Source: Lachnospiraceae bacterium
GTDB lineage: Bacteria > Bacillota > Clostridia > Lachnospirales > Lachnospiraceae
Direction of reading: 5' to 3'
DNA: 46,379 nt
Assembly (NCBI GenBank): GCA_017938285.1
Contig: JAGBBW010000039.1
Location: forward strand, 1 to 46,379
The position numbers and the translations under genes were made by a program. The number at the start of each line of letters is the position of its first letter. Position 1 is the first letter of the stretch. Positions 1 through 46,379 of the stretch are shown here, piece by piece. The notes beneath the pieces were generated by a model. That model was not told the DNA's origin. It made no database searches and was given only the letters and a program-made list of their open reading frames with translations.

Positions 1-120
1 AAGCAGTTTGCGGAGGAACAGGGCCTGAAAAGCGTTGTGTTCACATTCTCTCCCCATCCCATGCTTGTCTTTAAGAAAAAAGATGACTTTGCCCTGATCA
101 TGGCTCCCGATGAAAAGAAG
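1..120 (+). pseudogene. ribF: ribF-like fragment (riboflavin kinase/FAD synthetase), interrupted
   Basis: Frame 1 is open from the first base and reads KQFAEEQGLKSVVFTFSPHP then continues to about PDEKK, which matches the N-terminal nucleotidyl-transferase part of RibF (the F-x-P-H-P segment followed by an E-K-K helix). Family similarity stops near base 120. The frame then runs through unrelated AT-rich sequence to a stop at about 234. The gene starts outside the window, so only about 40 codons are seen. The sequence after the junction belongs to the plasmid-type module, so this copy is broken unless the junction is an assembly join. Identification rests on a short stretch and is moderate. 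Confidence 0.5.
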
Positions 121-1309
121 CACATTTTTCTGTTATTTCCAGACCATACATCATTCCCGGGACAAGATAACCCTTCTTCAGCAGAAATTCCTTGTAAAAT
201 GCTATACAGTCCTGCTCTGTTTTTACATTCATAATACTGTTCTTCAAATCCTGTACAAAAGCAATGTAACCTTCCTGATGTTCCTGTCTGCCCGGTTTAC
301 TGATTAACTTATCTCTTGTCCTCTTAATATACCAGGCCACCTTTTTTGGCAGTCCTTCTGACAGCATTGCTTCATAGTCCGGCTTCTTCCAGATATTATC
401 CTTTGTGACATACTTTTCCCTTTCTCCAGAAGTCATATCAAGAATATCTTCCACACGCAAGCCAAAAAGCTTCCAGTTATCCTTCCTGGCTCCTCCGATT
501 TTTTTCCCAAAGTCCCCTATCTTTCCAATATCATCATTTCGGATGGTTTCTGCATATTCGCCCTGACTCTCCAGCGGTTCTTCCTGCCCTCTGCTCTCTT
601 TTCTCTCATCCAGAACTATTGGAACATGTTCCACAAACTCAGAATCCTGTAAGAGGCTTTTTTCGTATTGAAAAATAATATCCTCACTTTGAAGCTGTGC
701 CTGTTGTATTGCACGCACTATTTCGCCTGTTGCTGGTAATTCCTCTTTTTCGGCACTTATTCCAACCATTTCAGTGATTCCAAACTCCATCTCTGTAAAC
801 AGTTGTGCAATCCCGCTCTGTAAAGCAGCCCTCTCCTGCACTGGCAATCTGCTCTGGATAAAACTTCTGATGCTGTTCTGTTCTGACACTGTCGGTTCTT
901 TTCTTTTATACGGTTCGATACCCTCCACATCTGCTGCATTATAAACATAATAATATCCCACTTTAGGCTGCTGCATATTTTCCTGTAGTTCTGCCTCATC
1001 ACTCTTCTCCTGACCAAAATCCCAGTATTCACACAGTACTCCTTTACTTCCCTTTCTTAAGTGATACTTTTGTAATTTGATTTGGTCAAAGGTCATCCAG
1101 CGTGGATCCTGATAACCTCTCTCTGCAGCAGCCAGTATCAGAGTCATTCTGTTTACTCCTCTATATACTTTCTGACTCACCGGATTTTGCGGACTCTCAC
1201 ACAGTCCGGAAATATTCTTTCCCACAATTGTTCCATCCAGCATATTTTTCCTGAGAGTTTCTGCAAGTTGACGTCTGTTCTCCATTACTTTCTCAAAAGC
1301 TCTTCCCAC
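98..1309 (-). CDS. ArdC-like antirestriction / polyvalent protein, C-terminally truncated
   Basis: A 403-residue ORF. Residues about 45-115 have the ArdC N-terminal (DUF1738-like) pattern Y-R-G-x-N-R, L-A-A-A-E-R-G-Y, D-P-R-W-M-T-F and the R-K-G-x-K-G turn. In this family the domain binds single-stranded DNA and protects incoming conjugative DNA from restriction. A variable linker follows. Residues about 265-345 contain the F-G-x-K-I-G-G-A-R-K-D and K-D-N-I-W-K-K-P-D-Y segments found in large polyvalent proteins of Firmicutes plasmids and phages. No zincin HExxH motif is seen. The start is GTG at 1309 with AAGGAGG eight bases upstream. An ATG eight codons in overlaps the stop of the small ORF before it and is an alternative. 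The last residues are read from antisense ribF-like DNA, so the native C-terminus is lost at the junction near base 120. Confidence 0.65.
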   Translation of the reverse strand: MGRAFEKVMENRRQLAETLRKNMLDGTIVGKNISGLCESPQNPVSQKVYRGVNRMTLILAAAERGYQDPRWMTFDQIKLQKYHLRKGSKGVLCEYWDFGQEKSDEAELQENMQQPKVGYYYVYNAADVEGIEPYKRKEPTVSEQNSIRSFIQSRLPVQERAALQSGIAQLFTEMEFGITEMVGISAEKEELPATGEIVRAIQQAQLQSEDIIFQYEKSLLQDSEFVEHVPIVLDERKESRGQEEPLESQGEYAETIRNDDIGKIGDFGKKIGGARKDNWKLFGLRVEDILDMTSGEREKYVTKDNIWKKPDYEAMLSEGLPKKVAWYIKRTRDKLISKPGRQEHQEGYIAFVQDLKNSIMNVKTEQDCIAFYKEFLLKKGYLVPGMMYGLEITEKCASFHREP

Positions 1310-1410
1310 TGTAATTCCTCCTTTTCTTCCAGTTCACTTTCCTCCACTGTTTCTTCCAGACATACGCCGTAGTCTTCAACAAACTTTCCTGAATCAAATA
1401 GCAGTTCCAT
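1285..1410 (-). CDS. Small acidic ORF (41 aa) upstream of the ArdC-like gene
   Basis: ATG at 1410 follows GGAGGTG with a five-base spacer. The product begins MELLFDSGKFVEDYG and is very rich in glutamate (about 14 of 41 residues). It overlaps the 5' end of the ArdC-like gene by 25 bases, in a different frame. The strong ribosome binding site and overlap suggest translational coupling. I do not recognise a family. It could be a small antirestriction or DNA-mimic type peptide by charge alone, which is only a guess. Confidence 0.5.
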   Translation of the reverse strand: MELLFDSGKFVEDYGVCLEETVEESELEEKEELQWEELLRK

Positions 1411-1426
1411 ATATTCACCTCCACCA

Positions 1427-1449
1427 CTTTAAGACATTGTGTCCTAAAG
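1427..1449. promoter_or_regulatory. 23-bp imperfect palindrome before the ArdC operon (possible operator)
   Basis: CTTTAAGACA-TTG-TGTCCTAAAG: ten-base arms with one mismatch around a three-base centre. It lies about 17 bases upstream of the small ORF start, where a repressor would block transcription or initiation. No adjacent regulator was identified. Confidence 0.45.
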
Positions 1450-1876
1450 TTTTTTCTTATTTCCCTTTTATCATCTCACGTATTTGCATAAAATTGTTCA
1501 ACTGTAGTTTAGTATTTTATTTTTTTGCTTCTTTTTTATCGTAAAATTTTCCACCGGATGTCCGTTACTTTTCCTCTTTATTTCCTGCTTTTTACCGCTT
1601 TTTTTCCACCCCTGTCCCTGCCTTAATAATTCCATGCCTCTAAAACAGCGGAGTTTCTCCTGTAATTTTCCGAAATATTTCCGCTATAAATCCCTGATTT
1701 CCAATGCGATAGCATTGGCAAGATACGCATTTGTCAGACAAATGCCCATGCAGCTTTTCGCTGATGGCTTGTTAGGGGACACCCCTAAGACCCCGGAGGC
1801 TGCGCCTGCGTCAGGACGCAAAAAAAAGAAGGCAGCCGGATGAGGAACTGCCTCCTGTAGTTCAGATATGCTATTG
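1450..1876. other. Gene-free region holding an oriT-like group of three hairpins
   Basis: Three close inverted repeats occur. They are CCAATGC-GATA-GCATTGG (1701-1718), GCATTTGT-CAG-ACAAATGC (1727-1745) and TTAGGGG-ACA-CCCCTAA (1772-1788), followed by a GC-richer stretch to 1840. Stacked short perfect hairpins beside an ardC-type leading-region gene are typical of the origin of transfer of mobilizable elements. No relaxase or MobC gene follows, so any transfer would need help in trans. A weak ORF (1634-1843, plus) crosses the hairpins and is probably not a gene. Bases 1450-1690 are T-rich with nothing else recognised. Confidence 0.5.
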
Positions 1877-2290
1877 TTAAAAACCTATATAGGTTCCTTG
1901 TTCAAAATACATCTTTCTTCTCAATGCCAAAAACACATGTAATGCAACAGATATGATATTCATTATCGAAAAGCTGAGCATACCATTTTTCATTGCATTA
2001 TTCATAGCAGCTTCTTCACTTAATAAAAAGCAAATTGCTGAAAGAACAAGTGAAGCTAAAGCAACGCTATAGGAAATTCTTTGCTGTTGCTTAAATTTCT
2101 TTTTCATCTTTTCATTTTCTTCTACTGTATCCTGAACAACATTAGAAGAAAATATTTCACTTTTAGGATCCAGTATTAAACTATCCTCTGCAGCATTTTC
2201 ATTTACTTCCTTCATGAAGTTCCAGCTCATTCCTTTTCTCTCAATATTAATAACATCATCCTGATTATTATTTGTACTATCTTTCATCAT
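1877..2290 (-). CDS. Small membrane protein of the plasmid-type module
   Basis: 137 residues from ATG at 2290, which has GAGGAAG five bases upstream. A start nine codons earlier lacks such a site. An acidic N-terminal half (about 65 residues, cytosolic in character) is followed by a basic K-M-K-K-K-F stretch. Two hydrophobic segments follow at about residues 75-95 and 102-125, with a short tail. It overlaps the preceding membrane gene by 14 bases, so the two are coupled. No family recognised. Confidence 0.6.
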   Translation of the reverse strand: MMKDSTNNNQDDVINIERKGMSWNFMKEVNENAAEDSLILDPKSEIFSSNVVQDTVEENEKMKKKFKQQQRISYSVALASLVLSAICFLLSEEAAMNNAMKNGMLSFSIMNIISVALHVFLALRRKMYFEQGTYIGF

Positions 2291-2774
2291 AACTACTTCC
2301 TCGCTTCTGATTTTCATATTTTTCTTTCAGTTTATTCACTGCCTCCTGTTCAAAAGTATGTAATTCCATTTGCAAAATTTGTTTGTTATACTCCATTTCT
2401 TTCTTCTTTTTATCTACATGGAGCTTGTACATAAAAACAATAAAAACTAGCACAATAACTACAACAATTAAGATTATTACTGCCATTAGTGGGATTGTAT
2501 AATCAATCCGTTCTGCTTCATAAATTACCGTTGTTTCCTGCTGAATTATCGCCTGTGTTGGTATTGGAGTTATTATCACTGCTTCCGTTGGTCTAACTGT
2601 TGGTATTGAAGTTATTGTCTCCAATTCTTCCAAAACCACCAATGACTCCTGTACATTACTCCTTAATAAAGATAAACCGCTATGAGCAACAAATATACCC
2701 ATACCCACATACAGGCATGCTGCCATGAACAGTTTCAACACATGAATTAGCATCTGTTTATCATCGTCATGCAT
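2277..2774 (-). CDS. Membrane protein with cytosolic coiled-coil tail, next to repA
   Basis: 165 residues. The ATG at 2774 sits six bases after AGGAG and overlaps the repA stop codon. The ATG two codons earlier is too close to the ribosome binding site. It has hydrophobic segments at about residues 9-33 and 95-118. Between them is an extracytoplasmic-like stretch rich in Thr, Pro and Ile. A charged C-terminal helix (KKKKEMEYNKQ and on) could form a coiled coil. Function unknown. The position suggests a role in plasmid maintenance or membrane anchoring, which is inference. Confidence 0.6.
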   Translation of the reverse strand: MHDDDKQMLIHVLKLFMAACLYVGMGIFVAHSGLSLLRSNVQESLVVLEELETITSIPTVRPTEAVIITPIPTQAIIQQETTVIYEAERIDYTIPLMAVIILIVVVIVLVFIVFMYKLHVDKKKKEMEYNKQILQMELHTFEQEAVNKLKEKYENQKRGSSYDER

Positions 2775-3921
2775 AATCATCTCCTATCCTTAGCTCTGGA
2801 CATAATTTCTCCAATCCTGGCAATACCCTGCCGTGATAATTCCTTTCTTTCTCTTTTTCCATTGTTTTACCCATATCCTTTATACGATTAACCTCACTCT
2901 GGTAATAATGATTCATTGTCTGTTCCGCATTTATCAACGCAGTTATCAGATAATTTCGAATATTTTTTATCTCTGAAAAATTCTGCTTCATACATTGCAG
3001 AACATACTTAATGTGTCTTCCAGTTAATTTCAAAAACTGGGATTTTACCAATTCATAGGGATATCCCATTATTTTCTCCTGCGGAATACATACCACGTCA
3101 CATATTATTTCATACAGTTCCTCTATCAGATTTTTTTCGTACTCCAACAGCCCCGGCTGTATCCGGAGCGCATCGTACTCAATATTTTGACGAATCAGTT
3201 CTCTGTACTGCCTTATATATCCACCCACCTCATCTGTCATTTCAGAAACCGGGGACGTGGTTTCCTGTAAACTGATAGATGGATGGATAGATATGTCAGT
3301 ATTATTAATATTAATATTATTAATATCAGTATTATTCTGCGTGTAATTTTTACATGTCTTGAAGTGTAGATTTGCCATTTCTTGAAGTGTAAAATCTACA
3401 CTTCTGGAAGTTCCGTTTTCTACATTTCTAGAAGTGTAAATTTTACACTTCTGAAAATCCCGTGATTCTGCCTGGGTTTGCGGTTCCTCAATTTTTTCAG
3501 TTTCCTCCGGCTTGTCTGCCAAATAAGACAGATTCTCCTGTTTCTGAACAAAATTTTTCACATATATCAAATCCGGTTTACCCTGTCCTCTCCGAACTTT
3601 TTCAATTATCCCAAACTTGTGCAGCTCATTGAGCATCTCACCAGCCTTTTTATTACTGTACCCAAAATCCTCCATGATTTCAGTTATCCGGTAAATGATA
3701 TAGACTCTGTTCTGTTCATCAATCCACTGATTTCTGATTGACAGCTGCATTCTGTCCAAAAGAATTCCATACAATAATTTAGCGTCCGAAGACAGCCTGG
3801 AAAAACGCTTGTCTTTCAATAAAACTTTTGGTATCCGGATAAATGTAAACTGCTCCGCTTCGTTCCCATAATAATAGTCAAACTGTAGTGACATATTATC
3901 TGGCATTATCATTGTCCCCAT
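2767..3921 (-). CDS. repA: RepA_N-type plasmid replication initiator
   Basis: 384 residues. Residues about 15-125 match the RepA_N initiator domain: F-x-x-I-P-K-x-L, the L-S-S-D-A-K-L-L-Y-G-I-L-L-D-R-M helix, I-Y-x-I-Y-R-I-T-E-I-M, and a winged-helix run K-K-A-G-E-M-L-N-E-L with G-I-I-E-K-V-R-R-G-Q-G-K. The middle is low complexity, encoded by AT-rich DNA, and the C-terminal part (about 225-384) is helical. RepA_N initiators bind iterons inside their own gene, and such iterons are present at 3361-3451. The start at 3921 has AGAGAGGAA eight bases upstream. It lies 20 bases after parB in one apparent operon. Presence of rep means the module was or is an autonomous replicon. Confidence 0.85.
   Translation of the reverse strand: MGTMIMPDNMSLQFDYYYGNEAEQFTFIRIPKVLLKDKRFSRLSSDAKLLYGILLDRMQLSIRNQWIDEQNRVYIIYRITEIMEDFGYSNKKAGEMLNELHKFGIIEKVRRGQGKPDLIYVKNFVQKQENLSYLADKPEETEKIEEPQTQAESRDFQKCKIYTSRNVENGTSRSVDFTLQEMANLHFKTCKNYTQNNTDINNININNTDISIHPSISLQETTSPVSEMTDEVGGYIRQYRELIRQNIEYDALRIQPGLLEYEKNLIEELYEIICDVVCIPQEKIMGYPYELVKSQFLKLTGRHIKYVLQCMKQNFSEIKNIRNYLITALINAEQTMNHYYQSEVNRIKDMGKTMEKEKERNYHGRVLPGLEKLCPELRIGDDYA
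3298..3451. other. Putative replication origin: iterons and AT-rich tract within repA
   Basis: The 8-mer GAAGTGTA occurs directly at 3361-3368, 3384-3391 and 3431-3438, and inverted (TACACTTC) at 3397-3404 and 3444-3451. The last pair forms a 23-bp palindrome with one central base. Immediately beside it, 3298-3337 is almost pure A/T built from repeated TATTAATAT units, suited to strand opening. Iterons in the middle of the initiator gene are the known arrangement for RepA_N plasmids. Confidence 0.7.
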
Positions 3922-3941
3922 TATGTATTCCTCTCTTCAGT

Positions 3942-4826
3942 TTAATTTGTAGTTTGCTTCCTCCAATCCTCAAGGAGCTGCAGAATTACCTCTCTTATCT
4001 CTTCCTCCGTATATTCTGGAGGAAAGAACTGCGTTAATGTATCTGATTTAATTGTAACCTTAGAAACCATCTTTTCTTTTTCTGTATTCTCGGTCTGCTT
4101 ATCTAAAATCTGCTTTACCACAGAAACCGTAAGCTTTCCTTCTTTGCTGCAATTTTTTAATTCTTCGCTTTGCCAGTTACTTACCTTAATTTTCTGTTCC
4201 AGAATAATGTCCATAACCCATTCCTGCTGTAATTCACTTAGGAATGATATATTGATTCCCTGAACAATTCCAAGTTTTTTACTGTCTACCATATCCAGCA
4301 GTTCATCATTCAGTCTTGATAACCAGATGTATCTCTGAACTGTTTTTCCTGACTCTCCGGCAGTTTCTCCAATTTCATCAAACGTGTGCTTTCCAGTATT
4401 TTTTCCTTGATGTCGCAATGCTTCAAATTTCATTCTATAGGCTCTGGCTTTTTCACTCGGCAGCAAATCTTCACGCTGGATATTTGTATCCACCATAATC
4501 ACGACAGCTTCGTCATCTGAATAATTCCGGACAAATACTGGCATTTCTTTAAGACCTGCCAGTTCACTTCCCCGTTTTCTGCAATGTCCTGCGATAATTT
4601 CATACCCACCTTCCAGTCGGGGCCGGGCAATTCCCGGCATAAGTACCCCATACTGTTTAATACTCTCTGCAAGTTCTTCCATCTTTTCATTATCCAATAC
4701 TTTGAATGGATGATTGCGAAACGTATGCAGTTCCTCAAGCGGAACACTCTTCACCTGTTCTCCGCTTCCTCCAAATAAATCATCATAAGAACCTAACTGA
4801 ATTTTACCTGCGCTTCGATTATTCAT
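3942..4826 (-). CDS. parB: ParB/Spo0J-type centromere-binding partition protein
   Basis: 294 residues from ATG at 4826, nine bases after GGAGG and overlapping the parA stop. A TTG two codons earlier is an alternative. Residues about 30-120 form the ParB nuclease-like (CTPase) fold: I-A-G-H-C-R-K-R-G (GHRR-type box) and N-I-Q-R-E-D-L-L-P-S-E-K-A-R-A-Y. Residues about 130-190 hold the HTH (F-D-E-I-G-E-T-A-G-E-S-G-K-T-V-Q-R-Y-I). It works with ParA to segregate the replicon. A parS site was not identified. Confidence 0.88.
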   Translation of the reverse strand: MNNRSAGKIQLGSYDDLFGGSGEQVKSVPLEELHTFRNHPFKVLDNEKMEELAESIKQYGVLMPGIARPRLEGGYEIIAGHCRKRGSELAGLKEMPVFVRNYSDDEAVVIMVDTNIQREDLLPSEKARAYRMKFEALRHQGKNTGKHTFDEIGETAGESGKTVQRYIWLSRLNDELLDMVDSKKLGIVQGINISFLSELQQEWVMDIILEQKIKVSNWQSEELKNCSKEGKLTVSVVKQILDKQTENTEKEKMVSKVTIKSDTLTQFFPPEYTEEEIREVILQLLEDWRKQTTN

Positions 4827-5601
4827 CCGCAATCACCTCCTCTGTTAAATCCATATACGCTGCTGCAACTTTTCCCTTTGGGTCATGCTTAAAGATACTT
4901 ACACCCTCTGCAGAAATTTCCGCTGCTCTGACCGACATCGGAATACTGTTACTGAAAATTCTAACTCTGCTTCCATATGCCTCCTGGAGCATTACTGTAA
5001 TATCCTTTGCATAGTTTGTTCTGGAGTCCACCATAGTTAATAGAATTCCACTTATTTTTAATTTGGAATTTAATTGCCTTGTTACTTTACCAATTGTCTT
5101 TATAAGCTGCTGCAATCCCTTCACTGGAAGGTACGCTGCCTGCACCGGAATAAGGATACTATCCGCACAGGCAAATGCATTAATCGTAATCATTCCAAGT
5201 GATGGCATACAGTCAATAAGAATGTAATCATAATTATCTTTCACAAGATTGATATACTCCTGTAAAATCTTTTCCCTGCTCATAACATTTACCAGAGATA
5301 CTTCTAAACCAGATAATTCAATATTTCCTGGCATAAGGTCAACCCCTTCTTCATGATGAAGTATGCCTGCTTCTGGTGTTATCTCTTTATCATTAATCAA
5401 ATCGCCCATAATAGTTGCTAATGTCACATCCAAACGGTCAGGTTCCTGCCAGCCCAGACTTGCTGTTAGGCTTCCTTGGGCGTCTGCATCAATCAACAAT
5501 ACCTTGTAACCTTTTTGTACCAGACCAATTCCTAAATTACTTGTTGTGGTAGTCTTTCCTACTCCACCCTTCTGATTTGCAATAGCAATTACTTTACACA
5601 T
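4819..5601 (-). CDS. parA: ParA-type partition ATPase
   Basis: 260 residues. The deviant Walker A box K-G-G-V-G-K-T-T-T lies at about residues 11-19, the A-prime segment L-L-I-D-A-D-A-Q-G at about 35-43, and a Walker B D-Y-I-L-I-D-C at about 124-130. This is a Soj/ParA ATPase without an N-terminal HTH, that is, the short (type Ib or chromosomal-like) form. It dimerises on ATP and moves ParB-bound DNA over the nucleoid. It is separated by 15 bases from the DUF3970-like gene and overlaps parB by 8 bases. Confidence 0.92.
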   Translation of the reverse strand: MCKVIAIANQKGGVGKTTTTSNLGIGLVQKGYKVLLIDADAQGSLTASLGWQEPDRLDVTLATIMGDLINDKEITPEAGILHHEEGVDLMPGNIELSGLEVSLVNVMSREKILQEYINLVKDNYDYILIDCMPSLGMITINAFACADSILIPVQAAYLPVKGLQQLIKTIGKVTRQLNSKLKISGILLTMVDSRTNYAKDITVMLQEAYGSRVRIFSNSIPMSVRAAEISAEGVSIFKHDPKGKVAAAYMDLTEEVIADE

Positions 5602-5616
5602 AACTTTTCCTCCAGA

Positions 5617-5793
5617 CTATACATTTTTCTCTGATTTCTTCTCTACTTCCGCATACGCTCTGTAATATTTGTTTGTTCCCTTATTTTCATAAGGTTCGGA
5701 AGTTTGTAATACCTCTACTTCGGGATTCTTTTTTAGGATATCTTTAAACCATTTGATATCTGTTTTCGTTCCCATCATTCTAAGCTTTAGCAT
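5617..5793 (-). CDS. DUF3970-like small protein upstream of parA
   Basis: 58 residues starting MLKLRMMGTKTDIKWFKDIL. ATG at 5793 has GGAGGT four bases upstream. A start four codons earlier has no ribosome binding site. It resembles the short DUF3970 family found on Firmicutes plasmids (beta-alpha-beta character with an E-V-L-Q-T-S strand), from memory. Function unknown. The position at the head of the partition operon suggests a regulator. Confidence 0.6.
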   Translation of the reverse strand: MLKLRMMGTKTDIKWFKDILKKNPEVEVLQTSEPYENKGTNKYYRAYAEVEKKSEKNV

Positions 5794-5890
5794 ACAGACC
5801 TCCATTCGAAAAGTTATGCTGCAGGAACTTTGTACTGTATATTACTCCTGCTTTCCATTTTGCACTTAACGCTGTGTTTGTCATGTTCAT
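5780..5890 (-). CDS. Leader-type short ORF (34-36 aa) of the par-rep operon
   Basis: ATG at 5890 (two bases after AGGAGG) or, with better eight-base spacing, ATG at 5884. The product begins MTNTALSAKWKAGVIYSTKF and ends inside the DUF3970-like gene, overlapping its start by 14 bases. It lies directly after a terminator-like hairpin. It may be a leader peptide that couples translation to downstream expression. No family recognised. Confidence 0.45.
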   Translation of the reverse strand: MNMTNTALSAKWKAGVIYSTKFLQHNFSNGGLYAKA

Positions 5891-5910
5891 GACCTCCTGT
5901 TTTTTGTATT

Positions 5911-5941
5911 AAAAAAAGACGTCTTCTTTCGAAAACGTCTT
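5911..5941 (-). terminator. Terminator-like hairpin in the par-rep leader (possible attenuator)
   Basis: Read on the minus strand: AAGACGT, twelve-base loop, ACGTCTT, then a run of seven T. The structure lies between the likely promoter (near 5986) and the first ribosome binding site, so it would end transcription before the operon unless overridden. That is the layout of copy-number control by attenuation. Confidence 0.55.
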
Positions 5942-5985
5942 GATTTTCCACAGTCATAAGATATTAGTCCTTTCGCTGTGCATAT

Positions 5986-6029
5986 ATTGTATTACATATC
6001 GTTACACACAAATACACATGAATTCATGT
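5986..6029 (-). promoter_or_regulatory. Likely par-rep promoter region and 14-bp palindrome
   Basis: A minus-strand TACAAT -10 lies at 5986-5991, with a weak TTTGTG -35 about 15 bases upstream. Further upstream, ACATGAATTCATGT (6016-6029) is a perfect 14-bp palindrome and could be a regulator or partition-protein site. The rest of 6030-6173 shows no gene. Confidence 0.35.
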
Positions 6030-6173
6030 TTTTTTGCATTACAATCCTTCAAAATCTGATGTATTTTTGATGTACTCCTGCTTATTCTTCCTTAATATAA
6101 CCTCGAAACTACCAGTAAAATTACGTTGCACTCTCTATAGAGCAACATAGAAAACCATTAGAAAAATTATAAA

Positions 6174-6449
6174 TTACAATACCATGACAACAAGTCCAAG
6201 CACCAGTATCACTACCCCCAGCAGAATCATGGAATATCCCATATTCTTATGATCTTTACTGTTCAGATAGCGGTATCCATTGCTTAGGTTCATCAGACCG
6301 CCAGAAAAAATAACCAGATACATACTGATTTTATTTCCAGTTTTCCAGAAAACAGCCAGGGCTGTCAACATTAACAGCCCCAGCAGTACATTTGCGGTGT
6401 CCAGCACCCGTTGTTTATTTTTCAAAAACTTTAAAACTTTTTTTAACAT
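6174..6449 (-). CDS. Small two/three-helix membrane protein after argF
   Basis: 91 residues from ATG at 6449, preceded by a GGAAAGTAAGGA stretch that includes the argF stop. Upstream in-frame starts lie inside argF and are rejected. A basic N-terminus (M-L-K-K-V-L-K-F-L-K-N-K) leads into three hydrophobic segments, at about residues 17-33, 41-53 and 73-91. It lies four bases after argF and so is cotranscribed. Function unknown. Confidence 0.6.
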   Translation of the reverse strand: MLKKVLKFLKNKQRVLDTANVLLGLLMLTALAVFWKTGNKISMYLVIFSGGLMNLSNGYRYLNSKDHKNMGYSMILLGVVILVLGLVVMVL

Positions 6450-6453
6450 ATCC

Positions 6454-7389
6454 TTACTTTCCAAGGGTAGCAACCATAACTGCCTTAATGGTATGCATGC
6501 GGTTTTCCGCTTCATCAAATACAACATCGGCAAACTTGTCAAAAATCTCTTCTGTTACTTCATTACCCTTTACTGCCGGCAGACAATGCAGGAAAATTGT
6601 GGAGTCCTTTCCTGTCTTATCCATCAGTTCCTGATTTACCTGGTATGGGCGCAGGATGGCTACACGTTCTGCCGCCTTGTCTTCTTCACCCATGGAGCAC
6701 CATACATCTGTATAAACGGCATCGGCATCTTTCACTGCGGATAAATCATCCGAAATCTCTACCACACTGCCGGATTCCTTTGCGTACTCACGGCACAGCT
6801 CTATCAGCTCTTCCTGCGGCCACAGGGACTTTGGTGCAAGAATCGTAATATGTACACCTACCTTGGCAGAACCAATCATCAGACTGTTCGCCATGTTGTT
6901 ACGTCCGTCACCTACGAAAACAAGTTTTAAGCCCTTCAAATAACCAAACTGTTCCTTCATGGTAAGGAAATCCGCTAAAATCTGGGTTGGGTGGTACTCA
7001 TCGGTCAGACCATTCCAAACCGGAACTCCACTGTATTTTGCCAGCTTTTCCACGGTATCCTGCTTGAAACCACGGAACTGGATACCGTCAAACATACGTC
7101 CAAGCACTCTGGCAGTATCTTCCACACTTTCCTTATGACCAAGCTGGATATCTTCACGGCCAAGATATTCCGGATGACCGCCCTCATCCACACAGCCCAC
7201 GGTAAAGGCAGAACGGGTTCTGGTAGATGGCTTTTCAAAAATAAGGGCAATATTCTTTCCCTTTAAGCTGTCACCGGTAATTCCCTGCTTTTTCTTTGCC
7301 TTCAAATCAGCAGCAAGGTCAATCAGACCCAGAATTTCTTCTGCTGTAAAATCTTTTAATGTTAAAAAAGAACGTCCTTTTAAATCCAT
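6454..7389 (-). CDS. argF: Ornithine carbamoyltransferase
   Basis: 311 residues, the usual length. The carbamoyl-phosphate motif S-T-R-T-R lies at about residues 55-59, H-P-T-Q at about 134-137 and D-x-x-x-S-M-G at about 231-237. H-C-L-P near 269-272 is the ornithine-specific signature (aspartate enzymes lack it). It catalyses carbamoyl phosphate plus ornithine to citrulline in arginine synthesis or, in reverse, in arginine breakdown. It is placed 21 bases after the SPFH gene, with no other arginine genes in view, so biosynthetic and catabolic roles cannot be separated. The start [11 protein letters not shown] is standard for the family. Confidence 0.93.
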
Positions 7390-7410
7390 AACTCTACTAC
7401 CTTCCGTAAC

Positions 7411-8331
7411 TTATTCCTTTGCGGATACTTCCACTACAGACTTGGCAAGACCAGCGATACCCTGGATTTCGGATGGGATAATAATCTTGGTTGCCTTTCC
7501 GTCTGCTGCCTTGGCAAATGCCTCCAGACTCTTTAACTGAAGTACACCGGCATTTGGATTTGCCTCATTTAAGAACTGGATACCTTCTGCATTCGCCTGC
7601 TGTACGGCACGGATTGCCTGTGCCTGACCTTCTGCTTCCCGAATCATGGCTTCCTTCTTTGCTTCTGCACGAAGGATAGCGGCTTCCTTTTCTGCCTCTG
7701 CTTCGAGAATTGCAGATTCCTTCTTACCTTCTGCTACCAGGATGGTAGACTTCTTTTCACCTTCTGCGATGAGGATGGCTTCACGGCGTTCACGCTCTGC
7801 CTTCATCTGCTTCTCCATGGCATCCTGGATAGCTGCCGGAGGAATGATATTCTTTAATTCCACGCGGTTTACCTTAATGCCCCATGGGTCAGTTGCTGCA
7901 TCAAGAGATGCTCTCATCTTAGTGTTGATAACTTCTCTGGATGTTAAGGTTTCGTCCAGTTCCAGATCACCAATAATGTTACGAAGAGTGGTTGCTGTCA
8001 GATTTTCAATCGCCATGATTGGGTTTTCCACACCATAAGCGAATAACTTAGGATCTGTAATCTGGAAGAATACAACCGTGTCGATTCTCATGGTTACGTT
8101 ATCCTTTGTGATAACCGGCTGTGGTGCAAAATCCACTACCTGTTCCTTCAGCACAACTCGCTTTGCAATTCTGTCGATAATAGGCCACTTCATGTGGATA
8201 CCTACATCCCAGGTTGCCTGATATCCGCCAAGACGTTCCAGAACGTAAGCCTGTGCCTGTGGCACAATCTTGATACAGGACGCAAACAGAATTAAAATGA
8301 GTAAAACCAGAATAATTAAAATAACTTCCAT
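7411..8331 (-). CDS. SPFH/band 7 (stomatin-like) membrane protein
   Basis: 306 residues. A single N-terminal membrane helix (residues 1-20) is followed by the band 7 domain to about residue 175. This includes V-P-Q-A-Q-A-Y-V-x-E-R-L-G, the segment around T-A-T-T-L-R-N-I-I-G-D-L-E-L-D, and W-G-I-K-V-N-R-V-E. A long Ala/Glu/Lys coiled coil with repeated E-A-E/E-G-K units runs from about 175 to 240, then a C-terminal region similar to QmcA/stomatin (P-S-E-I-Q-G-I). Such proteins form membrane rings that organise or protect partner proteins. No NfeD partner is adjacent. ATG at 8331 follows AAGGAGG. Confidence 0.85.
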   Translation of the reverse strand: MEVILIILVLLILILFASCIKIVPQAQAYVLERLGGYQATWDVGIHMKWPIIDRIAKRVVLKEQVVDFAPQPVITKDNVTMRIDTVVFFQITDPKLFAYGVENPIMAIENLTATTLRNIIGDLELDETLTSREVINTKMRASLDAATDPWGIKVNRVELKNIIPPAAIQDAMEKQMKAERERREAILIAEGEKKSTILVAEGKKESAILEAEAEKEAAILRAEAKKEAMIREAEGQAQAIRAVQQANAEGIQFLNEANPNAGVLQLKSLEAFAKAADGKATKIIIPSEIQGIAGLAKSVVEVSAKE

Positions 8332-8378
8332 AATGTCCTCCTTCTTGAGAAATACTCTTTATTTTTCTTCACCACTTT

Positions 8379-8407
8379 AGTGTACCGCATTTTCTCGCAT
8401 CTTTCAA
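8379..8407 (-). promoter_or_regulatory. Promoter for SPFH-argF operon
   Basis: Minus-strand TTGAAA (8402-8407), 17-bp spacer, TACACT (8379-8384), about 50 bases before the SPFH start. Confidence 0.55.
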
Positions 8408-8450
8408 TAGGTTCTGCAAATTTTTATGAAATTTTCTTATGAAATCTCTA

Positions 8451-8480
8451 TTGATTTTCAATTAGAGTTTATAGTATAAT
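8451..8480 (+). promoter_or_regulatory. Promoter for the PilZ pair
   Basis: TTGATT (8451-8456), 18-bp spacer, perfect TATAAT (8475-8480), about 40 bases before the first PilZ start, which has AGGAGG. Confidence 0.6.
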
Positions 8481-8521
8481 TATCATTAGATAGGTTTACA
8501 CAGCATACCCAGGAGGATCTC

Positions 8522-9163
8522 ATGAATATTAATGATTTTGAAATGGCACATTCCGTCGAACTGGAAATTCTGCACGATGGGAAAAAAACTACTCTCTTAA
8601 CTACCGTGGAAGGCGTTATCAAAGACAGTGTTTTACTTACTCCTATTCGGCTGGATGGAAAAATTGTTGGTTTTCCTCCTAAATTTACAGTTAATCTGTT
8701 TTATCCGAATGATAATCAGGTAGATTGCTGGAACGATGTCGAAGTTAAAGCAGTCCATTACCGCGGACATGTTTACCACAGCGTCCAGCTGACCAAAGAT
8801 TCTTATATCCAGAACCGCCGTGGTGCTTACCGGGTATATATTGGAGAAAATATGAACGTGATGCACTATACCCCTTCCGGTTCCCAGCTGCACGAAGTAC
8901 TGATCCGTGATCTCAGCGAAACCGGTATGTGCTTTGTATCCAAAGATGAATTTACCGTTGGCCGGATGCTCCGCTTATATCTGCGCTTTAAGCGTGGAAC
9001 TGAAATCCGTATCAGTTCCCAGCTTCTCTGGAAACGTGAAAATCCAAACCGGGAATCTACCTTTTTGTATGGCTGTAAATTCACGGAACGAAACAAACTG
9101 CTGGTCAAGTATCTGATGGATATCCAGCAGCAGCAGCAGCGAAAGAAACTTGGTCTTGACTAA
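8522..9163 (+). CDS. PilZ-domain c-di-GMP receptor, YcgR-like (copy 1)
   Basis: 213 residues. The N-terminal half (about 1-95) is a YcgR-type beta domain (H-S-V-E-L-E-I-L, G-F-P-P-K). The C-terminal PilZ domain starts at N-R-R-G-A-Y-R (the R-x-x-x-R box, about residues 99-105) and carries D-L-S-E-T-G near 130-135, the second conserved PilZ motif, so c-di-GMP binding is expected. A Gln run (Q-Q-Q-Q-Q) sits near the C-terminus. YcgR proteins act as a flagellar brake or as general c-di-GMP effectors. Copy 2 follows 20 bases downstream. Confidence 0.85.
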   Translation: MNINDFEMAHSVELEILHDGKKTTLLTTVEGVIKDSVLLTPIRLDGKIVGFPPKFTVNLFYPNDNQVDCWNDVEVKAVHYRGHVYHSVQLTKDSYIQNRRGAYRVYIGENMNVMHYTPSGSQLHEVLIRDLSETGMCFVSKDEFTVGRMLRLYLRFKRGTEIRISSQLLWKRENPNRESTFLYGCKFTERNKLLVKYLMDIQQQQQRKKLGLD

Positions 9164-9183
9164 ACTACAATTTGGAGGAATTT

Positions 9184-9819
9184 ATGACAGCTGCAGAAAT
9201 ACAGGCGTCCCATTCTGTTGAACTGGAAATTTTCATGAATGGAAAAAAAACCACCCTGCTTACCTCTGTGGAACAAATGGTAGGCAATAAAGCATTACTT
9301 ACCCCCATCCAGATGAACGGAAAAGTAGTCGGTTTCCCACCGGACTGCTCCGTCAATCTGCTTTATGTAGAAGAAAAGCATGTTTATTGCTGGAGGGGAA
9401 TCAACATCAAGGCAATTAAATTTGAAAACAAAGTGTATCACTGTGCAGAGCTCTCTGCCGAAGCCGAGACACTGAACCGCCGCGGTGCTTACCGCGTTTA
9501 TATTGGCAGCCAGATGCTGCTGACCTGTTTTACTGCCAATGGACCTAAAAACATCAAGGTACTGGTAAAAGATGTCAGTGAAACCGGTATGTCCTTTTTC
9601 TCCAAAGAGGAATTTTCCGTTGGCCGTACTGTTCGTCTGCACTTAAAAATTAATGACAAACACGAATTGCAGCTCAGTTCCCAGATTATCCGCACACAGG
9701 ATTTTGAAGACCGGGTGGAAACCTTATATGGCTGTAAATTTTCAGAGAAAAACCCACAGCTGACAAACTACCTGATGAAAATCCAGCAGGAAAAACAGAG
9801 ACAGAAACTGGGCTTCTAA
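9184..9819 (+). CDS. PilZ-domain c-di-GMP receptor, YcgR-like (copy 2)
   Basis: 211 residues from ATG at 9184, with GGAGG four bases before. A TTG four codons upstream lies in that site and is rejected. It has the same layout as copy 1: an N-terminal YcgR-like domain (H-S-V-E-L-E-I-F) and PilZ motifs N-R-R-G-A-Y-R and D-V-S-E-T-G. It is a tandem paralogue, similar along its full length but clearly diverged. Both conserved motifs are intact, so both copies should bind c-di-GMP. The pair is a two-gene operon ended by a long hairpin. Confidence 0.85.
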   Translation: MTAAEIQASHSVELEIFMNGKKTTLLTSVEQMVGNKALLTPIQMNGKVVGFPPDCSVNLLYVEEKHVYCWRGINIKAIKFENKVYHCAELSAEAETLNRRGAYRVYIGSQMLLTCFTANGPKNIKVLVKDVSETGMSFFSKEEFSVGRTVRLHLKINDKHELQLSSQIIRTQDFEDRVETLYGCKFSEKNPQLTNYLMKIQQEKQRQKLGF

Positions 9820-9867
9820 GAAAGCACGAATTTGCAGTAGAAATTGGTTGTATTTATTACATTTATA

Positions 9868-9935
9868 CAGGAAAAGAGAAAGAATCCTTCCGGAGCTCTG
9901 TGAATAGCTCCGGAAGGATTCTTTCTCTTTTCCTG
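9868..9935. terminator. Perfect 30-bp stem hairpin between convergent operons
   Basis: Arms 9868-9897 and 9906-9935 are exactly complementary, with an 8-base loop. The base of the stem is A/T rich (GAAAAGAGAAAG against CTTTCTCTTTTC), giving a T-rich descending arm on both strands. It begins two bases from the stop of the ABC gene and about 50 bases after the second PilZ gene, so it can serve both. Confidence 0.75.
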
Positions 9936-9937
9936 AA

Positions 9938-11674
9938 CTAAAACTGGCTGTTATACAGCGTCGTATAAAAGCCACCTTTGGCTAACAGTGTTTCATGATT
10001 TCCCTGTTCAATAATATTTCCATCTTTCATAACAAGAATAATGTCTGCTTCCATAATTGTGGACAGGCGGTGTGCCACAATAAAACTGGTTCTGCCCTGC
10101 ATCATGGTAGCAAACGCCTTTTGAATGCGGATTTCCGTTCTTGTATCAATCGATGACGTTGCTTCATCCAGAATCAGCATTGGCGGCAGACAAAGCATTA
10201 CCCTGGCAATACACAACAGCTGTTTCTGGCCCTGGGATAACTGTCCTCCATCCTCACCAATTACAGTATCGTATCCCTGCGGCAGACGCTTGATAAAACT
10301 ATGGGCATGGGATGCCTTTGCCGCAGCAATTACCTCATCCAGGGTTGCATCCGGCTTTCCCATGGCGATATTTTCCCGGATCGTCCCGGCTCTCAGCCAG
10401 GTATCCTGAAGCACCATACCAAAAGAAGTACGCAGACTCTTTCTCGTTACATCCCGGATTTCCTTTCCTGCCACCCTGATACTGCCGCTGTTGACATCGT
10501 AAAAACGCATCAACAGATTGATTACCGTTGTTTTTCCACAGCCGGTCGGTCCTACAATGGCAACTCTCTGTCCCAGCTGCACTTTTAAATTAAAGTCCTG
10601 AATCAGTGGTTTTTCCGGCACATACGAGAAATCCACATGGGACAGTTCCACATGACCATCTGCTGTAAGCTCTGTCGCTTTTTCTTCCGGCTGCGGTGTT
10701 TCATTGATAAAGTCAAAAATCCGGGCAGCACAGGCCAGTGCGTTCTGGAGTTCCGTAATTACACCGGAAATTTCATTAAATGGCTTCGTATACTGGTTCG
10801 CATAACTCAAAAAAGAAGTCAGCTGGCCTATACTGATTCCACCATGTATGGCAAGAACCGCACCATAAATACCAACCGCTGCATAAACCAGACTGTTGAC
10901 AAATCTGGTACACGGATTCGTCAGGGAAGAAAAGAAAATTGCCTTTAAAGAACATTTTCTTAGTCTTTCATTGATTTCATCAAACCGCTCTAATACCTTA
11001 CCCTCTCGTCCAAAGGCCTGCACTACTTTCTGGTTTCCAATCATTTCATCAATCAGTGCGGTCTGCTCTCCTCTCGTTTTCGACTGCAGCTGGAACATAT
11101 CATACGTATTCTTTGCAATAAAAGCTGCCACAAACAGGGATACCGGTGTAATGACAATTACCACAACAGTAATTCCCGGATGAATCACCAGCATAAATAA
11201 GAGAGTACCGACAATTGTCACAATTCCGGTAAATACCTGGGTAAAACCCATCAAAAGACCATCTGCAAACTGGTCCACATCCGCAATCACCCGGCTCACA
11301 ATCTCCCCCTGGGAATGACCATCCATATACTTTAATGGCAGAATCTGCAGTCTGGCAAAAGCGTCCTCACGGATGTCATGTACTACATGATATGTAATTC
11401 TGTTGTTGCAGATGTTCATTACCCACTGGGCAATTCCGGTCACACCAATACAGACTCCAATAGTCAGGAGAATACTCATAATTCCTTCAAAATCCACCTG
11501 TCCCGGTGCCACAATCAAATCCACCGCGTCACCAATCAGAATCGGAACATACAGCGTCAGAGCCACAGAAACTGCCGCAAACAGAATGGAAAGTGCCACA
11601 AACAGGCTGTGCTTTTTTACATACTGAAACATCTGCTTCATCGTATCCTTGCGAAGCTTTTCTTTTTTCGCCAT
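9938..11674 (-). CDS. ABC exporter half-transporter, catalytic-site subunit
   Basis: 578 residues. An exporter membrane domain with six helices (about 20-310) is followed by a nucleotide-binding domain. Walker A is G-P-T-G-C-G-K-T-T, Walker B is M-L-I-L-D-E-A-T with the catalytic Glu, and the H-loop is I-V-A-H-R-L. The signature is L-S-Q-G-Q rather than L-S-G-G-Q. It is the second half of a heterodimer with the preceding gene (one-base gap, AAGGAGG ribosome site). In such pairs (BmrCD, TM287/288 type) one ATP site is degenerate, and here the working Walker B belongs to this subunit. Substrate unknown; multidrug or lipid export is usual. Confidence 0.88.
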   Translation of the reverse strand: MAKKEKLRKDTMKQMFQYVKKHSLFVALSILFAAVSVALTLYVPILIGDAVDLIVAPGQVDFEGIMSILLTIGVCIGVTGIAQWVMNICNNRITYHVVHDIREDAFARLQILPLKYMDGHSQGEIVSRVIADVDQFADGLLMGFTQVFTGIVTIVGTLLFMLVIHPGITVVVIVITPVSLFVAAFIAKNTYDMFQLQSKTRGEQTALIDEMIGNQKVVQAFGREGKVLERFDEINERLRKCSLKAIFFSSLTNPCTRFVNSLVYAAVGIYGAVLAIHGGISIGQLTSFLSYANQYTKPFNEISGVITELQNALACAARIFDFINETPQPEEKATELTADGHVELSHVDFSYVPEKPLIQDFNLKVQLGQRVAIVGPTGCGKTTVINLLMRFYDVNSGSIRVAGKEIRDVTRKSLRTSFGMVLQDTWLRAGTIRENIAMGKPDATLDEVIAAAKASHAHSFIKRLPQGYDTVIGEDGGQLSQGQKQLLCIARVMLCLPPMLILDEATSSIDTRTEIRIQKAFATMMQGRTSFIVAHRLSTIMEADIILVMKDGNIIEQGNHETLLAKGGFYTTLYNSQF

Positions 11675-11675
11675 A

Positions 11676-13466
11676 TTAGTTTCCTCCTTTCTGTTTTCCC
11701 AGTGCGGTCTGTGCCGTCACAGTTTCCTGCTTTCCGGCAGATTCCCTGTGCGCCTGGGATTCATGGATTTCCTTATAAACCGGACAGGTTTCCAGCAGTT
11801 CCCCATGTGTACCAATGCCTGCCACTTCGCCGTCTTCCAGTACTACAATCTTGTCTGCATGCAGTACGGAAGCCGTCCGCTGGGACACAATAAATACTGT
11901 CATTTCCGGATCCAGCTCCCGGATGGACTTCCGGAGTGCCGCATCCGTTGCATAATCCAGCGCCGAAGCACTGTCATCCAGAATCAGGATTTCCGGCTGC
12001 TTTACCAGTGCCCTTGCAATGGTCAGACGCTGCTTCTGTCCCCCGGAGAGATTTTTGCCTCCCTGCAGAATTTCGAACTCCAGCTGTCCCTCTTTTTCTT
12101 CTACAAACTCTTTCGCCTGGGCGGCAGAAAGTGCTTTCCAGATTTCTTCTTCGGAAGCATTTTCTTTGCCCCAGCAGATATTTTCCCGGATGGAACCCCG
12201 GAACAGCACCGCTTTCTGCGGAACAATACCGATTTTTTCTTTTAATTTTCCCGGCTCATAAGCCTTAACATCTTTTCCATCTACGAGTACTCTTCCGGCA
12301 GTGGCATCATAAAACCTTGGAATCATCTGCACCAGAGAAGATTTACCAGAGCCGGTACCACCAATGATGCCAACCGTTTCTCCTTTCTTCACCGCCAGAT
12401 GAATATCCGTCAGGGAATCTGCACCTGCTCCCGGATAACAAAGGTTCGCATGTTCAAATACAACTCTGTCAGCATTCCAGCCCGTCTCTTTTTCTTTCTT
12501 TTCCTCCGTATAAACTTTCATACCAGCCGGCTGGTCGAATATTCCCTGGATACGGTTTCCGCAGGCTACCGCCTTTGTCACGGTAATAATCAGATTCGCC
12601 AGTTTTACCAGTTCCACCAAAATCTGGGACATGTAATTTACCAGTGCAATCACTTCACCCTGGGTCAGAATATTTTCATCTACCTGCACTGCACCAGTAT
12701 AAATAAGTACAATCGTTGCAGCATTCACAATAATGTATGTCACCGGATTCATCAGCGCAGAAATTTTTCCAACAAAATTCTGGATATCCATCAGTGCCAT
12801 ATTGTAACCTGCAAACATTTCCCGTTCTTCCTCTTCCCGGCTGAATGCACGTATGACACGGACACCGCTTAAATTCTCTCTTGTAATTCCAAGTACTTTA
12901 TCCAGTGCTGCCTGCACCTTCTTATACAGCGGAATACTGACTAACATAATGCCAAAGACTACCACGGACAGTGCCGGAATGGTTACTACGAAAACCAGCG
13001 CTGCCTTAACATCAATGGTAAACGCCATAATCATGGCACCAAAAACAACAATCGGAGAACGTAAAAACAGACGCAGTACCAGATTGACCCCGGACTGTAC
13101 CTGATTGATATCACTGGTCAGACGGGTAATCAGGGTAGACGTTCCTGTTTTGTCTGTTTCTGCATAATTCATGGACTGGATATGCGCAAACAATGCATGC
13201 TTTAATTCAGCCGCAAATCCCACTGCTGCCCTTGCAGAAAAATACTGTGCCGTTGCCGCTGTCGCCAGACCAATCAGTGCCAGTGCTACCAGCACCAGAC
13301 CCATTTTTATAATGTATGGAATATCTGCATTCCGGATACCCGTGTCCACGATTGCCGCCATAACAAGCGGAACCAGCAGTTCAAAGGACGCCTCCAGCAT
13401 CTTAAACAGCGGTGCCAGTACCGTTTCCTTTTTATAATGTTTCATAAAAACAAGAAGCTTTTTCAT
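11676..13466 (-). CDS. ABC exporter half-transporter, degenerate-site subunit
   Basis: 596 residues. Six-helix membrane domain (about 15-310) and nucleotide-binding domain: Walker A G-G-T-G-S-G-K-S-S, canonical signature L-S-G-G-Q, but Walker B I-L-I-L-D-D (Asp in place of the catalytic Glu) and Gln in place of the H-loop His (V-S-Q-R-T). So its own ATP site is non-catalytic, while its signature completes the active site of the partner subunit. The C-terminus is extended by about 20 charged residues. It overlaps the upstream MATE gene by four bases (ATGA). Confidence 0.88.
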   Translation of the reverse strand: MKKLLVFMKHYKKETVLAPLFKMLEASFELLVPLVMAAIVDTGIRNADIPYIIKMGLVLVALALIGLATAATAQYFSARAAVGFAAELKHALFAHIQSMNYAETDKTGTSTLITRLTSDINQVQSGVNLVLRLFLRSPIVVFGAMIMAFTIDVKAALVFVVTIPALSVVVFGIMLVSIPLYKKVQAALDKVLGITRENLSGVRVIRAFSREEEEREMFAGYNMALMDIQNFVGKISALMNPVTYIIVNAATIVLIYTGAVQVDENILTQGEVIALVNYMSQILVELVKLANLIITVTKAVACGNRIQGIFDQPAGMKVYTEEKKEKETGWNADRVVFEHANLCYPGAGADSLTDIHLAVKKGETVGIIGGTGSGKSSLVQMIPRFYDATAGRVLVDGKDVKAYEPGKLKEKIGIVPQKAVLFRGSIRENICWGKENASEEEIWKALSAAQAKEFVEEKEGQLEFEILQGGKNLSGGQKQRLTIARALVKQPEILILDDSASALDYATDAALRKSIRELDPEMTVFIVSQRTASVLHADKIVVLEDGEVAGIGTHGELLETCPVYKEIHESQAHRESAGKQETVTAQTALGKQKGGN

Positions 13467-14836
13467 CCCTCGTTCCCTGCCTCCTTCATTAAACTTTTTC
13501 TTTTCACCATAATCCTATAGTAACTGATTCCCAGCAGTACGGCTGCTCCCATCCAGGCAGAAATTTCTGCCCAGAAAATACCATCACTGCCAATCCAGGC
13601 TGTCAGACCAAGTACCGCCCCTGTTCTCATAAAAAATTCCAGGATACCGGACAGCATTGGAATAAATGTATTCCCCATACCCTGCAGTGCCGAGCGGTAC
13701 ACATACAGCAGATACAAAGCAGGAAGCGCAAGGCTCATAAAGACAAGATAGCGATACGCCACCTCGCCGGCTGCGACAATTTCCTCCGGTGTTCCGGACA
13801 GAAACAATCCGATAAACAACTTTCCAAACAACAGCATGCAGGCGGAAATCAAAAAAGAAGTGGCAAGTGAAACCACCAGGGCCGCTATGTGGCCGGATTT
13901 CAGCCTCTTTTCTTCTCCTGCCCCTACGTTCTGTCCTACATAGGTGGAAATCGCATACCCAAAGGAAACTGCTGCCATCTCCAGCAGACCATACAGCTTG
14001 TTTGTGGCTGTATATCCTGCAATGAACAGCACGCCAAAACCATTTACTACAAACTGTACAATCATGCCGCCCACTGCAATAATGGCATTCTGGAATGCCA
14101 GCGGCAGGGACAGTTTTAACAGCTTCCATACCATTTTTTTCTCTAACCTGAAATCTGCGCGGCAAAACCGGAATCCACCGGACCGGTTTAACTGCACATA
14201 ACAAAATACCGCTGCTACTACCTGAGCAACCAGCGTTGCCACTGCCGCCCCGGCAACACCAAACGGCAGAACCATCACAAACAACACATCCAGTACAATA
14301 TTCGTAATCGATGCTGTTATCATGGCATACAGCGGCGTTTTCCCATCCCCCATGGAACGCAGGGTCGCTGCCAGCACATTATAGGTCATTGTCACTGGAA
14401 TTCCGGCAAAGAAAATCCGTATGTACAGCATAGCCGTTGGCAGAATTTCATCCGGTGTCTGCAATAAATGCAGTATTGGCCGTGCAATCATCTGAAATAC
14501 CAGAAGCAGTACCACTGCACAGATTCCTGCCAGAGAAATGGCTGAACCAATCGTCTTTTTCAGTTTTTCCTTATGTCCGGCACCAAACTCCTGGGCCATC
14601 GGAATGGAAAACCCCTGGGCTATGCCAGCCAGAATACCAAGACTCATCCAGTTCAGCCAGTCAGAGGCCCCTACTGCTGCCAGGGCATCTACGCCGATCC
14701 CTTTTCCCACTACCATGGTATCTACCAGAGTATACATCTGCTGAAAAATATTTCCAAGCATTAAAGGCAGGGCAAACTGCAGCAGCAGTTTATATGGATT
14801 TCCCTTTGTCATATTAATTGTTTTTTCTTTTTTCAT
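13463..14836 (-). CDS. MATE family efflux transporter
   Basis: 457 residues, normal length, with twelve hydrophobic segments. The N-terminus has the DinF/NorM-like pattern G-N-P-Y-K-L-L-L-Q-F-A-L-P-L-M-L-G-N-I-F-Q and L-Y-T-L-V-D-T-M-V-V-G. A central repeat begins S-L-P-L-A-F-Q-N. Cation-coupled export of drugs or metabolites is the family role. It is coupled by four-base overlaps to both neighbours in a four-gene efflux operon. Confidence 0.9.
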   Translation of the reverse strand: MKKEKTINMTKGNPYKLLLQFALPLMLGNIFQQMYTLVDTMVVGKGIGVDALAAVGASDWLNWMSLGILAGIAQGFSIPMAQEFGAGHKEKLKKTIGSAISLAGICAVVLLLVFQMIARPILHLLQTPDEILPTAMLYIRIFFAGIPVTMTYNVLAATLRSMGDGKTPLYAMITASITNIVLDVLFVMVLPFGVAGAAVATLVAQVVAAVFCYVQLNRSGGFRFCRADFRLEKKMVWKLLKLSLPLAFQNAIIAVGGMIVQFVVNGFGVLFIAGYTATNKLYGLLEMAAVSFGYAISTYVGQNVGAGEEKRLKSGHIAALVVSLATSFLISACMLLFGKLFIGLFLSGTPEEIVAAGEVAYRYLVFMSLALPALYLLYVYRSALQGMGNTFIPMLSGILEFFMRTGAVLGLTAWIGSDGIFWAEISAWMGAAVLLGISYYRIMVKRKSLMKEAGNEG

Positions 14837-15762
14837 ATACTGCTCCGTTTCTTTTTATCCCCCGGCAGCTGCGCCAGAATAATTGCGGCAAACATCAGCC
14901 CGCATCCTGCCAGTTCCCTTGCTAATAAGGTTTCCTGTAATATCAGAAAACCTCCCAGTACAGAAAAGCAGGATTCCAGACTTAAAATTAAAACAGCAAT
15001 GGTTGGGTTATAGTTTTTCTGCCCCAAAATCTGCAGCGTATACGCCACACCACAGGACATCCCCCCGGCATATAAAATTGGCAGCCTTGCCTCCCAGATT
15101 GAAGCAATGGTTGGCGTTTCCGTCAGTACCATCGGCACTGCTGAAATTATTCCTGCTACCAGAAACTGGATACAGGACATCCATACCCCATTTACCTTCG
15201 GTGCAAAATAATCAATTACCAGAATATGTCCGGTAAAAACCACCGCACAGCCCAGCAGGAATACATCTCCCACTGCCAAACGGAAATTTCCTTCTGTAAT
15301 ACAGAGCAGATACAGTCCAAGCAGAGAGCACACTACCCCAATCCATACGGGCCATCCACATTTTTTCTTAAAAAACAGTCCTGCCACTGGTACAAGCACA
15401 ATATACAACGCTGTTAAAAATCCAGCTTTTCCCACACTGGTGGACATAATTCCAATCTGTTGTAAATTTGTCGCCACTCCAAGAAACAGTCCGCAGGAAA
15501 TACCACCCAGAATCAGCGTTTTATTTATTCTGTTTTTTGTTCCATTTTCCACACCATGCTTCTCCGGTTCCCCGTTTTTCCCTTCCGGCTTCCAGAGCAA
15601 CGCCACCGGCACAAGTACCAGTGCACCTATGATACACCGCACCGTATTAAACGTAAAAGGTCCCACATACTCCATGCCGGCACTCTGGGCCACAAAAGCA
15701 AATCCCCAGATAAGTGCTGCCAGAAATAGCATACCTGTATTTTTTAAGCTGTTCTTTGGCAT
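14833..15762 (-). CDS. EamA/DMT family transporter
   Basis: 309 residues with ten predicted helices in two EamA repeats (A-A-L-I-W-G-F-A-F-V-A-Q and, in the second half, L-S-L-E-S-C-F-S-V-L-G-G). An unusual 20-residue hydrophilic insert, rich in Lys, Glu, Gly and Asn, lies between helices 2 and 3 (about residues 60-80). First gene of the efflux operon; ATG at 15762 with AAGAGGA upstream. Likely exports small metabolites; substrate unknown. Confidence 0.87.
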   Translation of the reverse strand: MPKNSLKNTGMLFLAALIWGFAFVAQSAGMEYVGPFTFNTVRCIIGALVLVPVALLWKPEGKNGEPEKHGVENGTKNRINKTLILGGISCGLFLGVATNLQQIGIMSTSVGKAGFLTALYIVLVPVAGLFFKKKCGWPVWIGVVCSLLGLYLLCITEGNFRLAVGDVFLLGCAVVFTGHILVIDYFAPKVNGVWMSCIQFLVAGIISAVPMVLTETPTIASIWEARLPILYAGGMSCGVAYTLQILGQKNYNPTIAVLILSLESCFSVLGGFLILQETLLARELAGCGLMFAAIILAQLPGDKKKRSSI

Positions 15763-15806
15763 AATTCTATCCTCTTATTTCTACTATCGTAACACACTAA
15801 TTTATT

Positions 15807-15836
15807 AATGTATCATAAATTGAGTGATTTCTCAAT
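15807..15836 (-). promoter_or_regulatory. Promoter of the efflux operon with overlapping inverted repeat
   Basis: Minus-strand TTGAGA (15830-15835), 17-bp spacer, TACATT (15807-15812). The inverted repeat ATTGAG-TGATTT-CTCAAT (15819-15836) covers the -35 element and much of the spacer, a good place for a repressor. No regulator gene is in the operon. Confidence 0.45.
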
Positions 15837-15861
15837 CCCGAATTTTCAAATCTTTGCAGAC

Positions 15862-15888
15862 ATATCGTTTCATTTCAAAACATATAGT
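15862..15888 (+). promoter_or_regulatory. Possible sporulation sigma-E-like promoter for the deacetylase
   Basis: An ATAT element (15862-15865) lies 15 bases before CATATAGT (15881-15888), which resembles the ATA / CATAnnnT pattern of mother-cell sigma factors. No good vegetative promoter is seen. Weak, but it fits the PdaB-like product. Confidence 0.3.
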
Positions 15889-15923
15889 ATACCAATCTAT
15901 CCCGTCAGGAAATTTCTTTTATT

Positions 15924-16829
15924 ATGACAAACCTTATAAACATTCCAATTCTTACCAGAAAAGTAAAAAACAATCTCCCAAAATTTATTAAAACCGGTCT
16001 TGCCGTCGTCGCCACACTGCTGCTCACAGCCATCATCACGGATAAGGTTACCAATGGTGCCTTAAATCAGGCACTGGCCGGACAGAGCATTTTCAGCAGC
16101 TCTTCGTCCTTGCTTATGGAAAAACAACTGCCGATTTACTGTGTAAAAACAGATAAGAAGCAGATTGCGCTGACGTTTGATGGAGCATGGGGCAACGAAG
16201 ATACCGCCACTCTCCTCGAAATCCTGGAACGTCAGAATGTCACCGCTACCTTTTTCTTTACTGGCGGCTGGATTTCCAGTTTCCCTGAAGATGTCAAAAC
16301 CATTCTTGCCAAAGGTCATGAGGTTGGCAACCACAGTGAAAACCATAAACAGATGTCCACCCTTTCCAAAGAACAATGTAAGGAAGAAATCCAGATTGTC
16401 CATGATAAAGTCAGGGAACTGACCGGACTGGAAATGACGGTGTTCCGCCCGCCTTTTGGTGACTATGATGATACTGTCATCCAGGCCGCAAATGAACTTG
16501 GTTACCATGTAATTCAATGGGATGTGGATTCCCTGGACTGGAAGGACTACGGTGTCGATTCCATCATACATACAGTTACGGAACACAAACATCTGGGCAA
16601 CGGTTCCATTATTCTCATGCATAATGGAGCAAAATACACGAAGGACGCATTGGAAGAAATGATTATCCGATTAAAAGAACAGGGCTATGAATTTGTGACG
16701 GTTTCCGAACTGATTTATCCTGAAAATTACAAAATGGACCATGAAGGACGACAGTATGTGGATGGACTTACCTGTCCGCCACAGGCAGAGGCGACACCTG
16801 CACCAAGTGGAACATTAAGGGAATACTAG
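15924..16829 (+). CDS. Polysaccharide deacetylase (NodB domain, PdaB-like)
   Basis: 301 residues. A signal-anchor helix lies at about residues 22-42. The NodB domain runs from about 72 to 265: motif 1 T-F-D-G-A-W-G-N-E (Asp catalytic base, PdaB-style rather than T-F-D-D-G), motif 2 H-S-E-N-H (metal His pair), motif 3 R-P-P-F-G, motif 4 D-V-D-S-L-D-W, motif 5 I-L-M-H-N-G. A Pro/Ala-rich tail follows. It is a metal-dependent de-N-acetylase acting outside the membrane on peptidoglycan or related glycans; PdaB homologues act on the spore cortex. The ribosome site (CAGGAAA, 14 bases from ATG) is poor. Confidence 0.85.
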   Translation: MTNLINIPILTRKVKNNLPKFIKTGLAVVATLLLTAIITDKVTNGALNQALAGQSIFSSSSSLLMEKQLPIYCVKTDKKQIALTFDGAWGNEDTATLLEILERQNVTATFFFTGGWISSFPEDVKTILAKGHEVGNHSENHKQMSTLSKEQCKEEIQIVHDKVRELTGLEMTVFRPPFGDYDDTVIQAANELGYHVIQWDVDSLDWKDYGVDSIIHTVTEHKHLGNGSIILMHNGAKYTKDALEEMIIRLKEQGYEFVTVSELIYPENYKMDHEGRQYVDGLTCPPQAEATPAPSGTLREY

Positions 16830-16841
16830 AGCATCTGTTAA

Positions 16842-16962
16842 TTATGGTAAAAAGTGCTGAATATTTGGTCACTCTGTAAGGCGGTGGAAGGAGACGTAGC
16901 AGTGGCTACGTTGACTGACACCAACGCAGCAGATGGCTAAGCAGGCAGTGCTTTTACCATAA
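16842..16962. repeat. 121-nt imperfect palindromic element
   Basis: The ends are perfect inverted repeats TTATGGTAAAA / TTTTACCATAA (11 bp). The exact centre is a perfect hairpin ACGTAGC-AGTG-GCTACGT (16894-16911). The intervening arms align imperfectly, with several G-U pairs if transcribed. The whole folds as one long hairpin with symmetric ends, like a miniature mobile palindrome or structured RNA. It lies between the deacetylase stop and the end of the HNH remnant. Confidence 0.55.
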
Positions 16963-16963
16963 A

Positions 16964-17330
16964 TTACAAACGGTCAGTACACTGGTACTCCATACGAAAT
17001 AATTTCGTTCGATTCTTAAAACAAGGAACCAGCACCTTCTGCTCCGTATATCTCTTATAATACCGCTTCAGTACATCCAAATAAAACTGATGACTCTTTT
17101 TTACCACACAAACTTTTATAGTCCAATGTACTTGCAGCATCATAGTCCCCATCTTCCGGATTTCTTGCTCAATAATGCTCAATTCGTACTTCACGAGGAC
17201 TATTCAACTTACACATACAGTATACACACAATCCTTTTTGTTCCATCCACATCTGTTTGCGAATATCTTCTCTTGCTTCAACAGGTAACTCCTCATAACA
17301 AGCTTCTGGAGAACTTTTTCGATATTTCAA
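16964..17330 (-). pseudogene. Decayed HNH endonuclease (TIGR02646 / PtuB-like)
   Basis: From 17330 the minus strand reads LKYRKSSPEACYEEL, then G-L-C-V-Y-C-M-C-K and R-I-E-H-Y. An in-frame stop (17169-17171) follows, then A-R-N-P-E-D-G-D-Y-D-A-A-S-T-L-D-Y. Cys pair, I-E-H-Y and N-P-x-D-G-D-Y-D order is that of the PtuB/retron-type HNH nucleases, from memory. After L-D-Y-K-S-L the frame shifts, and a C-terminal part (Y-Y-K-R-Y-T-E-Q-K to M-E-Y-Q-C-T-D-R-L) ends at 16964. The N-terminus and part of the middle are missing. It is a remnant of a defence-type nuclease. No PtuA-like ATPase is nearby. Confidence 0.6.
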
Positions 17331-17565
17331 TAAACTGTACCATCGGAAAGACAGTCTGCAAATCCTTTAAAATAGTTTGCTGCCATTCTGATGTAAATGC
17401 AGCTCAATTTCCACTTGAGTTCATCAAATCCAGCCTGATTTCTCTCTTCAATCAGGAATTGATAGACTTTTCCCCTGTTTCTGTTACAATGTACGCAAAG
17501 GGTTCCTTTCACTTCCGGAATGAATATACCCCAAACTACATTACATCCCCAAAGGAGACCACACC
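17331..17565 (+). promoter_or_regulatory. Upstream region of the repeat-bearing XRE regulator, with extended -10 promoter
   Basis: TGT-TACAAT (17482-17490) is an extended -10 about 75 bases before the regulator start, whose ribosome site is AAAGGAG. Two overlapping ORFs in this stretch (17090-17578 plus, 17327-17512 minus) show no family features and are not called. Confidence 0.4.
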
Positions 17566-18399
17566 ATGTTTAATATGAAACAGATTGGAAAAAAGATTAC
17601 AGAATTAAGAAAAATAAACAACCTGACCCAGATGGAACTGGCAGACCAGCTTGGTATCAGCTTTCAGGCAGTTTCTAACTGGGAACGGGGCAATACCATG
17701 CCGGATATTTCAAAACTGCCGGAGCTGGCGGAAATTTTCCATATTTCTGTAGATGAACTGCTGGGCAGCAAGGCTCCTCTTTTAGAGTCTGTTCTGGACG
17801 GTACGGTAGATACTTATATCGAAGAAAGCAGTGTCAGCGAACAGGAGGTTGCAGACACACTCCCTCTCCTGAAACCGGATCAGACAGAGGAACTATTAGG
17901 AAAAATTGATATCACCTCTTTTTCCTTTCTCTCCTCCCTCATTCCATTCATGGATGACGACACTCTGCGTGATGTTGCTATGGAATTAGCAGAGCAGGGC
18001 GATGATATCAGCGATTTTCTTCCCCACATGGACGAGGATGATGTCAGCCGTCTTGCCATGAAAGCTTTTGAACGAAATGACTCCATTGATGATTTTCTCC
18101 CCTTTATGAATGAGGCGGACATCGAGCATCTTGCAGATTGCCTGATTAAAAAGGGAGATTCTGTAGACGAGTGTTTTCCATTTTTAGATGAAGAAGCCGT
18201 CACCAAAATTGCTTACAAACTATTGGAGAAAAACGACTCTGTCTGTGAATGTCTCCCATTCATGGACGAGGACGCGGTTTATGAGCTTGCCATGAAAGCA
18301 GTCGAACGTGACTACTCCATTGATGATTTTCTCCCATTTATTGCAGAGGAAAACATCGCCAGGCTCGCTTTAAACATCCTCCGGAACCGAAAGAAATAA
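17566..18399 (+). CDS. XRE-type HTH regulator with six 26-residue acidic repeats
   Basis: 277 residues. An XRE HTH occupies about residues 5-65 (L-T-Q-M-E-L-A-D-Q-L-G-I-S-F-Q-A-V-S-N-W-E). From about residue 122 to the end there are six consecutive 26-residue repeats with consensus I-D-D-F-L-P-F-M-x-E-x-x-I/V-x-x-L-A-x-x-x-x-E-x-x-D-S, plus a weaker copy before them. Each looks like a helix-turn-helix hairpin, so the array may form a solenoid, strongly acidic. It is likely a DNA-binding sensor or scaffold; the ligand is unknown. It ends at a strong terminator. Confidence 0.82.
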   Translation: MFNMKQIGKKITELRKINNLTQMELADQLGISFQAVSNWERGNTMPDISKLPELAEIFHISVDELLGSKAPLLESVLDGTVDTYIEESSVSEQEVADTLPLLKPDQTEELLGKIDITSFSFLSSLIPFMDDDTLRDVAMELAEQGDDISDFLPHMDEDDVSRLAMKAFERNDSIDDFLPFMNEADIEHLADCLIKKGDSVDECFPFLDEEAVTKIAYKLLEKNDSVCECLPFMDEDAVYELAMKAVERDYSIDDFLPFIAEENIARLALNILRNRKK

Positions 18400-18410
18400 T
18401 TTGTGTCAGA

Positions 18411-18453
18411 CCCCATAAACAGCAGATTGGACACGGATTCGCTGTTTATGGGG
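18411..18453 (+). terminator. Terminator of the repeat-bearing XRE gene
   Basis: Perfect 13-bp stem CCCCATAAACAGC / GCTGTTTATGGGG with a 17-base loop, followed by a T-rich tract. Confidence 0.85.
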
Positions 18454-18510
18454 AATACTTTTTTCTTCTTTTCTGCTATGCTTCGTGATAGAATAACAAC
18501 AAAGAAAGGA

Positions 18511-18539
18511 CGGAACTGTAAGTACACGGAACAGTTCCG
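18511..18539. promoter_or_regulatory. Inverted repeat before the second XRE gene
   Basis: CGGAACTGT and ACAGTTCCG (nine-base perfect arms, 11-base spacer) end about 14 bases before the start codon. It could be an autoregulatory operator or an mRNA hairpin close to the AGGAGG site. Confidence 0.45.
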
Positions 18540-18553
18540 CAGGAGGTACTTTT

Positions 18554-19057
18554 ATGGACACTATCAAAATTGGAAACTTTTTAGCTTCTCTTAGAAAAGA
18601 ACAGAATCTGACCCAGGAAGCCCTGGGCGAAAAACTTGGCGTTACCAACAAAACCATTTCCCGCTGGGAAAATGGCAACTATCTTCCTCCCGTGGAAATG
18701 TTAAAGGAACTCAGCGATTTTTACCATATCAGCATCAATGAAATTCTCTGCGGTGAACGTCTTGCAAAAGAAGACTATCAGGAAAAAGCGGAGGAAACCA
18801 TTACCGGTATTCTCACCGGCAGTCCATTTTCCTTTAAAGAACGCAGCGACTTCTGGAAACGCAAATGGCAGAAAGACCATTTCTATGGTAATTTGCTGCT
18901 GGCAGTACTTCTCCTGGCACTGTACATCACCGGCTGGCAGTTTTCCATACTGCCGCTGATGATTGCCGTTCCGTTTGCTGCACTGTTTCTGTATATGAAA
19001 CGAAGGAATGACATGATGATTTATGTAGAGAATAATCTGTATGGTCCGGTAAAATAA
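18554..19057 (+). CDS. XRE-type HTH protein with C-terminal membrane helices
   Basis: 167 residues. XRE HTH at about residues 6-62 (L-T-Q-E-A-L-G-E-K-L-G-V-T-N-K-T-I-S-R-W-E-N-G); a linker; two hydrophobic segments at about 112-128 and 132-148; a short charged tail. This is a membrane-tethered regulator of a type common in clostridia. ATG at 18554 has AGGAGG upstream. Target unknown; probably autoregulated if the inverted repeat at 18511 is its operator. Confidence 0.8.
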   Translation: MDTIKIGNFLASLRKEQNLTQEALGEKLGVTNKTISRWENGNYLPPVEMLKELSDFYHISINEILCGERLAKEDYQEKAEETITGILTGSPFSFKERSDFWKRKWQKDHFYGNLLLAVLLLALYITGWQFSILPLMIAVPFAALFLYMKRRNDMMIYVENNLYGPVK

Positions 19058-19076
19058 ATCTTTATTGCAACACGTA

Positions 19077-19131
19077 AGGCAGTTTAACCGATTCCAGGCA
19101 CCTGGCTACTTTCGAATCAGTTAAACTGCCT
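19077..19131. terminator. Bidirectional terminator between the XRE gene and galM
   Basis: AGGCAGTTTAAC / GTTAAACTGCCT, a 12-bp perfect stem extended by GATTC/GAATC after one mismatch. It sits between convergent genes. Confidence 0.75.
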
Positions 19132-19161
19132 CACTTTTCCACTTTTATAATGCTTCAGCTT

Positions 19162-20226
19162 TTATTTATCCACGCTGAACTTGTACACTGTCATTGTGGA
19201 ATATTCCTCATAAGCCTTTACCACCGAGGACTTAAAGAACTCCTTCTCGTTGCAGGCATCCGGGAATAACTGTGTTTCAAAGCAGATACCCTCTCTCTTT
19301 GTATACACCTTGCCACCCTTACCGGTTGCCTTACCGTCAATGAAATTTCCGGCATACAGCTGCATACCCGGAAGGTCTGTGAATACTTCCATACGTCTGC
19401 CGGACTTTGGATCATAAAGACTTGCCACGTATTCCACATCCTCACCGGAATTATTCAGCACATAGTTGTGGTCATAACCACCAGCCTGCTTTAATGGTTC
19501 ATAATCTGCATCAATTCTGTCACCCACTACCTGTTCGGTACGGAAGTCCATCGGGGTGCCGTCTACCGTACGCAGTTCGCCGGTTGGAATCAGACCATCG
19601 TCCGTTGGTGTGAAGTAATCCGCATCAATAAATACCTTGTGGTCTAAAATCGTACCGGAATCATGTCCTGCCAGATTAAAGAACGTATGGTTTGTCAGAT
19701 TTACAATCGTGTCCTTATCCGAAACACCCAGATATTCAATTGCCAGTTCATTTTCCTCCGTCAAGGTATAGGTAACTGTAATATCCAGATTTCCCGGGAA
19801 TCCCTGCTCCATATCCGGACTTAAACGGGACATTTCTACAGACACTTCTCCTTCTTCTTCGAAGCACTCTGTTTCAAAGAAGAAATTATTATAGCCCTTG
19901 AAACCACCATGCAGGTTATTTGGACCATCGTTCTTATCCAAATCATACTTCACACCATTTAATGTAAAAGAAGCATTCGCAATACGGTTGCCGTTTCTTC
20001 CAATAAACGCACCGTAATATGTGCCGTTTTCATCATAACCCTTTACATCATCATAACCTAAGGATACATCTGCCATCTTACCGTCACGGTCCGGAACGAT
20101 AATATGTACGATAGTTGCACCGTAATCCGTTACGGAAACCTTCATGCCGTTGGAATTTTCCATGGTGTATAACGTGGCCTTTTCGCCATTCTTTGTTGTA
20201 CCAAAGCTTGTTTTTGTAATTTTCAT
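19162..20226 (-). CDS. galM: Aldose 1-epimerase (galactose mutarotase)
   Basis: 354 residues, normal family length. Landmarks are the N-terminal V-T-D-Y-G-A-T-I-V, F-I-G-R-N-G-N-R-I (substrate Arg), N-N-L-H-G-G-F-K-G (His), N-L-T-N-H-T-F-F-N-L-A-G-H (catalytic His), and the near-C-terminal G-I-C-F-E-T-Q (catalytic Glu). It interconverts alpha and beta anomers of galactose and glucose in the cytosol. Stands alone with its own promoter; no gal genes nearby. Confidence 0.93.
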   Translation of the reverse strand: MKITKTSFGTTKNGEKATLYTMENSNGMKVSVTDYGATIVHIIVPDRDGKMADVSLGYDDVKGYDENGTYYGAFIGRNGNRIANASFTLNGVKYDLDKNDGPNNLHGGFKGYNNFFFETECFEEEGEVSVEMSRLSPDMEQGFPGNLDITVTYTLTEENELAIEYLGVSDKDTIVNLTNHTFFNLAGHDSGTILDHKVFIDADYFTPTDDGLIPTGELRTVDGTPMDFRTEQVVGDRIDADYEPLKQAGGYDHNYVLNNSGEDVEYVASLYDPKSGRRMEVFTDLPGMQLYAGNFIDGKATGKGGKVYTKREGICFETQLFPDACNEKEFFKSSVVKAYEEYSTMTVYKFSVDK

Positions 20227-20306
20227 TGCAAACTCCTGCCTTCCCTTTTTCTTTTTTGAGCCGCTGCTATTTCTTTCGTAATCACCGCAGCAGTCTCATT
20301 TTCTAT

Positions 20307-20335
20307 ATTGTACACGATTATGATTCCATAATCAA
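20307..20335 (-). promoter_or_regulatory. galM promoter with palindrome in the spacer
   Basis: TTGATT (20330-20335), 17-bp spacer, TACAAT (20307-20312). The spacer holds ATTATG-ATTC-CATAAT (20317-20332), a perfect inverted repeat that reaches the -35 and could be an operator. Confidence 0.6.
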
Positions 20336-20386
20336 TGGACATTTTATTATTTGTAATACCTCTTTTATTCTAGGTTTAAGGAAAAA

Positions 20387-20410
20387 GGGAGTACGGTAAA
20401 CCGTACTCCC
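20387..20410 (-). terminator. Terminator of the cold shock gene
   Basis: GGGAGTACGG-TAAA-CCGTACTCCC: ten-base perfect stem with a four-base loop, followed on the minus strand by TTTTT. About 125 bases after the csp stop; the space between holds no gene. Confidence 0.8.
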
Positions 20411-20534
20411 CCTTTGTCTCTCAATTCCGTATAACAATATAACTTATTTCTTTCAAGATCCTGTAACAACACGAAATAACTCCCGTGTATCAAACTTCTC
20501 TATATAGAAAAAGGTACACTGATAACTTTCTTGA

Positions 20535-20735
20535 TTAGCACTTTGTTACGTTTGTAGCCTGAGGTCCCTTAGCACCTTCAACGATTTCGAATTCTACTTC
20601 CTGGCCTTCTTCTAAGGACTTGAAACCTTCCATGTTAAGTCCAGAGTAGTGTACGAATACATCGTTTCCTGCCTCGTCACAAATGAAGCCGAAGCCCTTC
20701 TGGTTGTTGAACCACTTTACTGTACCCTTATGCAT
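20535..20735 (-). CDS. Cold shock protein (CspA family)
   Basis: 66 residues, a single cold shock domain. RNP1 is K-G-F-G-F-I, RNP2 is V-F-V-H-Y, and it has the usual G-T-V-K-W-F-N start and a C-terminal G-P-Q-A-T-N-V. Binds single-stranded RNA/DNA as an RNA chaperone. Start with GGAGGAAATACAC upstream. Monocistronic between its own promoter and terminator; 5' leader about 65 nt. Confidence 0.95.
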
Positions 20736-20804
20736 GTGTATTTCCTCCGAAATAAATAAATTAGTGTTTTCTCATAGTATTTTTCCATGAATCACACTAT
20801 GAAT

Positions 20805-20833
20805 ATCATAACATTCTTTGGCAAAAATGTCAA
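20805..20833 (-). promoter_or_regulatory. csp promoter
   Basis: Perfect TTGACA (20828-20833), 17-bp spacer, TATGAT (20805-20810). Confidence 0.7.
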
Positions 20834-20869
20834 ATAAACTTTATAAATATTTTAGGATTTGAGAAAAAA

Positions 20870-22663
20870 TTATTCCTGTTCCTCCTGACTGGTTATATCA
20901 ATTCCCAGTTCTTCCAACTGCTTGGCATCTACCACATTTGGAGCGTCTGTCATTAAGCAGGAAGCATCCTTTACCTTCGGGAACGCAATTACATCTCGAA
21001 TGCTGTCGCACTTTGCCATCAGCATAATGAGACGGTCCAGTCCATACGCCAGTCCTGCATGAGGCGGCACACCATACTTGAACGCATTTAACAGGAAGCC
21101 GAAACGCTCGTAAGCGTCTTCTTTGCTGAAACCAAGCACACCAAACATCTTTTCCTGTACATCGCTCTGGAAAATACGCACGGAACCACCGCCGACTTCC
21201 GTACCGTTTAATACGATATCATACGCCTTGGCACGAACCTTGCCCGGGTCAGTATCCAGAAGCGGAAGGTCCTCATCCATCGGCATGGTGAATGGATGGT
21301 GCATTGCCACATAGCGTCCTTCTTCCTCATCATACTCGAGGAGTGGGAATTCGGTTACCCACAGGAAGTTATACTGTCCCTTATCCAGAATTCCAAGATT
21401 TCTTGCAATTTCCAGACGCAGGTTACCAAGCACGTCCCAAACCACTTTATTTTTATCTGCCGCAAAGAACAGTAAGTCGCCCGGCTTACCATTCATAGCT
21501 TCTACCAGAGTCTTCAACTCTTCCTCTGTCATGAACTTTGCAAAGGAGGACTTATAATTGCCTTCTTCGTCAATGGCAAGATAAGCAAGACCCTTTGCAC
21601 CATAAGTCTTTGCAAACTCAACCAGTGCATCAATCTTCTTTCTCGGCATTGCACCCTGACCCTCAGCATTAATACCACGGACAGAACCGCCATTTGCCAG
21701 CGCACCGGTAAATACGGAAAAACCACAGTCCTTTACAATGTCAGAAACATCTTTTAATTCCATACCAAAACGGGTATCCGGCTTATCGGAACCGTAACGG
21801 TCCATGGCCTCCTGCCAGGTCATTCTCTGGATTGGAAGTTTCACCTCTACACCGATTTCAGCGAACATTCTCTGTAACAGTCTTTCGTTTACGGAAATAA
21901 CATCATCCACATCCACGAAGGATAATTCCATATCGATCTGGGTGAACTCCGGCTGTCTGTCCGCACGAAGGTCCTCGTCACGGAAACACTTAACAATCTG
22001 GAAATAACGGTCATAACCGGAACACATTAACAGCTGCTTGAACAACTGTGGAGACTGTGGCAGTGCATAAAAATTGCCCGGATGAACACGGCTTGGTACC
22101 AGATAGTCTCTTGCACCTTCCGGTGTACTCTTGGTCAACATTGGAGTTTCGATTTCTAAAAAGCCTTCATCTGCAAGGAACTGTCTTGCTGCAGTAGCCA
22201 CCTTGCTTCGAAGAATTAAGTTTCTCTGTAAATCCGGACGGCGAAGGTCGAGATAACGGTACTTTAATCTTAACTCGTCCTTTGTCTTGGAATCCTCTTC
22301 AATCGGGAATGGAGGAACCTCTGCTTCCGAAAGTACACGAAGCTCCTTGGCACGGATTTCAATATCACCTGTCACCAGATTTTCATTGACTGCACCGGAA
22401 CGCTTTGTTACTTCACCAACAACTGCAATTACGAACTCACTGCGGAGCTTTTCGCCCTTGGCAAAATTTTCTGCACCACAGTCAGACTCTTCTAAAATTA
22501 CCTGTAAAATACCGGAACGGTCTCTTAAATCTACGAAAATAATACCGCCCTTGTTTCTGCTCTTCTGTACCCATCCCATCACGGTAACGGTTTCTCCAAT
22601 GTTCTTATTGGAAACCTCAGTACATCTGTGGGTTCTCTTCAAACCCTTCATGGATTCTGCCAT
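20870..22663 (-). CDS. aspS: Aspartyl-tRNA synthetase, bacterial type
   Basis: 597 residues, the long bacterial form. OB-fold anticodon domain (about 15-110; G-W-V-Q-K-S-R-N-K-G-G-I-I-F-V-D-L-R-D-R), class II motif 2 (F-R-D-E-D-L-R-A-D-R-Q-P-E-F-T-Q-I-D), the bacterial GAD insertion, and motif 3 (G-L-A-Y-G-L-D-R-L). Charges tRNA-Asp. ATG at 22663 after GAGGAAG. No T-box core was seen in the leader. No gatCAB in view, so discriminating versus non-discriminating function cannot be judged. Confidence 0.95.
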   Translation of the reverse strand: MAESMKGLKRTHRCTEVSNKNIGETVTVMGWVQKSRNKGGIIFVDLRDRSGILQVILEESDCGAENFAKGEKLRSEFVIAVVGEVTKRSGAVNENLVTGDIEIRAKELRVLSEAEVPPFPIEEDSKTKDELRLKYRYLDLRRPDLQRNLILRSKVATAARQFLADEGFLEIETPMLTKSTPEGARDYLVPSRVHPGNFYALPQSPQLFKQLLMCSGYDRYFQIVKCFRDEDLRADRQPEFTQIDMELSFVDVDDVISVNERLLQRMFAEIGVEVKLPIQRMTWQEAMDRYGSDKPDTRFGMELKDVSDIVKDCGFSVFTGALANGGSVRGINAEGQGAMPRKKIDALVEFAKTYGAKGLAYLAIDEEGNYKSSFAKFMTEEELKTLVEAMNGKPGDLLFFAADKNKVVWDVLGNLRLEIARNLGILDKGQYNFLWVTEFPLLEYDEEEGRYVAMHHPFTMPMDEDLPLLDTDPGKVRAKAYDIVLNGTEVGGGSVRIFQSDVQEKMFGVLGFSKEDAYERFGFLLNAFKYGVPPHAGLAYGLDRLIMLMAKCDSIRDVIAFPKVKDASCLMTDAPNVVDAKQLEELGIDITSQEEQE

Positions 22664-22814
22664 AAAACTTCCTCTTTCCCGGCATATCGCCGTTTCTTTC
22701 TATTCATACCATTTTCCTTTGCCACTGAAAGGAATTTTTTTCCAGACTCACAGAAATTTTCATGTGTATTATTCCATATTTTTCGTGTACTTCTGCGCAC
22801 ATTTCCATTCAGTA

Positions 22815-22865
22815 GTGAAAAAGGAACACTTTTTCACATTATAACATAACTTATTTTTTTTGCAA
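22815..22865 (-). promoter_or_regulatory. aspS promoter with a hairpin over the transcription start
   Basis: TTGCAA (22860-22865), 16-bp spacer, TATAAT (22838-22843). Directly downstream, GTGAAAAAG-GAACA-CTTTTTCAC (22815-22837) is a perfect 9-bp inverted repeat covering the expected start site: an operator or 5' mRNA hairpin. The leader is about 165 nt long. Confidence 0.55.
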
Positions 22866-23005
22866 CTAAGGATATCGTATTTTTTATAACTGAACCTTTG
22901 TGTAACTGATATTGGTCTTCAGTAATGCAGATTAGAATTTATCGGCGTATAGTGTATACGACTTGATGTTCCATTATTTTCATTTAATATGTGCATCAAT
23001 ACCAA

Positions 23006-23179
23006 TTAAAATACCATTCCATTCGAATGCTTCCCTTTTTTTGCCTCTTTTTTTATATACTTTCCCCAAGCTGTAACTGGTTCACTTTTTTTCTTTGGTT
23101 TTGCTAATCCAAATGCTGTACTGATTGGGTATGTTTTCTTTTTCGTACTTCCAATTAAACTTGTTCTTTTTTTTGCCAT
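23006..23179 (-). CDS. Small very basic protein (57 aa)
   Basis: ATG at 23179 with AAGGGAG about eight bases before. The product begins MAKKRTSLIGSTKKK and contains about 15 Lys, few acidic residues and no hydrophobic helix. The sequence W-G-K-Y-I-K-K-E-A-K-K-G-K lies near the C-terminus. It has a good upstream promoter and a palindrome, which favours a real gene. No family recognised; a nucleic-acid-binding role is possible from charge only. Confidence 0.55.
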   Translation of the reverse strand: MAKKRTSLIGSTKKKTYPISTAFGLAKPKKKSEPVTAWGKYIKKEAKKGKHSNGMVF

Positions 23180-23210
23180 AAAATAACTCCCTTGTAAAAT
23201 TGTTTTTTAG

Positions 23211-23270
23211 TTGTTAAATTATTTAACAAAGTCTCAAAACGAATGGTATCCTCATAAATTGCTTTGTCAA
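23211..23270 (-). promoter_or_regulatory. Promoter and 19-bp palindrome for the small basic protein
   Basis: Perfect TTGACA (23265-23270), 16-bp spacer, TACCAT (23243-23248). TTGTTAAAT-T-ATTTAACAA (23211-23229) is a perfect palindrome placed just after the expected start of transcription. Confidence 0.5.
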
Positions 23271-23298
23271 ATTTAACGCAACAGCCCCCCACATTTCC

Positions 23299-23970
23299 CT
23301 AACTGATATTCTTCTCCGCAAACCGTTTCTTTGCATTCACGTTATAGGAAAAACTGATGACCTGATCAAATTCCTTCGAGTGGTAAACCTTCATGAACTC
23401 CAGAAAAATCTTCATATCAAAAGCCTTGTTATCCTCAATCATCAGTTCCATTGCCGTATCCATGTCAAAGCCCCTGCGGTATGGACGATCCGAAATCAGT
23501 GCCGCAAACACATCACAAATCCGCAAAATCCTTGCCTCCATCGGAATTTTTTCTTCCGACAGGTTGGCCGGATAACCGCTGCCATCATAATTTTCATGAT
23601 GATGGTACACCGCATTGCAGATTTCTGCCGGGAATCCAGCCTCCTTTAACATATCCGCACCTACCTTGGCATGCATCCTCATGTATCTGGTTTTTTCAAT
23701 CTGCAGGGTATTTTTTTCCCGTTCATATAAATTTTTGGTTAACCGTAATTTTCCAATATCATGAACATACGCCGCCAGCACAATCTGCTGCTGAAAATCC
23801 ACTGGAAGTTCCAGCTGGTTACATAACAGGCGCACCAGCATTGCCACCAGTTCTCCATGGTCAATGCTTTCTTCCATATCCTCTTCCATCACTTCATTCA
23901 GATTCAGTCGCTCCAGCACGCTTTTAATCAGGCTTTCCGCATGTTTCATACTTCTGCTGTTCTCCATCAT
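23299..23970 (-). CDS. HD-GYP domain c-di-GMP phosphodiesterase
   Basis: 223 residues. H-D-I-G-K-L (metal ligands) at about 90-95, H-A-K-V-G-A near 118-123, H-H-H-E-N-Y-D-G-S-G-Y-P (the HHE plus GYP signature) at about 141-152, and R-I-L-R-I-C-D-V-F-A-A-L with D-R-P-Y-R-R after it. There is no receiver or sensor domain, only a short N-terminal helix region. It degrades c-di-GMP, so it is a natural counterpart of the two PilZ receptors at 8.5-9.8 kb. Overlaps the end of hemZ by four bases. Confidence 0.87.
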   Translation of the reverse strand: MMENSRSMKHAESLIKSVLERLNLNEVMEEDMEESIDHGELVAMLVRLLCNQLELPVDFQQQIVLAAYVHDIGKLRLTKNLYEREKNTLQIEKTRYMRMHAKVGADMLKEAGFPAEICNAVYHHHENYDGSGYPANLSEEKIPMEARILRICDVFAALISDRPYRRGFDMDTAMELMIEDNKAFDMKIFLEFMKVYHSKEFDQVISFSYNVNAKKRFAEKNIS

Positions 23971-25499
23971 AGAAACTCACCATAGGACCGGATAAAGTCC
24001 CGCTTCCTTTCTATCATTTCATCAATGCGCTCAATGTAATCCTTGACACTCTTCACATTTTCCACTCTCTCCAGACGGTTTGTTCCTGCAAAATTAAATT
24101 TTGTGGAACCACCGCTGCCAAGAGCCAGAATCGTGTGGTGTTCTTCCATAATTAATACGTTGTACAAGCCTTCTTTTCCCGGCTTTGCATAACCGATATT
24201 TTCTAAATTTTCTGCCATATTTTTCTGGCGGTACAAGTAGTATGGCTCGTAGCCATTCTTTTTTGTATAATTCTGACAGGCTGACATCATTTCCACTGCT
24301 TCTCTGGAACGAAGCTCTTTATACCGCTCCATTTCCGCATTCAGACGGGCTGCCCGCTTGACCGCCAGTGTATGCACGGTCAGACTGTCCGGCTTTAATC
24401 TGTCAATCTCGGTCAGCGTTCCTCTGACATCCTCCGCTGTTTCTCCGGTCAGACCAATAATCAGATCCATATTAATATTGTCATGACCGCATTCCCTCGC
24501 CAGCAAAAAGGCTTCCTTAATCTGCTCTGTCGTGTGCTTCCGCCCGATTAAGTCCAGCGTTTTCTGCTGCATACTCTGCGGATTAATAGAAATCCGGGTA
24601 ACACCCTCCTCCTTTAACACCACCAGCTTATCCCTGGTAATACTGTCCGGGCGTCCGGCTTCTACCGTCCATTCCCGAAGGTAGGTAAAATCAAAGGTTT
24701 CCTTTACTTTACGCAAAAGTCTGCGCAGCTGGTCCGCAGAAAGCGTGGTCGGCGTACCGCCGCCAATATAAATGCTGATCAGCTTTTTTTCCGGAAAACA
24801 GGTTCCGGCATACTCAATTTCTTTAAACAATGCGTCCAGATAAGGCTCCACATACGCTTCGTACTGTTTTAACGAATAAGAACTGAACGAACAATACAGA
24901 CAAATACTCGGACAAAACGGAATACCAATATACACACTATAGCTGTCCTTGTCCTCGATACCATACAGAAGCTTCTGCTCTTTTTCCGCCACCTGAATAC
25001 ACAGTTCTGTCTTTTCTTCCGAACAAAGATACTCGGTTTTAAAATATTCCGCAATCTGTTCTCTGGATTCCTTCTGTTCCAGACGCTCCAGTGCCTGCTT
25101 GGTTGGGCGGATGCCCGTCAGGGTTCCCCATGGCAGAACCACTCCGGTTGCTCCTGACAACATTCCATACAATCTGCGGTGCAGATAGTTGCGGTACATT
25201 CTCCGGTCCGGCGTTCCCTCATTCCGGTATGTACCTGGCAGCAGTTCTGAAAAATCTTCTGTTTCCGTACAGGTCTGCTCTCCTGTCTGAAAGGTAATGG
25301 AAAACTGTTCCGGCAATAGTTCCAGAGAAAGAAACTTATCCGGCGTCTCTTCCGGTTCTTCCTCTATATCCTTTCCTTTTTTTCCTTCCCGGCTGGTTTC
25401 CTTCCCGGCAATCCGGATGGAATCCTCCGGAAAAAAGGACTTTACCAGGGGGCGGATATCCTGTTCGTAATCTTCTCCTGTGATTTTTATTTCTATCAT
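23967..25499 (-). CDS. hemZ: HemZ-type coproporphyrinogen III dehydrogenase (radical SAM)
   Basis: 510 residues from ATG at 25499, which follows AAGGAGAT; earlier in-frame starts lack a site. The radical SAM cluster motif C-P-S-I-C-L-Y-C (CxxxCxxC) lies at about residues 180-187, followed by I-Y-I-G-G-G-T-P-T-T-L and D-L-I-I-G-L-T-G-E, as in HemN/HemW/HemZ. The N-terminal extension of about 165 residues is specific to HemZ. It is oxygen-independent in this family. The true substrate of clostridial HemZ is not certain. Confidence 0.88.
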   Translation of the reverse strand: MIEIKITGEDYEQDIRPLVKSFFPEDSIRIAGKETSREGKKGKDIEEEPEETPDKFLSLELLPEQFSITFQTGEQTCTETEDFSELLPGTYRNEGTPDRRMYRNYLHRRLYGMLSGATGVVLPWGTLTGIRPTKQALERLEQKESREQIAEYFKTEYLCSEEKTELCIQVAEKEQKLLYGIEDKDSYSVYIGIPFCPSICLYCSFSSYSLKQYEAYVEPYLDALFKEIEYAGTCFPEKKLISIYIGGGTPTTLSADQLRRLLRKVKETFDFTYLREWTVEAGRPDSITRDKLVVLKEEGVTRISINPQSMQQKTLDLIGRKHTTEQIKEAFLLARECGHDNINMDLIIGLTGETAEDVRGTLTEIDRLKPDSLTVHTLAVKRAARLNAEMERYKELRSREAVEMMSACQNYTKKNGYEPYYLYRQKNMAENLENIGYAKPGKEGLYNVLIMEEHHTILALGSGGSTKFNFAGTNRLERVENVKSVKDYIERIDEMIERKRDFIRSYGEFL

Positions 25500-25564
25500 A
25501 TTTATCTCCTTGTCAGTTCCCTGCTTCATAAAGCACAATCTTTATGTTATTAACATTCTGAAAA

Positions 25565-25631
25565 AGGGACACCAGGAGGATTTCAGGCAGTGAATAGTCG
25601 CTGAACAGCCTGGAATCCTCCTGGCGTCCCT
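25565..25631 (-). terminator. 24-bp long hairpin after the MBL gene
   Basis: Arms 25565-25588 and 25608-25631 pair over 24 positions with one mismatch and one wobble; 19-base loop. It starts four bases after the MBL stop, similar in size and placement to the hairpin at 9868-9935, without a long T-run. Confidence 0.65.
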
Positions 25632-25635
25632 CTGC

Positions 25636-26262
25636 TTACACAACATAAGGATTATGTTCTTTCTCTTCTCCTATTGTAGTTTCCATTCCGTGTCCGCTTA
25701 ACACCAGCGTATCCTCCGGCAGTACAAACAACTTCTCCCGGATTGATACCGAAATCAGGGAAGCCTTTCCTGTCGGCAGGTCTGTTCTTCCCACACTGCC
25801 CTGAAACAACGTATCTCCGGAAAACAGCACCCTTTCTGCTTCCTGGTAATAACAGCAGCTGCCTGCAGTATGTCCCGGGGAAGCAATCACCCTTAACGTA
25901 CCATCCAGAAAGCGGAGCTGCTGTCCATCCAGAAGCAGTTCATCCGCAGTGATTCCATAGGACATCCGCATAAAAAGCTCCGAACCGTTCAGCTCCGGCT
26001 GCTCCAGTAATTCTGCATCTTCTTTTAAAATGCAGACCGGAATCCGGTACTGTTTCCGCAGGGTATCTGCCGCCAGCATATGGTCGAAATGTCCGTGGGT
26101 CAGAAGAACTGCCTCTGGTGTTACACCAAGCACAGCCAGTTCTTCCATGATACGGCCGGAATCCGCTGCCGGGTCAATAACCACTGCTTTTTTGGATTCT
26201 TCCGTATAAGCAATATAACAATTGGTCCGGACCATGCCAAGAACCAGACGTTTGATTTCCAT
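25636..26262 (-). CDS. MBL-fold hydrolase (glyoxalase II-like)
   Basis: 208 residues from ATG at 26262 (AAAGGAA upstream); an in-frame ATG ten codons earlier has no site. Metal motif T-H-G-H-F-D-H (HxHxDH), a later S-P-G-H-T-A-G-S, F-S-G-D-T-L-F and L-S-G-H-G complete the binuclear site. Such proteins next to rel are common in Firmicutes. Cytosolic thioester or related hydrolase; substrate unknown. Confidence 0.88.
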   Translation of the reverse strand: MEIKRLVLGMVRTNCYIAYTEESKKAVVIDPAADSGRIMEELAVLGVTPEAVLLTHGHFDHMLAADTLRKQYRIPVCILKEDAELLEQPELNGSELFMRMSYGITADELLLDGQQLRFLDGTLRVIASPGHTAGSCCYYQEAERVLFSGDTLFQGSVGRTDLPTGKASLISVSIREKLFVLPEDTLVLSGHGMETTIGEEKEHNPYVV

Positions 26263-26315
26263 AGTTCCATTCCTTTCCTGTAGCCATCCCATATCTTATC
26301 TTATATCTTCTTGTG

Positions 26316-28619
26316 TCAGCCTGTAGTTCTTTCTACATCCAGCACACTTTCCACATTTCGTATCTTATTGACCAGATAGTTTAACTGATCCGCCCCATGC
26401 ACCTCAAAGCCCAGGGTAATGGTTGCTGTTCCCTGCTTGCTGATACGGCTGTTTACTGTGGAAATATCCACCTTATTTTCCGTCAGAATTTTCGTAATGT
26501 CTAACAGTACACCGCTCCGGTTATTGGCAAACACATTGATTTCTGCAAAATACAGGTCTTCCCTCTTATCCTCCAGACGGTTCCACTCTGCCGGAATAAA
26601 GCGGATACGGTCATCGTTTGGCGCATTAATCACATTGATACAGTCGGTACGATGAATGGACACACCACGTCCACGGGTCACATAGCCGATGATTTCATCG
26701 CCCGGTACCGGGGAACAGCACTTGGAAAAATGCACTGCCACATCATCAATCCCCTGCACCATAATACCGGATTTTGCCTTGACACTGATTGGAAGCTTCT
26801 TTTCATGCACCTCCTGCAGGGATTCCAGAAGCTTTTCATCCGTCATTTCCTTTTTCTGCTTTTTATTATATTCTTCCACCAGACGGTTAATAATCTGCCC
26901 TTCTTTTAAAGCACCACGCCCGATGGCTGCCAGTACGGATTCCCAGTCACGGAACCCATATTTATGCATACAGACTTCTAAAAATTCCGGCTTGCTTATA
27001 TCAGAAAACTGAATACTTTTTGCTTTGCAATATGCCGCCAGCAGATCCTTTCCATGCTGGATACGGTCATCCTTTAATTCTGATTTGAACCACTGGTTAA
27101 TTTTATTCTTCGCCTGGGTACTCTTGACCATTTTTAACCAGTCCTGGCTTGGACCCTTGGAGTTCTGGGAAGTGATAATTTCCACCCGGTCACCATTCTG
27201 CAGTACATAGTCAATATTTACCAGTTTTCCATTCACCCTGGCACCAACCATCTTGTTACCTACCGCACTGTGAATCGCATAAGCAAAATCCACCGGAATG
27301 GAGCCCGCCGGAAGATTCTTGACATCACCGGTCGGTGTGAAACAGTACACACTGTCTGAAAACAGATCCAGATCATTCTTTAATCCGCTCAAAAACTCTT
27401 TACTGTCTGACATATCACGCTGCCACTCCAGAATCTGACGGAGCCATGCCAGTTTCTCTTCTTCATTGGCAGAAGACTTTACACCGTTCTGGGCTTCTTT
27501 ATATTTCCAGTGGGCGGCAATACCATACTCTGCCGTCTTGTGCATTTCGTAGGTTCTGATCTGGATTTCAAACGGAGTACCGTTTGGACCAATCAGTGTG
27601 GTATGCAGAGACTGGTACATATTTGGCTTTGGCATGGCAATGTAATCTTTAAAACGTCCCGGAATCGGGATATACATTTCATGCAGAATACCAAGCACCG
27701 CATAACAGTCCTTTACATCTTCCACCAGCACACGGACCGCAAACAAATCATAAATCTGGTCCAGGGTTTTGTTCTGGTTTTTCATCTTTTTATAAATACT
27801 GAAAAAATGCTTGACTCTTCCATCAATCTGCGCATCAATTCCGGAATCGGAAATCCGCTCTGCCACCCGGTCAATAATACCGGATACGAACGCTTCCCTG
27901 TCAGATTTGCGCAGGGCAATCTTCTCCGCCAGATCTTTATAAACCTCCGGCTCCAGATATTTTAAAGACAAGTCATCCAGTTCAATCTTAATTTTGGAAA
28001 TACCGAGACGCTGGGCCAAAGGCGCGTAAATGTCCATTGTCTCCCTGGATTTTTCTTTCTGTTTTTCCGGTGTCTGGTACTGCATGGTCCTCTGGTTATG
28101 AAGACGGTCCGCCAGTTTAATCATAATAACACGGATATCCTTTGCCATGGCAAGAAACATCTTACGCAGATTTTCCGCCTGCAGTTCAATCTTGTCCGCA
28201 TCATAATTTAACTGGGTCAGCTTTGTCACACCATCCACCAGCAGTGCAATTTCTTCACTGAATTCCCTTGTAACATCCTCCATCGTAAACTCCGTATCTT
28301 CCACCACATCATGCAGAATACCCGCTACGATAGTTTCTTTATCCAGTTCCAGTTCTGCCAGAGTAATTGCCACACAAAGCGGATGAATAATATACGGCTC
28401 CCCGGATTTTCTCTTTTGATCTTTATGCATCTCATTCGCAAGTCGGTATGCTTTCTCAATCATGGATATATCCGTACCCGGCCGGTACTCATACACGGTC
28501 TGTATCAGTTTTTTATATAATTCTTCCGGGTCCGTAAAATCCACCGGCATACTTAATGATTTTTCTTCAATTGGCTTTTTGATTACTATGCCTTTTCTTT
28601 TCTGTTCCTGTTCTGCCAT
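26316..28619 (-). CDS. rel: Bifunctional (p)ppGpp synthetase/hydrolase Rel
   Basis: 767 residues. HD hydrolase domain at about 50-200 (Y-I-I-H-P, L-H-D-V-V-E-D-T with intact H-D and E-D), synthetase domain at about 240-370 with R-F-K-D-Y-I-A-M-P-K-P-N (the R-x-K-D form seen in bifunctional enzymes), TGS domain at about 405-465, and C-terminal ACT at about 690-765 (N-R-S-G-V-L-L-D-I-T). It makes and degrades the stringent-response alarmone. ATG at 28619 has GGTGAGAG. Sits between apt and the MBL gene in the conserved Firmicutes order. Confidence 0.95.
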   Translation of the reverse strand: MAEQEQKRKGIVIKKPIEEKSLSMPVDFTDPEELYKKLIQTVYEYRPGTDISMIEKAYRLANEMHKDQKRKSGEPYIIHPLCVAITLAELELDKETIVAGILHDVVEDTEFTMEDVTREFSEEIALLVDGVTKLTQLNYDADKIELQAENLRKMFLAMAKDIRVIMIKLADRLHNQRTMQYQTPEKQKEKSRETMDIYAPLAQRLGISKIKIELDDLSLKYLEPEVYKDLAEKIALRKSDREAFVSGIIDRVAERISDSGIDAQIDGRVKHFFSIYKKMKNQNKTLDQIYDLFAVRVLVEDVKDCYAVLGILHEMYIPIPGRFKDYIAMPKPNMYQSLHTTLIGPNGTPFEIQIRTYEMHKTAEYGIAAHWKYKEAQNGVKSSANEEEKLAWLRQILEWQRDMSDSKEFLSGLKNDLDLFSDSVYCFTPTGDVKNLPAGSIPVDFAYAIHSAVGNKMVGARVNGKLVNIDYVLQNGDRVEIITSQNSKGPSQDWLKMVKSTQAKNKINQWFKSELKDDRIQHGKDLLAAYCKAKSIQFSDISKPEFLEVCMHKYGFRDWESVLAAIGRGALKEGQIINRLVEEYNKKQKKEMTDEKLLESLQEVHEKKLPISVKAKSGIMVQGIDDVAVHFSKCCSPVPGDEIIGYVTRGRGVSIHRTDCINVINAPNDDRIRFIPAEWNRLEDKREDLYFAEINVFANNRSGVLLDITKILTENKVDISTVNSRISKQGTATITLGFEVHGADQLNYLVNKIRNVESVLDVERTTG

Positions 28620-28680
28620 ACTCTCACCGCACCTTTATTAAAACCTTTGTACCTATTATCTTTCCTTCTCCCGGGAAATA

Positions 28681-29205
28681 TTATTTACCAGGATACTTAA
28701 TTACAGAATCAACTTCATAACCCTTTAACTTTTCCCTGCCGTTCAGTCCTTCCAGTTCCATCAGGAACACAATCTTAACGACCTCACCGCCTAACTGTTC
28801 TACCAGTTTAATAATTGCCTCTATCGTACCGCCTGTCGCAATCAGGTCGTCCACAATCACAACCTTCTGTCCCGGTTTAATGGCATCTTTATGCAGTTCG
28901 ATGGTTGCTGTACCATACTCCAGGTCATACGTTGCTTCTATCGTCTCACATGGAAGCTTACCTTTCTTTCTGACAGGCACGAATGCCTTTTTCAGATTGT
29001 ATGCCACCGGCACACCAAAAATAAAACCTCTGGACTCCGGACCAACCACAATGTCAAATTCCGTATCCTTTACTAAACCTTCCACTCCCTGGATTGCCAG
29101 CTGCAGCCCTTCTGCATCCTGTAAAACGCTGGTTACATCACGAAACATAATACCCGGTTCCGGAAAATCCGGAATTGTTCTCACATAATCTTCTACCTTT
29201 TTCAT
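28681..29205 (-). CDS. apt: Adenine phosphoribosyltransferase
   Basis: 174 residues from M-K-K-V-E-D-Y-V at 29205 (GGGAGAAATATA upstream); an ATG 13 codons earlier is rejected. Typical I-P-D-F-P-E-P-G-I-M-F-R-D start and PRPP loop V-V-I-V-D-D-L-I-A-T-G-G-T at about 118-130. Salvages adenine with PRPP to AMP. First gene of the apt-rel operon. Confidence 0.95.
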   Translation of the reverse strand: MKKVEDYVRTIPDFPEPGIMFRDVTSVLQDAEGLQLAIQGVEGLVKDTEFDIVVGPESRGFIFGVPVAYNLKKAFVPVRKKGKLPCETIEATYDLEYGTATIELHKDAIKPGQKVVIVDDLIATGGTIEAIIKLVEQLGGEVVKIVFLMELEGLNGREKLKGYEVDSVIKYPGK

Positions 29206-29272
29206 TATATTTCTCCCTTTCTGCCGTGTTTCTGCATCCGGCATAACCCTGCAGATTATATTAATACCTAGT

Positions 29273-29300
29273 ATTATAACACTTTTTCTATCAGTTGCAA
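29273..29300 (-). promoter_or_regulatory. apt-rel promoter
   Basis: TTGCAA (29295-29300), 16-bp spacer, perfect TATAAT (29273-29278), about 70 bases upstream of the apt start. Confidence 0.6.
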
Positions 29301-29308
29301 AGAAAAAA

Positions 29309-29342
29309 AGAAGAAATCCAGCAGTATTTTCGGATTTCTTCT
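29309..29342 (-). terminator. Terminator of the chemotaxis-receptor gene
   Basis: AGAAGAAATCC / GGATTTCTTCT, an 11-bp stem flanked by A- and T-rich tracts, about 100 bases after the receptor stop. Confidence 0.65.
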
Positions 29343-29439
29343 CTTTTTCTTTTTCTAAGGAAACACTGAGTAATTCATTGCTTTCCTGGAAGCCTCCGGC
29401 AGATTACATAAATTTGCAGCAGGTACTCCCTCTGATCCA

Positions 29440-30984
29440 CTACTCTTCCCTTTTCAGCAGCCGGCTCATCTCATCTACCATTTCATTAATGGAACCTGCC
29501 TGGACAGCAACCTCTGCTGTATCACTGGCATTGCTCTCCACCATGGTATTGATGGAATTAAACTGCTCATTTTCATTCCGTATGCTTTCCGCAATATCCA
29601 GATTGATGGATACCGTTTTTTCAATTACCTTCGCCTGTTTGCCGTGGGCCTCACCCATGGTATTAATCGCACTTACCGATGTATTCAGGAGTCCCGTCAT
29701 ATCCTGCATACTCTGGAATACATTAGCGAAATACTCATTCTGCATTCCGAGTTTTGCGGAATTTTCCTCTACCTGCTTTGTAATTTCCTGTACATTCTGC
29801 TGCACTCTCTGAATGACAAGTTCTACTTCCTGTAAGGAAGACTGGGTGCTGTTTGCCAGATTTCCTACTTCGGAAGCTACTACAGCAAAGCCCCGTCCTG
29901 CTTCCCCTGCTCTTGCTGCTTCAATGGACGCATTTAATGCCAGCAGGTTTGTAGAGTCTGAAATTTCACTAATCAGATTTAAGGTAACTCCGATTTCCTG
30001 TACCGCCTCGGACAGTTTCTGTGCAATTTCCGTTGTCGTCTGCATGGAAGCCGATACTTCACTGTTAATGGCATGCAGGTCATTCAGCAGTTTTTCATTT
30101 TCCATGGACTTATTCAAGAGATCCTTTGATGTGGTTTCTACTTTTTCCACATTATCAGCCACAACACTTTCCCAGTTGCTTAACTCACTGAGATTACTCA
30201 TGCTTTCTTCCGTTCTTGCACTTAATATATTGCTGCTTTCTACCAGTTGTTCACTTGTGGAAGCCAGTTGTTCCGCTGATGTACTTTCCCTTTCTGAAAT
30301 CTGGGAAAGTGCTGTTCCGGCAGTATACAGACGCTCAGACAGTGCCTGTACCGAATTTAACACGCTCATTACCTGCTCGTTATTTTTTTCCAGTTCATCC
30401 TTCTTGGCATTTACCAGGAAGTGTGAAACGAAGAATACGAAAATCAGTAATCCGCTTAAGGACAATACCAGTGCTACCAGACACATAAGAATATCCCCAA
30501 GGAATAATTCATCCTTAACCGGCAGAAGATTTTCTCCATTGATAAACCAGGCAATAAACAGAGATGCCATGCAGAGCAGTCCACTAGTCAAAACAAGTTT
30601 AATATCCAGAAAGAATGCCATTAAAATCAGGAAAAAGAACAAAAATCCCCAGAAAGTTCTGGATGGAATCATATACAACAGATAATTCCACTGTACAATT
30701 AAAACTACTGCCGAAAATATCTTACCAATTTTCAGCTTTCCTTCTTTTAAATATCCTTCCGAATCAAAGGATGTTCTTACAATCAGAACCGCTGTAATAA
30801 AAAACGAAATATCCATCAATGCAAATAAAATCAGGGCAATCCATGGAACTTCCGGATATAAACCAAATAATTTTTCTGTATTAAACATTACAGTTGCACA
30901 CATACAGGCGCATACTAAAATAATAAGGCCCCACTTAAATACCGCCGACAGGTACACCTCTACTGCTGTTTTTTTCTTTCCCAT
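29440..30984 (-). CDS. Methyl-accepting chemotaxis protein with polytopic N-terminus
   Basis: 514 residues. The first 200 hold about six hydrophobic helices and no periplasmic sensor domain or clear HAMP. A short coil leads to the signalling domain (about 260-510) with the conserved tip around [19 protein letters not shown]. It is a membrane receptor that would signal through CheW/CheA. The integral-membrane sensor suggests sensing within the membrane or of energy state. The genome is therefore expected to encode a chemotaxis pathway. ATG at 30984 with GGAGGAAGTGTATT. Confidence 0.88.
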
Positions 30985-31094
30985 AATACACTTCCTCCCA
31001 TCACATATCTTACATCTGTCGTAACTGCTTCCTGTTTTCCAGTTACCATTCCTGCTTCATAGTATTCTTTTCCGTAACTATTCAGTACCTTCAT
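30960..31094 (-). CDS. Short ORF (44 aa) overlapping the receptor start
   Basis: ATG at 31094 with AAAGGAAAAGAG upstream. Starts [20 protein letters not shown] and ends 25 bases inside the receptor gene, in another frame. Could be a coupling leader or chance. No family recognised. Confidence 0.35.
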
Positions 31095-31299
31095 AGTTAC
31101 TCTTTTCCTTTATTAAAACTCCCTCCTTCTGTATATTTTGTAACCTGCCAGAATAAAAAAAGCCCTCCTCCACTATCGGAAAAAGGCATACTTTGACCTA
31201 TCCAATTCTGTTCAGATTTTCTGGATTCAGGACATAACAAAAAGACAGCTGCTGTGCTGTGCTGTGCTTAAGGTTATTCCTGTTTTCCATCAATGTCAA
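31095..31299 (-). promoter_or_regulatory. Long leader of the chemotaxis-receptor gene with internal terminator
   Basis: Promoter: TTGACA (31294-31299), 17-bp spacer, TAACCT (31271-31276). The transcript begins with a GCTGT-type tandem repeat (31253-31268). It then meets a hairpin of ten pairs including three G-U pairs (31162-31187) followed by seven T, well before the gene. This is the layout of a riboswitch or attenuator, or of a separate small RNA. It does not match the c-di-GMP riboswitch consensus I know. Confidence 0.45.
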
Positions 31300-31454
31300 G
31301 TCCTTTTTTTGATTATTTTTTAACAATTTTTTCATCTTTGATTATATCATTTTTGTGCGTTTTTGTCAAATTTTATTCAATTTTTTATTTCTTTTTTGTA
31401 AAAAGTTATTACAGTTCAAAGAACACTCAGACACTTACTGCCCTTCTCTCAAAA
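31300..31454. other. AT-rich intergenic stretch
   Basis: T-rich sequence between the receptor promoter and the rsgA terminator; no ORF or repeat of note seen. Confidence 0.4.
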
Positions 31455-31487
31455 AGTGTGTATATCCATAATTCTGATATACACACT
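31455..31487 (-). terminator. rsgA terminator
   Basis: AGTGTGTATATC / GATATACACACT, a perfect 12-bp stem with a nine-base loop, followed on the minus strand by TTTTT. Confidence 0.85.
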
Positions 31488-31518
31488 CCGATTTCCCATT
31501 CCGCATTACTTATTTTCT

Positions 31519-32535
31519 TTATTTTTTTCTGTTCTTCTTACGAAGTGCTTCTCTCGCAGCACTGCGCTTTGCTTCTCTCTCCAGTTTTTTAAAACCTGCC
31601 AGACGACCCGGTAATAATTTTCCTGTTTCCACCGCCGCCTGTACAGCGCAGCCTGGCTCTTTTTCATGACGGCAGTCTGAAAAACGACACTGGCCTGCCA
31701 GTTCCAGAATATCCTCGAAAGAAGTTTCTATTCCCTCACCGGAAGACCATAACCCCAGCTGCCGCATTCCTGGTGTATCAATCATCATGGCACCGTTTTC
31801 CAAACGGATTATCTGGCGGTGGGTCGTTGTGTGGCGGCCCCTGTCATCACTTTCCCGGATTTCTGAAGTTGCCATGACCTCTTTCCCTGCCAGCGTATTG
31901 ATTAACGTGGATTTCCCAATACCGGAAGACCCGGTTACTGCAATCACCCGGCCAGGCTGGACATAGCTTTTCAGCCGTTCCATCCCGGTACCATCCTTTG
32001 CAGATACTGCAAGAACCGGTACTCCTGCTGCTACTTTTTCCATCTCTCTGACTTTTTCTTCTGCATTCCCGCACAAATCCGCCTTTGTCAGCACAACCAC
32101 CGGCATTCCACCACTTTCCCTGGCCGTTACCAGATAACGTTCCATCTTTCTTACATTAAAATCCTGATTAAGGGATTCCATCAGAAAGACCGTATCAAAA
32201 TTAGCTGCCACCAGCTGTCTGGCAGTATTATCCGAATGGGCACCGATACTGCCTGCTGTTAAACGGACAAACTGCGACTTTCGTTCCAGTACCCGGTGGA
32301 TAACGCTTTCCCCTGCCGGATTTTCCCAGGCCGCCACAATATCACCAACGGCAGGATACTCCTGAAAACCGGCATTTTTATAAAAAGCGGCACCTTTTAG
32401 TACTGCACCCAGAGGCTCCACACCGTCTTCCAGTGGCATCAGCCTGTAATGTTCCTTATGTATTGCCCATACCCGGAACAGGGCAAGGCCTTCTCTGCGT
32501 TCTTTTTCTGTCAATTGCTGTTCAAAAAAATTCAT
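31519..32535 (-). CDS. rsgA: Ribosome small-subunit biogenesis GTPase RsgA
   Basis: 338 residues. OB-fold (about 35-105) and a circularly permuted GTPase: T-K-A-D (G4) near 149, S-A-K (G5), then the P-loop G-S-S-G-I-G-K-S-T (G1) near 202 and D-T-P-G-M (G3) near 253. The C-terminal zinc region is C-x5-C-x-H-x5-C (C-R-F-S-D-C-R-H-E-K-E-P-G-C). It checks 30S maturation and is stimulated by the ribosome. N-terminus longer than the shortest homologues, with a basic Ala/Arg/Lys C-terminus. ATG at 32535. It is preceded by an unusual leader with a short ORF and terminator. Confidence 0.9.
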   Translation of the reverse strand: MNFFEQQLTEKERREGLALFRVWAIHKEHYRLMPLEDGVEPLGAVLKGAAFYKNAGFQEYPAVGDIVAAWENPAGESVIHRVLERKSQFVRLTAGSIGAHSDNTARQLVAANFDTVFLMESLNQDFNVRKMERYLVTARESGGMPVVVLTKADLCGNAEEKVREMEKVAAGVPVLAVSAKDGTGMERLKSYVQPGRVIAVTGSSGIGKSTLINTLAGKEVMATSEIRESDDRGRHTTTHRQIIRLENGAMMIDTPGMRQLGLWSSGEGIETSFEDILELAGQCRFSDCRHEKEPGCAVQAAVETGKLLPGRLAGFKKLEREAKRSAAREALRKKNRKK

Positions 32536-32647
32536 TACTTTACTCCTATTCTTGTTTTTCCTTCATATGTAACACAAAATTTACAACTGCACTATTCTAA
32601 CCACCCAAACCCAGGCTGCCAGAACTACACTTCCTGATTTTGGGCGC

Positions 32648-32672
32648 AAAAAAAGCACACCTTTGGCGTGCT
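32648..32672 (-). terminator. Leader terminator upstream of rsgA
   Basis: Minus strand AGCACGCC-AAA-GGTGTGCT (eight pairs, one wobble), then seven T. It lies between the promoter at 32832 and the rsgA start, so read-through must be regulated or partial. Confidence 0.75.
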
Positions 32673-32745
32673 CCAGACTTTTGAGAAACATCGTTTCCCA
32701 AAACATATGAAATGCGAAAGGGACTTCTGTGGCATACACCACCTG

Positions 32746-32781
32746 TTATTCAGTTGCTCTCACTCTCTTTAATTTTCTCAT
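32746..32781 (-). CDS. 11-codon leader peptide (MRKLKRVRATE) before rsgA
   Basis: ATG at 32781 has AAAGGAG with a nine-base spacer, and TAA follows after eleven codons. The peptide holds two basic-x-basic triplets (KLK, RVR), the class of sequence known in erm and related leaders for drug-dependent ribosome stalling. It sits about 45 nt after the expected transcription start and 75 nt before the leader terminator. Confidence 0.5.
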   Translation of the reverse strand: MRKLKRVRATE

Positions 32782-32831
32782 AACAAACCACTCCTTTTCG
32801 CTAAAAAAACAAGTCAATAGATAGCAAAGAC

Positions 32832-32860
32832 AGTATACTCCTTCTGTTTCTGAAAAGCAA
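32832..32860 (-). promoter_or_regulatory. rsgA leader promoter
   Basis: TTGCTT (32855-32860), 17-bp spacer, TATACT (32832-32837). The -35 abuts the xylB terminator. Confidence 0.65.
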
Positions 32861-32895
32861 GAAAAAGTTCTGCCCTTCATCGCAGAACTTTTTCT
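32860..32895 (-). terminator. xylB terminator
   Basis: AGAAAAAGTTCTGC / GCAGAACTTTTTCT: perfect 14-bp stem, eight-base loop, with the T-rich segment inside the descending arm. Confidence 0.8.
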
Positions 32896-32959
32896 CATAT
32901 GTCACTGTTCATTCGTACGTTACAGTTCACTCGTACCTCGCAAACTGTAACTTTTTTCA

Positions 32960-34435
32960 TTATATATTTGCTACCTCATCAAATACCGGCTGTAATGCTG
33001 GATACAGCTTCCTAAATACCTGATATTTCTTCTCGTACTTCGCCACCAGCTCTGCATCCGGCTCGGTTACATCAACCACACGGATTAACTTATCTCCGGC
33101 CTCTTCCACACTTGCAAAAGCACCACAGCCCACTGCTGCCAGAATCGCACCGCCGTAGCCAGGTCCCTCTTCACTGTTAATCACTTCCACACTGACATTC
33201 ATGATGTTCGCTAACATCTTTCTCCACAGCGGACTCTTGGCACCACCGCCGGTAGCACGGACACGGTCAATCTTCACCCCAAGACTTCTGGCAATTTCGA
33301 TGGAATCACGAAGGGCAAACGTTACACCCTCTAATACCGCCTGGGTCATGTCCGCACGGGTAGTATCCATAGTCATGCCGGTAAACGTACCTCTGGCATT
33401 TGGATTATTATGCGGCGTACGCTCACCCATCAAATATGGCAGGTAATATACATGATTCCCACCAAGAGCAGCAATCTTCTTCTGCTCCTCTGCATATTCC
33501 TTTGTGCCGATAATTTCATCCATCCACCACTTATTGGAAGAAGCTGCGGACAACATGCAGCCCATCAGGTGATATTTGCCGTTGGCATGGGCAAACATAT
33601 GTAACGCATTTGCGTCATCCACCGCAAACTTGTCACAGGAAACAAAAACCGTACCGGAAGTTCCCAGAGACACAATACACATACCGTCCTTTGTCGTTCC
33701 GGTTCCTACCGCACCGGCAGCATTATCACCGGCACCGGCGATAATCTTTACATTTTCGGATAATCCCAGACGCTCCGCCACATCTTTCTTAATGATTCCC
33801 ACCACTTCATAACTTTCAAAAATCTTAGCCAGCTGTTCTTCCTTTACCTCGCAGAGTTCCATCATTTCCTTAGACCAGCACTTATGCTCCACATCCATTA
33901 ACAGCATACCGGAAGCGTCGGACACATCCGTACAGTGTACACCGGATAACAGGTACGCCAGGTAATCCTTCGGCAGCATAATTTTTGCAATCTTTGCAAA
34001 GTTTTCCGGCTCGTTCTTCTTTACCCAGAGAATTTTTGGTGCTGTAAAGCCGGTTAATGCCATATTTGCTGTATACGCAGAAATCTTTTCTCTTCCAATG
34101 GTCTTGTTTAAATAATCACACTCTTCCTGGGTACGTCCGTCGTTCCAGAGAATTGCCGGACGGATTACGTTGTCGTTTTCATCCAGAATAACAAGACCAT
34201 GCATCTGACCACCGAAGCTGATTCCGGCAATGTCCTTTAAATTAATCTGTTCTCCCAGCTTCTGAATGGAAGCCTCCATCTGTGTCACCCAGTCGGACGG
34301 ATTCTGTTCGGACCAGCCCGGCTTAGGGAAGCTCAGACCATACTCCCCTCCTGCACTTGCCTTAATTTCTCCATTCTCATCCATAACTACCAGCTTAATG
34401 GACGAGGTTCCTAAATCGATACCAAGATATAACAT
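32960..34435 (-). CDS. xylB: Xylulokinase
   Basis: 491 residues, FGGY kinase. N-terminal phosphate-binding D-L-G-T-S-S near residues 7-12, G-G-Q-M-H-G-L-V near 74-81, D-A-S-G-M-L near 164-169, second ATP motif G-A-G-D-N-A-A-G-A-V-G, and the C-terminal A-T-G-G-G-A-K-S-P. These follow XylB rather than glycerol or gluconate kinases. Phosphorylates D-xylulose to feed the pentose phosphate pathway. No xylose isomerase nearby; 29 bases after the MIF gene. Confidence 0.9.
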   Translation of the reverse strand: MLYLGIDLGTSSIKLVVMDENGEIKASAGGEYGLSFPKPGWSEQNPSDWVTQMEASIQKLGEQINLKDIAGISFGGQMHGLVILDENDNVIRPAILWNDGRTQEECDYLNKTIGREKISAYTANMALTGFTAPKILWVKKNEPENFAKIAKIMLPKDYLAYLLSGVHCTDVSDASGMLLMDVEHKCWSKEMMELCEVKEEQLAKIFESYEVVGIIKKDVAERLGLSENVKIIAGAGDNAAGAVGTGTTKDGMCIVSLGTSGTVFVSCDKFAVDDANALHMFAHANGKYHLMGCMLSAASSNKWWMDEIIGTKEYAEEQKKIAALGGNHVYYLPYLMGERTPHNNPNARGTFTGMTMDTTRADMTQAVLEGVTFALRDSIEIARSLGVKIDRVRATGGGAKSPLWRKMLANIMNVSVEVINSEEGPGYGGAILAAVGCGAFASVEEAGDKLIRVVDVTEPDAELVAKYEKKYQVFRKLYPALQPVFDEVANI

Positions 34436-34464
34436 TTTAAAACCCTGCCTTTCTCCCTTTACTC

Positions 34465-34806
34465 TTAAAAATTCTGACCATTCCAGCCCCAGTCACTGAC
34501 ACCATGATAGGTAACATAAACACAGCTTGCCGGAATTCCAAGCACGATTTCAAAAATGCGGCAGATCTTTCCGGTCATTTTATTATATGCTGTGGAAGAC
34601 GCATTTCCAAAGAGACTGACAGACACATAAGCACCCTGCTCCATTTTCTTTCCGCCCATATAAAGGTCATATTTGTCCTCTATTCCAATCATAAGATAAC
34701 TTTCCGGCTTATTCAGGTCAGCTATTGCTTTTCCTAATTCCGTTTTGATCACATCTCTGTTTTCCTGTGATACAGGAAGGCTAATTTTCGCATCAATAAA
34801 TGGCAT
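34465..34806 (-). CDS. MIF / phenylpyruvate tautomerase family protein
   Basis: 113 residues. The product starts M-P-F-I, so Pro becomes the N-terminal catalytic base after Met removal. It has the MIF-like Y-L-M-I-G-I-E, Y-V-S-V-S-L-F-G and the C-terminal V-Y-V-T-Y-H-G-V-S-D-W-G-W-N-G. Trimeric cytosolic tautomerase by family; the physiological substrate in bacteria is unclear. Upstream of xylB in the same direction. Confidence 0.85.
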   Translation of the reverse strand: MPFIDAKISLPVSQENRDVIKTELGKAIADLNKPESYLMIGIEDKYDLYMGGKKMEQGAYVSVSLFGNASSTAYNKMTGKICRIFEIVLGIPASCVYVTYHGVSDWGWNGQNF

Positions 34807-34992
34807 AGTATTCTCCTCCTGGCTTTATAATGGTAGTGCTGCGAAATCATCCATCGTACTACTTTTTCGCAACACAAATATATCAATTATATTATACAAG
34901 ACTAACGTTCATTTTTAAATAGCAGAATTCCAGTAAAAATACGAGTTTTTTCGTGGTAGAATTTTGTGATTGCCGCCATAAACAGCCGATGT

Positions 34993-35967
34993 TTATGGCT
35001 GGGCTGAACTGTTACCTTCTGTTTTCTCTTTTGGATATTTTTCCATGTTCCTTGATATTTCTGCCATTGTTAAAACATCCAGTAATTCTTCCCTTAGTGC
35101 CAGAATCCGGCTCACATGGTAATTTGTCACCGTATCCTTATCGCACCACTCCACAAGCTCCGGCTGTTCCACAATTGCTGCACCACTCTTTCGTAAAAGC
35201 TCCAGATTTACATCATCCAGCTGCCCCGGCTTGTCCATGCTGCACAACACTTCCATATGGGATACCAGCTGTCTTGCACTTCCCTTACACTGGCGGAACA
35301 GCTTTAGCTTTTCCATCTGGTGATGCTGCTGAAACAAAAGCCGCTGGTTGGCAAAAATATTCAGCTGATACGCAATGTCATCCAGCTTATCCTCCATTGC
35401 TTCCGCATTCGGCAGTTTATCATCCCCGTCAAAAATATCCTCCAGAAACAATATCAGTTCCTGGTCCAGACTCTGCATCGCTGCCCGGATTTTCTTGCTG
35501 TTATCATAAGGAAAGACTAACGTATTGATTATCATGCCAACTCCAAGACCGATAGCGCTGTCCCAGATTCTGCCAAGAGCATAACTCATCGGACTGATGT
35601 CCGGCGTCGTACAGACCATAACGACAATAAAACACGGTAAAGACGGAGAAAACGGAATCCGCAATGAATTATAAAACACAATCACTATCAGAATTCCAAT
35701 TCCTGCCGAAAGCACTGCGGGAAATGGAAGCAGACGAAGCAGAACCCCCGCCAGTGCACCCACCATAACCCCCACTATCTGGGTCAGACTGGCTTCCAGC
35801 GACTCTTTAAAAGTAGGACGTACCGCTTCCATGGCGCCCATCATGGCAAACAGAAGCTTTGAGGTAGTGGCACCGAACGCATCCACTACCAGCATGGCAA
35901 TAACTACAGCAATGACCGTTTTAATGGTACGGCGCCCAATATGAATTTTTACAAGTGCCTCTCTCAT
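34993..35967 (-). CDS. FUSC / aromatic acid exporter family membrane protein
   Basis: 324 residues. The N-terminus R-R-T-I-K-T-V-I-A-V-V-I-A-M and F-A-M-M-G-A-M-E-A-V-R-P-T-F-K-E-S are typical of the Firmicutes ArAE/FUSC group. About five to six helices in residues 15-160, then a long cytosolic helical domain. A hairpin (34975-34999) overlaps the stop codon. Export of aromatic or other acids is inferred from the family only. Confidence 0.8.
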   Translation of the reverse strand: MREALVKIHIGRRTIKTVIAVVIAMLVVDAFGATTSKLLFAMMGAMEAVRPTFKESLEASLTQIVGVMVGALAGVLLRLLPFPAVLSAGIGILIVIVFYNSLRIPFSPSLPCFIVVMVCTTPDISPMSYALGRIWDSAIGLGVGMIINTLVFPYDNSKKIRAAMQSLDQELILFLEDIFDGDDKLPNAEAMEDKLDDIAYQLNIFANQRLLFQQHHQMEKLKLFRQCKGSARQLVSHMEVLCSMDKPGQLDDVNLELLRKSGAAIVEQPELVEWCDKDTVTNYHVSRILALREELLDVLTMAEISRNMEKYPKEKTEGNSSAQP

Positions 35968-36033
35968 GACTAAGACTCCTTTCTGCTGGCGCGTGTTTGA
36001 AAACTGCTTTCTGCAAGATAAAACATACTGCCT

Positions 36034-36495
36034 TCATTCACTGACATTGGTGGATTCTTTTTCATCCCCTGCCGTAAAATCTATCTCATACCGTGTTCCA
36101 TGGGAAAACAGCACGCCATCGGTCAGCTGGATACAAAGAATACAGGTGTTTTCATCCTCAAAGTTCGTATGACCATTGTCAATCCAGGAAGCAAATACCT
36201 GTTTCAGTTTTTTTGTCATTTCCCGGTTCTCTTCCTTGCCAACATAACCAAGATTTTCCCCTGTTCCATGAGCTGTAAACCAGTCACCAGCAATTGCCAC
36301 CCTGGGATTCTTCTCCATCTGCTTCATCTTGTTGGAAAGCGCATAGGTAATTACGTAAAACACTCCGTCCTCATAATAAGCATTGACATAACGAACGCCC
36401 GGCATACCATCGTCCACCGTTGCCAGCGCAATCACATTATCCTTTCCAAAGCGTTCCTGCATGATTTTCTTTGTTTCTGCATTTAGTTTATCCAC
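36034..36495 (-). CDS. Pyridoxamine 5'-phosphate oxidase-like flavin split-barrel protein
   Basis: 153 residues from a GTG start with AAAGGAA. Split-barrel pattern: I-A-L-A-T-V-D-D-G-M-P-G-V-R-Y-V-N-A-Y-Y, then Y-V-I-T-Y-A-L-S-N-K-M-K-Q-M-E-K-N-P-R-V-A-I-A-G, and a C-terminal strand region. Binds FMN or F420-like cofactors in the family; reaction unknown. Confidence 0.8.
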   Translation of the reverse strand: MDKLNAETKKIMQERFGKDNVIALATVDDGMPGVRYVNAYYEDGVFYVITYALSNKMKQMEKNPRVAIAGDWFTAHGTGENLGYVGKEENREMTKKLKQVFASWIDNGHTNFEDENTCILCIQLTDGVLFSHGTRYEIDFTAGDEKESTNVSE

Positions 36496-36526
36496 TTACA
36501 ATTCGTTCCTTTCTTTTTTTCCTGAT

Positions 36527-37057
36527 TTATATTCTTTTCAAATACTTCACCGGCACTTCCTTCGTCAGCCAGACTCCGTTCTCCGCCAAATAAAACACAT
36601 AGCCCTCCTGTGCCATTTTCCCTGTCAGCACTTTATAGACCACCGGTGAACCATGGCGTGAACCCACCTGCACCGCCGTATCATATTCTCTGCTCAAATG
36701 TACATATAACCGGCTTTTTGAAATCAGCCCCTGCTGTTCAATCGATGCTGTATACTTTTCCCCTGTTCCGTGCCAGAGAAATTCCGGAGGCATTTTCTGT
36801 TCCAGTTCTACATCCACCGGAACAGAATGCCCCTGATTGGCACGAATCAGTGTCTTGTCCTCATTAAAGGAATAGCGCATTTTTTCATCCGTTCGCACGA
36901 TTTCCTCCAGCAATTCCATATCAAAGGGCTGGGTACAACGAATCCCCTCAATCAGTTCCGATACTTTCGCCCAGCCATGTTCATCCAGTGTAATTCCAAT
37001 GGTTTCCGGCTTGTGTCGCAAAATCAAAGAAATGTACTTACTTGTATTTTTCATCAT
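36527..37057 (-). CDS. kptA: RNA 2'-phosphotransferase (Tpt1/KptA)
   Basis: 176 residues. S-K-Y-I-S-L-I-L-R-H-K-P near the N-terminus, G-W-A-K-V-S-E-L-I, R-Y-S-F-N near 70, R-A-N-Q-G-H-S, L-W-H-G-T-G near 100, and H-L-S-R near 128 give the Arg-His-Arg-Arg tetrad of the NAD-dependent enzyme. Transfers an internal RNA 2'-phosphate to NAD. Two adjacent ATGs at 37057/37054 follow AAAGGAG; an earlier ATG touches the site, and further starts lie in the upstream gene. Confidence 0.9.
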   Translation of the reverse strand: MMKNTSKYISLILRHKPETIGITLDEHGWAKVSELIEGIRCTQPFDMELLEEIVRTDEKMRYSFNEDKTLIRANQGHSVPVDVELEQKMPPEFLWHGTGEKYTASIEQQGLISKSRLYVHLSREYDTAVQVGSRHGSPVVYKVLTGKMAQEGYVFYLAENGVWLTKEVPVKYLKRI

Positions 37058-37086
37058 AAATTTCATACTCCTTTCCTGCCTTCTCT

Positions 37087-37701
37087 TTACGCCGTCACAA
37101 ACTCCATACAACCCAAATCAAACTTCCAGAATGGCTGCTCAAACCAGTGATTCAGCAGTTCCTCATACCTCTGCACTTCCTCCAGAAACACTTTCTGCGA
37201 CACTGTATGCTTCAAATAACATAAGGCTCCTTCAAACCAGTATTTTCTATAATCATACTTCGCATCAAATTTCCACTCTGTATTTTCCTCTGTATGGGAC
37301 AGTATCCGGCCTGCTTCCCTGCTATCCTCCACTGTATAAAAACGCCATTCCCCCCGGTGTTCCCGCTCTATCTGCTTTTTCTCTTTCAGAACATGCTGAT
37401 AACTCAGGTCATGGGCCAGTTCTTTCAACATCTGATGTTCCGCTTCTTCATAAGAAACCGTCCGGAAAATGACCGGATATCTGCCACGGTCCCCGTCGTC
37501 CACATGAAAGTACCCATACTCTTCCGAATATCCCTTTGCACTGCCGACCCCTCTGGCTTCCAGCCTTTTCTCTAACTGTTCCTGCAGCATTGGTGACAAT
37601 TTAAAGCAGGCATACTTTTCCCTGATATTTCCACAAAGAGCAGACCACTTTTGCTGCTCCTCTGTTGTCATCACATAATAAAACAACTGTGCTCCTGACA
37701 T
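37087..37701 (-). CDS. Unrecognised cytosolic protein (204 aa)
   Basis: 204 residues, rich in Glu, Tyr, Trp and Phe, with no signal or membrane helix. It contains a long charged helical middle and an aromatic C-terminal block around D-Y-R-K-Y-W-F-E-G-A-L-C-Y and L-N-H-W-F-E-Q-P-F-W-K-F. ATG at 37701 after GAGGTGAGG. Its stop lies 29 bases before kptA, so the two are likely cotranscribed. I do not recognise the family; an immunity-protein-like fold is possible but unsupported. Confidence 0.6.
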   Translation of the reverse strand: MSGAQLFYYVMTTEEQQKWSALCGNIREKYACFKLSPMLQEQLEKRLEARGVGSAKGYSEEYGYFHVDDGDRGRYPVIFRTVSYEEAEHQMLKELAHDLSYQHVLKEKKQIEREHRGEWRFYTVEDSREAGRILSHTEENTEWKFDAKYDYRKYWFEGALCYLKHTVSQKVFLEEVQRYEELLNHWFEQPFWKFDLGCMEFVTA

Positions 37702-37797
37702 TTTTCCTCACCTCGTCAGTCCGATTCACTCTATCCTTTACCAACATAACGGTCTGATACCCTCTTAATTACATATTAATGTGTCTGTGCTGTTAAA

Positions 37798-38478
37798 TCA
37801 ACCATCCTTTTCCAAATACGCCAGTACTTCAAGCGGTGATTCCAGCTGACAAAATTCCGGTTTCCGTCCCGACTGCTGTGTCGTTCCCTCCTGTAAATAC
37901 CAGGCTGCCTGCACTGCTTTCATTCCTAATCCACTGGCGGCTTCCAGCTCCCTACTTCCGCCGTCCCCTACATACAGACATTCCTCCGGTCTTACGTCCA
38001 GCTCCTTCATACACCTGAAAAAAATCTCCGCATCCGGCTTCTGGACTCCCTGTTCGTAGGAAAGATACGCTGCTTCAAAGTATGGAAACAAGGCGCATTC
38101 CCGGATAACCTTGGCTTCTTCCGAAAAACAGTTGCTGATAAGCCCGATACGCAGCCCCTTTTCTTTTAACTTCTCCAGAAGAGGAAAAATTTCCGGGTGT
38201 ACGTGGTTAAAACATTCCAGCTTTGCGGCAATTCTCTTTTCTATCAGCTTGTGAAACAGTTCTTCGGAATAACGGTCCGTTTTTCTCAGAATCATTTCCA
38301 CTACTTCTTCCAGTGTCATTTTCCCGGTGCTCCGGTCGTCCTCCGTAGGCCGCCAGAGTTCACGGAACCGTTGCTCTGGAATGCCGATATCCGCCGCCAT
38401 CTGGGCACCAAAATACAACGGACTCTGATAGTGGGTAATTAAGGTTTCATACATATCGAAAATTACGGCTTTTGTCAT
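37798..38478 (-). CDS. HAD superfamily hydrolase
   Basis: 226 residues. Motif I is F-D-M-Y-E-T: nucleophile Asp present, but the usual second Asp is Tyr, as in haloacid-dehalogenase-like members. Motif II I-S-N, motif III Lys in V-Q-K-P-D, motif IV Y-V-G-D-G. Cap domain at about 15-85. Phosphatase or dehalogenase; substrate unknown. Its start overlaps the toxN stop by four bases. Confidence 0.85.
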   Translation of the reverse strand: MTKAVIFDMYETLITHYQSPLYFGAQMAADIGIPEQRFRELWRPTEDDRSTGKMTLEEVVEMILRKTDRYSEELFHKLIEKRIAAKLECFNHVHPEIFPLLEKLKEKGLRIGLISNCFSEEAKVIRECALFPYFEAAYLSYEQGVQKPDAEIFFRCMKELDVRPEECLYVGDGGSRELEAASGLGMKAVQAAWYLQEGTTQQSGRKPEFCQLESPLEVLAYLEKDG

Positions 38479-39014
38479 GTTGTCTCCCTTTTCTTTAAGT
38501 TATACTTCTCACATTCCTTCTCTAATCTTTGAAAATCCAAACACCTGTCTTTTCCTTTGTAGTTAGATTCATTCATACAAAGCTTATACAAACAATTTGC
38601 TTTATTGATTATAACACTTGCATTTTTACGACACCAATTCAGTTCGTCAATACATAACTGTTTATAATGCTTATCTCCAGCAGAATCCATTTTTTCTTCC
38701 TTTAAATTCACTTTAATCAACTGCTGTTCTTCCACTGGAATCATAAGATTATAATTTAGTACACCTAACAATTTTCCGTGCTTATCAAATATTTTATCAA
38801 AATCTGCTCTGGGACTCATTTTTTTATGTTTTTCAACGGGATGAGATAATGGAATTAGATATTTTCTTTCATTGCATATCACAACGATTCCAACATAAAT
38901 GCGATGCTGCTTACCTATTTGAGGTGATACCGATGATACCCTGTTATCTATATTATGTAAGTTTCTTATATATTTCATATCTATCCGATATAGATTTAGT
39001 CTTTCCTGCTTCAT
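38475..39014 (-). CDS. toxN: Type III toxin-antitoxin system ToxN/AbiQ-family toxin (endoRNase)
   Basis: 179 residues from ATG at 39014 (AAGGAGTGTT); an ATG 16 codons earlier lies within the terminator stem. It aligns along its length with ToxN as I recall it. The landmarks, in order, are Y-I-R-N-L-H-N-I-D-N-R-V; Y-V-G-I-V-V with K-Y-L-I-P-L-S-H-P-V-E-K-H; L-L-G-V-L-N-Y-N-L-M-I-P-V; a C-terminal helix pair Y-K-Q-L-C and W-C-R-K-N-A-S-V-I-I-N-K-A; and L-D-F-Q-R-L-E-K. ToxN cuts A-rich RNA and is held inactive by the ToxI RNA, giving phage defence. At the position of the active-site Ser in P-L-T-S-P this protein has His. Confidence 0.8.
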   Translation of the reverse strand: MKQERLNLYRIDMKYIRNLHNIDNRVSSVSPQIGKQHRIYVGIVVICNERKYLIPLSHPVEKHKKMSPRADFDKIFDKHGKLLGVLNYNLMIPVEEQQLIKVNLKEEKMDSAGDKHYKQLCIDELNWCRKNASVIINKANCLYKLCMNESNYKGKDRCLDFQRLEKECEKYNLKKRETT

Positions 39015-39032
39015 AACACTCCTTGTATAATA

Positions 39033-39065
39033 AATGTGGCTATGCTTTTGAAGCATAGCCACATT
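39033..39065 (-). terminator. Terminator between the antitoxin RNA and toxN
   Basis: Perfect 15-bp stem (39033-39047 / 39051-39065) with a three-base loop, followed on the minus strand by TTATT. In known type III loci such a terminator sets the antitoxin to toxin ratio. Confidence 0.85.
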
Positions 39066-39130
39066 GTGAAATCACCCACAAGCGATTCCAACGCTTTTAC
39101 AACTTCCACTTAACGGTAGGACTCACCTCT
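39066..39130 (-). ncRNA. toxI: ToxI-like antitoxin RNA
   Basis: Between promoter and terminator the minus strand reads AGGTGAGTCCTACCGTTAAG and on. This lines up with the start of the ToxI repeat of Pectobacterium as I recall it (AGGTGA, TACC, TTAAGTG kept in order and spacing). GGT/ACC can pair. Downstream, AAGCG/CGCTT pair around a seven-base loop, and GTGGAA can pair with TTTCAC around them. Only one full unit plus a partial GGTGATTT second unit is visible, in place of the usual array. Confidence 0.65.
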
Positions 39131-39133
39131 ATT

Positions 39134-39164
39134 ATTATATTACCATATTTCGAAAATTAGTCAA
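39134..39164 (-). promoter_or_regulatory. toxI-toxN promoter
   Basis: TTGACT (39159-39164) with either TAATAT at 16 bp (39137-39142) or TATAAT at 19 bp (39134-39139). Confidence 0.55.
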
Positions 39165-39382
39165 TAGAAATCCTTCATAAAGCATATCTGCGCTTTCTCA
39201 CTGTCAAATCCCTGCGCCCGGTAAAACTCATGGGCTTCTTTTCTCGCTCCGCCGGAATTTAAACGTATTTTCCTGATTCCCTGCTTCTTTGCCCAGCTCT
39301 CTGCCTGTAGCATTAACGCCCTGCCAATTCCCTGCCGTCTGTATTCTGTCGAAACAGCAAAACCAAGAATATTTTCTACATT
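39161..39382 (-). pseudogene. GNAT acetyltransferase remnant (C-terminal part)
   Basis: Open frame of 73 codons with no start: N-V-E-N-I-L-G-F-A-V-S, then Y-R-R-Q-G-I-G-R-A-L (the acetyl-CoA binding R-x-x-G-x-G/A box) and the motif B region E-A-H-E-F-Y-R-A-Q-G-F. It ends at a stop inside the toxI promoter. The N-terminal half of the domain is absent. It is a broken gene beside the toxin-antitoxin locus. Confidence 0.7.
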
Positions 39383-39410
39383 TGACTTTTCCCTCCTCCT
39401 TTGATAGAAT
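39382..39410 (+). promoter_or_regulatory. Promoter for the TPR gene
   Basis: TTGACT (39382-39387), 17-bp spacer, TAGAAT (39405-39410), about 40 bases before the TPR start. Confidence 0.55.
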
Positions 39411-39448
39411 TTCTTTGGAAATTATCGCTTAGAACAAGGGGAATATTC

Positions 39449-40255
39449 ATGAAAAACAAAATTATATTTTTACTTAACATTGCTGTTATCATTTTCTGCT
39501 CTGTCATATTATATCTGCACTTTACAGGTCAGTACATAATGACTTCAAGAACTTTAACAAAAGCCGGTGTATTATTAGCCACTTATCTGTTTGGAGTTAT
39601 CAATTACTGTTCCAAATCAAAATCCTCCGGCCAGGCCACTTATGAAAGTGCCTATCAAAATATTATTAAGAACGCTTTTGCCAATGATAAAACCAGCTAT
39701 AAGCAGCTCATGAAAAGTATTTCATTCTATTGTAACAACCAGCCAGAACAGGCTCTCAAAATCCTGGAGCAGCTCCAGCCACGCTGTTCCGGTTATCAGG
39801 ACACCTCTGCGGTACTCTTCTTTATGGCATTATGCTACGATGAAAAACAGGATCCTGACAAAGCAATCGAATGCTACGAAAGCTTATTACAAACCGACAT
39901 GGCACATTCGGATGCCTGGTCGAATCTCGGATTACTTTATATGAATGCAAAACGAACCGACAAAGCAAAGCACGCTCTGAATCAGGCTATTCTATATAAC
40001 CCGGGAAATGCCCTTGCTTATTGCAACATGGCATATCTGTATTACCACAACTGTGAATTTGAAGAAGCCATAAATTATGGACTAAAATCCTTTCAGATAA
40101 ACAATAAAATCAGTGAGACCATCAGTCTCCTTGCTTTATCTTATGCCAGTGTGGGTGATAGCGAAAATGCAAGAAAATACTGTCAGTTTTATGGCACACT
40201 TCAGGATAATAAGCCACTGGTTTCTATGGTTGAACAGCAACTGCAAAACAAATAA
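39449..40255 (+). CDS. Membrane-anchored TPR protein
   Basis: 268 residues from ATG at 39449 (AAGGGG upstream); an ATG 16 codons earlier has no site. Two N-terminal hydrophobic segments (about 5-22 and 32-50) are followed by TPR repeats over about 95-265 (W-S-N-L-G-L-L-Y, A-Y-C-N-M-A-Y-L-Y-Y, A-L-S-Y-A). A scaffold for protein contacts at the cytosolic membrane face; partner unknown. Confidence 0.75.
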   Translation: MKNKIIFLLNIAVIIFCSVILYLHFTGQYIMTSRTLTKAGVLLATYLFGVINYCSKSKSSGQATYESAYQNIIKNAFANDKTSYKQLMKSISFYCNNQPEQALKILEQLQPRCSGYQDTSAVLFFMALCYDEKQDPDKAIECYESLLQTDMAHSDAWSNLGLLYMNAKRTDKAKHALNQAILYNPGNALAYCNMAYLYYHNCEFEEAINYGLKSFQINNKISETISLLALSYASVGDSENARKYCQFYGTLQDNKPLVSMVEQQLQNK

Positions 40256-40278
40256 AATGACTACCCATTCCGTGTCTT

Positions 40279-40318
40279 ATCGTCTCTATATCCCTTCTCA
40301 AAGGGGCATGGAGACGAT
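40279..40318. terminator. Hairpin between convergent TPR and methyltransferase genes
   Basis: ATCGTCTC / GAGACGAT outer stem with an inner CCC/GGG stem. No clear T-run. Confidence 0.5.
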
Positions 40319-40329
40319 ATTCCGGCACC

Positions 40330-40956
40330 TCAGTCTTTGCAACAAAAATCCATTCTCAATAATCTCTTTCCATTCGGCAGTGCTCTTTCCTGCCTTTGCA
40401 GACTTTTATACCCTATCTCCTGCATGGCGTTCGTCAAAGGAGCCTCCTCCATCTGGCAATGTACTTTCTCCAGACATTCAAACGAATACAGATATGGTGA
40501 GTCTGACACAAAGGACTCGTCTGTATTGACTTGTATAATACAGGAAACATATTGAGGTCCTACCAGGTTTACCACCTTTTGAAAACACGCATAACCGATA
40601 TATTCCACCAATAAATCTGCCACCAGCAGGTCAGCATGAGGTAATTGCAGAGCCTCCTGTAATAAATCTGTACAAATTGTTTCAAGAACATTCCCTAAAG
40701 ATTTATAGCGTTTTCCACATTCCAGCAGATAATCCGGATTCACATCCACACCGTAAACCTTTTTTACACAATCCACGTTAATATGCTCCAGTCCGTTCCC
40801 TCCGGCAATTCCGAGAACCATAATAGTGGACACGCCATAAGACTCAAACTGTTCTTTCATCATCTGGTTCAGAAGCTGCAGCTGGGCCACACTTTTTAAA
40901 CTCATGTGGGACTCGTATGTCATCAAATCAATCTCCTCCCAAGGATTATGTATCAT
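40330..40956 (-). CDS. Class I SAM-dependent methyltransferase
   Basis: 208 residues. Motif I V-L-G-I-A-G-G-N-G-L-E-H near residues 47-58, then V-Y-G-V-D-V-N-P (acidic end of strand 2), and a D-L-L-V-A-D-L-L-V-E-Y-I motif IV region. ATG at 40956 with AGGAGG. Substrate not evident. Confidence 0.75.
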   Translation of the reverse strand: MIHNPWEEIDLMTYESHMSLKSVAQLQLLNQMMKEQFESYGVSTIMVLGIAGGNGLEHINVDCVKKVYGVDVNPDYLLECGKRYKSLGNVLETICTDLLQEALQLPHADLLVADLLVEYIGYACFQKVVNLVGPQYVSCIIQVNTDESFVSDSPYLYSFECLEKVHCQMEEAPLTNAMQEIGYKSLQRQERALPNGKRLLRMDFCCKD

Positions 40957-41111
40957 CGTAACCTCCTGCCCTTCTCGCTTATATTCTCTTTCAGTATACT
41001 ATCTTTATTGAAAAAAAGCACGAAATTTCTACATAATGTCTAAAAATCTGCTTGCTTTTATTACCTGAGACTGTCGCAAAATCTTTTTTTGCGCCACCCT
41101 ATACAATAAAA

Positions 41112-41136
41112 GAGACCAGCCACTACAGCCAGTCTC
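41112..41136 (-). terminator. Terminator of the DUF6440 gene
   Basis: Minus strand GAGACTGGCTG-TAG-TGGCTGGTCTC: eleven pairs including wobbles, then TTTT. Confidence 0.6.
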
Positions 41137-41160
41137 CTTCCAAAATACCTGTTATGATTC

Positions 41161-41340
41161 CTACTTATTCAGCACTGGTGAAACCACCGGCTTACCTTCT
41201 CTGTCTAACAGCGGTGTCATACCTCCTGCATAACCACTGGCATGAAACACATAATTTACTCCCGTTTCTGTGTCTACCCAGATTTCCATTACATTCACTG
41301 CTCCCTGGGAATATACTTTTTCAAATCTTTCCTTTGCCAT
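41161..41340 (-). CDS. DUF6440-like small protein
   Basis: 59 residues from ATG at 41340 (AAGGAG, eight-base spacer). R-F-E-K-V-Y-S-Q-G, I-W-V-D-T-E-T-G-V-N-Y-V-F and S-G-Y-A-G-G-M-T-P-L-L-D-R-E-G-K-P fit the DUF6440 pattern as remembered. Function unknown; monocistronic. Confidence 0.7.
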   Translation of the reverse strand: MAKERFEKVYSQGAVNVMEIWVDTETGVNYVFHASGYAGGMTPLLDREGKPVVSPVLNK

Positions 41341-41422
41341 CACAAATTCTCCTTCTTATCACTTTTTATTCTTTTAAAACTATATTACCGCTTTCCGTAA
41401 TATTTATTCTCTTTTGTCCGTC

Positions 41423-42343
41423 CTATCGCAGCGTAGCTTTCATTTCTATGGAACCTCCGGCAAAATCAGAAAAATAAATCGAATACTTTCCTTTCTTCAG
41501 CCATAATCTAATATTTTCCTCGTCACACTCTGTTGTAGTAATACTGTAAATAACGTTTTTATTTTCATCCACCAGCGAAATGCAAAGCGGAGCCGAGGTG
41601 GTTCCCTCCAAATCCAGATAATAATTATCTTCGTACTGTACCTCAAACGCAAGCCATTCCGTGGAATTCTCCAGGTCCTTCGGCAGGGCTCCATTAAATT
41701 CTGACACATTCCTCATGCTGAACGCAGGTCGGTTGTCTACCTGGTTCGTAATCACATGAAAACCAAGAATTAACCAGAGAATCAGTCCTAATATCAGCCA
41801 TCGGTCTGCTTTTCCCTTTTTACTGCTTTCCGGCCGCTTCATTACCAGAACCCCACGAAGAAATACCGCTAAAATGACTCCCAAATATACCAGCCGCAGC
41901 AAAACAATTCTGCTCGGAAAACATATCAGATGGAACAACTGTCTGACAAAACCATAGCCCCAAATCACAGACAATACTATGCCTATCCCTGCCCAGCGGC
42001 TGTTCATTTCTTTTCTGGATTCCCTGTCTGTAAAAATTTCGTACTGCTCCTGCGGCTGCTCCGGGTCATACAGCTTACGAAAATAATGCCAGCCATTCAC
42101 ACTGTTAATATATTCCCATCCCTGCTCCCGGAAGGTTTCTATGTAGCGGCCCTTTACTTCAATATCCGGCTGAAAATCCAGCTGGTAACGGTACTGTACC
42201 TCTGTATTTCTTTTAAACTTGTTGGTGAAGCAGCCTCCTTTTATCAACTGCCAGCCCTGTTCCGACATCCGGTTTAAATCCTCAATTTCCCGTTCATAAT
42301 TCCATGCTGCATACGCACCAAACTTTCTTTTATATTCTCCCAT
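41423..42343 (-). CDS. DUF2812 domain membrane protein
   Basis: 306 residues. N-terminal DUF2812 (about 1-110: E-x-x-L-N-R-M-S-E-Q-G-W-Q-L, F-R-E-Q-G-W-E-Y-I with W-H-Y-F-R-K), three hydrophobic segments at about 118-215, and a C-terminal beta-rich domain (about 225-306), probably outside the membrane. It follows the PadR gene by two bases; such pairs are common in Firmicutes, where PadR controls the membrane partner. Confidence 0.8.
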   Translation of the reverse strand: MGEYKRKFGAYAAWNYEREIEDLNRMSEQGWQLIKGGCFTNKFKRNTEVQYRYQLDFQPDIEVKGRYIETFREQGWEYINSVNGWHYFRKLYDPEQPQEQYEIFTDRESRKEMNSRWAGIGIVLSVIWGYGFVRQLFHLICFPSRIVLLRLVYLGVILAVFLRGVLVMKRPESSKKGKADRWLILGLILWLILGFHVITNQVDNRPAFSMRNVSEFNGALPKDLENSTEWLAFEVQYEDNYYLDLEGTTSAPLCISLVDENKNVIYSITTTECDEENIRLWLKKGKYSIYFSDFAGGSIEMKATLR

Positions 42344-42345
42344 CT

Positions 42346-42657
42346 CTACACCTCCTCTGCTCCCGCCAGCATACGCTTCAGTCTCCTGATTTCTTCCCTG
42401 AGTGCCTCTTCTCCCGTCTCCGTCAGACTATACAGACGCTTCCGCTCCATCCCATGACCATCGGACATAATTTCTTTTATCCAGCCCTTCTTCATCATGT
42501 TGCTGGTTGCGCCGTACATCGTACCAGAGCCAATGGTTACCTCCCCCTGGGAAAGCTTTTCCGTCATCTGCATTATACCATAGCCATGATTTGCTCCCTT
42601 GGACAGGCAGAGCAGAATATAATAATAGCTTTCGGACATTGGTTCGCTCTTTTTCAT
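42346..42657 (-). CDS. PadR-family transcriptional regulator
   Basis: 103 residues. PadR winged helix: Y-Y-I-L-L-C-L, G-A-N-H-G-Y-G-I, I-G-S-G-T-M-Y-G-A-T-S-N-M-M-K-K-G-W-I, and K-R-L-Y-S-L-T-E-T-G, then a short dimerisation helix. ATG at 42657 with AAGGAGGT. Probably represses its own operon through the palindrome in its promoter. Confidence 0.9.
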   Translation of the reverse strand: MKKSEPMSESYYYILLCLSKGANHGYGIMQMTEKLSQGEVTIGSGTMYGATSNMMKKGWIKEIMSDGHGMERKRLYSLTETGEEALREEIRRLKRMLAGAEEV

Positions 42658-42718
42658 GGTTACCTCCTTTTTTGGTAATTATATATCTCGTCTGTCGTTA
42701 TATCGCCTTACGACATAT

Positions 42719-42747
42719 ATCATATCACGACATATGTCGTCTGTCAA
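42719..42747 (-). promoter_or_regulatory. PadR operon promoter with operator palindrome
   Basis: Perfect TTGACA (42742-42747), 17-bp spacer, TATGAT (42719-42724). The spacer contains ACGACATATGTCGT (42727-42740), a perfect 14-bp palindrome. Further CGACATAT / TGTCGT half-sites lie at 42690-42718. Binding would cover the promoter. Confidence 0.75.
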
Positions 42748-42810
42748 CATATTTAACAAAATTAATTCCCATATGTTCTCTTACAATTTTTTCTAACTAC
42801 GATGCAAAAA

Positions 42811-42866
42811 AGAGCCAGACGCACACAAAACAGTTTTCCTGTCTGTGTCACATCTGACTCTTGCTC
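42811..42866 (-). terminator. Terminator after the DHHW gene
   Basis: Long imperfect hairpin with outer AAAGAGC-type and GCTCTTTTT arms ending just after the DHHW stop, with T-runs on the minus strand. Confidence 0.6.
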
Positions 42867-42869
42867 TTT

Positions 42870-44015
42870 TTATCGTAAAAACGCTCCGGTATGGGTATCC
42901 GTTGCAAAGGTCACCGCATTATACAGCACCAGAATATCGGTCACTCTGTACTGCGCAATAAACTGGGACAGCGGCATATTAAAGTACCGGAAATCCACCA
43001 GATACACCTTCTCATACTCACCTAATGTCATCGGTGCAAAGCAGTGGGAATAGGAATCCTTGATAATCAGCAGGGTTCCCTTGCCATCGCTGTTGGAGCT
43101 GATTTCCGCCAGGGCATGGTTGCCGTCCAGATAGTAGGAGTACTTATCCTTCTGACTTAAATACTCGTCATTATATAACGAATCAAAGGTTTCTGCCATA
43201 TCCACTGTCATTTTAATGTCTGTAGGTGTATTCGGCAAGGTAATGGTATGCATACTGTCCTTACTAAGTTCTAAGTTCAGTTTGGAAAATACCGTACCCA
43301 AGAATTCATCGGAGACTTCTTCAAACGTCACATCTTCCAGAGCAGGAACTTCAAATCCCATAGCCTCGGCATATGCCTGATAGGCATAGAATGCACCAAG
43401 TGTAGTCCAGTGATGGTCTGTCTTATAATAAATATACTCCTCTGCATGCTCTTTTAAAACATCACGGACATCAATAGCAGTCCCTTCCGGCAGACGCCCG
43501 TAAATCGAATCTATCATGCCATTCTGGTCGAAGCCCTCCGCAAAAGGCGGAAGCTTTTCCAGCAACACCTCGGAAGCTGTCGGCACTAACATCACCTTTA
43601 CGTGGTCTGCTCCCAGCCGCTTTGTGTAGCGTTCTATAAACTGCACCAGATAGTCCATGCTCTTTTGCAGCATTTCCATATCAATTTCGGAATCCTCATG
43701 GCGTTCGATGAGATAACCATCTTTCCCAATATAGACTCCATTAATATCCTGTTTATTTAATGCCAGTTCCGTCATGGTCTTTAACTGAATCCACTCATCC
43801 CGGAGGAAAAACTGGTCCGTAATATACGTTTCATACTCTGACATGAACTTTCCTTCAAACAGTTTTTTCCAGGTGAATTCCGGCGCTGACGCCAGCACAC
43901 GGTTTTCATTTTCCGAAAAACTCCGTTCCGGCCATACAAAGGTCACCGCGGTAAAACCAAATACCAGCAGCAGAAACAGGACAATCACGGATTTGGAATA
44001 TTTTCTTTCTTCCAT
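42870..44015 (-). CDS. DHHW-motif protein (AlgJ/DltD-like acetylation partner)
   Basis: 381 residues. N-terminal signal-anchor (about 8-28), an A-P-E-F-T-W-K-K-L-F-E-G-K-F segment, and K-T-D-H-H-W-T-T near 200 giving the DHHW name, with a later S-Y-S-H-C-F in the SGNH-like position. Works outside the membrane with the MBOAT protein to O-acetylate a surface polysaccharide. Follows MBOAT by 22 bases. Confidence 0.85.
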   Translation of the reverse strand: MEERKYSKSVIVLFLLLVFGFTAVTFVWPERSFSENENRVLASAPEFTWKKLFEGKFMSEYETYITDQFFLRDEWIQLKTMTELALNKQDINGVYIGKDGYLIERHEDSEIDMEMLQKSMDYLVQFIERYTKRLGADHVKVMLVPTASEVLLEKLPPFAEGFDQNGMIDSIYGRLPEGTAIDVRDVLKEHAEEYIYYKTDHHWTTLGAFYAYQAYAEAMGFEVPALEDVTFEEVSDEFLGTVFSKLNLELSKDSMHTITLPNTPTDIKMTVDMAETFDSLYNDEYLSQKDKYSYYLDGNHALAEISSNSDGKGTLLIIKDSYSHCFAPMTLGEYEKVYLVDFRYFNMPLSQFIAQYRVTDILVLYNAVTFATDTHTGAFLR

Positions 44016-44037
44016 ACTTTCATTCTCCTTGTTTGTT

Positions 44038-45465
44038 TTAGAACCGGAAATATAAGAACGGGTTATAGGTTGCGTCTACTAAATAAGCAGTAGAAATAAT
44101 GAAAACTACCGCCACAAAAGCCAGCTGCAATACCGTGGAGCCTGTCCTGCCCAAAGAATTGTTTTCCATCCGGTTAAACAGCTTCCTTACCCACTGTCCT
44201 GGATATGGCGTAGCCGCCAGAATCAATACAATCAGCATTACGGCATAACTAAGCAGCAGATACAGAGTCTCTCCGTTTACAAATCCTGCCCCGGAAAGAC
44301 CGAACATTGCCTTTAAATACTGCACTACCCTGCCCATATCATCAAAAGCAAAAATTGCCCATCCAATCCAGACAAGGAACAACGTATACACATGGGAAAA
44401 AATCCTGTGCTTCTTTAAAAAATCCAGCCATAACAGCTTTTCCAGAATCAGGAATATACCAAAATAGGCACCCCAAAGCAGGAAATTCCAGCTGGCACCG
44501 TGCCAGATACCAGTCAGCAGCCAGACAATGGCAATGTTACGAATCTGCATTTTAAATCCCTTCCGGTTGCCGCCCAACGGAATATACACATAGGAACGGA
44601 ACCAGCTGCCCAGGGACATATGCCATCTTCTCCAGAATTCGGTAATACTTCTGGAAATATACGGATAATCAAAGTTTTCAAGAAAATGGAAGCCCATCAT
44701 CCTGCCAAGCCCAATAGCCATATCCGAATAACCGGAAAAGTCAAAGTAAATCTGGAACGCATAGGCGGTAATACCAAGCCACGCCATAAGGACAGGCACT
44801 TCGCCTATTCCCCTGGCACTAATCATATCCCACAAAAGTCCGATATTATTTGCCAGTAATACCTTTTTGCCAAGACCGGTCATAAACCGCATGACACCCG
44901 TTGCAAAATCATCCAGTGTTTCTTTTCTGCCTTCTAACTGCTCTGCTACCGTATTATACTGTACAATAGGTCCGGCAATCAACTGTGGAAACAGCGCTAC
45001 ATAGGCACCAAAAGAAATGATGTTCTTCTGTGGAAGGGCATCTCCCCGGTAAATATCCACCGTATAGGACATAGTCTGGAAGGTATAAAAGGAAATGCCG
45101 ATTGGCAGGGCAAGATTAAGAAGTGGAATCTCCACGCCCGGAATCAGATTTAAATTGCCAATAATAAAATCGGCATACTTAAAAAAGCCAAGCAGGGCCA
45201 GATTAGTAATCATGGAGGACACCACCATCAGCTTTGCTTTACCCATTTCACCCTTTTGTTTAAATTTATATACTGCCAGACCGTGAGTAAAGTCCACCAG
45301 CGTGGAAAACAACATAATTACCACATAGACCGGTTCTCCCCAGGCATAAAAAATCAGACTGGCAATAAACAGAATTGTATTTCTTAATTTCTTTGGTGCA
45401 ATAAAATACAAAAGTAAAACTACCGGCAGATACCGGAATAAAAACATAATACTGCTGAATACCAT
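44038..45465 (-). CDS. MBOAT-family membrane O-acyltransferase (AlgI-like)
   Basis: 475 residues, about ten to twelve helices. F-L-F-R-Y-L-P near the start, Y-F-D-F-S-G-Y-S-D-M-A-I-G, F-W-R-R-W-H-M-S-L, and L-T-G-I-W-H-G-A-S-W with the catalytic His. Moves acetyl groups across the membrane for transfer to an exopolysaccharide or wall polymer, with the DHHW protein. ATG at 45465 (AGGTGAAAG). Confidence 0.9.
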   Translation of the reverse strand: MVFSSIMFLFRYLPVVLLLYFIAPKKLRNTILFIASLIFYAWGEPVYVVIMLFSTLVDFTHGLAVYKFKQKGEMGKAKLMVVSSMITNLALLGFFKYADFIIGNLNLIPGVEIPLLNLALPIGISFYTFQTMSYTVDIYRGDALPQKNIISFGAYVALFPQLIAGPIVQYNTVAEQLEGRKETLDDFATGVMRFMTGLGKKVLLANNIGLLWDMISARGIGEVPVLMAWLGITAYAFQIYFDFSGYSDMAIGLGRMMGFHFLENFDYPYISRSITEFWRRWHMSLGSWFRSYVYIPLGGNRKGFKMQIRNIAIVWLLTGIWHGASWNFLLWGAYFGIFLILEKLLWLDFLKKHRIFSHVYTLFLVWIGWAIFAFDDMGRVVQYLKAMFGLSGAGFVNGETLYLLLSYAVMLIVLILAATPYPGQWVRKLFNRMENNSLGRTGSTVLQLAFVAVVFIISTAYLVDATYNPFLYFRF

Positions 45466-45494
45466 ACTTTCACCTGTTCTCTTGCACTGAATCG

Positions 45495-46118
45495 TTATCG
45501 TTTTTCATAGTTTCCAAAATCGTTCCGTTCTTCTATCCACTGCCAAAGATTTGCTGTATCGGTCAGCACAAGCTCTGCACAGCCGTTATATTCTGAAGTC
45601 TCATTCTCATACATGGACAGCGTTCCTGTCGCCCGAAGGCGTGTGCCTTTCGTCAGTTCCGGGCTGATTTCCTCCAGCATGTCCCAGCGGATACAGACCA
45701 TACTGCCAGCCACACAGTCGGCAGGTGCAGTTTCTTCAAACTCCAGCCGAAGCCAGATACGGTTTTCTTTCTCATCTACAGACTCCACAACACCAGTAAA
45801 CGTCACCGTTTCTGCCACCGGAGTCATTCGGAACTGCATAGCCGCACCGCCTGCCTCTTCTCCCACTTCGGAGGTCAGGGCAATACCATACTCTTCTGTT
45901 CCCTGCTCTGGAGTATCCTTCTGGCTTCCATTTCTTCCAGGTACCAGTGCAGAAACACCAGCAAGTCCGATACATACAGCAGCCATGGCAGCAATTCTTG
46001 TCACCTTTGCCAGTGTCCTGCTCCGACCGGCCGCTTTCTCACTCCCTGTCCTATTTTCTTCTGTATATACAGCGGCTTTCTCATATATGCCTGCAATAAA
46101 TTCTTCGTTGGATTTCAT
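45495..46118 (-). CDS. Putative anti-sigma factor (membrane protein) of the adjacent ECF sigma
   Basis: 207 residues. A cytosolic N-terminus (about 1-38; no clear zinc motif), one membrane helix at about 39-58, and an external domain of about 145 residues with beta strands (F-T-G-V-V-E-S-V-D, I-W-L-R-L-E-F, L-R-A-T-G-T-L). It lies 50 bases after the sigma gene, the classic order. The role is inferred from position and topology, not from a recognised domain. Confidence 0.6.
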   Translation of the reverse strand: MKSNEEFIAGIYEKAAVYTEENRTGSEKAAGRSRTLAKVTRIAAMAAVCIGLAGVSALVPGRNGSQKDTPEQGTEEYGIALTSEVGEEAGGAAMQFRMTPVAETVTFTGVVESVDEKENRIWLRLEFEETAPADCVAGSMVCIRWDMLEEISPELTKGTRLRATGTLSMYENETSEYNGCAELVLTDTANLWQWIEERNDFGNYEKR

Positions 46119-46168
46119 AGTCTCTCTCTCTTTTTTCTGCCATTTTCAACCATATTTCCTGTATCCGG

Positions 46169-46379
46169 TTATCCCTGCAGTTTCAACAGCAGGGCTTTTC
46201 TGGCACGATGTGCCAGCACCTTGACCTGGGGTTCTGTTTTTCCCATAACTCTGGCGGCTTCCTTCAGCTTCATGCCTTCCAGTTCTGTCAAAATTAAAAT
46301 TCTCTGATACTCTTCCTTTAATCCTTCCAGCGCCCGGTACAGTTCTTCCTTTCCTTCCTGCTCCAGCAGATGTATCTCC
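46169..46379 (-). CDS. ECF-type RNA polymerase sigma factor, C-terminal part
   Basis: The last 69 codons only; the gene continues beyond the window. Sigma region 4: L-Y-R-A-L-E-G-L-K-E-E-Y-Q-R-I-L-I-L, E-L-E-G-M-K-L-K-E-A-A-R-V-M-G-K-T, V-K-V-L-A-H-R-A-R-K-A-L. The -35 recognition helix is typical of ECF sigmas. It is probably controlled by the membrane protein encoded downstream. Confidence 0.8.
   Translation of the reverse strand, partial: EIHLLEQEGKEELYRALEGLKEEYQRILILTELEGMKLKEAARVMGKTEPQVKVLAHRARKALLLKLQG

Follow-up and report, generated by a model that had tools for sequence, protein, structure and literature searches.

The locus analysed here is probably a working chromosomal toxin-antitoxin system of a type III-like, ToxN/AbiQ kind, and its antitoxin, as read from sequence, would consist of one ToxI pseudoknot and a dedicated 3' hairpin. 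It lies on the minus strand of the window, the 46,379-nucleotide stretch of Lachnospiraceae DNA studied as a whole, and is made up of the following features:

39137..39164, minus strand: promoter (TTGACT, 16 nt, TG, TAATAT), from a consensus scan and the spacing to the ToxI head
39095..39130, minus strand: single ToxI-like unit of ~36 nt, from a pseudoknot descriptor and alignment A1
39092..39098, minus strand: AAAAGCG junction, picked out by conservation and presumed to be the ToxN cleavage site
39067..39090, minus strand: second hairpin of 9 bp, from two-sided compensatory change, conserved in the single-unit clade
39033..39065, minus strand: 15-bp hairpin resembling a terminator, its T tract weak, from the fold and two-sided change
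39019..39024, minus strand: ribosome-binding site AAGGAG, read from the sequence
38475..39014, minus strand: toxN, coding for a 179-aa ToxN/AbiQ-family endoribonuclease homologue with R38, S57, H58 and V60 at the positions of Lys33, Thr52, Ser53 and Lys55

Identity and setting of the toxin gene

The protein coded by 39014-38475(-) matched the Pfam family ToxN_toxin (PF13958) at 7.5e-44 over residues 6-171 and PADLOC AbiQ at 2.6e-32, with sequence matches in the PDB to 4ato (8.1e-13), 7d8o (2.3e-10), 2xd0 (1.8e-9) and 4glk (4.1e-5); an NCBIfam search gave no match at E <= 0.1. This homology and a predicted ToxN fold place the toxin in the ToxIN family, and the initial annotation, which had recognized a ToxN-like protein with its own ribosome site, was correct on both points. 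The start codon is likely the ATG at 39014, preceded by AAGGAG, and the GTG at 39062 that opens the longest reading frame is disfavoured. The locus appears to be chromosomal, in a gut bacterium, and to belong to the ToxN phage-defence family. A viral or plasmid origin was considered and rejected, since the seed search found no relative in viral_contigs, the one phage match reached 29.9% and the 123 plasmid records matched were all under 60% identity.

The stop codon of toxN overlaps the start of a HAD gene as ATGA (38478-38475), an arrangement that had been described correctly and taken to tie a hydrolase to the locus. That association did not extend to relatives: among 88 loci, the window's own included and with flanks of at most about 4 kb and often shorter, a HAD gene accompanies this toxin only at the window's own locus and in a single congener (64%, at a distance of ~1 kb; L010 and L005 come from one and the same genome), so that HAD was rejected as a component of the system. 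A weak 32% HAD match lies near a different toxN (L007). In both species a TPR gene occupies the other side of the locus, and the shared HAD and TPR flanks look like one inherited chromosomal site.

Two further neighbours were observed. A Tpt1/KptA RNA 2'-phosphotransferase gene (36527-37066(-), Pfam 4.9e-44) lies ~1.4 kb downstream of toxN, separated from it by HAD and one further gene, and was found among the 88 loci only at the window's own. Just upstream of the promoter, a 50-aa ORF at 39161-39313(-) is similar to the C-terminal region of GNAT acetyltransferases (Pfam 0.0016, short of the cut-off) and is perhaps a truncated gene.

A single ToxI unit and a second hairpin

Upstream of toxN the window holds one ToxI head (GGTGAGTCCTACC) and one AAGTGGA, the ToxI blocks noted from the start. 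The unit combines S1 (GGU/ACC) and S2 (UCC/GGA) at 39127-39105 with an A-rich 3' tail, its start being set from promoter geometry and its end from the junctions of arrays. TRF, run over 38900-39400 with a minimum score of 30, found no tandem repeat, and the tandem array that characterizes the ToxIN family is absent upstream of this toxN. Among genome contigs, a seed search turned up 51 relatives, and upstream regions were taken from the window, 47 loci of these relatives and L080. A strict pseudoknot descriptor found exactly one unit in 47 of these 49 regions, window included, and no head in the other two (L025, L057), against 0.03 units per region in dinucleotide shuffles. With a laxer descriptor there was one hit in 37 regions, two in 9, three in 1 and none in 2; the window still gave one, and the 11 extra hits fell in the second element (8), in the terminator (2) or across both (1, L080). 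The near-single-copy RNA of the initial annotation was thereby borne out and is clade-wide, and what had been read as a fragment of a second repeat proved to be a separate conserved hairpin.

The possibility of further antitoxin units elsewhere in the genome was rejected, as RNA model R1 under strict filters finds one match in the window's genome. That genome holds two more ToxN loci (L002, L003), each with its own, different array. Rfam gave no match in the window at gathering scores, and four matches far below them at 38950-39250 (miRNA, snoRNA, queA) were taken as chance; Rfam is also blank for 8 comparator loci, so its silence is uninformative.

Arrays are common among comparators, which were 30 ToxN loci drawn partly from a sample of the class and partly from the genome and genus of the window. 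Upstream regions in 22 of the 30 repeat themselves beyond all 60 shuffles. The other 8 comprise four where the lax descriptor counts two or three diverged units (L067, L069, L070, L072), two single (L080, L083) and two placed in neither class (L071, L074). Across 29 comparators the strict descriptor counted three units in 8, two in 8, one in 9 and none in 4, and the lax one 10, 10, 5 and 4, respectively, indicating that the strict descriptor undercounts diverged units. In L003, L077, L134 and L135, the ToxI-like arrays upstream of toxN have two units of ~48-53 nt with a small inverted repeat inside the first.

In a tree of 103 ToxN rows, labelled by hand after removal of exact duplicates and of proteins under 140 aa, 47 rows carrying the single-unit label form one clade with support 97/91 (L025 carries the label although its contig ends before the unit). 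This clade is nested in a larger one of 55 rows (support 100/99) that also holds single-unit L107, L121 and L123, L113, which was placed in neither class, and the arrays L104, L105, L114 and L120, in which no second hairpin precedes the terminator, as judged by eye. The array of L104, a close relative of the single-unit clade, is built of 49-nt units whose loop has acquired an inserted inverted repeat. The phylogeny thus supports the single-unit state as a clade trait. Three other single-unit rows (L083, L129, L138) are placed among arrays and look like sporadic shrinkage.

How frequent the single-unit form is was estimated in a Lachnospiraceae sample searched with a profile for which single-unit toxins were the main source, in which 63 of 397 genomes had a ToxN match. 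Forty-nine loci, the best 29 and 20 hand-picked from the rest with fragments left out, were counted by eye with a lag score as guide: 20 had a single unit and the hairpin, 2 a single unit without it, 24 were arrays and 3 were unclassed. Because the choice of loci was biased, the 20/49 share probably overstates the frequency in the family. R1 (107 positions) matched 43 of the 397 family genomes, some weakly and some as arrays or remnants, and 18 of 391 in a class sample, where only three matches exceeded 50 bits, all in the window's own family. Four Lachnospiraceae-type loci (L025, L035, L041, L048) were deposited as Bacteroidota or Gastranaerophilales bins, and one of them, L035, has a ToxN identical to that of L094, whose genome belongs to the window's family; judging from these sequences, the four contigs are probably misbinned.

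Structural evidence came from alignment A1 of 43 RNAs, which omits L025, L027, L035, L046 and L057 of the 47 loci. S1, S2, hairpin 2 and the terminator hairpin are formed in 95.5% of cells, pairing falls to 32.9-48.0% when partners are slid, and two-sided change is seen in 13 pairs, where shuffles average 7.3 and 0 of 500 reached that count. Two-sided compensatory change affects 7 of the 9 pairs of hairpin 2 and 6 of the 10 counted pairs of the terminator hairpin. The 15-bp terminator proposed earlier, at 39065-39033, is real and covarying as a hairpin; as a terminator it has a poor T tract, and a consensus terminator scan found none. Covariation, which supports these two hairpins, does not extend to S1 and S2: neither has two-sided change within the clade (43 rows), the S2 sequence is invariant and the third S1 pair is an unpaired A-G in 25 of 43 rows. 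Support for the pseudoknot consequently rests on resemblance to array relatives, which have different yet complementary S2 sequences, in hits that are paired by construction given that the descriptor demands pairing. In L107 and L108, changes at S2 fit a simple hairpin better than a pseudoknot. Folding of the window RNA comes out 4.36 standard deviations lower than in shuffles. In the minimum-energy structure, though, some of the unit is base-paired with hairpin 2, and hairpin 2 itself is seen only in the centroid.

The second element might be a degenerate second ToxI pseudoknot, with GCG/CGC as its S1, giving a two-unit array of unequal units with two toxins bound. The element does begin where the next unit begins in arrays, GCG:CGC pairs in 99.2% of cells, and 8 of 49 regions contain such a pseudoknot under the lax descriptor. 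We nevertheless regard this as quite improbable, as GCG:CGC shows no two-sided change in 43 rows and the element has no A-rich 3' tail of the kind that ends a unit. Moreover, CTC opposite GCG breaks the middle pair in L023, L099, L101, L102, L103 and L119, while a compensatory GGAG keeps the hairpin.

The ends of the unit are also conserved. AAAAGCG at the 3' junction is invariant in 43 of 43 aligned RNAs, and AAAAGC lies no more than 50 nt from the head in 46 of the 47 regions having a head (the exception is L080); the motif is also missing at that place in L100, L107, L121 and L123. Arrays L105 and L120 use AAAAGC to join their units as well, and arrays L104 and L114 are without it. On the 5' side, a promoter consensus scan of 38950-39300 gave two sites, this one and one on the plus strand, against a shuffle mean of 1.1, which is weak alone. 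In 43 of the 55 regions where the distance could be taken (6 of 61 were not measurable), the closest TTGA[C/T/A] begins 36-37 nt ahead of the ToxI head, and this near-constant spacing suggests that the transcript starts within a few nt of the unit.

Active site and selection on ToxN

The toxin departs from known ToxN proteins at the residues of its active site. R38 and S57 are conservative changes at the Lys33 and Thr52 positions, whereas H58 and V60, at Ser53 and Lys55, are non-conservative. The initial annotation had noted the His in place of the active-site Ser as an altered toxin motif; the substitution stands and is accompanied by the Val, yet it recurs across arrays and single-unit rows. 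In a first alignment the Ser53 column held H 18, K 16, R 2 and S 1 in 37 single-unit rows and S 27 and H 1 in 28 others. This contrast was weakened by further sampling, which found Ser in single-unit L099, L101, L102, L103 and L108, and His is also present in array systems L002, L105 and L132, the latter two from that sampling. A change from Ser53 to His that is unique, or strictly tied to single units, was therefore rejected. In the tree, the His group (22 rows) is separate from the Lys/Arg group (20 rows) and the 5 Ser rows lie beside the latter, so a basic residue was likely gained twice at this site in the single-unit clade. Replacement of Lys55 by Val, in one case by Ala, is limited to a close group around the window inside the His group, and Lys is kept in L080, L100 and L119.

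In E. coli ToxN, Lys33Ala, Thr52Val and Lys55Ala each abolish toxicity, as stated in PMC8860590. With Val for Lys55 and His for Ser53, catalysis in the window ToxN may thus be lost or rewired. The more radical reading is that the changes Ser53 to His and Lys55 to Val cost the ToxN of this clade its ribonuclease activity; it would then be retained for binding RNA or for regulating its own leader, no longer as one half of a toxin-antitoxin pair. H58 and V60, together with the loss of toxicity in the Lys55Ala mutant, speak for it. It appears unlikely, however, as sister single-unit groups retain Lys55, with Lys/Arg or Ser at the Ser53 site and the same RNA design, as His stands at that site in the three array systems named above, and as several family loci have a truncated toxN with the RNA intact, which is expected of a costly toxin.

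Selection on the protein was estimated over the first 168 codons, ungapped, of 16 sequences; of 120 possible pairs, 105 were computed and 35 had dS between 0 and 3, and in these 35 the dN/dS had a median of 0.067 and a range of 0.034-0.123. Purifying selection on ToxN is thus strong, which by itself does not decide between an active and an inactive toxin. The same median, and clade-wide conservation with a covarying extra hairpin, make it very improbable that this is a decaying ToxIN locus, its array shrunk to one unit and the system on its way out. Such a course is suggested by the sporadic single-unit loci outside the clade, L083 with stops in its toxin and L129 and L138 beside two-unit relatives, and by the existence of RNAs with a lost or broken toxN. 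Purifying selection and covariation argue against simple decay; neither activity nor stoichiometry follows from them.

Seven single-unit ToxI-like RNAs with toxN missing or broken were seen (L139, L140, L141, L142, L154, L155, L157), and in L140 an acetyltransferase-like ORF stands where toxN would start. Such RNAs fit with a costly toxin.

Proposed mechanism and known systems

For the working system that we favour, the following course is proposed. Transcription would start 2-4 nt before the pseudoknot, so that the 5' end of the unit comes from initiation and not from cutting, and ToxN would make a single cut at the AAAA/GC junction. In this scheme the next repeat is replaced by the second hairpin, which would keep the junction single-stranded between two structured elements. 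The released unit of ~36 nt would stay on ToxN and block its active site, and a ring from separate transcripts, or a smaller complex, may form. Most transcripts would stop at the hairpin before toxN, read-through giving little toxin. When transcription stops, for instance on phage infection, the short RNA would decay and ToxN would be freed.

The initial annotation held that the assembly must differ from the ring of three toxins or the system be inactive. That necessity was not borne out: a ring requires processed single units, and separate transcripts could supply these, so a different assembly is not compelled. A non-repeated, two-domain antitoxin, in which pseudoknot and hairpin 2 grip one ToxN in a 1:1 or otherwise non-ring complex and the basic residue at the Ser53 site marks a toxin no longer dependent on array cutting, is conceivable but doubtful.

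Known antitoxins have 2.1 to 5.6 repeats according to the available text of PMC5086642, PMC8860590 and PMC12373285; the first two give ToxI arrays of 5.5 and 2.9 repeats and E. coli clusters of 3 to 5.6, and list repeats as a criterion for type III antitoxins. By that criterion the clade is a variant of the ToxIN kind and not a standard member, and surveys that require repeats, as described in part of PMC8860590, would miss it. In sections of PMC5086642, 2.5 repeats are reported as necessary for ToxI_Pa, and for antiQ 1.8 are needed and 0.8 inviable; in excerpts of PMC12373285, at least one complete repeat is essential for ToxIN in vitro. No report of a natural single-unit ToxIN was recognized in the literature searched, whose scope excluded the 2012 classification (10.1093/nar/gks231), which is weak evidence of absence.

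The ToxIN systems of Pectobacterium, Bacillus thuringiensis and E. coli (2xd0, 4ato, 7d8o) share with the window the ToxN fold and family, ToxI-type blocks and the order promoter, RNA, hairpin, toxN; unlike them, the window has one unit and a second hairpin, with His for Ser53 and Val for Lys55. AbiQ/antiQ of Lactococcus (4glk) differs in that antiQ has 2.8 repeats, of which at least 1.8 are needed (PMC5086642), and CptIN of Eubacterium rectale (4rmo) in that natural CptI is a tandem array of 45-nt units, of another pseudoknot type, whose complex is a heterotetramer. AbiF/RCd22 of Clostridioides difficile resembles the present system in that its RNA antitoxin binds the toxin and is uncut between motifs, whereas the toxin family is different and two motifs lie in one RNA (PMC12373285, in the passages available). 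HMP2_3156 is a candidate structured RNA of 106 bp located upstream of ToxN; the accessible text of PMC8040213 suggests that it is a ToxI and makes no mention of copy number. It matches the window RNA in length and position, a likeness by description only. As three RNAs and two taxa are named together there, Clostridiales is the natural, not certain, reading of its source, and it may be this clade's RNA. Set beside these systems, the clade offers a natural minimal ToxI for asking whether ring assembly, stoichiometry and phage defence need an array.
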